Shown here piece after piece: positions 1-64,000 of a stretch of 64,000 nt of DNA. Location: contig NC_037600.1 in the NCBI RefSeq assembly GCF_003073045.1, forward strand, positions 12,016,758 through 12,080,757, read 5' to 3'. Position 1 is the stretch's first letter; the number at the start of each line of letters is the position of its first letter. The notes beneath the pieces are model-generated. The model made no database searches. It was not told where the DNA came from and saw only the letters and a list, made by a program, of their open reading frames with translations. This DNA is from Pomacea canaliculata. Taxonomy: Eukaryota > Mollusca > Gastropoda > Architaenioglossa > Ampullariidae. Both the position numbers and the translations under genes were made by a program.

Positions 1-154
1 AGAGACAACAGCATGCATGAACAAGTTATAGTAGATGTTTACGAAAGAGTCATGTTTTAAGTCCAGGTTCGGAAGGCATGTACCGACTCCGAGATGATGA
101 TGATGATACTTTTTATTCTTCTCATTATTTATTTAATTTTTTGTTTAATTATAG

Positions 155-474
155 ATCCGTCAGCAGTCCACAGTCGCGCCAAGCGGTCCTACTACATTCC
201 TGTCTACAGAAAGTCTGGTTACGGCGGCAGTGGTTATGGAGGCGGTTACGGAGGCGGTTACGGAGGTTACGTCATAGGTGTCGGCGGCTATGGTGGTGGC
301 TACGGTCACGGAGGTTACGGTGGTGGCTACGGTCACGGAGGTTACGGTGGTGGCTACGGCCATGGAGGATATGGCGGTGGCTTTGGAAATGTGGCTCCAG
401 TCACCTACTACAAGACGGTGTCCGTGGTTCCTGCCTACCCCTCCTATTCCGGCCATTCTGGAATGATCGACTGA
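155..474 (+). CDS. Gly/Tyr-rich secreted precursor 1, last exon (5' part outside window)
   Basis: The exon opens after an AG at 153-154 following a T-rich tract and starts in the second base of a codon, so the missing upstream exon must end in phase 1, as in the two related genes downstream. It encodes about 105 residues and a TGA stop. It begins PSAVHSRAKR, whose RAKR is a furin-type site, then SYYIPVYRKSGYGG, then GGYGGGYGH repeats and a non-repetitive tail (VTYYKTVSVVPAYPSYSG). No signal peptide is visible; by analogy it lies in an exon left of the window. The in-frame ATG run at 94-105 precedes the splice acceptor and is probably intronic. Likely a secreted structural, shell-matrix or defence precursor; function unknown. 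The composition also recalls nematode YGGYG peptides, without evidence of homology. Confidence 0.7.
292..372 (+). repeat. 27-bp coding minisatellite, 3 copies
   Basis: Three head-to-tail 27-bp units (292-318, 319-345, 346-372) each encode GGGYGHGGY. The first two are identical and the third differs at a few silent positions, which points to recent expansion inside the coding exon. Confidence 0.9.
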
Positions 475-643
475 AACTGTCGTTATTCCTCTTCGTGTAG
501 GGACACCATGAAGTTACCCTCTCACATCTCGCTTTCTTGTATATCTTTCTTTCTATTTTTTTTATTATTGCACAGGGCGTACATATATTGCACAGATGAA
601 CATAAACCCAGAATATTGGATTTCATGCCTAGTCATCTCATAC

Positions 644-649
644 AATAAA
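644..649 (+). terminator. Poly(A) signal AATAAA
   Basis: Canonical AATAAA about 170 bases after the stop of precursor 1; the likeliest 3' end of that transcript. Confidence 0.55.
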
Positions 650-792
650 CCGGAAGTACAGTCCTACAGTGGGCGTACCTTTAAAGAGTATCCGCAAAAA
701 TTGTAACTTTCGGTTTTCTTGAGGAAAGTAGGGTGACAAGCGAGTTAGCAGATGGTGAAAAAGTCTTTACTCGGGCTAAAAGTGAGCTGTAA

Positions 793-970
793 AGCCATAT
801 CTAACTTTATAATAAAGGTTTTAAACGATCTCTGAATAAAGAGCTACAATCCTGCGGCCATATAAACTTTTCGTAAACGATCACCGAATAAAGAACTTCG
901 ATCCTAAGGCCTCGTCCAACTTTCATAATTTCATTGACACGATTGCCGAATAAAGAGCTACAGTTCTTTC
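793..970. repeat. Imperfect tandem repeat, about 60-bp unit, 3 copies
   Basis: The block ACGATyNCyGAATAAAGArCTaC recurs at about 825, 877 and 939, each time preceded by a GCC.. AACTTT block. Units are diverged by point changes and small indels (spacing 52 and 62 bp). Each copy contains AATAAA. Confidence 0.75.
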
Positions 971-3900
971 TTATTTGTGGACATGTAATGGAATTCAAAT
1001 TGTTTCCATTTGTATCTTTCGCAATGGATTTGTCTATTGCATAATCTTCTGTTTTTTGTAAAATATTTTCCGATGTTGTACTACAACTTGAAATGGTTGC
1101 AATCGCAGATTTACTTCGATCCCTCATTCCAATCATCTGTCATTGATTTATTCGTCTCCATCTTCAAAATTATTGCAATAATGATAATTGCTTACTCAAT
1201 AGTTGTACATCTTTCACTGAAGTGTATTTCTGATACGCAAGCGTGGCTGAGTGTACGGGTTTGTAGTAATAAAGCAAAATAGCAATAAAGGTGTTGTCAT
1301 TCATTACACTTGTTATTTTTGTTTCATTATTGTTGCTGTTCTGAGTCTGTGCGGGAGGGTAGAGCGTGTGTACACACGTACAAGTTGTGTGAAATGGCGA
1401 GACCTAACCCTGTATTTATTTAATAATTTTAACTAACAAAAATCTACACAAAAATGTTTAAAATAATCCCATAGTAAACATACATCAATTAATCCTTACT
1501 ACTAACATATATTATTATTACTCTTCATGGCATATCAGTCCATGGCATTAGCCAGACCCAAACACTCATGGCCCATCTCCCGGCCCCGCAGACTGCACCT
1601 ATTGACGGTTACAAACGAGAACAAAACTATTCATTTATACCTATTGAAAAAAAGAATACACCAAAAATTCAATATACAAAACCCGAGATGTACAAAAAAT
1701 ATAAGTACCACACCTTTCTCGGCAGACGTAGCCTCCACTCCCTCACACCTAGTGTCTCGGCACTCGCCATGTCTCCTCGGGAAGTGAAGCCCTGGCCTGC
1801 AACAATTAATTTAAATCGTCTTCCTCCCCTTTCTTGTTCCACCATCTTAAAAAAAAAAAAGAACCCTGATTAGTCATTCAGCAAGTGAGCTCATCACCAT
1901 CCCTGTGCGGGTAGTCATCTTCATGTCACCCTCTGTGACAAATTAAAAATAAACATAGCATTCATAGGAAAAAAAGAACAACGATTATGCAGAGGTATAG
2001 CAACGCACCATAAAAATTTCGCAGTCAAGGCAGGGTGGGGTGAAGTCAGTTTGAACACTTCATGGAAATTGTTTTTCGGAAGTAATTTTGGGGACCCATA
2101 GCTGAAAATTCCTTTCACTGAGAAATCATTTGTGAATACGATAACAGTCTAGGAAAATTAGTATAATAACGCCGACGATGATGATGATGATAGACGCACG
2201 AACGATGCAAAATGAATGGTAGTCTTAGATTAATACACCTAATAATTAAAACTGTTTATTTCTATAAAAATAATTAAAGTACCTATTTCTAGAAAAATAA
2301 AAACAGCAAAAAAAAAATCACTAATTACAACCACAATCCCTTCCCGTTACTTAAAAAAAAAAGGAGAAAATGAAAATTTACAGGTCTGCCTGGGTACAAA
2401 CTTGTTTTTTCATGCGACTGAGCTGAGTTCAACTATTTTCCCCAATCTGATGGAATAACCACGACCCCGACTCCAACCGCTGTTTTTGAAATGAATGTGT
2501 AGAGGAATTGCCGGGTCGCATGGGGTCTGATTACCAAGGATATATTGCCAAGAAGTGTCAACAGTGAGAGACGGCATTAGACACCATCTTGATATTTGAA
2601 GTCGAGTTGAGAATATAACTGTTCTATAAGAATTCTTCGTCTTTATGCTGTTACCTACAATCACTAAGAAAATAGGAATGTGGCACAGAACCGAAAACAC
2701 ATTTCAATTAACATGTTCATAAATATTTTAGTTATGTGGACTCTCAATATATCGTCTGATGATCTCACGACTTTTTTTTCAAAATACATAATTCTGAAAA
2801 CTATACATCAATACAGAAATAATAAAGGTTCATAGATAAGTGTACATTGTCAATACACAAGGCTACAGACAATTCGAGAGCTGGAACCTTATTTAAATTA
2901 AGAATTATCCCGAACGGAGGAACTCAAATTGTTCGAAACAAATGATGTTAATTTCTTGTAAAACTCTTCAGTACGTTTCTAGGTTTAGTTAGCATCATGC
3001 GTGCAAGGAAACACGAACCGCTCTCAAGAAAGAGTATGCCTTCTTTAACCTTTTGAAAGAACAAACGAAGGAAGTGTTCAAAGACTTGCCTCTCATAATA
3101 TCATTCTAAATACCATTCTCATTATCATCTGACACTCGCCATGTCCACCAAGTTCACCGAAATCTTTGCTTTCTTAAGCTCATGGGCGTCTCTTGTGTTC
3201 AGCTCGCACAATTAGAGGATGAGAATAGCTCGGTCCATGTCCGTGGACATGGCGGTAATGACGTCACCACTTCCGTTTGTTTGCCCGTTGTTGACAGCCT
3301 GTAGAGAATAATTTCCCTTCTTTTGACTATCCTTTGTAGAGGCCATACATTCGCGGCATTCTGTTACCGGTCTGTCAGCTTCAGGTATATAGAAGAACCT
3401 TCTACAGTTCATCACATGAAGAGTTTTACGGGTTGTGATGAAACAGTCTTGGTACAAATCGCCAAACAATAAAATAAACATTTTAGTCGAATGTGTTTAC
3501 GGTTTTACCACATACCTACTCCTTGAAATCATTAGAAATTATTGGTAAGGACTTCCAGGACTGCGAATTCATTATCAACCAGCTGTTAAACTCGACATCA
3601 ACCACCCAGACTGCGGTTACATATAGTATCGCATACACATACTCAATTGTCTAGGTAGGCAAACACAGTCGAAAAATCAGTCATGTCTTGTATACTATAG
3701 TAACCAAGAGACTGAGTTTGGGGTCGGATTCACATAGGGCTCTCAAGATGGGTAAGGACCCAACGCCGCTACAACACTAAGATGCAAAGGGTTAAAGTGA
3801 ATACACGGACCTAGCCCGTGAAAGAATAATTAAGGTTGTGTGGGTGAAGAGGGGTTGAGAGTCAATAAATAAAACTTGAACAGTAAGAATTTAAAGTTAA

Positions 3901-4430
3901 GTTACAATTAAAGATCTCACACACAAACAGTTCGCATATTAGACAAGAGACAAGTTTCATGACCAAAAAAAAAAAAGTATGATCTTTGAGCTGACATTAT
4001 AAATTTTAAAATAGCTTGTTATGGCTACATCCCTGTAATGCGATTTTTTTAAAAAATATTTTAAATATTTGATTAAATATATTATATGTTAGTTGAAATC
4101 ATTTTTAATACACTTTACGGAACATAAAATCTTGAGAAACATGAAGAAAACATTTAAAATTCAGTTAATCTTCGGAAAACACACACACACACACACACAT
4201 GTATTCGCTGCCAAACACCAACACACTCTCTTCCTCGCCCACTTACTCGTTTATTTGCTCATCCACTAAGCGAAAGTAAAAAAAAGAAAAATGCCAGAGA
4301 AAGTTCTTTTTTCTCCTCGTCATTTGTTCCTACGTGCGTCTCGCGTTATCGCGCAAACAGAGATGGCGGCTTTCTCTGTGTGCTCCATGTTGATTATAAA
4401 CGTGAAAATGACCCTGGCATTTGTCCACTA
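971..4430. other. Intergenic, no gene seen
   Basis: AT-rich DNA between precursors 1 and 2. I found no supported exon; open frames are short and lack good splice context. It contains a GATGAT run near 2175 and an (AC)n microsatellite near 4179-4199. Confidence 0.5.
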
Positions 4431-4490
4431 TGTTTAAGGGCAGAGTACATGTTTGATGGGAGTCAACGTAACGAAAAAACAGTAGATGGA

Positions 4491-4591
4491 TATATAACCG
4501 ACCGTCTGCAGGGTGCAGATCATTCCAGCCATCAGCTCCTCTGCAGGACAAAGCCGGATCTTCCAGTGCCACTAGTCGACCTCCACTTCAG
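4491..4591 (+). promoter_or_regulatory. TATA box and 5' UTR exon of precursor 2
   Basis: TATATAA lies at 4491-4497. About 30 bases on is an initiator-like pyrimidine-flanked A near 4522-4532. A good donor (CAG|GTAATT) follows at 4592, and an acceptor (TTTCAG) lies at 5021-5023, ten bases before the ATG of precursor 2. This fits a short non-coding first exon at about 4525-4591 spliced to 5024. Confidence 0.55.
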
Positions 4592-5032
4592 GTAATTTTT
4601 AGTGGATCTCTTTGGTTTACTGCTCCTTGTGATCATTCCCCTTACTTTTGCTTCTATTTTTCGAGGAAATGTTTTCTAAATTTCGGTTCAACTCGATCTC
4701 AAAATGAGATTTTCTAAACTACATTTTATGTGTCCATGATAAAACAAATACCTTTAAAATCATTCTCGCTTTTGTAAAGACTTTTCTTTTGCGGGACTCA
4801 TGCTGTTCGAATACATGGCTCTTTTCCAAAGTTATATATAAGATGTCCAAAATTTTTCTAACATTTCTGTGCTTCTGAAAATGGCAATGATAATGAGACA
4901 ATTTAAAATTATCCGTTGGGAAACTAAACGTCATCAAATATATCCTAAGCATAGCGTTACCTTCATACGTGCATCTATATTGTAATAAATAACTCCCACC
5001 AAAGTTTTTTTTTTTAATTTCAGCTTACTAAA

Positions 5033-5587
5033 ATGGCTCTCTCTCGAGTTGTCCTTGCCGTCTTCGCCGCCTGCATTGTGTGCGTCCTTTGTGCTGACAT
5101 TCGAGAAAGGTCGCAGGATTTTGAAGATGGTAAACTGCCTTTAACTTAGTGTAATTTATACAGCTTCAATCGATCAAGTTATAAGAAAAAACAAAAATTT
5201 TATTATGCTTTTTCCATCAGAGAGTGTTAACAAAGTCCCACCTTTTTTTTCACGCATTTATTTAAAACTTTATTATTTTTAAAAACTTTATTATTAAAAC
5301 TAAAGTTTGCAAGGATGCTATACAGAGCTTTGGCAACCTTCCTGAAAAAAAGGGTAACGTGCTTTACCTCCCTTACAGCACCTCTTTTCCGCGAGAGGAG
5401 ATCGACTTATGGTGGCTACGGCCACGCATACGCCCACACTGGATATCCCACCTACCACCGAAGCTCCTACACCACCTACTACCCAGGACACGGCTACGGA
5501 GGCTATGGCAACGGGTACGGCTTCGGTGGCCATGGACACGCTGGCTATGGCAACGGGTATGGCTACGGCTATGGCCGCGGTCACTAG
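5033..5587 (+). CDS. Gly/Tyr/His-rich secreted precursor 2 (2 exons)
   Basis: Exons 5033-5129 and 5379-5587 join in phase 1 (GAAGATG|GTAAAC to CTTACAG|CACCT) to give 101 aa. Residues 1-21 are a clear signal peptide (MALSRVVLAVFAACIVCVLC). A short acidic propeptide follows and ends in RERR (37-40), a furin-like site. The mature part starts STYGGYGHAYAHTGYPTY and is dominated by GYG, GHG and YGYG with no cysteine. The ATG follows a 5' UTR acceptor and matches the signal peptide start. The architecture (signal exon, phase-1 intron, basic site, GY-rich exon) is shared with the genes on both sides, so these are tandem paralogues. AATAAA at 6100-6105 is a plausible 3' end. Role unknown: extracellular matrix, shell, mucus or antimicrobial. 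Confidence 0.82.
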
Positions 5588-8500
5588 GTCTTCGAATTCC
5601 ACCACCCCCATCTCCTTGATCTCCACTACCTTTTACGTCACAACGACTGCAACGACAGCTATTTCTTCTCCCCAGCTGACCTCACTGTCGACAGTAAATG
5701 TAAATGCATAGCTTACGAAGACACGAAGCCATTTCTGGTCTGCTGGTCTGACTTGCTTTTTTCTTCGGGGATTTTTTTTCAAAGTTTTGGTTTGTTTTGC
5801 TTTGTTTTGCTTGAATCCAGATGCTAAAAGCTGAAAAATATGCATTGAAGAAAAAAAAGCAAAAAACTGAAGATCACTTCAATCTCTCGATATGCAACTT
5901 CAGGTGAATTGTGGATGTTGAGATTGGCAGATTGTAATGTGTCTTTGACTGACATGGGTAACACATGGCATGGATGGTGCGCGCGTGACCTCAGGGTCAC
6001 AGGATTGATACAGAGGAGTTGATGGAATTGTTTTTGCCCTTAGCATCTCTATTCTTTAAAACGTATTGCCTAAATCGTGTATCGTGAGATATGAAAGAAA
6101 ATAAAACAAAAATCTGAAATAAGGTACTGGATTTGCTTTCAGCTTAGTTGTGAATGCGTGCGAGTATAAAAGTGGTTTTGTTTGTTCGTTTTTCGAGGAC
6201 TTTTCAATAAGCTTCTCAAGAGATTCCTATCAGAAACAGCTAGCATATCTACACGTGGTCGTTATTATTTTGCATGCGTACATTCAGTGAGCCTACTGCA
6301 TTTAAATTTCACAGTGATATGTTTTCAAATCACTAATTGTATACATATGCAAGCAAGAAACAATAAACTAAATTTTTATTACTTTTTTATACCAAATCCT
6401 TACCCCTCTCACACACACATAAAGAAGGGGAGGAAAACTATCATATGCAACACTGCAGTTACTTTCGAACCGAGATAGAAAACAACCAAAATCTGAATTT
6501 CAAAAGATACATAGTATGAGTAATATATCCAAAATGACTAACCTAATTCACAACATAGAAAGTCCGTTTGCAAGCCTCCGCCTTCAGGTTTGGAGCTCCA
6601 GCATGAAAGAACACCGACACAAATCTTTTTCCGGTTGCCGCCCCGCTTGAAGTTAAAAAAATCCAACGCACCGATAAAGGAAGAACAAAGGTAAAAATGA
6701 AAAAAACAAAAATCCGACAGCAGGTTTTCAAGTGAATAATGTATACTCTTAACAAGTTTGGTCAGGGCATAGCACAGGGGAAAACTCAGTTACCCCCTGT
6801 CCCGGTGTATGACAAAAGCAGAAGCAAAAAAATCCCTTTTTCTCTCAGCCATGATCTTCTCAGGTCTAGAGGAGCCTGTCAATGAAGCCGTTACACCACC
6901 AATGTCTGTGGTTACACCAAAGAGAGAGCGGCCATCATGAAACGCTCACACCAGCCTGTTATCAAATTACTCGCTAACCGCCAGCCTTTGCCGTCTCCTT
7001 TCATCAAAATGATTTTTTTTTAAATTAGCAGGTTCGTGGCAAAAACATTTAGAGAAATCTGTCAGTATATCATTTAAGCACATAAAATATACTTGTGCAA
7101 ACATAAAGAAATGTCAGCACATTATTTTTGCTTTGAACCGGTTATTTTTTCTAATCCTACAATTATCAAATTAGGTTAATGGTTGGGTTGATTAATAATA
7201 TACTCCTCGTGTGTAAACGTCTTCGTTCCAATGAGTGTAAACGGTATTATCTCAAACCGCTTCCCCCCACCAGAATAGTAGTCATAGGCGGAAGAGCCAG
7301 ACGCAGGCAGACCGTGCAGGACTCTTTCATGCATTACGCAGACTAAATCATGTTTTGCTTTCATCACTTTTCTGCGTTATCTCAAATTATTGACTTTTAC
7401 AAGAGCAGACAACTGTGAAAGCGGTTTTGTCAAACTCAGAACTTCTCTGATTCAAATCGCTCTTTATCAAATCAACGAGGGCGAAATAGTGTATATAGCT
7501 GATAGAAGATACTCAGGGTGAGAGACTGTTACCAGCTAAGCCATGCATATGCGCATGACCCCCTCTTCCGTATTGAGCACGGCACTAAAAAAAAAAGAAA
7601 AAAAAAGAAAAAAAAACAACCAAACTGCTAAATGATTTAATGTTGCCATAGGACACAGATCACTGCAGCGGGTGGAAGGTAATCGTTATAAGCCTGAAGA
7701 TTATTACAGGCAGTTTGGTAGTTAAAACACTCGATGTCACCAGTGCAATATTCAGATCTCGTCTCGGGAGACTTTGTATGGGTCACATGTTCGCAGGTCC
7801 GGCCGTCGGGATTTTCTACGGATATTCCGGTTTCTTCCCGTCCGTCTCTCCTCATAGTACGAAATCACCAATCTATGGCAATCGATAATCATAATAAAGT
7901 CTTTAAGATGCATTCTATATAAATCACATTACGCAGTCCATATAGAAGCAGACACATGCAACAGACGGTCTAATCACGAACTAAAACTGAGATAGACGTT
8001 TATTCACACAAAGCATTAAGACAAAGCCTTCCGGTTTATTCAATCTTGTTACGGCTGGCCGAGACTAACAGCGGATCACTTCGCAAGAGGCCAAGAGTGA
8101 GTCTCGGCATACAGACATCAGTCCATAAAAACACGTCCATGGTCTAATTAAGTCTTATTAGAACGACGAATTAGCCCCAACAAACCAACAAACCAACCAA
8201 TCAACCAGGAAATGGTCTGGACATGAATCAGCTTAAAACTACAAGAGACCGGAAGCATTTTACGAACACATATCTGTATCTACCAAACCTTACTCGGCTT
8301 ACTGGAAACTACAACATGGCAGGTGCGGTTCACCAGGGAAAGGCTTAAAAATAATAAACTAAAAAAAAATAAATAAATAAATAAAAGATTTGGGATGTAC
8401 TTTGCATTATGTACGATGTGTACAGTCCAAATAGAAACGTATCATATTTCTGTGAAATCTCATCCCATCTATGAAGTCAGGCATACTTTCATAAGAGTGG

Positions 8501-8949
8501 CGCCAACCATCATTGCATTAATCAACACTTCCACAACAGTTGGTAAAAATTTATGACACAATTTAAAAATCATTTCTAAGTTTCAAAAACGGTCTCTCTT
8601 CCTTTCTCTCTCACACAAGAGCGCGCGCACACACACACACACACCTTCAGGCCCATATATTTAATTAATTTCTTATTTTACTGATTTATCAATTAATTTA
8701 TCAGCTCCATTGATGTTATAAACATAAGTGTCCAAAACAAAGTACTGATGTTTTTTCTGTATACTCTGGAGTGTGTATATGGCAGAGGGCACAGGTTGAA
8801 TCATGGAAACTGAAAAAGGATTTCCAAGACTGAAAATGAAAATACCTTGGTTAAAAAAAGGCCTCTCAAAGCAGACATGCTTCGTCCTTCGTTAAGGATT
8901 TTAGAGTAAACAAAACCTTAATCGTTAGACTGAAGGCGAAGGGTAAGAG
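5588..8949. other. 3' UTR and intergenic, no gene seen
   Basis: Contains the probable 3' UTR of precursor 2 (AATAAA at 6100), an A-rich run near 7590-7615, an (AAAT)n run near 8367-8385 and a (GC/AC)n microsatellite near 8622-8643. No supported coding exon was found on either strand. Confidence 0.5.
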
Positions 8950-9086
8950 AGGCTACATTACGGCAAGGCAGCCAGCCCTGTAAACAAATACCACATACAG
9001 AGAAAGAAAAGCGTGCCCGAGACGAAAGCCGAACCCAGGACAGCCAATCTTCACTGTAATGGTGACAGGTGCTAACAGTTGCGCCC
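8950..9086 (-). repeat. SINE family A copy (tRNA-derived)
   Basis: Shares a core (GGCAAGGCAGCCAGCCCTGT, then GTGCCCGAGACGA and GGTGACAGGYGYTAAC on the + strand) with copies near 20397, 42868 and 58350. On the minus strand the right end reads as a tRNA-like head, with an A-box-like GTTAGCACCTGTCACC and a B-box-like GGTTCGGCTTTC, so the element is oriented minus. Confidence 0.7.
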
Positions 9087-9687
9087 CAGGGGAGGGAACA
9101 GTAGAAAATAATAGAAGTTCCATTGTCATTCTCTACTTTCACTATCAGCCAAGCAAAGACGACTGAATTCGAAAATCTGCCACGGGATGAGCAAGTGACA
9201 TAAAATGTCGGTGTTACCCCCAACCCACTTCCACCCAACCACCGTGGTTTCACACAAACTAACTCTTGATCTTTTCCTATGTACATTCCGCCAATATGCC
9301 AAAGAGTTATAAAAGACAATCTTCCATACCGTTCAGAACATTCGGCTAAGTTACATATTTAATCCCCAAACATGACATCCGCCCCGACCGCTTGAAGCTA
9401 AACAGTCATGCGGGAAGTCGACTCATCTGTGCACACCAAGCCTGGGAGGAGAATGTACATTGGACTGAGAATGGAGGAGGGATAGGATGGGGGCTGCCCC
9501 TAACTAGTGGTCCAACAAAGAACTAAATATATCTCGTCCATCAGGCTATCAAGATAATTGGATAAAAGGAAAATATTTTGTGCCTCTTGACAAAGTAAAT
9601 GAAGATTTTTTCTGCCACCGTTTACATCACAAAGAAAGGTGACTTTTTCAGACACACAGACACGATTAAAAAAGAAAGCCTGGCCAC

Positions 9688-9695
9688 TATAAAAG
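9688..9695 (+). promoter_or_regulatory. TATA box of precursor 3
   Basis: TATAAAAG, 156 bases upstream of the precursor 3 ATG. This implies a start near 9718 and a 5' UTR of about 125 bases with no need for an upstream intron. Confidence 0.5.
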
Positions 9696-9843
9696 TGGAA
9701 GGATCTGACAGCAGAAATCACAAACGGGTAGCACAAGAAAGATCTTGCAGTCCCCAAAGCCAGACAGGTAGGGTCTAGAAAGACGAGAGAAGCAGAACAA
9801 GGTTTTTGCATTTGAGGTGGAAATCTCGAGCATTCTCGGAAAA

Positions 9844-11721
9844 ATGGTGTCGGCGAGATCTCTGCTGCTGGCCAGTGCGTGTCTGGTGTGCGCCCTCGCT
9901 GCTGACCTCAGTAGAAGGCCCTCCGCAGCTGACGGAGCTCTCACATCTCAAACCTCCATAGGTATGTACATGTATTCTATGTAGGTACACAAGTACTAGG
10001 AAGTAAATGAGAATGTATACCAAGAAGTAAACACAAGTGTGCTAAAATGCTATACAAGATGACTGTACATGCAGTTTAAAAATCCATGATACAGCTGAGC
10101 GCCAAAATAAAATGTTTTCGCGGATAAATAATCTGCAGCTTATAAATAACATTACCATTAAAAAAAATTAACATCTGATGACTAACTTGGTGCACTTCAT
10201 AGTTTGATCGAAAGGATAACTCTTCTTAACCGACTAAGCCGGGATTTGTCGTTCTTTTTGCTGACGCTGCAAGGTCTTGCAGGTCCTGAGTTAACAAGAA
10301 ATAAATAATGGATAACGAAGAAACGGCTGTGAGAATTTTCCTAATCTATACATTTAACCTGCCTCCTGATATTAACTTGTTTTTTGCTAGTCATAACGTT
10401 TTTCAATCATTTCTACCGACCACTCCATTACCACCTGTTTACCTACCCGCCCGTTGTCTTCTTTAACCCTGTGGGGACGCTGCTTCGTTTTCTATGTCAG
10501 ATGCTGTGTACAGCTAACTTGTCGACTTGCTTGTCTAATGATAACAGCAACATTTTCAGATGTTCTGGAACTGTTAAGATTGTGGAATCCCCATATGCTT
10601 CAGGTTCAATATATTAACAAGTCACTGGAAACAATTATAACAAAGAATATATGATATGTCATTATATAATTAGAATCTTATCTATTATATAATAAGAGTA
10701 GAAAAAAATATTACTACGGCATCAATAATAATAAAGTATAAGAAACGTGTTTTGATATTTAAAAATAATTATTAATAAATATTTTACTGCTACCAATAAT
10801 AATCAGCAAAAATGTTATGGTACTGAGAAGAGAAAATGCCGACCAAAACAGCAATGGTACTAGAATTGAACCCAAAGCTGAGAAGAACTGCAGCACAGCA
10901 GTAGATTACTTGGTAGTCGCTTGCAACTACCCATACACCACTATACACCAAGATGATTATGATGACGGTGGTAGTGGTGGTAGTGATGTGTTTTTATAGC
11001 GATTTCCCGCACTTTAAAGAAAGCTCAGACTCTACAAAAGTAGAAAATAAATATACAGATCATCACCATTATCATTCAACTTCGTAAAATGGCCGTTATA
11101 CGAATAGACGCCCTTGAGCCAAAATGGTGGCGCACAGATCGAGCACATCTCTTACCTTGTCGTGTCTTTGCAGGCCGCAACAAGCGCTCAGGGTACGATG
11201 GCGATTATGGTGGAAGCTATGGCGGAGGCTATGGCGGAGGCTACGGCGGAGGCTTTGGCGGTTACGACGGCGGTTACGGGGGATCCTATGGCAGTAGTTA
11301 CGGCGGCTCCTACGGCCACGGGAACTACGGGGGCCACTACGCCAAGACTACGGTGGACGTGAAGTACGGCGCCCCGCACTACACTTACGACTACAAGGAA
11401 TACCCACTGGGCCACAGCTACCACAGCAACTACGACAACTACGGCGGCTATGGCGGCTATGGCAGCTACGGAGGGTACGGCAACGGTGGCTACGGCATCG
11501 GTGGCTACGGCATGGGCTACGGAGGATACGGCTATGGAAACACTGGCTATGGCGGTTACGGCTATGGAAGCTCTGGCTATGGCGGTTACGGCTATGGAAG
11601 CTCTGGCTATGGCGGCTATGGAAACGACGGCTATGGTTATGATAGTTATGGCCACGGTGGCTATGGGAATGACGGTTACGACGGCAACAACCACGGATAC
11701 GGATACAACACTTATGGCTAA
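9844..11721 (+). CDS. Gly/Tyr-rich secreted precursor 3 (2 exons)
   Basis: Exons 9844-9961 and 11174-11721 join in phase 1 (CCATAG|GTATGT to TTTGCAG|GCCGC) to give 221 aa. Residues 1-20 (MVSARSLLLASACLVCALAA) are a signal peptide. A propeptide of about 20 residues ends in RNKR (40-43). The long mature region begins SGYDGDYGG and consists of GYGG, SYGG and YGYG modules, interrupted by a less repetitive segment (KTTVDVKYGAPHYTYDYKEY) that is Tyr/Lys-rich and could be a cross-linking or folded spacer. No cysteine occurs after the signal peptide. TATA at 9688; possible AATAAA near 12454. The frame continues open upstream of 11174, but those codons are intronic. The largest of the three paralogues; a structural secreted protein is most likely. 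Confidence 0.82.
11545..11604 (+). repeat. 30-bp coding tandem duplication
   Basis: Two identical 30-bp units (11545-11574, 11575-11604) encode GYGGYGYGSS; a diverged copy precedes them. Identity at silent sites indicates recent slippage or unequal exchange. Confidence 0.85.
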
Positions 11722-14444
11722 CTCGAGAGGCCCTTGCCCTTGCGTTTTGAGGGCATCGACAGTAGCGGGTGGTAAGAGCTGCTCCTCAAGAACTTTTTTT
11801 TTGCTTCTGGGGGACCTTGATGTTCTTTAGCGACTATGTGACCAAGTTTCTTTTTTAGTCGTTTTTTTTTTTACTTTGTTGGTAGTGAGTGCAGCTCTGG
11901 AAATTTCTTATTCTTTCTGTTTTTTAAAGTCTTTTCAGCACTAATTGTTTGACACGAAACAACGATGATTTCAAAAACAAGATATGGGATTTTTGTCCTT
12001 CAGGTTTGTGTTACGACCTTGAATCCCAAAATTAAGAAAAAACAGCATTTAGTTTTGCACGACTTTTTTGTACCCTCCCACATTCCCTGGGTAGAGCCAA
12101 CTGCAATATTTTAATGATATTATCAGTCTCATAAATTATGAACATGTTCTGTTGTGCAAAGTGTTTTTCCCGTTTTAGAATAATGTGCACTAAAAACCAA
12201 CTATAGGGGGTCAATGAGTGCGCTTTCATCCGATGAACAGGTAACACATTAAACAAGAACAGGCGACCTCCCCCTACTTCCAAACAAAAAGGATTTAAGA
12301 CCATTTCCTGAAGATGATTACAAAACCTTCACTTTAATGTGTGCTGTTATGGATATCACTACCAGTCTGTTTGCTTGATACTTTTTCTGTTTAAAAAAAT
12401 GTTTCGTTGAGATGTATTAGAAGATCTATGGTTGTCATGGAAATGTGTGAGAAAATAAATTATCTGAAAGATTAGTGCAATCTTGTTACTTTTCTTTACG
12501 GGGTTTGAGAATTTAACTGAACGGATAGAGAATGGCTTCAAACAAGCAAATAAACAAACAAACAAACAAAAAATAATCATGCATTCCACCTGTCTTCATT
12601 TTGTTAACGCTCACGAAGATAGCTAACCCTAACCTTAACCGACATGGACAGGCAAGCAGAAAGCCAAGAACACTTCCTGGCTTTGAAAATAGCAAAGACA
12701 GACAGACAGACAGACGAAGATGGATTTCAACGATTGTCAACAGTCGTGCATTTTATGATCTTTGAGGACCAATGGGCTGAACAAGTTTTTTTAAATAATA
12801 ATTTAACGCACCGAGACATTCACTTGAACAGCTTCACTCATTCACGCTCTCTCTCTCGATCAGCGCATCCACACCACTGACACCAGACTCGCGCCTGCGC
12901 GTTCCGTGTCGAAAAATTAGAAAGAATTTGGAAGGCTATCACGTGGCGCGCTAGAGATTGTCGTTGCCCACCGAAGACATGAAGATCTCCTTGACACGCC
13001 AGGTATTCGACTGCACCTCCTTTCCTCTGAAAGCCCTGCTCAGGTCTGACCTAACAGGTTTCTGACCTTTGCTTTTGAACAGGGGTGACCTTTGACAGAA
13101 GATCTGCTGGCCACTGAAATGAGGACCCAAATGGAGGGACTAAAAGTACCTTTCATTGTACTCCCTGCATTATTTGTTAACTTGTTTTTTTATTTATTTA
13201 TAAAACCGTCTTCTTTGTTGTTGACGTACAGTTTAGTTTGACAGTTCTTGAACATTTTAAACAAACATAATAAACATACTTTTCCTCATTAACTGCGTTC
13301 AAGCACACACACATACACACATATCCATGCACTTGTTCACACATACATATGCACGCATAAACAGAGTTCATAACATTCCAAGCTTTTGTCCAAAAACACA
13401 GCGAGTGCCAAGATTCAAGATTCTTTCACCCTCTTATGGGTATTGAGATTTAAGAATGTATATATATTCACACACATTCATATCTATTTTTATATGCACT
13501 TACACACAAAACAGGGAAAGAACATCCCAGACCTTTGCACAACTGGCAAGTAATTCACTACTTGTTACCATGACAACTGAAGGACGACAACTGAGCCAAG
13601 CATTTCGTCTGCCCCTGTCGTAGTCTGGCGAAGGCGGCATAATGCTTTGTCAAATAGCCCTCACGCAGCATCAGGTTACCTGGTCAGGTAGACTTGCATC
13701 CTCGCACGCGGAAACAATAAGTAAACAGGAAACTTTAAAATAGATCACCAAACTTGTTTTTTGTTTTATGTGAGCTCCTTTCAGTCCAATGCGTTCGAAA
13801 GCCTTAGGAGGAGTCGGAATGTAAGAGTTAATGTGCAGCAAGGTAACTGAACCCTGTCTGGCAGTCAAAGGTAAAAAAAAAAAAAAGTGGACGCATTGTG
13901 AGAAAACATCATTTGCTTTGCAGTCTGAGTAGACAGAAGTTTCAAGTGCTAATGTTATCCCAGGGATAGAGCAGACCACGTAAGGTGAAACTGGTGTTGG
14001 GAAAATAGTGACAGCCACGGAAACTTTTAAGTTTCCTACGAGTAGTTTAGTTTACACTGGTTAATCAATTTATTTTTATAAAACAACGTTTTAAACGTTT
14101 TTCTGCACGTCCTCATATGTAAAGGAATATAATTTAGGACAACTCTTAACACTACGGATGTCTTCAAAGTGTCTCCGCTTCTGAAATTGATTAAGGACAA
14201 CGAGGCGTGAGCAGTTACCAATGCACTAAATGGACGTTAGTTAGCGTTTGCTTTCTGAAGCCCCACCCGTTCCGACACATTCTGCAATTAAAACTTTGCG
14301 AGGCTGCTGAGTTGAATAGAAACTGTTTCTTAGCTCGACGAACCTCTCAGTAAAAGCAACGGTTGTTTGAGTCTGGCGATTCGCAGGTCTCGGCTTTATT
14401 CTTTGTGACCGCACAATTCCTTGTTGAAGCAAAAATCAGGAATT
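11722..14444. other. 3' UTR and intergenic, no gene seen
   Basis: Probable 3' UTR of precursor 3, then unannotated DNA. Contains an (ACAA)n-like run near 12550-12570, a GACA run near 12698-12715 and a short ACAC-rich tract near 13305-13330. No supported exons. Confidence 0.5.
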
Positions 14445-14897
14445 ATGGCCCTGTGGTTGACGAGGGTGCTTCTCGCTTTGCTAGTCTGTTATGCTTGCCA
14501 AGAATTTCCTTCAATGTCTACGGCAAGACCGAGCGAACGCGGGGACGACCATGGTGTCTCGAACAACAGCCCTCTTGAGTCCACCCCGATGATGTTACAG
14601 GCTTCTTGGTCATATAAAGGAGAGTTCATTCTCCCAGTAAATGATTCCGGATCGCAAGGGTACCCACAGGTTCCTGGTGAGCAGGCGAGAACACCCCAGA
14701 TTCGTGATCACAGACAGAAAGACGAGAGACAGCTTGAAGAAAATGGAGAAACCAATGTGGGATTTGCTGGGCAACGAGACGGGGAGACCCCGGTTCCCGC
14801 AGCATCCTCTTCACATGAACTGGTATCTCTGATGAGGCGTGACATCGAGGCCTGGACGCAGATCTTGGAAACGATATTCAGGAACGTGATGGAATAG
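14445..14897 (+). CDS. Alternative short secreted isoform (exon 1 read-through)
   Basis: If the donor at 14677 is skipped, exon 1 stays open to a TAG at 14895-14897, giving 150 aa with the same signal peptide and a polar tail ending EAWTQILETIFRNVME. A strong donor (GTAAGA) begins at 14898, immediately after the stop. The exon can therefore end in either of two ways: internally for the long protein, or just past the stop for a short one. The C-terminal stretch (HELVSLMRRDIEAWTQILET) looks amphipathic. Which form is used cannot be told from DNA. Confidence 0.4.
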   Translation: MALWLTRVLLALLVCYACQEFPSMSTARPSERGDDHGVSNNSPLESTPMMLQASWSYKGEFILPVNDSGSQGYPQVPGEQARTPQIRDHRQKDERQLEENGETNVGFAGQRDGETPVPAASSSHELVSLMRRDIEAWTQILETIFRNVME

Positions 14898-17800
14898 GTA
14901 AGAAGCAGACTCTTGCAAAACAATTTTAAATAAATAATGAATTTATCGGCTTCCTGATAAGCGTTTAAATCCATAGCGTTCACTTTACAAACATTTGATT
15001 TTTTTCTTCTTTTTAATTTTTTTTTTACTATATTTAGCAAAGCCAGCTTTGCTACTATCTTAAAGCTCAGTAAGTTTTAGGGTCTTTACGGTTTGGTTGT
15101 ATCTTTTAATTGAAGTGCTTGAACTTGTATTACTTAGCTAAGCGACAATGCACCACAACTTGCCGAACAACTTATTTAAGCTTTACGAAATATACCCGTT
15201 TCTTTATTGTGTACCTATTGATGATTGTTTTGTTTTTGTTTTGTTTTTATTATTATTATTTAAAAAGTGAACTTACAGTACAGGGTAGTAAATTTAATTT
15301 AAAGCAGTACTTCTGTAGTCCAATCTAACACGGTATATATAACGCGGTATATTGATGCTGCACCTTATCTAACAACTCCAGTGACATGGATAGATATTGT
15401 TTATTGTTAGAAAGCGTTGTTATGTACTACCTGCAGTATAGTGGGCTGATTCCATTACTGAACTCAACTCAACTTATTATTCTTTGTCTCCCTCGATATT
15501 AGCATACAGATTAACCGTTCATTCAAGCAGCCTTACCTAAATTCATTGTCCTTTGACCTGGTCGCTTGATCATCATAGGTCTGACCTAGTTCTTTGTGTC
15601 TCGGTTCTAAACTCTTCCCTACAGAGATGGTATAAAATAAACAAACAAGAAAAAATAGGAATAAAAAGAGCTCTGCAAACATGACTAAAAGTCGACACAT
15701 CTTTACTCATTTCAGAATCCAGAGTTTTCGAGGGAAAAACCCAGAAAAAGACAGAAGATGCGAAGTCTGCGGCTGCTGCTAGCAGCTTCGGTCACGAGAT
15801 GCAACCCCACCGACGTCCTATCTACCAGCGGGTCGGAAAGATCCTTGGCGTAACGTGGTGGCAACAACGTCAACCAAACAGCGACCAAAACAAGCCACAC
15901 AACAAAAGCCCCTTCCGTCCGCTGGGGCAGAGTAAAAACCAGATTACACAGCCTGAAAGAAGCTCCTCGAAACTCAGTGATCAAGATACGGGTAGCGAGC
16001 TCCAAGCATTTGAAGTGGCGGAGGACGGTTTTAAGCGAAAATCGGACCAGGTCCACGATTTCAAACACAATCGTGAAAGTCAAGACAAAGTACTCCTCGT
16101 CAAGATACTTCAAGCAAACGATCGAGATCGGGAAGAACAGGCCAAGGAAGGAAGTCAGAACAGCAACAGCGGAATACAGGGGAGGCTACCAGGCATAATG
16201 CAGTCGGTAGATGACGGCCAGAGCGCGGGAACTGACGGTCACTTCCGGTCTAACATCAGATCATCACCAGAGGTGAACTATTCTTCTGAATGGACACAAA
16301 ACAGGGGTGAGGCAAAAGTGGCATTGAGTGCTGACAATCCCTCCCTGGCACGGGCGGCGAAAACGTCAGGAACTAGTGGTAGTCTCCCCTGGCCTTTTCG
16401 TCCAGCGTCTTCTGACGTCGCGAGCTGGCGTTCCTCAGCAGTATTCAATGCACCCGGCTCTCGGAGTCACTTGGGGTATGGCGGGAACACGATAACTGCG
16501 TCTGCAAGTCAAGGTCAGGGCTTTCTGTCCTGTTGCACGTCGTCAACGACTCGTCTGCCGCCTTGACGTCGTCGCAAGGCACGACCTACCTGCAGTACGA
16601 CCCGCTAACCGGTCAGCTAACCCCTGCCGTTAGTACCACAACCACCACTGTGAACGGCACCGACTCGGACGTCGTCGGCTATTTGCAGATTGATGCCTCC
16701 AGGCCCATCTTACATTCTTCCCCTTCGCATTCCACTGACAATGATCCGATCTTCGGTTTAGTCAGGTTGGATCACACTTCGTTACTAGAGGGCGGAAGTG
16801 ACCTCAGCACTGTGATCCAAAATGGCGCATACCTGCAGTTTAACCCTCTAGCAGCCGATGCTCAGCAGACGAACCCCACGAGCCAGCAAGCGACCGTTTA
16901 CCTGCAGCTAGAGCCGGCGGCTCAGGCTCTGCTGAACAGCAAGAGTGTGGGCCAGCAGAGGGTGTACCTTCAGTTTGATCCCCAGTTGAGCAGTCTCGTC
17001 CATACGAACAATGCAGGTAAACGGCAATCTCTCGTAACGCCATTTTTTGTGACGTCACGACAATACAGATATTGAATGTACTTTGTGCCATAGTTCATTA
17101 GCAGCCAATTAAAAAGCTACACAAAAATGTTTCAGACGATATTAAATTGACTGCTTATTCATAAATACTGAATGTCATAAAAATGTTTTAGGGGACTACA
17201 TTGTCGGCGTTCAGATACAACCCCACAAAAACCTCTTCTTGCGCATGTTCAAGGAGGGTGAAATTTACATCGATGGTGACGCTGTTGTTCAGGTAGGAAT
17301 CGCTCGCACGCGTGAGAGAGAGAGAAGAAAAATATTCTATGTAGGTAAGCCTTAGCATCATGATCGACTTCTATTAATTTCAGTATACTACAATATTTTC
17401 AAGGCCCATATCGTTGTATATGTTGATCACATGTTAAACACGCACAAGCAGCCGCCACTCTCATGCTATTTTTACAGAACATGCTTTGTCTCTCCCACTG
17501 ACAAAAGATGACACTGCTTCCGGTCTATGACACACTCAGTCACAGGTCATCAAGCATATACACATATTTCATACTGATACTTACAACTAATGTGATAGAT
17601 GTTTAAGCTATATTTAAATTTGCCGCTGCATTTTTTTTTCAGAATTATTACACAGACGGTGGTTTCGAGCGCACGCTGGCCCACTTTCAGGCACTTCCGC
17701 TGGACGGGGTGACGCCCCATGGCGTGGGCGACGTTCTCAGTGGCCATCTGAAAGGTTACACCGTTAGCGCCTGCGCCACTTGCGGACCCCGTGGAGAGCC

Positions 17801-18137
17801 GATGATCGAGTTTGTTTCCAAATTCACTGCCAACCCTATCATCAAAAGGCGGTTCCTGTACGTCCCTCAGGTCTCTACATGGGGCCACGTGGGGGTTGGA
17901 AGGGTCCACCACAGGGGCTTCTCTAACCCGATGCCTCATGACGATGTCGAGGGCTTTGTTCATCACTGGCGTCGCGGCACTTTTGACGACGCCGACAAGT
18001 ATTTCCCTAGCGAGGAGAGAAGAACGGTTGCGGGAATCGTCTCGAAATCCCCCTATGAAGCAATGTCCACCAATCTGGGCAGGTCCCCATCACTGGTCGC
18101 AACGAATCGTGCCAGGGGCGACGTCAAAAGGCCCTAA
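14445..18137 (+). CDS. Novel secreted protein with YLQ-x-[DNE]-P repeats (multi-exon, partly unresolved)
   Basis: Family not recognised. Exon 1 starts at ATG 14445 with a signal peptide (MALWLTRVLLALLVCYACQ). A phase-1 donor (CTG|GTGAGC) at 14677 fits the phase-1 acceptor (TTTCAG) at 15714-15715. Exon 2 is open from 15716 in one frame to 16566: hydrophilic, Ser/Gln/Lys/Asp-rich, no domain seen. From 16416 the frame that stays open is a different one, running to a donor at 17017. It carries five repeats: YLQYDP, YLQIDA, YLQFNP, YLQLEP, YLQFDP. The change of frame falls within 16416-16566; a short unrecognised intron or a sequence error could explain it. Phase-consistent exons then follow: 17192-17292 (GDYIVGVQIQPHKNLFLRMF) and 17643-18137, ending KRP and TAA. 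The C-terminal part has only two Cys (SACATCG) and looks globular. An alternative short product is noted separately. Confidence 0.6.
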
Positions 18138-20396
18138 ACATGCCGGCCAACAAAACTAACATCTGGTCAAGAAGGCCGCAGGTGGCGGAAAGTGAAACTA
18201 GACCTATAGCAGCTATAAATTATCATCATCAATTTTGTCATGCTAGCAAGCTGGAAAATGGAATATTGCATTGACCTTTTCATGGTGGTGACGATATAAA
18301 TAATATACAGGACAGGAAGAAAGAAAATTTCTGTTTAAAATTGCTAATCACTTTATTAATTATTGAACGATTGTAGTGGAACAAGTTTTAATATGAACAG
18401 TATAATGGCAGAACTTGTCAGGAAGATGATGCGCATCCTCAGTTTGCATGCACTGTTTGTAAGTAGCTCGACATCCAATTTCCAGGACGTCTACTGGGTA
18501 GTCCTGGACCACATCGCCAGCAATAAGCTCTGACCTCACCAGGGAGAAGGAAGACGTTTATCACACCAAGCCAAAAACTAGCTCAGCTGAAATCGGCATA
18601 TTCTGGCAACAGACTACCTGTGAATTCCTGCTGAAGTCAATAATATTCCCAGATGATTGCAAAAACTGGACAACACTAATGCCTATGTGGATCCTTAAAC
18701 TGCAGACAAGTTCTACAATTCTACAGTTCCCCTGTAAAATTTTTTTCATTCTAATCATGTACACTTAGTTGAAAGTATTCTTAGGTGATGGAACACTTAT
18801 ATACTGGTTGAATATTCTTAGCATCTAAAATATTTTTCATATCAATCATGGGCTGTGAAATTCAGTTTCCTTACGCACAAGTAAAGCTTTGTTTCACATG
18901 CAGCAAAACACTAATCAGAGACTCAATTTATTCTCTTTTATTTTCACGACATTATAAGGCCATATTATTTGCATAGACTTCTACACACAATTATGTGCCT
19001 GTGAAATTAAACTGCTTTTTTTAAACTTCAACATGGCAATGTGAAAATTTTTGAAATCTTAGTTGGGTTTTTTAACATTTTGCTACCAGTCTCAAAAATT
19101 TGTTAACATATGCTGCCATTTGGAATTCACATTAACAGACCATACAACACACTTCATTTAAAAAAAGTTTTTGCAATGTGCTCTTAATAAAAAGTGCTTT
19201 GATATTCCTGAAAACAGTGACCTGGATAAAAAGGATAATAAGAGTGAAAACTGGCTAAAAAAGCACAAATTACATCTGTAATGCCACAGACACAAATTTG
19301 TGGACAGCTGCTGTCTGCCAAGACCAGCTCTTAGTTGTACGCTGTCAGGTCTTGGCAAACCATTTAACAGTTTAATATCCACAACCGTGGACTTGCAATG
19401 AATTTGTTATTTTATTTCCTTTTTTTTTGGGGGGGGAGGGGGGGGCAGAAGTCCTAGACCTTCTTTTCTCATACTTAAAACTAAAAAATAAAAAAACCAC
19501 AACAGACGATAAAGCTTTTGTATGTTAACATGAGAGTTTGCATAGTCTGCTCTTTTTCTTGATGATGTTAAACCAGAAATGAATTTGTGGTTTGGACTCA
19601 TTCCAAAATTTGTGCGAGCAATCCAGAGATATGCCCATGGTAAAGGAAAAACAAAACTTCTAGCAATTTGCATATTGCTGCAGGCTAAAATCTACCTAGA
19701 ATCACATGCGATGATGTCCCTGAGCTAAACTGATTATGGTCAAAAGCTGCTTCTTATGAGTGGGAGTACTTAATGGAGCACTTGTCCAGATAAGAGTGAA
19801 ACTTAAGAAAAAAATTATAGATTAAAAAAAAATCAGATCAAAACACCTCTCCACAGCTAATATTGGTGTCTGAGAACAAACTAGCAGCTGACCATTCTCA
19901 CAAGATTAAATGTGCCATACATGCACATAATGTAGAGTTGCAGACACGCAAACACACTGCCCCTGTCCCCACAACATTTACTAAACTTTCTGATTACATT
20001 AACAGATCAGAACTTCTTTGACAGTAGTGGTCACCTGTTAACAGCAAATTTGAAACTTTCAAAATGGAATGGCTCCTTAGTGACTGAGTGATTAACAATC
20101 AGACCTGAATCCTGCTCTGCTGAGCAGCTACTTCTAACAAAATAATGTGCACTTGTCATTCACAAGTGACTATGACACAAGCTGAAATCAACCTGTCACG
20201 CACTTATCCTGAAAAGGAAATGACTGACAAATGAGTGATTATCCTTTGACATCAATAATCACTGTCACCCTTCCACCACTGACGCTTTGGCACGTCTATG
20301 CCTGGATTTAATATGCTGTCATAAATCTTGATCTTATCAGGAAGCAGCATCTGATTGAGATGCTTTCCATTCTCAGACTTGCATAAGAGGAAGAAT
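18138..20396. other. Convergent 3' regions, no gene seen
   Basis: Lies between the tail-to-tail ends of the YLQ-repeat gene and SWT1. TTTATT at 19411-19416 gives a minus-strand AATAAA suited to the SWT1 3' end. A G-rich run sits at 19429-19446. No coding exon is supported. Confidence 0.45.
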
Positions 20397-20484
20397 TGGT
20401 GTTTTATGCCGAGCCAGCAATGGCAAAGCAGCCAGCCCTGTAAGCAGATGCCACAAGCAAAGAACAGCATGCTCAAGAACGATC
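20397..20484 (-). repeat. Truncated SINE family A copy at the SWT1 3' end
   Basis: The + strand reads GTGTTTTATGCCGAGCCAGC, then GCAGCCAGCCCTGTAAGCAG, matching the tail and core of the fuller copy at 58350. The tRNA-like head is missing: similarity fades right at the SWT1 stop codon (20485-20487). It lies in the same orientation as SWT1 and so forms the start of its 3' UTR. Confidence 0.65.
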
Positions 20485-23400
20485 TCAGACTTGCAGGCAG
20501 GACCAAATGTTTTCAAGTCTAGTGATGAAGTCAGCCAGCTGCTTTAGTCCTTCACCAAGCGTCACTCTAGATAAAAGAAATTCAAGGCAAAAATGTAAGT
20601 TTTAAGTCTATATGCCAAAGCAGAGGCTTAACTTCTGAAGAAACTGAGCACCTAGCTACTAAAGATGGAAGATCAAAAATGACACACCAACCCAAAAGTG
20701 ATTTTGTGAAAATCTGACTTGTAGAAAATGATGCTATAAAACCAAGAACTGTCTCTTATTTTGTATAGTCCTCAGTTGTGTGAAAATACAGTAGCTCTCT
20801 CTGGTTCCCTTCTCTTTCCCCCATGCATATACATACACACTTTATCTTTAAATTAAACTAAACTATCCTTCTCCTACACTGGTTGAGTCTGTTTGAAAAA
20901 AAAAATGAAAGAATTAATGTTGGATTAGTGCTTTCCCTGCTTACCTGTTTTTCCCTTGTGACATAAGGGCAATCATCTGGCTGGCTGAGATATCAGCAAT
21001 ATATGGAGCAGGAATTTTGGCTTGAGCAAAAAACTTGTTCAGGGAGGTGCAAAACTGATGAAATTCAAGTGTATGGTTTTCAAGACTGACGGGTGAGAAT
21101 GTAAGACATCTGAAAGGTAAATGCTGTCAATCAATCTAAAAAAAAATTTAAGCTGAAGCTTACAAAATTTCAAAAACTCTTAAAAAAAAAACTTGGTCAA
21201 AGGCTTAACATCAGAAGCTAGAAATATGGTAACAATAAAATAACTAAGGTTCTTTTGTTTCCTCTGCAACTCCACTAAGCTGTTTGGGAAGATCTACTTG
21301 TACTGATCTTTGATTAGGATACCAAAGCACATCTATGTATCCTATGTCTAAATATTATACATGCCAGTTATTCTAATGTTCCCTTCTAGTTCTCACAAAA
21401 CAATTGAAGAATATTCAATCTGTGTTAAAGCCCCAAACTTATAGTGGGAAAGAATGGTTCAACCTGAGCAAGGAAAAGCAAGGAGCACATGCAGTGCTGG
21501 TGACTCTAGAGGTCATTCCTTACTAATTATTTCTATCTGGTCCAACATGTACTGTCATCACCCATGCCTCTGATTCTAATAATAGACACATTTGCTTCAT
21601 TTAGAACTTAGATTTTCTGAACGTCAATTTTTTTGTCACAACTTGTTTTAGCAATAAGTCATAAAGATGACTAAAGCGCGGGCCCCTTCGAGACCGCCCC
21701 AACCCCCTAACGCCGCCTGGATCGAATCCAAAGTACATTATATTTTAGGGGACGGCAGTGAAGGTTCTTTAATGAACCTAAAAGATATCTAAATAAAAAT
21801 ATTCTATCATACTTAATATTAACAACCCTCACTGATCAAACTGTGAATACAGCTGCTTCAAAAGAGGGATGAAATTCAAGATGGTTTCTCTAAAAGCAGT
21901 CTTTTCCTCTGGAGTGAGCTGCCCTTTAACTTTCTCCTCAGCCATGGAACTGAAACAAACAGGTCACTATTGATTTAATCAATTTTGTTGATAAACCAAG
22001 CTTGGTCTTGATATTGTATACACACAATATAGTATCTTCTAGGATTCTATTTTGAGATAATTTTTCTCACATGATTTTTATGGCCATATGCTGTCATAAA
22101 TCCCCCACCAGTTGGTGAAACTTAAAGTGGTGTGGTGGCTTGCGCGCCTTGTCAATCCACAGAACTATATCGGCAGGAGCCTTGTGCTCCTGACAGGTCT
22201 AACCAAGCTGAACAGGTCTGTCAGGAGAGAGGCCAGACTAAAATGCTGCACACTGGCCCTCCAGGTTGGGGGTTTTGCTTTGGGCCAACAACCCACTCAT
22301 GTAAAAAAACAAAAAAGGTGTTACAGAAACTGCAATAGTATCACAGCAAGGGCCTGGTCAGAAAGATTCCTCTCTAAAAGAGCTTATGACGTGTGCTGGT
22401 GAAAGCCTTAGGGAAGCCAGCTTGCCGGCTCCTCTTTTGACAACCAAGGCAAAAGTCAAGATAGAGACCTGGAACATCAGAATCCTCTATGAAAGTGGCA
22501 AGCGAAATGAGAAAATACAACATCAGGGTTCTTGGGTTATGCGAAACCAGATGGAATGGAAGTGACCAGACTAACATCAGGAGAAACCATTATTTACTCT
22601 GGCCACAGAGTGATGTCACCAGAGGCAACAAAAGGCGCTGATGGCCTGGGAACCAGTCTTGCCACAGCTCACATCAGCAACCACTTGAACCTGGTTGAAA
22701 GATCATTGCACTAAGGTATGATCCTAAATGTGTTATAAAACTTCAATAACAATCTTCATTGCTTTCCTAATCAAGTTATCCAGGTTCAAAGTATCTAGTA
22801 TGTACCTGCATCATTGTCATTAAGTTAGATATACACCAAAGTTACAAAGTTAAAATTGGTTGGTGGGTGGCAAAGTGACAAAGCTCGTCACCATGGCTGT
22901 GGTAATCAGGTGTCTCAGGTTTGCAGGCTGACAAACCTTTGTTTAGCCTCACAGACCTAACCAAAGATGATCTTTCTCTAGAGTACTCCAACTTTCTATT
23001 TCTTGTGGATGTGCATACATGAATCATAGTGACTTATGGTGCGTTGATGTCTGCTTCACTGTTAATGCTCATACATCTTTATGTTTATGTAAAGCACTTT
23101 AAGCCTACCTTTAGCGGTGATAAAAAATGATCTGTAAATAAACTATTAATATCTTTAAAATGAGACAAAAGCTGAAGACGACTCACCAACCATTGTTAAT
23201 GGTGCTCCACACTGCCTCAAACCTGTCCATGGCTGTCTTAGCAGCATTAGCTTTTTCCTCCAAAACCTGATGGCAGGAAAATGTTTCACCCATTATTTCG
23301 ATCAAAAGTATTTTCCTATACACCACACAATCAAAATGAATGTTTCACACTGTGGGTCTGTATCGTTTCTTGAACCAATGGTGTCTTGCGTCTGACCTCT

Positions 23401-26400
23401 TGTGTGCGTCATTTGTCTGGCGTCATTTGAAACAGAAAAGACGTCATAACAAAGCAGTTTCGTTATGCCCGCGTGAGTTGCGAAGAAACAATGTTCTTCT
23501 TCAGCCGTCTTCTTCAGTGACATTCCACTTAACTTTTACTTCTGCGACTTCTATTCAGCTGCAAATATCTTTATCTGCGGGGGTTCGTCGTGCCGTTACT
23601 TGTTTGTAATACGTCATGGTCATGTACCTAGGATATATTGCATATTGGGTAACTCGTCCGGGATTTGAATAGTGTTGTGTTTAGCTGGTTAATTAGCTAC
23701 TTGCGGGAAGCTCGATCATAGAAGTTGATTAAGTAACGCGAAGTGTAAGTACCGTTAGGGCCAACGATAATAGTGTTAGCATAGTCATTTTTACCACGAA
23801 CTTGTATTACTGGACTACTGCCAGACGATATTTTTTTCCAGTTAATTACTAAAACGAGGACATGCTTGTACAGAGCTTCCGGTTTATTCACATTTCAGAT
23901 TAACAACTAAAACGAGGCAGTTGTGTACAAAGTGGCAACAGTAAAAACGATAATAGTGGTTCCAGTGATATTGAGGGTGCAATATCTTTCCACAGTTAGG
24001 ACAGTGTCGGAAAAGAGGAATAAAGCTTGCATTGGGAACAGTAAAGCTAGAGGGTGTCATCACGGACCTATAAGTTCGTGGTGTCATGATCTTCACTAAG
24101 AAAACACGAGCACGGGAGCTCTGAAAATAGTGGCAACATCATCAAATTGCAGAGTTGGAAATGGTAATAGTAGCTAGACAGATGAGGGCGACGTTGAGAA
24201 ATTGACCAGCGGAGGTGATGAGGTAGATTACATAAACTCTAGGTGGGTTGATAACGTGGGCAATACGTTTATAAAAATACAGTCTGAAGGTTCCACCAGA
24301 ATGCGGCAGGGACCAGTACGTGGACGTACTAAGACCAGTCAGTGACGTGTTACATCTGTGGCAGTGAAGGTCACATGTCAGCGGGATGGGGGTGAAGCGC
24401 GGACACTCGTAATGGAGGAAAATCAACAAGTAGCATCCCCTATTATTTGCTACAGATGTAACAGCGCAGGACATGTCTCTAGACTCTGCCCTAAAAAGGC
24501 AGACAAACTGAAAACACCTCTTGGTGTGAAGTGCTACGTACAGTTGCAGGAAAGGACACTTCTCACGTCGTTGTCCCCATGGCAACGAGTGGCGTGGATT
24601 TGTAACCGCTGACAGAACTATAGGAGTAGGCAAGGCGGCGGCAGAATGCATCAGAGACTATAGCGGGCTAGATGCAAGCGATGAGTCTGCGACTGTCGTG
24701 TGTATGTGGGGTAAGCGTAGGTTGGATCTATTACACACAATATTAAAGCATTTCAACACAGCTTAATGCCATTCACTGGCTGCCTATCTCTGACCACATC
24801 TTTACAAACTAGACTTTGCTGTCATCGATGCGTTCCTGATTACCTCCCTTCCTAATTCGGCCTCTTTCCTCCATCCTGTGTGCTTCGTTCGACAGTTGAT
24901 ACCCCCCACCCACCCAATACACACACACACTATATATCCCTGCACCCTACCAGTAGTAGTAGTAGGAACTGGCTACCAATTGCCTAGGCCTCAGACTATT
25001 TAAGGTCCCCTCTTAAAAATCACTTATATTGTCTGGGTCTGTATTTTCGACAGATGACACTCTATGTGATTATAACTATCAAAAGTAAGAGTGCACTGGT
25101 TCAATACCAGATTGGTGCAGCAAACTTCCCCTAAGTTGACCCAGCTGGCGAGAATGGGTACCTGACTCCATAGAGAGCTGGGAAATGAGGCAGTGAAGGA
25201 GAGGAGACGCGCAAAGACCTCAGGTAAAACTGGCCCCTTGAAAAGTAAGGTTTCTAACACCTCACCCTCCAACGACCTGAAAAGGTTAGGGGATGGCCTT
25301 TACCTTACCTTTACAAAATCTTCTAAACTTAACTTACGCATGGAGTAGTTTTGGAAGAAAGTAAAATCTCCTTTATTATTGATTCCTTTGTTTGTAAAAT
25401 TCCTCTTCTTGTGTCATAACTAGGTCTCTCTCACTGTCATAATCTGGTAAATGAGACTGCAACATAATAATAATCAAAATACATGTTAATGTCACATTTC
25501 TTGTTATATTCTGATATTTGCTTGATAAATCTCAGGACCCTAGAGAAAATGTGTTCAAGTTATTGAATGCAATAACTGCATTACTGAATGGCTTTTGGAG
25601 TTACATGAGCAAATTACTGTGTCAGGGATGGTTGGTTTTAAGTGCACATCTTTACTCTTGAACAAGCATGACCAGCAGAAACCTTTTCGCAAAGTCCACG
25701 TCATTAGTAACAGCAATGCACTAAATGTAAAAGAACTCCATAAATTTTCTCCTAGTTTCTCATAAGATGTCTTGCAATGTAGTCAATTGTTTATACAACG
25801 ATATGAAATGTATGTCATTTATTTGAGTAACATGCTTTTTATTTTAAAAAATCAAATAAATGTCACACGTTTACCATCAAAATGTCTTTCACAGAATTTT
25901 AAGGAATCCAGATCTGCTAAAAATAAGACACAGTTCCAGTTTAGCTCCGGTATACATGTCAATTATAATCCAATATCTGTTTCTTTTAACTCACTTAAGA
26001 CATCACATTGTTTAGCCTGTCTTCATGGTGAAATGCCTTGATGGAGTAAAACCAACAACAATCAGAAATCAGATAAAGAAACAAAATTTTCAAAAGAATT
26101 ATTAGCACCTGAAAGGTCAATGGTTAGTCCAATATCTACATTTAATCCAAAATTCCTACCTCAGAATTTTTTGCATGTTGTTCGGCATTGTCCAAGATAA
26201 ATGCAGACTTGGGCACAGAAATTAGCTCACCTATATCAATTACTAGGATTACAAGGAAAGAAAGTCACAAAAACATTAATTTCACTACTTTATCCGTTCA
26301 GCAGGTAAAAAAATCTTGTTATTTTAATCAAAGAACCATTTTAATGTGAATGTACCATACCAAATATTTATCCTTTTAAAAATTAAGCTATGTGAAAAAA

Positions 26401-29400
26401 CTGGACTGGGATTACATTAATGGCTATTTACAAAACTCCCCTGCAAATAACCTTAATATGTGATTCATAGAAATTCCAATGAAAAAAGTTAAATGTTAAT
26501 TTGAATGAAACAAGGAATAATTATACATACACCACTTTCCTGAAAATAAATATGACTTTCACAGTTAAATCCTACAAATCATAATAACTAAAACACAAAC
26601 CTCCATGAAAGTATAAATAATAAAAATTTATTAATGGTGATAGAGATTTAAGACACTGCTATACAACTGGTCTTAAAGAATGGTTACATGAAAATAAGGG
26701 AAAAGAACAAATTAAGTAGAAATTTTTTAAAAAGCATCTTTTATTTGAAATGTACGATAGCAAAGTCTCTGAATTTTCTTTAATATGCATAATTTAAAAT
26801 ATACAAGTGTGAGGTGTTCTGGAGTGTTCCAAGTTCCAACAGCACACATATGTATTAAAAAAAAAAACTAGAGACCTCAGGAAAAAAATTGTTTTACCCT
26901 TTACCCCTTTACAGTACATTTCTAATAAAAGAGTGTTTAAAAAACATTTTTACTTATTGAACATTCTAAACTTTTTAGTCTTTTTTATTTTTTGTTGCTG
27001 TTGATCTTTATTATGGCTTTCTTCCACTTCGCAAATACTTCTCAGCTTCTGTCTCCAATGATAATTTCTCCTGATGCTTTTGTTTCTTCCTTTGTAGGTA
27101 TTTTTTTCTTTGCATTGCAGTTTCACCAATCTTTGTTCTCTTTCTCACTAGAGAAGCGAGTGTTGTCACAATGTGACATTTGCTAATCTTGCATCAAGCT
27201 ACATGACTGACCGAGGCACAGCATTTTATTTCTCCATGCTTTCTGCATGCCAGGGTTTATTGGAGTTTTTTTTTTGTAGTGTGACATGCATACACATGCA
27301 TGGTTCTGCATGGCAAGGTTTATTGATTTGTTGTTACTGTTGTTTTACTTTGTGACTTTATTCCCTTCTTATAAACCTGAATTTGGGAAGATAGCCTATA
27401 GTTTACTAGTCCCAAAGCAGCAGTTACCTATCTCCTTTAATTTAGCTTACAAAATTAACAAATGTTTTTATAATTATTTTACTACTATTGGAAATGATTT
27501 ATTATTGTATTGTCACTGGAAATGAGTAAATGATGACAATATCAGATTGCTAGGAAGGTAAAAAATCGATTCCAAAATTCAACTGACCAGATAGATATGT
27601 GCATACATGGTGAATTAAATAAGTGTGTGAAAAAAAAATCAACAATTAAAAAATAGCAAATTAACAATTACCTTTAAATGCTTTGTTATCTTTAAGCTTG
27701 CAGTGAAGTGTCTGAAATGGGAAAGTGGAAAAATGCAATAAAGAATAAACGTATATACATCAAATTTGTACATCTTCTAGTATATATTAGATAAATTTAA
27801 TCTTAATGTCAATATTCCCAGAACTTGCATTAACCACTAATCTGCTGGACAAATGTATGATCAGGCAATTAAAAAATTACCTTAACATTGGAACAATGCA
27901 GACCTATGACCATGGCTTTGTTCTGAAGATTTTTGTCCTCTGTCAGCAGCTGCACAGCTGACTGAGGATCTGGGATACAAAGATCATATAAACCCAAATA
28001 CTGTAATTAAAATAGGCACCATATTTCACACTTTCTGTAAAAAAAAAAAAATACACACACATCCTACTAAATATTTAGCTGCTAGACTTTTTCAACAGAG
28101 GTGGTGGAAGAGTGGAATAGGTAATGTGAAATAACTTTTTTAGTTTTTAAAGTATATTATGATTTCATGTAAACTTACATTTCTGCTGATACTGAAGACA
28201 GCAGTTAATGATTCTGTCATCATTGTTTACCATCACAAATCCTGAACCCTGACACACCTGGTAAGCCTGGGAAATAAAAAACAAATTTACTGACAAAAGT
28301 CAAGCAGTTCTTTTTTTGCTTTTACCTCTCTAAAGCTGTCTGGAGAACACTGACTCCAGAAAATGCTGTTAAAAGGTCAGCTTTTCAAAATCTATGATTT
28401 ACATTTCATCACTATTTTTTTAATATCACTTGTTTTGCATTTCAGAAATTATTTTGTTTGAAATATCACACAATCATTTGTCATGAAAACGATCCAAAAT
28501 GGCACCCAAACAATTTTTACAGCTTATAACTTTATTTCTTTTGTGAGTAAACTCAAAGTTCTTTTTGAAACAGTTACCCCTATGGAAAGCTCTATATTTT
28601 AATATTGAAATAAGTAAAACTTAGTATTTTTTATGAACTTTTTTGAACAGTATGTTTACATTTTAAGAAAATTATTTAAAACATTTTAACTTCCGAACAA
28701 ACTTTTAAAAATAAAGCCAACATTCAAATATTTAGACATAATATAAATATATAAAAAAAAGACTCAAGAAAATTGTCGAGGTACATCAATAATGATATCA
28801 AGTCATAACACTTTTTCAGCATTGATGAAAATTTATAAAATATTGTGAAACTTTTTAGACAAACAAATTTTTTTACTTACATCAGCAGGAGTTTGCCCTG
28901 TGACCCTCGGATGTGCAGAGATCAGACAAGAATGTAGATAGCGTACAGCTTCTCGAGCTTTAGCTTGAACTGATTCTCCCTGTTGTGGAAAAGCATGTGG
29001 CAATAATGTCATTAAGTATCAAAACTCTCTCCCAAAAGTGGGATACAAGGAGAGCAAACTAAAAACCTTAAAAATGTGCAAAAATTAAGTTTTTCGGGTG
29101 ATTCCCTTTGCAAAATTAATAACATAATAAAGAGGTGCATTCTAAAACACAAAGAATATGATCACTCAAATGTCACAGAATAAGAATAAACTAGTTTAAA
29201 AAACAAAAGAAAACAATAAGACAGAAAAATCCTCTACTGAAACATGCACGTACCAATGCCATTTTGTACTTATTTTCCTTTAAGGAGTCGAGTTCTTGCA
29301 GCACCACCCAGGGTATGACCAGATGTTGCTGACCCCACTCTGTGGCAAAGAGATTATTTAAATCCATATTAACCATATATCTGAAAGTCCAAGCTGATTC

Positions 29401-32400
29401 TTAAAAAGTACTATGAAGAAGAAAGGAAGAATATATTTAAACTGTGATATAATAACAATTATATAAGTTGGAATTTATAAAGTGCAATATCTCAGCCAAA
29501 GGCAGACTCACTGCACTGAAAAAAAATCACAAAATAGTAATAAGAATGTAGAACAAGTTAACAAAAAAGTAACAAAGATGTAGAACAAAATCACAAAATA
29601 GTAACAAAGATGCATAACAAAGAACAATGCTAGGACTCCCTGCGTTCTGGCAGTAAGGGGCGATCATTGTAAAAAAAGGTAACACTAAAATCGGACTAAA
29701 ATATAACCCTGCATTTCACAGATCTCTGATGACAATAAAATCTACTATAAAAATGGTAAAAATGAATTATGAAAATAACAATAAAAAAATTAAAGTAACA
29801 CAGAAAGATATTTAACAAAGTTTAGAAGCCAGCTGACCCCAAAACAGAACTTGAACTATAAGAACCCAAATCATTCTAAAGACAAAAGTGAAAGTGTTGT
29901 GACCCAAGGAGGCTCTATATATTTCGCACAGGCTATGTAGAAAAACATTAATAATTCTAAATTAAATAACCCTTTGATTTACTGACCACCAAAGGATTAG
30001 AAAAACAAGGGGGATGGGATGTCTGTATATGTTCTTAGTTAACCAGAGCTAGTTCTCTTGCTGAGTAGTGTTATTTACCCTACTGATGCTTACCTTTAAC
30101 TGTCAAGTCTCGCAAGTTTTTTACGAAACCAAGTGATTGAATGAGAACATTTGTGTCAATAATGATGAAAGTTGCCTGCAAAGAGACACTTTTTTCATTG
30201 AATAGCTTATTTTATATTTAATTGTGTTATAAATGGTCTAGACCTGGTAAAGTACACGGCATATTCAATGTGCAAATCAAAAAAAAAAAAGTTTTAGATT
30301 TATCAAATCAGAAGCTATAAGAATTTAAAAATGTTGGGAAAAGTAGAAGATAAGGCAAGTAAAGATGTGTAAGTACAATGAAATTTACTTGATGGTACTG
30401 ACCCGATTGTCTGGATGAGGAGTCAAAGGTGAAGGTGTTTGGAGTGTGGAAGCTTTCTGAACAGTCTCTGTCAGCATGCCCATTACCTGCATAAAAACAA
30501 TATTCACTTGGTGAAAAATGCCTCTGATGATGTAAATTGTTATCACCTTTGTAGTTTGTTTTACTATCAAGTCGCAATAAGCGTGACATGGTGTGAATGA
30601 TGCCATAACAAAATACAAATAATATACATGAAATGAGATGCTGCTAGGCATTCTGGTCCTGCTGTCTTGTGGGTCATCTTGGGAGAGGTAGAGGAGTACA
30701 CTCCTACAGAAAAGCAGGATGATAATGCCGCATCCAGACATGACCTTCCCTGATGAAGGCACCGGCCAGGACTCTGGTTCACTGGGTGGAACTTGCAATG
30801 ATGGGGGACGCCACTCAGAGACCAGGACCTTGGGTTTGCCCCCAGGGAGGGCAGCTCGGTCAACAACATGGGCATGTACATGCAAAATCTTTTATTAACG
30901 GGTACTGCTTTCTTTCTTCTGCATTCCAGAGAACATCCCCGTCAGACCTCAAGCTTTTCTTTAGTTATCATTTTAAAAAGAGGTGCGTTCTTGACAGCAA
31001 AAAACACAAAGAATATGATCACTCAAATGTCACAGAATAAGAATAAGACTCATAAGAGTTGTGTTTAAAATATCAAACAGCATACCTGATTAACTGCTGG
31101 ATTTAGCATCCGAATATGCTCCTGAATTTCTTGTATCTGATCGGAAAAAGTGGCATAAAATAAATACACAAAAAGGCCATCTCTGTATGCAACAAACCAT
31201 CTTGTTTCTTTATATGTATTTCACATGTGGTTTGCAGATTACTTAAGGCATATATCTGTGAATAATTTACCACAGATGAGTTCTGATCTTTATCATTATT
31301 AATTTAGACAATAACTTTCAGGAACATTTTACTATGGAAAGTCCCTCTACATCTCATTCTTTGCTGTTCTGTTGTACATACTGCAATCTCAGAGGATACA
31401 GTCAAGTAATTAAACAACCACATGTGTAAGTGTGCATGATTTCATTCAATTCTACAATCCCCCCACACACACATACACACACACACTATGACCTATACAT
31501 TTTTGTAAACTATAACTGAAATGTTGATACTGTACTTACGTCGAACATAACAACATCATTGTCATCTTCATCATACTCTACTTCCATGGCCAATGCAACA
31601 GGATATGATGGTTCTAACTCTGCAAAACAATAAATGAAAACACATACAGATTGCAAATAACTTTCTTACTGCCCATCTTTATCATAACTTTGCAATGAGA
31701 TCATCAGTATATATCTTTAGGTGCATGTGTGAATATTTGCAGAAACATCTTTGGAAGCTGTAGGACCTGATTTTGTGAATCTAATATGATGTACATGTAT
31801 TATCCCAAATAGATGCAAGTATTTTTTTCTCATGTTAGATCTGTCTTTTTTGACATTCACAATAGATTTTCAGTCTGCATGAGAAAATTACAAAGTTTGT
31901 TATTTACTTAGTAGGTCTTTGCCCCATTTCAATTGAGTAAAACAAAACAACAGAATGTAAGCATCTTAAGTTTTGCTGGACACACTGAATACTATATTAA
32001 AAAGCCAGCTGTCGATTTAAATTTTGAACCTTGAAAGCCTCACAGATCTACAGCGATAGATGGGGTCTTACTTTCACTAATTAATAACAAAGACAAATGA
32101 AAAGCTGATGGATAATGGACACATTTTTTTAAAGAAGATATAAGTCAGTATAATGTGGACAGAAAAACATAAAATGTGGTTCCAGTTGTATCATACCTGT
32201 GCCAGAAAGACATGATAAAGCAGTAACTAGGGTCAATAACAAAATGTGGCATGAAACATAAAATGCCAACACAACAAATTAAGCATTATGTTATGAACCC
32301 CTATGTATTTAACATTGTTTAGATATGTACACAAAGAGAGGTTTTATTCAAATGCTCAATGTAATAAATGATCTTAACTGAAGCTGTCCATTTCAATCTT

Positions 32401-34195
32401 GATGCAAATTATCAATAAACTTTTTATTTAAACAACCTTTAAAATTTTTTTACCATAATCTCTGGGAAGAAATATCTGAATCACCCAGGACTGATTTAAA
32501 AATATGTTTTGATATATGTAGCATATCTGAAATCTGGGTAAAGGTAGGAGTGGGAAATTAAAAAGTCTTTCTGACAATCTTCAGAGAAAGAATGGTGGAT
32601 CATTACAAGCAGGGCTTGTACAGTTGTCTGGATGGAAGTGATCACTTCTCAAAATACCATTCATTCAAGTCTCTGTTGCAGCCAGAAAAATACTTGTCAG
32701 ATAAAACTATAAATCATAACCAGTGCTGTGGGACACATTGCAATCTGGTTATAACTTAGAAGATAAATTACAAACTTAAGATGCTGGTGACCAAAACATT
32801 TTCAGCAGGATTCAGGAAACTCTTCTGAGAGGCATTTAAGTTTGTTTTGGTTTTTGGGGGTTTTTTTTGAGAGAGAGAGAGAAAAAATAATGGATGATGG
32901 ATAGTTGATGACATGCCTTACATACCTGAAGTTGGAACACTAACTGCTGAACCTGAGAGCACATCAGCACCTTGTGTGACAGCTCTGCTAACAGCACTTA
33001 GATGTTCAGTCCTCAAATGTCTGTCAGAAGAGATCCCTGAAACTGTTTACCAATGAATCAGAACCATCAACTTTTATTTAATAATAATAATAATAATTAA
33101 AAAAATGCAAAATTTGTAAAGCCCATACTCATACTCCTATGGAGTATACTCTTAGCGCTTAAGAACAAGAAGGAAACATGGACAGCTAACAGCACTTTGG
33201 CATTTTCTGAATAATAGTGCACTATCACATCCAGGCTCACCTTTCTTTTGACTGTCAGCTGAACATTGCTGTATCTTGCTTTTTGGGCATACAGATTTCT
33301 TGGATTGTTTCCTTCTTTCTTTCTTTAAATGTTTGCTAGAATCACATACTTTATGTAAAGAATTCTCACATAGAGAGGAGTTTTGCTTTTTGAAGTTTGT
33401 GGAACAAATGCCTTCTAAAGACTGCTTATTACCAGATTTAGAAAGTTTTGATGCAACTTGTTTATCATCAGTTTCATTACAAGAGATATGAATCCCCTTT
33501 TTCTTTCTTTTTTTCCTCTTTTTATTGCTATTCAAATTATCATTTTTTAATTTACAGTCAGGATTCAATATCTTAAAAGATGTGTCTGAGAAGATCATTT
33601 TACTAGAAAGAGAAGAATCAACTGTCTTTCTAAAATCTGTTGCTACAGGAACAGCCAAATGTCCCAATTTATTCTGTTCTAAAGAACCCTCATCACCAGC
33701 TAATGTATGTGAAATATCTTCTTTTGCTACTCTTTCACATGTTCGATCTTTTTCTGTGTTGGTTAACTTGGGACACCCAGTAGACCACATTTGTGTCTTG
33801 TTTTGCTCTCTTGTACAATTTTCTAACAGAAGTTTGGAGCTTTTTTTAGCCATTTTTAGACGACCAACAACCGTACTGGTATGGGACTTAGAATCAGCAG
33901 CCAATAAAATATCTTTTTGTTGCTGTTTCTCGTTGCTATTCTGTCGTGTTCTTAAGTCTAAAACCTTGGTTTCGTGCTTTTCTGGTGTTCTCAGTTTCTT
34001 AGAACTGATTGGTTTTGACTTGTTTTTGCCTGTTGACACTGCTTTTTCATCTGAATCACTGCATGCTGCTCCTGGAAACGCCCAAGATGAAACCCCAGTG
34101 AGGGTATTAAAGTAATACACTCGATCAGGGTAAGTTTTTGACTTTTGCATTATCCACCCAGGTGGCAGCTCCAAGTGGTCTGAAACAGTCTCCAT
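20485..34195 (-). CDS. SWT1: SWT1-like PIN-domain RNA endoribonuclease with WW domain
   Basis: Sixteen phase-consistent exons on the minus strand: 33241-34195, 32926-33036, 31540-31619, 31086-31136, 30403-30486, 30094-30175, 29254-29393, 28881-28979, 28179-28266, 27881-27969, 27672-27711, 26160-26230, 23187-23266, 21833-21949, 20945-21109, 20485-20566; 777 aa. A WW domain occupies residues 10-41 (LPPGW, YYF, SSWAFP; W14, W38, P41). A Lys/Ser-rich linker runs to about 320 with NLS-like KKRKKRKKK. An acidic segment precedes the PIN domain (about 428-595): IIIDTNVLI, VIPWVVLQELDSLK, NNDDRIINCCLQ and LLTEDKNLQNKA supply the expected acidic metal ligands. The helical C-terminal half resembles the SWT1 tail. 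In yeast, Swt1 cleaves unprocessed mRNPs near nuclear pores. Start 34195 is preferred over in-frame ATG 34291 because it directly precedes the WW domain and has G at -3 and +4. Confidence 0.88.
21675..21740. other. GC-rich patch in SWT1 intron
   Basis: A block of roughly 65 bases (GCGCGGGCCCC ... AACGCCGCCTGGATCGAATC) is far more GC-rich than the AT-rich intron around it. A GATTCGATCC motif on the minus strand resembles a Pol III B box, so it may be a remnant of a tRNA-derived repeat. Origin not established. Confidence 0.35.
22100..22720 (+). mobile_element. LINE 5' fragment with endonuclease start
   Basis: The + strand encodes, across three frames, the start of an apurinic-type endonuclease: KVKIETWNIRILYESGK, then a frame-shifted MRKYNIRVLGLCETRWNGS, then TRLTSGETIIYSGH. 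This is the usual opening of RTE/CFDP2-like LINE ORF2 proteins in molluscs. It is truncated soon after and has several frame changes, so it is dead. It sits in the SWT1 intron between the exons at 23187 and 21949, antisense to SWT1. Confidence 0.7.
22855..23150 (+). repeat. SINE family C copy
   Basis: Begins near GGTGGGTGGCAAAGTGACAA and ends TAAAGCACTTTAAGCC ... TAAATAAACTATTAAT. The 3' block is shared with 45000-45300 (AAAGTGCTTTAAGCC ... TGTGCTATACAAATGC) and, inverted, with about 33085-33165. Typical of a tRNA-headed SINE with a conserved 3' block and an AT-rich tail. Confidence 0.55.
24340..24620 (+). mobile_element. Zinc-knuckle retroelement fossil
   Basis: Two CCHC zinc-knuckle motifs (CYICGSEGH and CYRCNSAGHVSRLCP) lie close together, as in gag or ORF1 nucleocapsid regions of retroelements. 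No reverse transcriptase or terminal repeat was identified beside it. The element is broken; the family (LTR gag or LINE ORF1) cannot be decided. Confidence 0.4.
24750..25070 (+). mobile_element. LINE fragment, reverse transcriptase C-terminal end
   Basis: Encodes HWLPISDHIFT, then VPDYLPS-like and later RLFKVP..KSLILSG text, echoing the HWLPI..RI.FK .. FKSRLKTHLF tail of CR1/Jockey-type LINE reverse transcriptases. Heavily decayed, in an SWT1 intron. Confidence 0.5.
25090..25320. repeat. SINE-like repeat (family D)
   Basis: A moderately GC-rich block (GCTGGCGAGAATGGGTACCTG, CTGGCCCCTTGAAAAG, GGATGGCCTTTACCTTACC). Parts recur near 37530-37610 (GGGTAAGGCCCATCTCC inverted; CTCCATAGAG-like text). 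It directly follows the LINE tail and could be a SINE or the LINE 3' end. Confidence 0.4.
25330..28170. other. SWT1 introns, AT-rich
   Basis: Apart from SWT1 exons at 26160-26230, 27672-27711 and 27881-27969 I see no gene here. Open frames such as 25772-26041 and 26992-27525 have no recognisable domain and lie in introns. Confidence 0.45.
29526..29621. repeat. 32-bp tandem repeat, 3 copies
   Basis: Units 29526-29557, 29558-29589 and 29590-29621 share the pattern ATCACAAAATAGTAACAAAGATG..GAACAAA. The middle copy is the most diverged. Located in an SWT1 intron. Confidence 0.75.
30977..31050. repeat. Duplicated intron segment (second copy near 29131-29190)
   Basis: AGAGGTGCrTTCT followed by AACACAAAGAATATGATCAC, CAAATGTCACAGAATAAG and AATAA occurs in both places in the same orientation, nearly identical over about 60 bases, in two different SWT1 introns. 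Confidence 0.8.
33085..33165 (-). repeat. SINE family C 3' end, inverted
   Basis: On the minus strand: TTAAGCGCTAAGAGTATAC ... GGGCTTTACAAATTTTGC followed by an (ATT)n tail, matching the 3' block and tail style of family C. Confidence 0.45.
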
Positions 34196-34912
34196 GTCTT
34201 GTGATTGATATACAATACTTACGCACGTTTCTACGAGCAATATAGTTCTTGTCTCAACTGTCTGTAGTAAATAACGATGCCTCTCATGCACTCTTCTATT
34301 TACTTTTCAGTACGGATGCCAAGTTCTTAATTTTCTCTTATTATTTCTGACAACATTATGGACTATAGGTTCTGACTTTTTAATTACACACAAATAAATA
34401 AAACTTTGTGGTTTCAGAGGGAACTTTCCACGCTTCGCAGAAAAAAAAAAAAAAACCCAACAAAACAAGCTAGAAATGAAACGAGCTGAAGCTAGCCGTT
34501 GTTCCGGTAGTGCACAATGTGTGAAGAATGAAACAATTTCACGTACACTGTACACTGAGAAGATTTAAAAAAAATATTTATTTTATTTCAAAGAAGTGCA
34601 TTCTTTGTATTTATGCCATTTTCATATATACCAGACCGATAAAAGAAACAAAAATAGTGCTACGCACTGAGTTGACACGTAAGAATACAATACTCAAATG
34701 GCATATATGACGATTCTTGTTTGGCTGTATTAATAAACTATAGCTTGGCTGAGAAACAAACGTTTCTTCTCTTTTCGTGTAATAGCTAAGGAATCATTTG
34801 TTATAAATGTGACTGTGAACGTGTGATAAACATGCAGATCCAAAGCCTATCCGTTCATGATGATTGAGTGAAAAACTGTAACAGAGGTGTGGTTTGTTAA
34901 ACTTAAGGAAAA
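34196..34912. promoter_or_regulatory. Bidirectional promoter region SWT1 / MAN1B1
   Basis: The start codons of SWT1 (-) and MAN1B1 (+) are 717 bases apart and divergent. No strong TATA box is seen for either. A GTAAGT-type donor on the minus strand near 34218-34223 allows an optional 5' UTR intron in SWT1. An A-run is at 34441-34455. Confidence 0.5.
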
Positions 34913-37900
34913 ATGTTGAGTCGTCGAGATTTTACAGCTCTCAATATTGGAATAAATGCCCCTGAAGATGCACAGAAACGGAAAAAACAGTCCATTATTC
35001 GGGTACGTTTTGGAGTAATGATGTATAATAAGCTAATTTATAGAGATTCACTCATTAACAGATGGGAAGGCGTGTCAGTTATGACAGACTTTTAGATCTG
35101 TTTTGACTAAAGGCAAAACAGACCGAAAGGAAGATGAAGTTTGCATTAAAACAAAACAATAACAAGAAAACCGCTGATACCTCTACTGCCTCCAATGTTC
35201 AGGGATTGATAGCGATGATATTACACAGACAATGAGCACATGCACATTGTCGCGTGCGCACACACAACAATTTAAACACGATATAGTATTAGCATATGAT
35301 ATTTATTATTTTTTTCAATTAAACTAGTTTCAGTATAACTTTATAGTCGAATAAACCTATCATCAAGTTGTAATGAACATAAAGTGCTTACAACAAAGGG
35401 ATGAAGACTTTACAAAAAAGTAAACAGACTGATTTTTTTACTATGAATTGCAGCTTATTTTCTGCCGTTTTTTTGTTTGTTTTTTTTTTTCCAGTCATGG
35501 TGGCGTCTGTCTCGCCTTCAGAGGTCAGTGATTTTGACATGCACTGTATTGGGGCTACTTTGTGTAACTTATTTCATTCCTGTGATGCTGGAGAACTTGG
35601 AAGATGGTTCAGAAGTGGACAGTGTGGTTGGTCGTAAGAAAATTAGGCATGGTGTGGAAGAAATGAAGGTGGAAGATGAGGATCAGATGGACCTTCTGAA
35701 AGCAGAAAAACTGAAAGAGCTGAATGTAAAGGCTCAGCAAGAACTAAAGGACTTTATGGTAAAAACATATATCTCTATCTTGCAGTACATATATCCTTAT
35801 TGCTCAATTTTAAGATTCATTGCCCAGATGTTCCTTGTGTGACTAATAGCATTCTAAAAATCTTTCAATCTTGGCTGGGATTGGGCATAACTTGATAAGA
35901 GTTTCAGTCTTTTCAACTTTTACCTCACACTTAGTATTTTCATAATAGAGAAAGAATTTTTTTAATATTTCTTTATTCTTGTCATAAGGAGAATGGTTAA
36001 ATTTAATATTGATAATTATTATAATCATATGAAAACATTTCATTAACATGAGGATTTTACTATATTTAATTTTATTAAGGGTGAAAGAAAAGATAAAGAA
36101 AGCAAAGTTGTGAAAATAGTGGAGGAAGAAAAATTGGGAATTGGGGAAGATGACAAAAAATCTCCCAAGAAACAAGAACTTGTAAATGTCATCGACCTAC
36201 CAGTCGATGAAGCAAATCAAAAGAAGGCAGATGAGCAGATTGTGAGTAGTTCTTTATATTCTATTACTCTGCATAAACTGTTAAAGTGTAACTGCTTGTC
36301 TTCTGCATGTCCTCTTAGAGTGAACTGCCCTTATGGTTCCTCCACCAGTTAAGCTTTATTTTTAGTTTCTTTGCTTTGTAAAAGCTCTGCGTATGTTAGG
36401 GTCATATTCTTTGACTTTTCCAATGTATTCAGTACAATTCAGCCACACCTTATAACCCAAAGAGTTAAAGCCATGAAAATCTTTAAAATAAGTACTTTAC
36501 TACATTATTGACAGATGCTGGTTTGTTTGATTACCAGGTAGGGTTGATGCTTGCACAGCTGACTGCACTAACTGTAGTAGCAAATACATCTTATCCACAC
36601 ACTCACTGGGATGTCACATGGGATTGGGCCATTTTCATTCTTATTATACAAAGCAGACCAGAGGTTTGAAAATGATAACAGTTCCTGTCGTTATCATAAA
36701 GTCCTCGATGCCTCTGCCATGGTAGGCTGCATCTTTTGTACATAATGCAGCTTCTGAAAACCGTGCCAATGTAGACCAATTTGTCACCTGAAGTAAAAAA
36801 ACAAAACAAAACATTTATTTAGAACTGAATGTGGGTAAGACACATCAGCTGGAAAACAAAGGACTGTGAGCAGGTTATTAATGATGAACCATTTGAGAGT
36901 GTTACATAGTGTAAATACTTTTAATAATAATGTTTATCAATATAGCACTATATCCCAGCCTTAATAATAATCATGATAGGGAGAAATTGAAGAAACCATC
37001 CAAGAGACAAGAAAGAGAAGGGATAAAGTGTGGAACAGGAAAAAGAAAGTGTAGTGCTATATGATTAACAACTGAATGGACAGTCTGTTATCCAACAAGT
37101 CTATAAAGTCAAAATAAATGCATAAATTATTAAAAAGATATCCTTTAGACAAAAAATGGAGGACCAGAGTTGTCTCTGCAGTCTGGTTATACATTTCATC
37201 ATCCAAGATTTAAAGTTTGGATCTAGCCCTCTCTTATGCCTGACAGTTAGTGTAGGCAAAGTTTATATTTTCTGTTAAAGCCTACTCTTAGTGGTAGTAT
37301 ATCAAATTAAATGTATTATATCTGCTGAACTGCACTCTCATACACCATATCAAGGTCTACTTGACAAAAGTAGCCACTTTTTATGGTAAATGACATAATT
37401 TTCACTATTATAGTTTTCATTTTGCACTTTTAAAATTGTGAAAAGTGAAAAGTTAAAGGTAGTCCCTGCACCATTTAGTTGTTGATGAACAAAGTGCTTG
37501 AGGTGGGAGTTTTCTTGGGACCAGCATTTTTGTAAGGGTAAGGCCCATCTCCTTTTCTTTGCTGCATTAGCTTCACCAACTCTGATTCCATAGAGCCAGG
37601 CAGGTGGGGGAAGTGTGCCTATTAGAGTACATACCTCTGGACTTGGACATTAATGCTCTCACCTTTCAGCTGTTGACTGCCCCAGTATTATATCATTTTG
37701 CAAACTTGAGTTTCTCACAAACCATTTGCTGCTCTTATTTGCTGTTGCTGTTATCCAAGTGGCATGAGAATTATTCTAGAAATGGTTTAGTTTGGGCTGA
37801 TTTATTCTCTTTTTTGTGGATAGGAACCTCCTGTTTCTGGGGCAGATGACAAAGCCAAGGACGGTCCTAAAGTATTTGTGTCCAAATATGATTTCTTTGC

Positions 37901-40900
37901 TGGTATGTTAAGTATTTAGCAATGATGGTAACCTAGTCACATAGATTATTACTTTTGATTAATGCTTCTGAACTGGTAAAATGTATAAGAGTTGTTTTAA
38001 AAAGCATTGCCTTTGCTTGTTAAAATATAGCTCTTTACCACAAGAAAATCTAAAAGTGAAAAGTTGTAACATAAAGGAAATCTACACTAGTAGGTCCTGG
38101 CCCATAGGCTCATTTAAAGTTTTATATCATCATTAATTTCACCTTTGATTCAAATTTTTCTTAAGCTGGCAAGAAACGAAATGAAAAACAACAGGCTGTT
38201 GTAGATGCCTTTCTCCATGCATGGAATGCTTATCGCAAATACTCGTGGGGTCATGATGAATTACGTCCAGTTAGCAAGACCTCATCTGAGTGGTTTGGAG
38301 TTGGCCTTACTTTGGTGGATGCTCTGGACACTATGGTCATAATGGGACTTAAAGAAGGTATATTTTACATCTGCTGCATTCATCCTAGTATTCTGACCTT
38401 CACTACATTTTGAGTGTTGTGTTGATTTGGAAGCAAGTTTGGCTTCCTTCTTCAGCAAATTATTCTTAGACCTGCTAAATTGCCAGAAAGCGTCCTAATG
38501 TAGAACTTATTGTTGCTGTCAGCAGTTAATTCAGTACTGAAGCTTAGAAACATAATGAGGCATTTTGAGTGCAGTAATAATTGTGCTTTACAAAAAAGTA
38601 ATTGTGAATCATGTCAGTGCAAAGTCTAAAGATACATGACTGGGAATTATGTCAACAAAAATGAAACTTTTGTCATTTAGTAGATCAGCTGTTGTGAAAT
38701 CCAGATTTAAGATAAAAACTGATTTTTTTATTATAAAAAAATGTAACATTGTGAATCTGTAAAAATTGGAAGTTTGTATGTTTTGGGAAATGTTTTATAT
38801 AATGTATAGTATTGATGTTTTATGTGTTTGTTCATTTCAGAATTTGATGTAGCCAAACAGTGGGTGGAGGAGAAACTGACCTTTTCCATTTCCAAAGATG
38901 TGAATTTGTTTGAAATTACCATCCGTGTTTTAGGCTCACTTCTAAGCACCTTTCATCTGACTGGAGAAGAGATTTTCAAACAGCGAGCTGTAAGTGACTG
39001 TAAGCTTTACATCTAAAACTGCATGTCATTGAGTCACAATCACATCTGTTTATGCTGACCTCCTGTCAGAAACACAAATCAGATGAGAAAGAAACAATCA
39101 CCTTCATCTTCTCTGGTTCCACCATATGGAATTATGTCGCCCTTTTTTTTTTCTCAAACTGTTGGAAGTCTGGCCTCAGAACTACATCATAGAGAAATGC
39201 CTTTTTTAATCTAGCAATTTCTTCCACACTCAGTCCTCTATTCCTCATCTTTGCCTATACTGCACTTTGTATATAAAAATATGCTTGTATATCATGAAAT
39301 CTCAGCATGTGGCCAGGCTCTCCACACAAGGTCATGAATATGGGACACAGTTTATAGGGAAAGGTTTACAATAATAGTACTCTTTCTCACCAAGAACACA
39401 TACACTCTTAGATTTTTTATGAACAAATCTGGAAAGTACAAAAGTATTATTTTGGAACTTACTGTACAGATTTTTAGGGCACAAGATTTTTCCATTTCAT
39501 TCAATGTCCATTTCTAGATTCTTGTCCACCATTTTTAACTCTCTACCATTTCCAATGCATCGTGTGCACATCTGGACTGCAACCACCCCACCTAAGAAAG
39601 TTGCTAAGAGATCTTTGGTTGCAAGTACCAATATTTCCTCTGGTGCTAAAAATAAAAGCAGACCTCTCATAAATCATATGCAACTGACTTGAAGTACACT
39701 GAAGTACATTCAGCCAAAAAAAAAGGGAGCAACTAAACATTTTGTGCATGGCACTGAAATGCCAGTCAAATGACATTCTTCCCCGTAAGAAATCCACAAA
39801 AACATGCAGTCATGAAGGGCATGGCTTACATGGGAAAAATCTCAAAAATATGGAAAAAATGATGCATGGAAAATGCACACTTTTTTATTTTCGCTTTACA
39901 ATCTATTTGGAAATGGCTAGGTTTGAGATGTAGATTTTATTCTTCATCCTTATTTTCTTTTAAAACCCAGTCCTGTGGTGAAATGTGCCAACCTCTTTCT
40001 AAAATGCTTTATACATATAAATGTACTTTATACATTGGTATTCCTGTGCTATAACTGTGTACAATGCTTTTAAAACGAGCTTTTATTTGTATTAACTAAA
40101 CAGTTTTAGGCATAGCATGATCCAGGAGTGTGGCATATGTTCATCGAGAGAATGTGTGCACATATGATTATCTTGACCCACATTGCTGTCCCTTTTTAGA
40201 TAGAGCTAGCAGACAGACTACTTCCATGTTTTAACTCCAAATCAAAAGTGCCATACTCCGATGTGAACTTGATGACAAGAAATGCTCATCCCCCACGCTG
40301 GGGACCTGATAGCAGCACCTCAGAAGTCACGACCATCCAGCTGGAGTTCAGAGACCTGTCCAAGGTTACTGGTCAATCAAAATATGCTGTGAGTTGTCAT
40401 TATCATTGTTTGTCCAGCTGGACAATGAGGACCATGGTATTGCTGAATCAGCCAAGAATACCTTTGTTTTCTACCATACTTAATCAGTAATATCCAATCA
40501 GTAATCAGAGTTAAGTGCTTACATTATGATAACACAACATTCATGCAAAATTAGATTTTGTAGCAGCAGTTTTTGCTTTTTGCAAGCTGGTTACAGTTTA
40601 TTTGACAAAGGAAGAATCATCTTTAAATACCAGTGCAGGAGACACAGTTATTTGAAATTTGTGGAAGTGAGAGGAACAGAGAAATTCCTGTAGAAGCTTT
40701 GTGTTTTTCTTGTTGACGTTTTCATAACTACAAAATGCAATAAAGGACTTGTTAGCTATTTTATATTAATGGTATTCATGTCACCATCATGTTAGACTCA
40801 GTGCAGTACTTAATATATCGTCAAAGACAATGCATTTCTGAACTTTCAAGATTTCACTTGCTTCATTGTAGGACGTGGTACATGAGGTATCTATGCACGT

Positions 40901-43900
40901 TCATGAGCTGCCCAAGGAGCAAGGTCTGGTTCCTATATTCATCAATGCCAATGATGGCAAATTCCGACAGTCTACCATAACAGTAGGAGCTCGTGGAGAT
41001 AGTTATTATGAATACCTTCTGAAGCAGTGGATACAAAGCGGCAAAAAACTTGATGTGTAAGGCTCATACCCCTTTCTTTCTACCTCCCTTTGCTTCTGTG
41101 TTTTGGGAAAATGTTTCAAGTCGGTGTTAATAATTGTTGTTTAAGATGGAGTCTTCGGGATAACTAAACATAACATGGGGTGTGATCTCTGTGATTTGCC
41201 TTTGAAGTACATTGCACTTTTCTCATTTTTATTTTTTTTAAAGTAAGATCTTTTCATTCCAGGAGTGCTTTTGGGCCTCAGTTGCTACTTTAAATCCTCA
41301 CCTGGGTTTTTCCTATTAGAACTCATATCAACATTGATTCTTTGCATGCATATAGACTGCTTGTAATTTAAAAGTAGTAATTTCCATTATGGTAGATATT
41401 TTTTTTGTGACCGAGTTTCTTAAACTGAAATTATTCAACATTTTGCATTTTCATAAACTGTTCAGAAAGTGAGAATTAAATTATCAATGTCACACATTGC
41501 TGCCTTTATTTAATTCAGATTCAAAGAGGACTATCTTGAGGCAGTAAATGGAATTAAAGAGAAGCTGGTACGGAAATCGGAGCCCAGCAAACTGACGTTT
41601 GTTGGTGAGCTCCTGAGTGGTCGCAACTTCAGTCCAAAGATGGTTAGTATTAGTATTTCAAATGCAGCTGAATGCTGCAATTTTATTAATAATATGTATG
41701 AGTACCTGACATTGTCCTGGTACCAATTGTCATCTAGATTTGTCCTTCAAACTGTTCCAACTGATTTTATTCCCAGCTTTCAATCTGCCACTTCATTTCA
41801 GTCAAGCTTAATGATGTTGATGTTCATGGCTACATTGTAGAGAAATAATAAGACTTTTGTACACTTGTACTTACTGCTCTTTTTCCATCCTTTAATAACC
41901 TGTTGAGGTTGATGGTTCATTGCAGGCAACAGAAGTAGGGAGAGGGGGGAAAGGAGGCAAGGGGAGATAAGTTGGTAATTTGCCTGGGTGCCTATCCCTT
42001 CTCCTCCCGACTATAACAGATTCAAACATTTTTGTAATGGGAGAAGAGGAGGGAGTCATGGAGGACAGAAGCAGGCTCCTCTCTCTCTCTCTCTCTTGAA
42101 TGCTCTCTCAAACTTGGATGTTTTCTAAGTTTGTCTTGCATAGTAGAGGTGTTGACATTTTTTTCTACATAGTATTTTTTTCTTTTGGAGCTACCTGCAA
42201 CTTCTCAGAATGTGGAAAATAAACATGTACAGAGCTTCGTACATCAGCCAAATATAGCTTATGACCTTTGTGGAGAAAAGGAATATTCCGACCAAATTTG
42301 GCGAGGAACAGACAAACAGTGTGGATTTGCATGGAGTGTGACTTCAAATCACACACACACACATGCTTGCAACAGACCTTGAAAAGGGCATCGGAACCAC
42401 CTGGGCCCAGCTGAAGGGGCTGCCCAAAACCGGGTCCACTGGCAAGGTGTTGTTGTGGCCCAATGCTCCACAAAGGAGCAACACGGAATAAACTAAACTA
42501 AACATGCTTGCAAACAATGCCCGACCCATTCTGCTTTATTCATAAGATTTAAGTTTTAAAAAGATATGTCTGAAAATAGAACGAGCTGGTTGTTACATAA
42601 CATAGTTTAAAGCATATTTAGAGGTATTCTGATGAAGATGGTCTCCTCTTTCACCATAAACATGACCAACCACTCCCCATCTCACAACCAAGAGAAAGTG
42701 ATCAGCCCATTAGACCGATGGCATCCAGACTCAAAGGTGCATACACTAGGTGGCTTAATACCTGCATTATGCATCATACCTCCTCTTCTTGACTCAGCTG
42801 TAGAGTGGGTACATAACTGCCATAAAGGATTGGGGACAGTAAGACATCAAGGAGGGTGGGGGGACTGGTGTGCTAAGGCTACATCATGGCAAGGCAGCTA
42901 GCCCTATAAACTGATGCCACATGCAGAGAAAGACGACAGCGAGGAAGAGAAGATAGGCACCGCCTTCATAAATCTGGCTTTTAGGAAAGTGAAGGTTCAA
43001 ACACCTCACTTCCCTACAACTATAAGGTCATGGGACTACCATCACCATTTCACTTTGCAGCTAAGTTGTAGAAGATGACTGCATCTGTCTCCAGAAATTG
43101 ACCGGTGATATAGTTTTTACTTGACAAATGAAAAGATTAATGACAGTGTCATTAAGGGGCTTGCTCATTTCTCAGGCTGCCTTCAATGAATTAATTGCTT
43201 CACATGCTGCTTTCCCTTTCTGATCAAGATAGCATTTTTTTTTTAATCTTTAAAAATCCTCATTTACCTTCACTATCATTTGTCATCATCTCAGATTTTT
43301 CAATCTTTAAAATCTTTCTTTGCTTTCATTGTCCTTTTGTCAGTTTTAATTTTTTTGCAGGATCACTTGGTGTGTTTCTTACCCGGCACTCTTGCCCTTG
43401 GGTATCATAATGGACTAGATGCGTCCCACCTGCAGCTGGCCAAGGACATTGCCTACACCTGTTACCAGACATATTCCCGTATGCCAACCAGACTAGCACC
43501 AGAGATCACATATTTCAATCTGGCTCCTGATGCACCGGAAGACTTGATTGTAAAGGTAAAGATAATTACCGGCATTAAACAAATAAATGAAAGGGTTGGG
43601 GTTCACAGAGTCAAATTGTAAAAGATAAATTATTAAATTTGTATTTTTGGTTTGGCTGGCAGTCTTTTGTTGCCATTCTTTGTGATTCTTCAGCCTGTAA
43701 ATGTTTCAATAATTTTGTTGTCAGTGATTTTCTTTATTGTTTTCTTTATATTCAAAACCACAAATTTAGATTTTTTCACATTGATTTATTCTAACTCACT
43801 GAATTATTTTTTTTTCATCTGTAATGTGTATTACAGCCACTGGATGCCCACAACCTTTTGCGACCTGAGACAGTGGAGAGTCTTTTTGTGCTGTACCGGA

Positions 43901-44169
43901 TAACTGGTGAACAAAAATATCGGGAATGGGGGTGGCAAATTTTCCTAGCTTTTGAGAAACACACAAAAGTTCCTGATGCTGGCTACTCATCCATTCACAA
44001 CGTGAAAGATGCTACAAATCCACGATTCCGAGACAAGATGGAAAGTTTCTTTTTGGCAGAAACACTAAAATACCTATACTTGCTGTTTAGTGATGATCCC
44101 AACTTAATATCTTTGGACGACTATGTCTTTAATAGTGAAGGACACCCTTTACCAATTGAAAAATCATAA
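34913..44169 (+). CDS. MAN1B1: ER mannosyl-oligosaccharide 1,2-alpha-mannosidase (GH47)
   Basis: Eleven exons, all phase-consistent: 34913-35002, 35495-35758, 36080-36241, 37824-37902, 38166-38357, 38841-38989, 40200-40388, 40872-41056, 41519-41642, 43361-43555, 43837-44169; 653 aa (human about 699). A type II membrane protein: cytosolic tail about 1-40, membrane segment 41-62 ([20 protein letters not shown]), charged Glu/Lys stem to about 195, then the GH47 barrel. Motifs: [23 protein letters not shown] (E240), [40 protein letters not shown] (D418), [26 protein letters not shown] (E554), [29 protein letters not shown]240, D418 and E554 correspond to the catalytic acids. It removes the middle-branch mannose from Man9GlcNAc2 and feeds ER-associated degradation. 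The Ca2+-binding Thr of the FNTEAHP motif is Ser643 here. AATAAA at 44783-44788. Confidence 0.95.
42350..42510 (-). repeat. SINE family B copy in MAN1B1 intron
   Basis: Minus strand: GTTTAGTTTATTCCGTGTTG, GGGCCACAACAACACC, GTGGACCCGGTTTTGGGCAG, CAGCTGGGCCCAGGTGG. The middle matches 57955-58010 at roughly 80% by eye. Lies next to a family A copy in the intron 41643-43360. Confidence 0.65.
42868..42965 (-). repeat. SINE family A copy in MAN1B1 intron
   Basis: The + strand reads GGCTACATCATGGCAAGGCAGCTAGCCCTATAAACTGATGCCACATGCAGAGAAAG, shown here as positions 42879-42933; it matches the core of the copies at 8950 and 58350. The tRNA-like head is decayed. Confidence 0.6.
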
Positions 44170-44999
44170 AAAATAGAAGCACTTATTTTTCTTCGCTGAC
44201 CTTGTGGTTGTGGGTAGGTGGTGGTTTTCTAGTTTACTGCTGATGTTTGAGATAGAATTGCAACAACATAAATGAGTGAAGACAAATCTTGAAAGCAAGC
44301 TCTGAATTTTTTGAACATTGTTTAAGCATTTATATTATTGTTAGCCCTGAATATTTACATAGACTTAATGTATTCTAATGATGCAGCAACCAGGCACTTA
44401 TTACAAATACAGGAATAATTGTTGTCCTAGGTTCAGATCTTGTCATAGGCCTGCTGTTGTTTATTAGCTTGTGTCACCTCTTTAAAGGGCTGGCTGCCTG
44501 GCCAGATTTAGCCTTGGTTGCTAGCTTGGCATAAATGCCAGTTCTTTTCTTCTTTACGTTGAATTAATTTGAAGTTTAAATCAAATATTTGTATGTCTTG
44601 ATACCAAAGTACACGAAAAACTATAAATAACTTTTTTCTTAAAAAAAGGGAAAGAGAAAGTTACTGTCTTCAGAATGTGGTGTGCAAGAACATAATGTGT
44701 ATGATGGTTTACTTGTGTGCATTCGAGTGTCAACAGTTATAGGCTCACCCAGTCAAACATAAATCAAAGTTGCTGACAAGTTAATAAAGACGATCACTGT
44801 CATTATCACATTGCTTATAGATTTATTAGATTATCACAGGAATACACAGGTAAACATAATTGATATGTGTTAGGATCAATGAAAAGCATTTGAAGCACAC
44901 ATTAATGAGGCAAGCCTACTTTAGGTATGTCATTAAAATGGAGATTAGGACTTCTTATAGAAGGGGAGAGTTATGCATGTTTGAATCTTGCAAGTGTGT

Positions 45000-45300
45000 C
45001 TGAGTCATAGAATATCTTGGAATGAAAGAGAATCCGGTGCAATGGGTTCAAATCTTTCCTTGGGGTTTCTTTGTTTGTGATACCTATTTACAGGGATGAC
45101 CATCAGTGGTTTTCTTCAAGTACTCTGGTTCCCTTCACCCTTTGTGTGTTCATGTGTGTGCTGCATGCTGTGTGTGTGTGTGCATTTGAGGCCCACCTAA
45201 AAAAGTGCTCGTGCACACTTGTATGTTGTATGAAAAGTGCTTTAAGCCCACTTTGATGGGAAAATGTGCTATACAAATGCACTGTGTGATTATTATTAAA
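45000..45300 (+). repeat. SINE family C copy
   Basis: A B-box-like GGTTCAAATC at 45048-45057, a TG-rich middle, the 3' block AAAGTGCTTTAAGCCCACTT and TGTGCTATACAAATGC, then an ATTATTATTA tail. The fullest copy of this family in the window. Confidence 0.6.
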
Positions 45301-47834
45301 ACAAATCATCTGTGTATACCTTGCAGCAATTCTTTAGCTATAAATATATAAATTCACTGTACATGTATGCCTATACAAATCATGCTTGTTTGGGTATATA
45401 TGTATGTGTGTGTGGGTTGTATAACAGGTGCACAGAATCATACTTTTATGTATGAGTGCAAAATATTTAGTCTGCATTGATGGTGATGTGCTGTTTGTTT
45501 TACTATTTATGCTGAAGAAAAATTGATACTGTGTGTTGTTGGCAAGACATGTATTCAGGGATTCAGGAACAAAAGTACCAACAACCTATAGTCTGAGCAG
45601 CTGAGACTGTTTATGTGTAAAACGCAATTTAGTCTTCATCTTTCATAAGTTTATTTGCCTTTAATCATCTGAAATAGTCCTTACAAAAAATCCCTTGTCC
45701 TCCCAAGCTGCTGATTTGTGTGGTCTGAGTAAGTGTAAAACAAATATTGTGAACGTGAGAACAAGTTTGGGGCATTAGTATTTTTTTAAATGCAGATTAA
45801 GCTGGTGCCATTGTGGTTCTCTAAGGGTTCTGTTAACATGACAAGCACTAGCTGTTGAGAAATGTTTAGACAATCAGGTTAGTTTGTAAACTGGTAAATG
45901 TTTAATGCATCAGCATCTGTTCTTACACAATAAACAGCATTAACCAATCCAAGCCTTCTTTTTGTGACATCTTTAGCAAGGGTGTTTAATTCTAACATTA
46001 AGGAGTTTATAAATATAAGTTTGACATAACTAAGCTGCATTTGTCATCTAGTTAAGTCATCTTCAATGTTTTGAACTTCTAACAGGCTAATCTTGTTTCT
46101 AAATTTAGTTTTTGTCATAATTTCTTACTTAATTTTGAGAAGATACACTTTAACTGATAGTAAATCAATTTTCTTTCAGTCTTTTGGTGTAGAATTTTGT
46201 TTCTTTGTTTGTTGTTGTTTTTTGTTTTTTTTTCAAAAGAGGTGCCTGGAAATGTGTCAGTTTTCAAAATAGTTCAAAGTCTGGGTAAATGTATGCATGT
46301 TCATCCATGTTTATACTTACATTTTGTGCACCTGTCCCCAAACATGCGAGCTTATTGTTTTCAGGTAATGATTTTAGAAGTAACACTGTACGGTGATGGT
46401 TGCCCCAGTGCAACATCAGTGGTGTAGGAACCAGCCGCCCCCTCAAAAAGATGCTGGGGGGGCAAGTATGTGAACATCGTTTATTGTCAGCATGGAGCCC
46501 CTCTGCCCACCAACACCAAAAGCTGAACATCTTCCTGTGCCACTGCAATACTAGAGTATTGAGTGACAGAAAGAGGGGAGGATGTAGGGAGGAAGTATTC
46601 CCCACTTTCAGGTTTCAACTCCAGGGTTGGGCTTATGAAATTGTTCAGTATTGTAAGAGAGGAACAGTACCATGTATCCATGTCTCAGATGTGTGTATAC
46701 AGCATCTTGTTATTGATGTAAAAATTCTTCAACAGGTCCACTTGTTCATGTGCATGGCAAAAATCATTTTAAAACATTTTTGTTGATATTTGTTGCATGA
46801 TAATCAGTTTAGTCACCTACACTCAACTTTGATGCCATATAAGAAATAAAAGGTATGCAGATCTATGGAGAATTTTGATCCATTTTTGAATGCAGTAATT
46901 CCTTCTCTAGAACTGAAAAGTAAAATTTTCAAAATAATTTCAAATTTAGTGATGGTAATTAGAAAATACCCAGGCCCTGCCACAATAGGCATTTCAGTCT
47001 GTGAGGGTTGAAATTTTCAATTAGTATATCAATAAAAGGCTTTGGTACATTTTGACTGCTGCTCAAAGATGTTTTTAATACTCAGTTCGTTAATCAGTCT
47101 AAGCATTTCGCTGGTCTGTATTCACTGTTGCTTTTATACATAATTACATCTTACAAAAATGTATCCTTGTGTTGTGATCATTTCGCTATGGTCTTTGTGT
47201 TCGACCACATCAGAAGCCAAAAAGAAATTACGTTGCCTTCAAACTCCGCTCGAATGATGTAGAATTGGTGGTTAGCATTATAAGGTTTCACTTTAGATCA
47301 TTCAGTTTACCATCAATAATTAGACTTTTTTGTTTTGAACTTTGCATAGTACAGCAGAAAAATATTGGAAACAGAAAACATTTCAGGGAATGAAAAAGTA
47401 GCAGGGTCACCTTTTGTTTACTCTCCCAGAGATTGGCGTTTCCTCACTTGCTTCAGCATTTTATATAATACAATGAATAACCTGTTTTTTTATGGATTCA
47501 AAGTGAAAATCCTGCAAGAAATGGTAGGAACTTGAACAAGCTGCTGCAGTTCCTCACTCAGTATGAACTATTCACATCCTGTTGTTTTCCAAACAAATTT
47601 TTAATGCTCATTTTAAATCCACTTTTAGAGTTTGAATGGAGACCATCTAACCTTTTCCCAGTGTTAGCCAAGTTTAGTATAAAAGATTTCTTCACAAAAG
47701 CAGGCCAACTCCTCACCAACATAACACTTCAACAATTTAATGAATATGATGATGTTTTATTAACAGCAATTGTTCAAACCAAATGTAGTTTGTACATTAT
47801 TGAAACCACCACACATTCTTAATGGATATATTAT

Positions 47835-47840
47835 TTTATT
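47835..47840 (-). terminator. HSPA5 poly(A) signal
   Basis: AATAAA on the minus strand about 200 bases past the HSPA5 stop codon. Confidence 0.6.
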
Positions 47841-48036
47841 ATGTACAAATGAAAAGTCCATGAAACCAGTCACACCTTTCTTTTAAACATTCAGACATCT
47901 CCCTTTGTCCCTTCTGTGAATCCTATGTAACCATCCATTACACTTACAAATTCACAACATACAACCATCCGACATGTATCCTTCACAGCAATATAATTGA
48001 AATTTTTTTTTAGCAAGTTCACTAGTCTATGCATTC

Positions 48037-51345
<3,309 letters not shown>

Positions 51346-51944
51346 GTTGAATACGTCTCCCTGAAAGAATAACAGTCAAGAAAATATAGCCAAATTACTT
51401 AATTTACATTTAAAATTGAGGCTGTATAGCAATGATGAATCGGATACGCATCGGTCTACGACATGAAATCGTAAAGTTCTACTTTTTTGGTCTAGTTTGT
51501 GTTATGCGTAGATACACTATACAGGCATACAAGTATCAGACAAACATGTTGTTAACCTATTTCTACTCATTCCTGCTCATATGCAATAAGGAAAGGATTT
51601 TGTGAAACAGCAGCTTTGTCGGCGAAGTTATTTTTGATGATGTATCATATATGGAACCGTCAATATGTCACAAGCCATTCTTATCGAAGTACACGTCTGC
51701 AAATGCTCGTTTCTACTTTGAAAAGCAATGTGGGCTTTTTCTTCTCTTTGCTTGTGTTATTATTAGTCAGCAAAGTTCAGGGTGCTAAGAAGGTGAAAAG
51801 AAATGAGTAAATCACCAAGCCAGTAATGGGTAATATGGGAGCTTGTCAAAAACCGAGGATGTCTGAAGCCAGTGCAGGGAGAATTTCCGAATCAATTTAC
51901 ATAAACATAATATATAGATCTTTAACAACAGAACACATTCCTAC

Positions 51945-52022
51945 CTTCTCAGTCGCTTTGTTGCCAATAGTGCAGTTGGTTCCTTGATACTTCCACCAAA
52001 ATTCTCAGATTTGAACTTTCGA
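51945..52022 (-). other. HSPA5: HSPA5 non-coding first exon
   Basis: The minus-strand donor GAGAAG|GTAGGA at 51940-51944 pairs with the acceptor TTTCAG|GGAGACG near 51360-51365, 15-20 bases upstream of the BiP ATG. The upstream boundary is estimated from the TATA-like box at 52048-52054. Confidence 0.6.
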
Positions 52023-52047
52023 CAGTTACGACTGCCTGCCGGTGCCT

Positions 52048-52146
52048 AAATATATGGGGTGTTTTCCACACGTACTTCTTGTCTGTACGTGCTACGTGCT
52101 TTCTTCTGATTGGTCAACGTAAGCACACTACTAGTGATTTGATTGG
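52048..52146 (-). promoter_or_regulatory. HSPA5: HSPA5 promoter: TATA-like box and ERSE-like element
   Basis: Minus strand: TATATTT at 52054-52048. Upstream, CCAAT at 52113-52109, nine bases, then GCACG at 52099-52095. This matches the ER stress element CCAAT-N9-CCACG except for one base. A second ACGTGC-type site lies at 52086-52092 (+) and a second CCAAT at 52146-52142. ERSE elements bind NF-Y and ATF6/XBP1 in animal BiP promoters. Confidence 0.65.
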
Positions 52147-53122
52147 TCAATGCACACCAACGTAATTTCTAGATGCTACTTTTAGGGAAGGACACGTAAA
52201 CTTACTGCACAAAAGATTTATCAGATAAACGAAAACAAAAATATTTTGTATTAGCATACTCATATTAGAAAAAACACTATAAATAGTTTGTATTTTTCTA
52301 ACGTTTTCACGTGTTTCTTCACATTTTGTTTATTTATCATTAAACTAATTCTGAGTTCAGTATTCTACAATAATTTTAGATGCTTAAAAAAAATTTTCAA
52401 ATCGATTGCATGCTAATTACAAATATACCAAATATTGTATAAATAACTGAAAAAGTCGCTTAAGACGTGGTTCTCGTTATATCTCGAAGTTTCGAGAAAC
52501 ATTGTACTTCCGTCGCCCTCTTAATAGCACGTGACTTCCTCCTTCTCGTTCTTTCCTCTCACGTTGGTGGAGCCGGTCGGACCAGAGCCTATAGTAGAAT
52601 GGAGAATCTTCAGATGATATCGTTCATAAATGAACTCACAATGAAAGAAGGTGATTATTGCTTGTCTCTTTATCATTGAAAGGCGATAAAAGATATTAAG
52701 GTTGTAGGCCATTTCTTGTCGCGAAAATAATTATTTTACCACTTCGTTAACTACGAAGTGCACGTGGTTCCTGACCTGTTCATATCAAACGATGCTTGAT
52801 ATTCACTTTAATCAATGATTGCCACTCGACTTACCTGCCAATTAGAATAATTGATTCGTTTGCTAAGTTATCAGACAGGGACAGCACATATCTTTTAAAT
52901 GTCCACTGATGCCAAAATAGCGATTTTAACGAAATTTTCGGCTCTATTCGTTACCAGAAGGTTCGTGATGTTAGTGGTTAGTGATCTTTAGCAGTCCACG
53001 GATGTGGGAGGAAATGCGGTAGCCAATAGGACTAGTGGCACGAATGTTCCGTTTGAAAATCTTACTGTCGTGGGTTTTCTGACCAAAGGAATGCTGCTGT
53101 ATATTAGCGTTGTTACAAGAAA

Positions 53123-53201
53123 CTGCCTGTGATGACCATATTTGCTACTCTTGACATTGAGGAATGACGAAAATCTAACCACCTGTCTTCAGGTCTGAGG
53201 C
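53123..53201 (+). ncRNA. SNORD76: Box C/D snoRNA, SNORD76-like
   Basis: Terminal stem TGCC/GGCA, box C GTGATGA (53128-53134), box D CTGA (53194-53197). The guide ATTTGCTACTCTTGA matches recalled human U76 and is complementary to 28S AGUAGCAAAU. The second half (AATCTAACCACC...CTGAGGCA) also echoes U76. Confidence 0.8.
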
Positions 53202-53799
53202 AAAGTGTGCTTTTAGATTAAATGATCAGGTTCTTTTTGCATAAATCATGGCAAGATTGCAAAGGGTGCGAGTCCTCCAAATCGTTCATTTTGTAACTTC
53301 TCAAATCTGCGCCGGTAACTTTTTTTACACCCTAGTACTTCATTTGGTTAATGTATTTAAAGAGGTGAAGATTGCTTTGAGTGGAAACCAAAGACGTAAG
53401 ATCTTTTTTCCAAGTAAAAACATTCTTTAACCTTTTGTGGCATTTATAGCAAAAGATGGGGGCAGCTGTATAAGCAATCCATGACGACTGCTTCAGATTA
53501 TGTATGTAAAAATAAACCTGCAAGTGATATCAACTATTTTTGTCACTGAATCCACTGTTTTGATGTCAGTAGTGTACAGTTGGCGACGCAAGTACGAATA
53601 GTAAAAGCCTTTTCTACAAAGAGCTGTTGCAAAAACATTGTTCTGATTTTATGTTAATTTTCATTTTCAGGCTTTGCTAATCATTTAGCAGGTCTTTGTG
53701 CATTTAGGAACAGCTGGCTCAGGCTTTCACATAGAAGAGGTGGGTTAATTGTCATGCATGATTACTGTTATAGGGTTGAGTACATCATTGTATCCTGGT

Positions 53800-53867
53800 C
53801 AAGTTAATGATGTACTTACTTTTCTGACACTGATCTGCATTGATGTCGCATTATCAACTGAAACTTG
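53800..53867 (+). ncRNA. Box C/D snoRNA candidate, unassigned
   Basis: Stem CAAGTT/AACTTG, box C-like ATGATGT (53807-53813, one mismatch), D' CTGA (53824-53827), C'-like TTGATGT, box D CTGA (53858-53861). Target not recognised. Confidence 0.55.
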
Positions 53868-54320
53868 ATCTGTTTTAAGTAAAATACTTAGCTGGTGTTG
53901 CAAGTCAGTTCTCTTCTAAAAAAAAAACTCTAGTGTTTCACGATTGTCATGCATGATTAAGTACTAATTGTTACAAAGACTTGCTAATTTTCATTTCTTA
54001 CCAACATGGCTAAGTTTCCAAGATTAAGAGGTTGTTTTTTTTTGTTGTTTTTTGTTTTTTTTTTTTGTTTTTTTGTTTAGTTTTGATGAATAGTACCGTG
54101 TATGTAAAACCCAAGCCATATTACATGCCATTTCTGTCCCGTTGCATGACCTGGTTTTCTTGCCTTATGGGTCTGTCAACTAAAAGCCAAAAGGAAAGGG
54201 GTCGACTCCCTGGGCAGAGTTGTCTAATTTTTATGGAACACATTTTTGAAGCATAGATTGTAGCAATAGTTTTTCACAGGGTTAAAAATTTATACCTTTT
54301 AATAATAAATTTGTTTTTGT

Positions 54321-54397
54321 GCTCTCTGTGATGAAACTTGGAATTACCGTTTGATCTCCAAATGAAACCATCTGCGGCTAATTTTTCTGAGGAGGGC
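54321..54397 (+). ncRNA. Box C/D snoRNA, 18S guide (paralogue 1)
   Basis: Seven-pair terminal stem GCTCTCT/GGAGGGC (with wobbles), box C GTGATGA (54328-54334), box D CTGA (54387-54390). GGAATTACCG at 54340-54349 is complementary to the universal 18S CGGUAAUUCC helix, upstream of a D'-like TTGA. The predicted target is the U of GGUAA, probably Um578 of yeast. Confidence 0.75.
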
Positions 54398-54604
54398 ATT
54401 CAATAATTCACTTAAATATGGATTAGTGTTGCATGCAATGGCGCTTATCTTTTTTTTTTTTTTTTTGGAAGGTGGTGACTTGGCCGGCACATGAAAACTG
54501 CACTTGGTTTGCTACTGACAGGTATGTGCATGTTGCCTTGTCCGTTGATAAAAGTTTGCTGTTGAAAATGAATGGAGTGTCTTGAAGTGCTCAATTTTAT
54601 GCTT

Positions 54605-54684
54605 GTGCTTGCTGTGATGATAAATGGAATTACCATTTGATTTATTATGAAACAATCAGCGGCAATTCTTTCTGATCCGAGCAC
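54605..54684 (+). ncRNA. Box C/D snoRNA, 18S guide (paralogue 2)
   Basis: Stem GTGCT/AGCAC, box C GTGATGA (54614-54620), box D CTGA (54672-54675). Contains GGAATTACC at 54626-54634 and aligns along its length with the snoRNA at 54321 (TTTGAT.., ATGAAAC, GCGGC.AATT..TTCTGA), so the two arose by duplication. Confidence 0.75.
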
Positions 54685-54896
54685 ATTAGATATCAAACTT
54701 ATTTGCTTGAATGCAATTTGCTAACTTCAGCATATGTGTTTTAGGTGACAGCATACCAAGTCAGCTCTTGCTCATGGTTGGTGTAAGAGGTATGTACAAA
54801 AGATGTTCTCGGAATTCTTACACTGTTGTGTGTGGCTTTTTTTGTGTGTGTGTCTTAGGTTTGGTATCTTTGGAAATAATGCGTTAATGTGCTGGC

Positions 54897-54970
54897 TGGC
54901 GTTAATGATGAATGCATTTTCTGATCATTTTGTGATCGATAAGGAATGCCCCCGACTGAGACACCTGCCA
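54897..54970 (+). ncRNA. Box C/D snoRNA, 18S GGGGGCAUU guide
   Basis: Box C ATGATGA (54905-54911), D' TTCTGA, C'-like TGATCGA, box D CTGA (54956-54959), weak stem TGGC/GCCA. The guide AATGCCCCCGA (54945-54955) is complementary to 18S UCGGGGGCAUU; the predicted target is a G in that G-run, possibly the SNORD98 site of mammals. Confidence 0.65.
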
Positions 54971-55375
54971 TCCTTGTGTTTTTCAGTTGACATGAGTCAG
55001 CTTGTGTTTGCTCACTGTGATTTTTTTTCTCCTTAAAGGAAAGTTTTCTCATCTACCCAGTGTTGTGACATTACTCAGCTCACTGTTTAAACCCAGCTGT
55101 TTTGGAGTTGTTACTTAGGTTGAGTTAAAGCGAATAAGTGTCACTTATCAGGAAGAAGAGTAGTTAACACCCTCCTCCAGCAATCTAATAAAGATTGAGA
55201 AAAGACCATCTTTGATTAAAAATTTTCCACTGGCTGGTTTTTAGTAGTCTCTTTGTAAGTGTAGTGCTTTGTTTGTAAGAATGTTTCTTAGTGATGATTT
55301 TCTTACAGTGTTTTAAAACTAATGTGCTACTGGTATAGTACTCAGTTGCAAGAAACATCGAGTACGCTTTCTTTC

Positions 55376-55450
55376 TGCGGCAGGTGATGATACTTTGTGT
55401 TAAATGGGAATCTCTCTGATTTTGTTGATGAGCAACATTCTGATGCTGCA
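55376..55450 (+). ncRNA. SNORD79: Box C/D snoRNA, SNORD79-like
   Basis: Stem TGCGGCA/TGCTGCA, box C GTGATGA (55384-55390), D' CTGA (55416-55419), C' TGATGA (55426-55431), box D CTGA (55440-55443). The guide AAATGGGAATCTCTCTGA matches recalled human U79 and pairs with 28S GAGAUUCCC. Confidence 0.8.
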
Positions 55451-55627
55451 TTTATGGTGATAGGTGGTCTAACGTGATTTTGTTAAGTTGAAACAGCAGT
55501 GCAACATGGCATACCTATATGCAAACTTATTTCATTGAAATTTAGTAAATGTGCTGTGCCGGTTTTAAGATCTAAAAAGGCATTCATGGGTGTAACTGCA
55601 AGGAGCAATTTATATCATTAGGCAAAG

Positions 55628-55691
55628 TGTCTGTGATGATACTCTGAACTCTCTCTCTGATGTGCTGACTGAAACTTTAGTATCTGAGACA
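55628..55691 (+). ncRNA. SNORD81: Box C/D snoRNA, SNORD81-like
   Basis: Stem TGTC/GACA, box C GTGATGA (55633-55639), box D CTGA (55684-55687). The guide TGAACTCTCTC upstream of an internal CTGA matches the U81 guide and pairs with 28S GAGAGAGUUCA. Confidence 0.7.
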
Positions 55692-55859
55692 TTTTCATTC
55701 ATTTGTTTGTTTTTTGTTTTTGGCTTTTTTTTTTTTAAATTGACTGATCAGTATTTTGTTGCAGTGCCTTCTAATTCATGAGGTGGAATGTGTCAAAAGT
55801 AAAGGTGTCATTCTTCAAGGTTTGTACACAGGATATTGCTGTTCAATTACTGTTGTGGG

Positions 55860-55932
55860 TGGCTGTGGATGATGATTTCATAGTTCAGCTTACTGTTGGT
55901 GATGCAAATCTTCGCCCCTATCTGACACAGCC
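55860..55932 (+). ncRNA. SNORD80: Box C/D snoRNA, SNORD80-like
   Basis: Long stem GGCTGTG/CACAGCC, box C ATGATGA (55869-55875), C'-like GGTGATG, box D CTGA (55922-55925). CATAGTTCAGC and CTTCGCCCCTATCTGA match the two U80 guides; the latter pairs with 28S AUAGGGGCGAA. Confidence 0.85.
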
Positions 55933-56219
55933 CACCCTTACTATACCCACTGTTCATGTGTCTTCATCTTTTGTTTGATTTTGTAAATCCTTGCCTTAAA
56001 GAGCAACCTTTCAAATGTTCTAGATTATTTTGGGGTTTGGGCTTTACTACGATAAGGTAAGATTACCCTAGCAGAATAGTATTTTGGCTGTTGCAGTGTA
56101 TGTGAGCATAATGTTAATGATATAGACTAGTGTATACGAGTGTACTGTTACATGTTAAGTAGTGTTGACTCTAACCAAATGTTGACAAATTTTTAAAAAA
56201 ATCCTTGATTTACGTGCAA

Positions 56220-56296
56220 AGAGTTGATGATGACAAAAATTCCGCCATATGATCAGTCATGATTCTAACTGCCTGTTCCATGTGTCTGATGACTCT
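56220..56296 (+). ncRNA. Box C/D snoRNA, unassigned
   Basis: Stem AGAGT/ACTCT, box C ATGATGA (56227-56233), box D CTGA (56286-56289). The region before D reads AACTGCCTGTTCCATGTGT; target not recognised. Confidence 0.65.
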
Positions 56297-56404
56297 GTTT
56301 TATAAGCAGTTAAGTGTAAAAATTTGAAATTTTTCTTGATCGAGACTAAACATGCCCACCCCCATTTTTTTTTTTTGGTTGCAAAAACAAGCATGTTACT
56401 ATTT

Positions 56405-56474
56405 GCCCTAAAGTGATGATGCTAAGATAGGGACAAATGATATTGCGTGATTATTTATCTTATCTGATTTGGGC
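56405..56474 (+). ncRNA. SNORD74: Box C/D snoRNA, SNORD74-like
   Basis: Stem GCCC/GGGC, box C GTGATGA (56413-56419), box D CTGA (56464-56467). GATAGGGACA pairs with 28S UGUCCCUAUC, the invertebrate form of the site read by the human U74 guide GGTAGGGACA. Confidence 0.7.
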
Positions 56475-56700
56475 ATTTCTTACTATCTTTCATTTAATTA
56501 AAAAATGTAAAGTAGCTGTTGTTTTAACTTTTTATTTTACTGTTTTACTGCAGTGATGTGCCAAATCCTTAGAGGTGTGTTCACTGGGGAGAGTTCAGCT
56601 TGCAGCATCAAAAAGAAGAGCTATTGTGATGTCCTACTTCACAAATTAAGCCATTGCAATGATAACAATTTTTATTGCATTAAAAAGATGTTAAAATGTT

Positions 56701-57954
56701 TTTTAATGTTTTTGAATTTGTGAGCATTCTACATTCTTCACGAGTGTTTGCTTGAAAAACCAATAAGCAATTAAAAACTTTGCATGCTGTAACAATGCAA
56801 TCCCAAACTTTTGGGCAAGCAATCAGTGCATCGGCCATCTTCGCTTTTCCAGGGCATTTCCTGTAGCACTTGCAGACCTGTGCACACTTAAGCAAAAAAG
56901 TTTTCAATCACAGTTCTGCCCATAGATCAAGTTACAGAGTGTTTGGTCATTGCACTCACCCCCAAGCTGTAGGCTTAATTGCTAAGGTTGACCCATTTTA
57001 TGAGGTTAATCTTTCATACATTTGGCAAGAAAACAAAATAGCCTGTGCTGGAGCAAAGCAGACTAAGGGCGAACAATCCAGTTGAATGAAAAGAAAATAA
57101 CATTTATTATTTGTGCATAGCTTGGGATTTAAATTTAGTCAGATGAACCATCTTGGCATATTGTGACCTCTGGTTTTACATACAAAGTAAGCATTTGCGC
57201 TTCAGTAACTGCATTGGCTTTCAAGTTGAGTAGTGCTAAATGATTTTCCATTGCAGTCCTAATAGATTGTGACATGTAATCATCAAGTCAATACTGTCAT
57301 GTATATATGGGAGTAGGTATGCTGTTGCGTGGAAAGCAAATAAGGTGTAACAAAAAAGTATGGATGGTGGAAAGAGGTCACAGCCTTCATCTGTAACCTT
57401 AAAACTTTCCCCCTCATCCTTTTGATTGGTAATTTCTTTCTGATGAAGATAAAAAAAAGTGTTAGAACTGATCTTGATGTAAGACCTTAAGATATGATTT
57501 AACAAGAAAGACCGAACAGCACTGACAAAAAGATAATTCAACTAGCTGACAAAATTGAAAACTGTTATGTTTACACTATTTCCGGCTTTAAAGGGATGGG
57601 CAAGACAACAAAGGATGATAAAGAACCCCGAACCTTATGTGGCTATGACTACAGCATCCAATAAGACAATAGAGCACACATTCGTAAAAAATATATATAG
57701 TAAGTGCATAATGACGGAATATTTAGCAACTGAATACTTGGCGTCTATATCCCTCTTGGTGAAAATCCTACAGCTTTCTTTCCCTAATCAACACATTAGA
57801 ATTTGGTCTCTTCTTGATCAAACCGTTGAATTAAGCACATGGATCGCAAAGGCCACAGCAGCGATTGACACATTGGACATGATTTAAAGAAGCAATATCA
57901 TACAGTTTGCTAGATAGTAGGGATGCCGAAGATAAGTAGTCCATGTTACTATTC
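56701..57954. other. Intergenic, no gene seen
   Basis: AT-rich DNA downstream of the snoRNA host. Open frames are short, without domains or splice support. Confidence 0.45.
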
Positions 57955-58010
57955 GAGGGACATAGGGCCGCAACAACACCTCACCATAGGACCCGGCTTT
58001 GGACAGCACA
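57955..58010 (+). repeat. SINE family B fragment
   Basis: GGGCCGCAACAACACCTCAC, then GGACCCGGCTTTGGACAGCA, matching the inverse of 42350-42510. Confidence 0.6.
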
Positions 58011-58014
58011 GATA

Positions 58015-58210
58015 TCCTTTCCCTCACTTTGTACTGTTCTTTTCCAAGTCTGCTTCTGTCTCCCAACTCTCCTCTGTCCTTGAGGGTTCCAGTCAAGTGC
58101 CTGCTTGGCAATGGTGTCAGCTGATTTGCGCAGGGTGTGTCCTATTCAGCCCCATTTGCGCTTTTTAATGTCTTGACTAGTGCCATTTTGGTTGGTTCTT
58201 CAGTGAAGAG
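58015..58210 (-). mobile_element. LINE fragment, ORF2 C-terminal tail
   Basis: The minus strand encodes IKKRKWG, IGHTLRKSADTIAKQALDWN and PQGQRRVGRQKQTW, the typical C-terminal tail of RTE/CFDP2-like mollusc LINE polyproteins. It has an internal stop and lacks the reverse transcriptase core. It is probably the same LINE family as the endonuclease start at 22100. Confidence 0.7.
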
Positions 58211-58349
58211 CATCCTCTGGGAATCTCTTGAGCGAGGACAAAGACAATGAGGGTTAAGAGAAGAACAAACATAAAATAAAAGACTAAACATGCCACTCAG
58301 AAGGAATGATGCAAGAACTGTCTCTATGTCCCCGACGATATTGTGTAAA

Positions 58350-58530
58350 AGATTGGGATTGGTGTTTTACGCCGAGCCAGCAACGAAGGTTATATCACGG
58401 CAAGGCAGCCAGCCCTGTAAACAGATGTAACTTACACAGAAAGAACAACGTGCCCGAGACGAGAGCTGAACCTAGGACAGCCATCCTTCACTGTATTGGT
58501 GACAGGCGTTAACCGCTCAAACCGTGTGTA
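58350..58530 (-). repeat. SINE family A, fullest copy
   Basis: On the minus strand from 58530: an A-box-like GAGCGGTTAACGCCTGTCACC stretch, a B-box-like GGTTCAGCTCTC, the core CAGGGCTGGCTGCCTTGCCG, and the tail GCTGGCTCGGCGTAAAACACC. Used here as the reference copy for the family. Confidence 0.75.
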
Positions 58531-61100
58531 AAAGAAGATATGAATGAATAATCTTCCAGGGAAAACAAATCGACGATGGTTTAACACAAGCCAAATGACA
58601 GATTTATAGGTACAGGCAAATAGAAAATCGCGCGGGCATACTTATGTGTGGCACCTCTTCACCCACCCCGGGGAATTTGGTACTAAAATTCAGTAGGCTA
58701 GGTAGGTGGACTATAATAGAAATAGCAGTTGTGTATGTGTAAGTAATGTAAATAAATCTGTCTTTGAACCTATTTACTTGTGGGAGCATGTCTTTCGACA
58801 AGAATGCTCGCACTTATGTTCTGGTCATGCGAAAATAGTGAACGAGATTTGTGTCGTCCGTAGCTGTGATATAGCAGAAGAAAACACACTTTTGTTCGGG
58901 AAAATGCAGGGACGTTTGTACATTCCAAGGTCGGCTAGGTGCGGGTGTGCAGTAGATGAGCAAAAAACAAAAAAATAAATTAAAAAAACCGCACCAACAC
59001 AACGCTAGGTACATTAGATAACGCACCCGACGAAGGAAAGCCAAAATTTCTACAATTACTACAATGCTACAAGGCTGTTCTCCACTTAAAGGAAGCTGCT
59101 TATCTCTACTAGCTGCTTATTCACATAGGTTTCTGTTTTGCTAACATTGTTATTTTGTGGTCATAGGTGTCTTACGTGTCACGGGACGGCTCTCGTCACT
59201 TTGACTGATTCCATCCTCTCCGCCCGTCTCGTAGCGGAAAAAGATACATCCAATACATATTAAGAAATGATATATTCAAGAAAAATTTCTATATTATTGG
59301 AAGTTGAACTTTAGAGTCCCAGAAGTAACCAAAGCCTTCCTGTCTAACCTTACTTTTAGAAAGGAAGCTGACAGCTTGTATCCAGTTTGCATTTGTGTCT
59401 GTTGTTCCTATATCTCATCTACTCCTGTCTTTGCCCCCTTTTCTCTGTCTGCATTGTCTCTTATACATTAGGTGTAATATGTAATTTACCATTTTGTTCA
59501 ACCGTTCTTTTCTGAATAACTCCCAGCAAACACGCAAGATTGGGCCAAGCTAGGGAAAATCTTGTAACATTGGTTTGCCCAGAAAGATACAGATGCAGGT
59601 GGTGTTAGGTGGTCCGTTGGTCGTCTTTTTTGGCGTGATTTTTCTAACGAACACCCATTGTAGTGTGAAAGTACGTATAACTGTTGTTTTTTTTTTTTTT
59701 TAGGAGCATTGTGCTACTTTAATTCTTCTCTAACATTGCCTGCTTCATTCTTCCCTCTGAAGATTTTCCTGATCTGCAACAACTGTTCTTGCCATTTTGG
59801 GAAAACTTGTTGGTGCAGTCAAGGAAGTTGTGCTCATGTAGTCGGTGTGTGTTTGTGTACAGCAATAAGAGGGCGCTATTGGAAGTGATCTACACATAAA
59901 ACTACTGATGACAGTCCGCACAATCGTGATTGACCCCCGATCATGTCGAAAAGCAGTCTATGCGAACACACTAAGGATCAACACACCTTTTCGTTCACGG
60001 TGACTCGTCCTTATACCTGCAATCACAATCGCGGAGTTCATCGATTTGTATAGTTGGCATCTTACACCAACGGAACTGCTACCTACCCCGACACATAATC
60101 ATCCTGAATGCCACGAACCCGAGCATAGCCAGAGCCTACTACTTCTATTCTATGATATGTTGTAAACAAACGCGCGTACACACGCGAGCGCGTAAAATTT
60201 TGTCTCTCATTTACAACAAATACCACACTCTCGTTTTTCAAGCCCTTTTCAATTTATTGAACATACACTTTAATGAAGTACAGTAAAATAGCTATTCGTG
60301 CTAGGTCAAGCGGTGGATTTACAGGGATAGTGTTTGTCTGACCACAGAAGTCTCCCTGCTAGATGCAAAATACGGGGAAAGAAACAATTAATTGATTTTA
60401 TTTCTGGAAAAGGCCTTCGGCCGGTTTCAAGCGGAATCCAAACAATATACAATACAATGCAAGAAGCACATCATAATCTAGACGAACTGTATAGAGTCCA
60501 ATATTCAATTATTAGTTACATTATTAACTAAAAACCTGCCAGTATTTTCTACCAGCATGGATAACTGGAAAGCAGATGGTAATACTGTTTACATTTCTTT
60601 CTTACTACCCTGTATCTTGATCATAAGAATTCAAAATTTATAACAAAGCATACCTGTTTATATAACTTCATTGATTAGTAAGAATATGTTGTAAGTAAAT
60701 AACATGATATACGAGTGAACATTCTTTTCACTTAATTTTGCTCAAACCAAAAACTGTTTTGTTTTCCTGTTTTATTTACTACCATCAATTCAAACTTTGA
60801 GGAGAATGAGCTATCAGAAGGCAGTATACTGTTATGTACGATTCTTTTCTCGAATGATAGTCTGTACACATATATTGTGCCACAGCAATATACTTAAGAA
60901 TAATTAAGCTTGTGTTTTGCTCAGGGTTGCATATAAAATATATGAAATGGCTTGTTTCTGTGGGAGAAACAGGCGATTGGGGAAACACCTGTCATTGTAC
61001 TTCAATTGCATGTCGCAATTAACTTTATGCAGCCCTTCATAGTGTTTAAAAGTTGTTGAATTAGCACCAGAACAAGTTTCATAGCTGTCAAAGATTGAGA
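58531..61100. other. Intergenic, no gene seen
   Basis: No supported exon on either strand. A T-run lies at 59684-59701. Confidence 0.4.
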
Positions 61101-61138
61101 CGAAGGGGTTTTATTTTGCGCGGTCTGCCCAGGCTGCT

Positions 61139-62280
61139 GACGTCACGCTTCCGAAGTCTTCCGAAGTTTTTCCCTTCATTGCGACGTTTGCGAAAAATCA
61201 ACTCAGTATGCATTAATTTTTTTAAATAACAATTTAAATTCTTATGGGCTTAATTGATTGTAAAGATATTTTAATTTCCATTTTACTAAATATGTTTGCA
61301 AACGGCATTTTCTTTTCACAGCAAAGTAGGCAATATGAAAAGGCCTGGTGAAAAGGAAAAAAAAATCCACCTGTCCATCAAAGCACTGTCTAAATGTAGA
61401 CTTGAACTTCAGAAAAATTTGAATCACGTGGGTTTTAATTCTGTAAGTCACCCTCTATTCAGAATGTGTCATTGATTTCACAGCAGAAGCTTCTGTTCTG
61501 GTGTCAGGTTCATGTAGTGTGAGTTTTTTTAAACATGAAAAAAAACATTTTTCTTTTTTCTTTTTCATAGCACATAGCCTCTAATATACTCTATAATCTC
61601 TATTTCCTCATCAGCCACCTTAAATCAGTTGCAGACTGATTATTAGCCAAGTTGTAGTTTTCATTTACCATCGTGTCGCGTGTCATACTTTGGTTCTAGG
61701 CCTTTCTCTCAGTGCTTGGGGACGCTCCTATTTTAGAAAGGTAGCTAGCAACAGACGACGGTTGACGTCTTGTTTCAGGCTTTTTTTAAATCCGGTGCGC
61801 GGGAAAAGTCATTCTCCTGCTGACGGTAGCAGCGCCTGACGTCATGTTCTTGCTACGTCACGCCACGTCTGCTTGAGTGCGCGTGGCTTAGGTGTCGTGG
61901 GCGCTGGCTATTGGTTGCAGCCCCTGGGAGACTATGTGGTGACCCCAGAGCGTAGCGTCTCTCGAAGCGTTTTTTCTTACCAAGGCGGGAAAAGTTTCGA
62001 AGAGAAAGCGGTTGGAGACCGTGCAAATAGGCAAGGTACTATGTGTATACTCAGCCACGACTGACCACAAGACGGGGGCACTGAGAGGCTGGTTCTGATG
62101 TTGAGTTGAAGCCAGCAGTGACCGCCGGGAGTTGTGGGAAGTTCAGGAGCTGGCGGAAATACAGTACGTGTATTCGGCTGACACCACCAATGTCTACGTT
62201 CGACGGGTGTATGCTTCAGATTCTGCTGTGGAGAGCGGGTGACTGCCGGACTGTAGCACTATCCATGTGGGTGAGTTGTA
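61139..62280 (+). promoter_or_regulatory. CRE-containing, GC-richer promoter-like region
   Basis: Palindromic TGACGTCA occurs at 61139-61146 and 61837-61844, with further ACGTCA sites at 61855-61860 and an inverted CCAAT near 61911. Base composition is clearly less AT-rich from about 61680 to 62290 than around it. A strong donor (GTGAGT) begins at 62271. This looks like the start of a + strand transcript. A 45-codon open stretch without ATG (62105-62242, starting VEASSDRRELWEVQELAEIQ) may or may not be coding. Confidence 0.4.
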
Positions 62281-62723
62281 CTGTACTGTGCCGCGGTGTA
62301 GCAAGATATAGAACTTTGAGCAAGACTCGATGTTGAAGCGAGGCATTTAATATTTGAATCGTTCTTTAAAGAAGTTGAACATACAGACACCGCGCTTTCT
62401 GGCAAGGTATAACACGATGGGGCTATGACAGCGTGTTAATTTTGTTTTTGTTCTGCAGAAATTAGTACGGATCGCAGTAGGGTACCTCGATTGAAATGTA
62501 TTTTAAGTCGATTTCTAACTTTTATTTTAACATAACAGTATATTTTCCTGATAGTTTAATAACCAAGGAATTCATTTTTAAAGAAAAAACAAACTGTACA
62601 AAACTGACCCCTATCACCTTTCGGGGCTTCTAGCACAAAACTGCTCCGCGGGACTTAAGATTCATTTCGTTGTGGAGGGTCACAATTTACAAATCCCAAT
62701 TTTTCCATTTTTATTATCTTCAG

Positions 62724-62830
62724 AAGCTGTACAGAAGAACAATGGGTGCATGGTGGCTTCAGATAACATCATCGAAAAAAGCAGCAGCAGAAAGAGTCGG
62801 GGTAGAAAGCAGAGGAGAGAACAAAACTAG
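62724..62830 (+). other. Possible exon, basic C-terminus
   Basis: Preceded by a T-rich tract and TTCAG. In one frame (needing a phase-1 upstream exon) it reads AVQKNNGCMVASDN then IEKSSSRKSRGRKQRREQN and a TAG at 62828-62830, a plausible basic C-terminus. I could not find a matching phase-1 donor upstream with confidence, so this is tentative. Confidence 0.25.
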
Positions 62831-64000
62831 CATATTTCAAGGAGGTGACAACTGTGTTTCTGTGCCCTGTGAATTTTCTGGAATTTACTGTAGTATTATG
62901 GCAGAATTGTGTGGCTACGTTTCCTCGTTGGAATTCTGCATGCTGAACTGCTGTGTATACGTTTTATTCATTTTTTGGAAAATTATCTTGGATTATCCAT
63001 CTTTTTGCTGCACTGTATCAACCTCTGTATACCAAACGACTGTGTGCTAATTCCCTCTCTCCCCCCCAACCCCCGCAACCAGTTCATCACCTAATTTCTG
63101 ATGGAAAAAAGAGACTTCAAAGAAACTGAAATTAAAAACTGTGACATCGTTATTATCCTCATCTTCAATTAAGGCCAGGCACCTGAGGTAAAAAAATTTG
63201 TTTATACTTTATGGGATAGCGCAGATTTTTGTAGTCACCTTAATTTAAAAAACATTTGGTCTACACATCTGTACTACACTAGTTGCCCCTCCGTATTCGC
63301 AAAAAATGCACTTTTCTTTCAAAATGTCTTTAGATACTTATCTCTTTCTTGAACCAGAGCCTTGATCTTCTAGTATTGTGCATAGCTCTATTTCTCTCTC
63401 TTTCCTCTTTTGAGTGTGATAGAGAGACATGAACTGACTTTTATATTACACGAAAGAATGGCTTTCAGGTCTTGCAATTATTATTACTTAGATTTCTATA
63501 AAACTTGGAACATTAACATTAACGGTGTATGTTATCAGCACCTTAAAGATACTTTTTAAGTTATCTAAATACGCCAGATAGGCATCAAAATTAACTCTTT
63601 GATTATTTATTACTGGAATAGTAATACATGTATCTCAGAAAATAGAGAAGACCAAAGATTCATAAATAATACCTCTTTCCGACCACACGTGAGAAAAACT
63701 AATGCATTGATGATTATCTCTTAGGTCTTTACAAATGCATGAAAGGTTCTTATGAGGTCCTTACCTGGCACCATCCCTGATCCCTGGGAACCCTGGAAAA
63801 CTTTCGAAGAGCGTTCGTACATGTAGCCTATGACCCCATCAAGGTTGGCATGAATTCTGATTGGGTATATGCAAAGTATGTTTATACATACGTCTATATA
63901 AGGACATTTCCGATCCTTTGTCTTGTCTAGAAAAGAGCTCAAATCATAGCATGAGAACCTTCTATCAGCCTTGACCTAGCCTTTATTTGAAAGGCAATTG
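62831..64000. other. No feature seen
   Basis: AT-rich with short frames only; nothing recognised up to the window end. Confidence 0.4.

Follow-up and report, generated by a model that had tools for sequence, protein, structure and literature searches.

Work on GAS5 has treated it as an RNA of growth arrest and cancer in mammals. In human, its ten resident snoRNAs follow the order 74, 75, 76, 77, 44, 78, 79, 80, 47, 81 (PMC6856654). Chicken gas5 carries a copy of U80 in the place of U77 (PMC2653536), and SNORD77 may therefore be a mammalian addition to GAS5. Clusters of C/D snoRNAs in hosts of low coding potential are also described from Neurospora, and their authors compared them to gas5 but found the snoRNA composition to be unlike it (PMC2780460). 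No GAS5-type host outside vertebrates was found in the portions of the literature searched, and the text examined of a review naming gas5 alongside invertebrates (PMC13071498) described no invertebrate GAS5. Here, we consider a locus of the snail Pomacea canaliculata. The window, that is, the whole stretch of DNA analyzed, comprises 64,000 nucleotides of chromosome C11; coordinates are window positions and features lie on the + strand unless stated otherwise.

A cluster of box C/D snoRNA candidates

Ten box C/D snoRNA candidates, called A to J here, lie within 3.4 kb of the + strand (C11, ~12.069–12.074 Mb). Candidates were judged by their terminal stem and by the C and D boxes (RUGAUGA and CUGA, respectively); both boxes are present in all ten, with closing stems of 4–10 pairs, and snoRNA B has RUGAUGU in place of the expected box C. 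A blind scan of the locus returned seven candidates on the + strand and none on the opposite strand, against a mean of 0.17 per randomised sequence (n = 200). An earlier note on this DNA had counted at least ten such candidates with terminal stems, and that count is confirmed.

Family identity was approached through the guides, a test that we judged to be more direct than covariance scoring: the methylated nucleotide is the one paired with the fifth position before box D or D', and duplexes were scored against 420 shuffled guides. Because the rDNA of the assembly is broken into pieces (L033, L036, and L019 among those of 28S), this test rests partly on L001, a eukaryotic 28S contig within a bacterial MAG record; a search of plasmid and phage records found no eukaryotic 28S. 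Duplex scores of at least 11 were reached by 4 of 21 locus guides and 4 of 420 shuffled ones, scores of at least 10 by 7 of 21 (8 under the rounding of the control) versus 27 of 420, and scores of at least 9 by 10 of 21 versus 72 of 420. Eight candidates (A, C, D, F, G, H, I, and J) show fifth-nucleotide complementarity at expected rRNA sites, whereas B and E have no assigned site. Six guides match human GAS5 residents at the expected positions, namely SNORD76, 79, 81, 80, 47, and 74. All five GAS5 types named in the earlier note (SNORD74, 76, 79, 80, and 81) are among them; its count fell short by SNORD47.

Two of the six are accompanied by Rfam matches over threshold. SnoRNA F (55376..55450), with a D' guide directed to 28S A3809 through a 10-pair duplex, scores 51.5 bits with the SNORD79 model (threshold 47) and is the sole over-threshold SNORD79 in the genome search, in which 62 candidates were scored. 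SnoRNA H (55861..55932) is of SNORD80 type, with a D guide to 28S G1612 and a D' guide on the A1521 position, and it exceeds the Rfam threshold of the nematode family ceN111. Its two predicted sites are 91 nt apart, and the same interval separates Am797 from Gm888, the two sites of the U80 counterpart in Neurospora (PMC2780460).

The remaining four GAS5 types fall under, or are missed by, curated Rfam thresholds. SnoRNA G (55624..55695), of SNORD81 type, has a D' guide to 28S A391 with a 12-pair duplex on the snail's own piece L036, and it scores 33.6 of the 50 bits set for SNORD81 (E = 0.0015 in 7 kb). SnoRNA J (56404..56475), of SNORD74 type, directs an 11-pair D' duplex to 28S C3820 on both L019 and L001; it reaches 30.7 of 48 bits with the fly model snoMe28S-Cm2645 (E = 0.0032 in 7 kb) and is absent among the matches listed for the SNORD74 model. 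SnoRNA I (56218..56298), of SNORD47 type, is top among the 9 genome places listed for the SNORD47 model, at 28.4 of 50 bits (E = 0.519). Its D' guide pairs with the snail's own 28S at C3866 over 9 pairs, a length matched by 72 of the 420 shuffled guides. On L001, the predicted sites for SNORD79, 74, and 47 are spaced 11 and 46 nt apart, the same spacing as human 28S positions 3809, 3820, and 3866, which we take to be the sites of these three snoRNAs.

SnoRNA A (53124..53202), of SNORD76 type, has a D' guide to 28S A2350 in a 12-pair duplex that places an A at the fifth nucleotide, both in L033 and in L001. It scores 33.4 bits with the SNORD24 model (threshold 41). We do not regard it as SNORD24, because an over-threshold SNORD24 sits elsewhere, in an RPL7A gene with three SNORD36 matches, and because the D' guide of SNORD24 would, by sequence, target C2352, two nucleotides beyond A2350. 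Thus, the covariance check suggested in the earlier note bore out SNORD79 and, through ceN111 only, the SNORD80 candidate, but not the SNORD81, 47, 76, and 74 types. Among the Rfam matches listed for the 7 kb scanned, none was to SNORD75, 44, or 78, and none of the candidates was recognised as a SNORD77 type of its own.

The other four candidates lie beyond the GAS5 set. SnoRNAs C (54319..54399) and D (54604..54685) are two copies of one guide for 18S U627, presumably the SNORD65/snR77 site. The former forms a 13-pair duplex with two G-U pairs, positioned by the fifth nucleotide, and the latter a 12-pair duplex with one G-U pair on a variant 18S copy of the snail. Neither reaches the 52 bits of snoR77Y (25.8 for C and 19.1 for D), and D scores 25.8 of 45 bits with snoU30. 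SnoRNA B (53795..53872) has a 10-pair closing stem, and no Rfam family came near threshold (top score 24.6 bits). Thirteen nucleotides of its D' region would be complementary to a 28S stretch near the SNORD60 site; SNORD60 was set aside, as no copy of that stretch appeared in the genome search or the viral-contig scan. SnoRNA E (54898..54965) has a D guide with 9 pairs to 18S CGGGGGCAT, no better than controls, and SNORD98 (18S G867) is not supported at this near-control level. The 18S stretch of E lies 354, 360, and 201 nt away from the U627 site in three of the snail's own 18S copies, the only ones in which this distance could be measured because the copies are rearranged.

The predicted host transcript

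The predicted first exon (52549..52650) opens in a pyrimidine tract, TTCTTTCCTCTC, which is 5'TOP-like by sequence, and ends at a 5' splice site at 52651 (8.5 bits; the scoring cut was 6 bits). Downstream, a 50-nt exon follows snoRNA C (54472..54521; 3' site 13.2 bits, 5' site 9.8 bits) and a 45-nt exon follows D (54745..54789; 5' site 8.9 bits, 3' site chosen by eye below the cut). The exon after E (55039..55118) has two possible 3' splice sites, 55039 with 13.1 bits and 55061 with 8.4 bits, and would end at a GTTGAG chosen by eye. Exons of 55 nt are predicted after G (55765..55819; 3' site 6.4 bits, 5' GTTTGT by eye) and after H (56002..56056; 5' site 11.0 bits, 3' site by eye), and the predicted last exon (56554..56690) has a 3' splice site of 9.5 bits and an ATTAAA near its predicted end. 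In a partial nine-exon model, exons range from 29 to 137 nt and the longest ATG frame has 45 codons.

Six of the ten snoRNAs lie 60–79 nt upstream of a predicted 3' splice site, which is the typical spacing for intronic C/D snoRNAs of animals; three of these sites scored clearly good, and the rest are weaker or were placed by eye. Splice-site scoring gave no well-supported exon model around A, B, and F or between I and J. The last two are separated by ~105 nt without good splice sites and may share an intron, whereas hosts of the GAS5 type carry a single snoRNA in each intron and encode no conserved protein. A divergent neighbor, HSPA5 (BiP), lies ~1.2 kb away from the start predicted for the host, with an intron-containing coding region on the − strand (48040..51345) recognized by Pfam HSP70, best PDB matches to BiP, its frames, and a KDEL end.

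Overlap with GAS5 and chromosome linkage

Of the nine distinct guides at the locus, six are those of GAS5 residents, which has a hypergeometric probability of 1.3e-5 if 100 families are assumed, 10 of them in GAS5, and of 2.9e-4 if 60 are assumed; such an overlap is unlikely to arise by chance. Linkage was examined with two human GAS5 neighbors picked beforehand, DARS2 and RC3H. The best matches to both (2/2) are on the window's chromosome, which makes up 5.5% of the assembly. RC3H, the sole Roquin-domain match, is at C11:2.22 Mb, and a DARS2-type synthetase is at C11:18.11–18.15 Mb; the DARS2 matches are under the family cut-off, and three of nine are on other chromosomes. Because these genes lie about 10 and 6 Mb from the locus, respectively, the linkage is at chromosome scale only and is not adjacency. 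The SNORD24 and SNORD36 matches in RPL7A provide a positive control for deep host linkage in the same genome.

Discussion

We consider it probable, at roughly three chances in four, that the locus is a GAS5-type non-coding multi-snoRNA host gene that goes back to the bilaterian ancestor. The GAS5-like host gene with a common snoRNA set proposed in the earlier note gains support from the guide test and both linkage tests, less so from covariance scoring, and the case is stronger than the note made it, with a sixth common member and with chromosome-level linkage to two neighbors of human GAS5. RNA polymerase II would start at the oligopyrimidine tract near 52549, and the short-exon transcript from this one promoter would be spliced, its introns releasing box C/D snoRNAs that, judging from complementarity, could guide 2'-O-methylation of rRNA, after which the spliced host RNA would decay. 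Together with the host locus, the six GAS5-type guides were most likely inherited from that ancestor, and the gene is probably very old because six of its snoRNAs are of kinds grouped in human GAS5. With the linkage to DARS2 and RC3H, this makes the early bilaterian origin claimed in the earlier note likely, although Hoeppner and Poole provide a counterpoint in describing the intronic positions of ancient snoRNAs as unstable across eukaryotes (PMC3511168).

It is conceivable, if unlikely, that a host of the snail lineage collected mobile C/D snoRNAs independently and that the six common types reflect chance or a shared tendency toward TOP-type non-coding hosts. SnoRNAs do move among hosts (PMC3511168), the order and four of ten members differ from human, and local duplicates (C and D) are present. 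Such an assembly would, however, have to account for an overlap that far exceeds chance expectation, for four of the six common types occupying neighboring positions in snail (79, 81, 80, 47) and human (79, 80, 47, 81) alike, and for both tested GAS5 neighbors on this chromosome.

Plants and many fungi are reported to express snoRNA clusters from multiple promoters or as polycistronic precursors, and the exons without good splice sites and the short gap between I and J would suit genuine snoRNAs expressed in that way. The spacing of six snoRNAs before predicted 3' splice sites argues against it and makes it very improbable here. AT-rich intergenic DNA might contain C/D-like motifs by chance, and this might explain the several low family scores, but the excess in the blind scan, the two over-threshold Rfam matches, and the rRNA guides at known sites oppose this explanation, and in our view these observations together rule it out.

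Returning to inheritance from a bilaterian ancestor, we tentatively suggest that this ancestor may have had a TOP-type multi-snoRNA GAS5 locus next to HSPA5 and that, after the vertebrate genome duplications, the copy at 9q33 retained HSPA5 and the paralogous one at 1q25 retained GAS5, the positions that we take these genes to have in human. If so, GAS5 would rank among the oldest non-coding host genes that can be traced, with its intronic guides holding it together as the exons turned over. If a protostome has a counterpart with the same guides, this would be an argument that evolution kept the snoRNAs and not the spliced lncRNA, and it would offer a long-lived test case against freely drifting snoRNA positions. 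The age of a lncRNA gene would thereby be open to test through simple surveys among invertebrate genomes.

The snail locus adjoins HSPA5, whereas human GAS5 presumably adjoins ZBTB37 and DARS2, and it is unlike GAS5 in having two U627 guides as well as B and E. Its snoRNA order (76, 79, 81, 80, 47, 74) is also different, as the earlier note had claimed and as comparison with the full human order bears out (PMC6856654). Like Uhg1–Uhg8 of Drosophila, it would be a protostome host with a snoRNA cluster (PMC13228274, PMC5932544). Like GAS5 of human and chicken, it would be a host with short exons and apparently no coding function that carries ten C/D snoRNAs within its introns and has a pyrimidine-rich start (PMC6856654, PMC2653536); by guide, six of the ten human residents (SNORD74, 76, 79, 80, 47, and 81) have a counterpart here.

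Results

The genome searched comprised 440,159,624 bases in 24 contigs, with the window at positions 12016758-12080757 of its chromosome, C11. Ten candidate box C/D snoRNAs, labelled A to J, lie at 53124-56475 of the window on the forward strand. Each carries boxes C and D and is closed by a stem of 4 to 10 pairs, which bears out the earlier note's description of C/D candidates with terminal stems. A blind scan of 52515-56700 recovered seven of the ten (A, D, and E were not picked up) and none on the opposite strand, compared with a mean of 0.17 and a maximum of 2 across 200 randomised sequences with matched dinucleotide frequencies, and with 0 or 1 per strand in the 14 other tiles of the window. 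This stretch is a real multi-snoRNA locus. Candidates C (54322-54399) and D (54610-54682) are similar and have a common 18S U627 guide; they are two copies of that guide, the product of a local duplication inside the host gene.

The predicted host gene opens with a pyrimidine tract from about 52549, followed by a predicted 5′ splice site at position 52651. Six of the ten candidates (C, D, E, G, H, and J) each have a predicted 3′ splice site 60 to 79 nt downstream. Of these sites, the ones following C, E, and J have good scores (13.2, 13.1, and 9.5 bits), the one after G scores 6.4 bits, and the D and H sites were picked by eye; for E, an alternative candidate site 96 nt away was the one taken for the reading-frame check. 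The closest predicted site to A is 134 nt off, and splice-site scoring and inspection by eye found no convincing 3′ splice site downstream of B, F, or I. Candidates I and J may occupy one common intron. The longest ATG frame in the partial nine-exon predicted model is 45 codons. In the interval separating HSPA5 from the host gene, a short distance upstream of the predicted start, are a three-unit heat-shock element (52486-52498, one of two such matches across the window) and a CACGTG E-box (52528-52533, one of nine). In fly and vertebrates, snoRNA genes have been reported as Myc targets (PMC4430873).

For each of 21 guide elements, we sought the best rRNA duplex containing the fifth nucleotide before box D or D′. 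The target set comprised eukaryotic rRNA totalling 15,039 bases with overlaps counted, made up of the snail's own fragments and L001, a 28S contig from a bacterial MAG record. In the stretches retrieved from the snail assembly (L014-L018), 18S and 28S rRNA is broken into truncated and scrambled pieces spread over three chromosomes, and eukaryotic 28S is found in MAG contigs whose records carry the labels Gammaproteobacteria and cyanobacterium (L001-L003). The rRNA site names used here, apart from A2350 (SNORD76) and A1521 (U77/U80), are those that we take to belong to these guides. Those two sites have been described (PMC6466398 and PMC6856654, respectively). Candidate A pairs with 28S A2350 (12 pairs), C and D with 18S U627 (13 pairs with two G-U and 12 pairs with one), F with 28S A3809 (10), G with 28S A391 (12), H with 28S G1612 (11), I with 28S C3866 (9), and J with 28S C3820 (11). 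Scores of at least 11 were reached by 4 of the 21 guides versus 4 of 420 shuffled guides, scores of at least 10 by 7 (8 with the control's rounding) versus 27, and scores of at least 9 by 10 versus 72. The duplexes of I and E, both 9, are weak by length alone, and the second element of G, with 9.5 at an 18S place, was left without assignment. Candidates B and E likewise have no assigned target. The snail's own rRNA pieces give a duplex for every assigned snoRNA but H (7 of 8). As an internal check, the predicted F, J, and I sites on L001 are spaced 11 and 46 nt apart, matching 3809, 3820, and 3866. The D′ guide of H is positioned 91 nt before its D site, and L001 is mismatched at the D′ site; Am797 and Gm888, the pair of sites for the U80 counterpart in Neurospora, have the same spacing (PMC2780460).

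HSPA5 lies about 1.2 kb from the predicted host start and is transcribed in the opposite direction. The window also contains a MAN1B1-type mannosidase, WW and PIN pieces on the other strand that we presume to be SWT1-like, and open frames with many GYGGYGG repeats (61-474, 5231-5587, and 11044-11721), presumably resembling glycine-rich secreted or shell-matrix proteins. DARS2 and RC3H, which we take to be neighbours of human GAS5, were the two genes picked for a linkage test. For DARS2, six of nine matches to a bacterial-type aspartyl-tRNA synthetase model, the four best included, fall at 18.11-18.15 Mb of C11, each under the family cut-off as a single exon; C12 and C3 hold the remaining three. 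The top solved-structure match of the best C11 piece is a mitochondrial aspartate-tRNA ligase. For RC3H, the sole Roquin-domain match in the genome, above cut-off, is at 2.22 Mb of C11. This chromosome makes up 24.3 of 440 Mb, and the chance of finding both neighbours on it is about 0.003; at about 6 and 10 Mb from the locus, the linkage is chromosome-scale, not local. We assume that human HSPA5 (9q33) and GAS5 (1q25) lie in regions paralogous via the vertebrate duplications, and an ancestral HSPA5-GAS5 neighbourhood would therefore fit.

As a positive control, an RPL7A gene at C11:16390589-16393663 carries an over-threshold SNORD24 match, three matches to SNORD36, and a SNORD53/92 match below threshold. 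RPL7A is, we believe, also the human host of SNORD24/36, so this genome has kept at least one further snoRNA-host linkage of such age.

Discussion

Six residents of human GAS5 are matched by guide at the snail locus: SNORD76, 79, 81, 80, 47, and 74. The earlier note had named all of these except SNORD47, so its members stand and its count of five was too low. Sharing at least six among nine distinct guides has a probability of 1.3e-5 with 100 families and ten GAS5 residents, or 2.9e-4 with 60 families, where both family totals are assumptions and the significance is inflated by the choice of the locus for its GAS5 resemblance. We conclude, with a probability of roughly 0.75, that the locus is a GAS5-type host gene descended from the bilaterian ancestor. 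It is probably a new GAS5 orthologue, in an animal that appears to be a protostome.

The alternative is that the snail assembled a multi-snoRNA host independently. Hoeppner and Poole found intronic snoRNA positions to be unstable across eukaryotes, in a study whose available text does not mention GAS5 (PMC3511168). Set beside this are the shared guides, the adjacency of four shared members in both species, and the chromosome-scale linkage, and we consider independent assembly unlikely. In the accessible parts of the open-licence literature searched, we found no report of GAS5-type hosts beyond the vertebrates, which does not in itself prove novelty.

For descent from a bilaterian GAS5-type gene, the age is surprising and the mechanism ordinary. 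Downstream of the guides themselves, we infer the following steps. RNA polymerase II would most likely transcribe the host from a TOP-type start, and the transcript would be spliced and act as a carrier. The introns would be debranched and trimmed to C/D snoRNAs, each directing fibrillarin to one or two riboses in rRNA. The spliced RNA, having short frames, would probably decay, as is reported for gas5 in human and suggested in zebrafish (PMC6954239).

Human GAS5 contains, in listed order, SNORD74, 75, 76, 77, 44, 78, 79, 80, 47, and 81 (PMC6856654). The snail order is 76, B, the two U627 guides, E, 79, 81, 80, 47, and 74, and thus the difference in order that had been noticed holds; the shared members 79, 80, 47, and 81 are nevertheless adjacent to each other in both. 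The chicken gas5-like gene has ten C/D snoRNAs, as does the snail locus, with a U80 copy in the place of U77 and one chicken-specific sequence (PMC2653536), indicating that GAS5 membership changes within vertebrates too.
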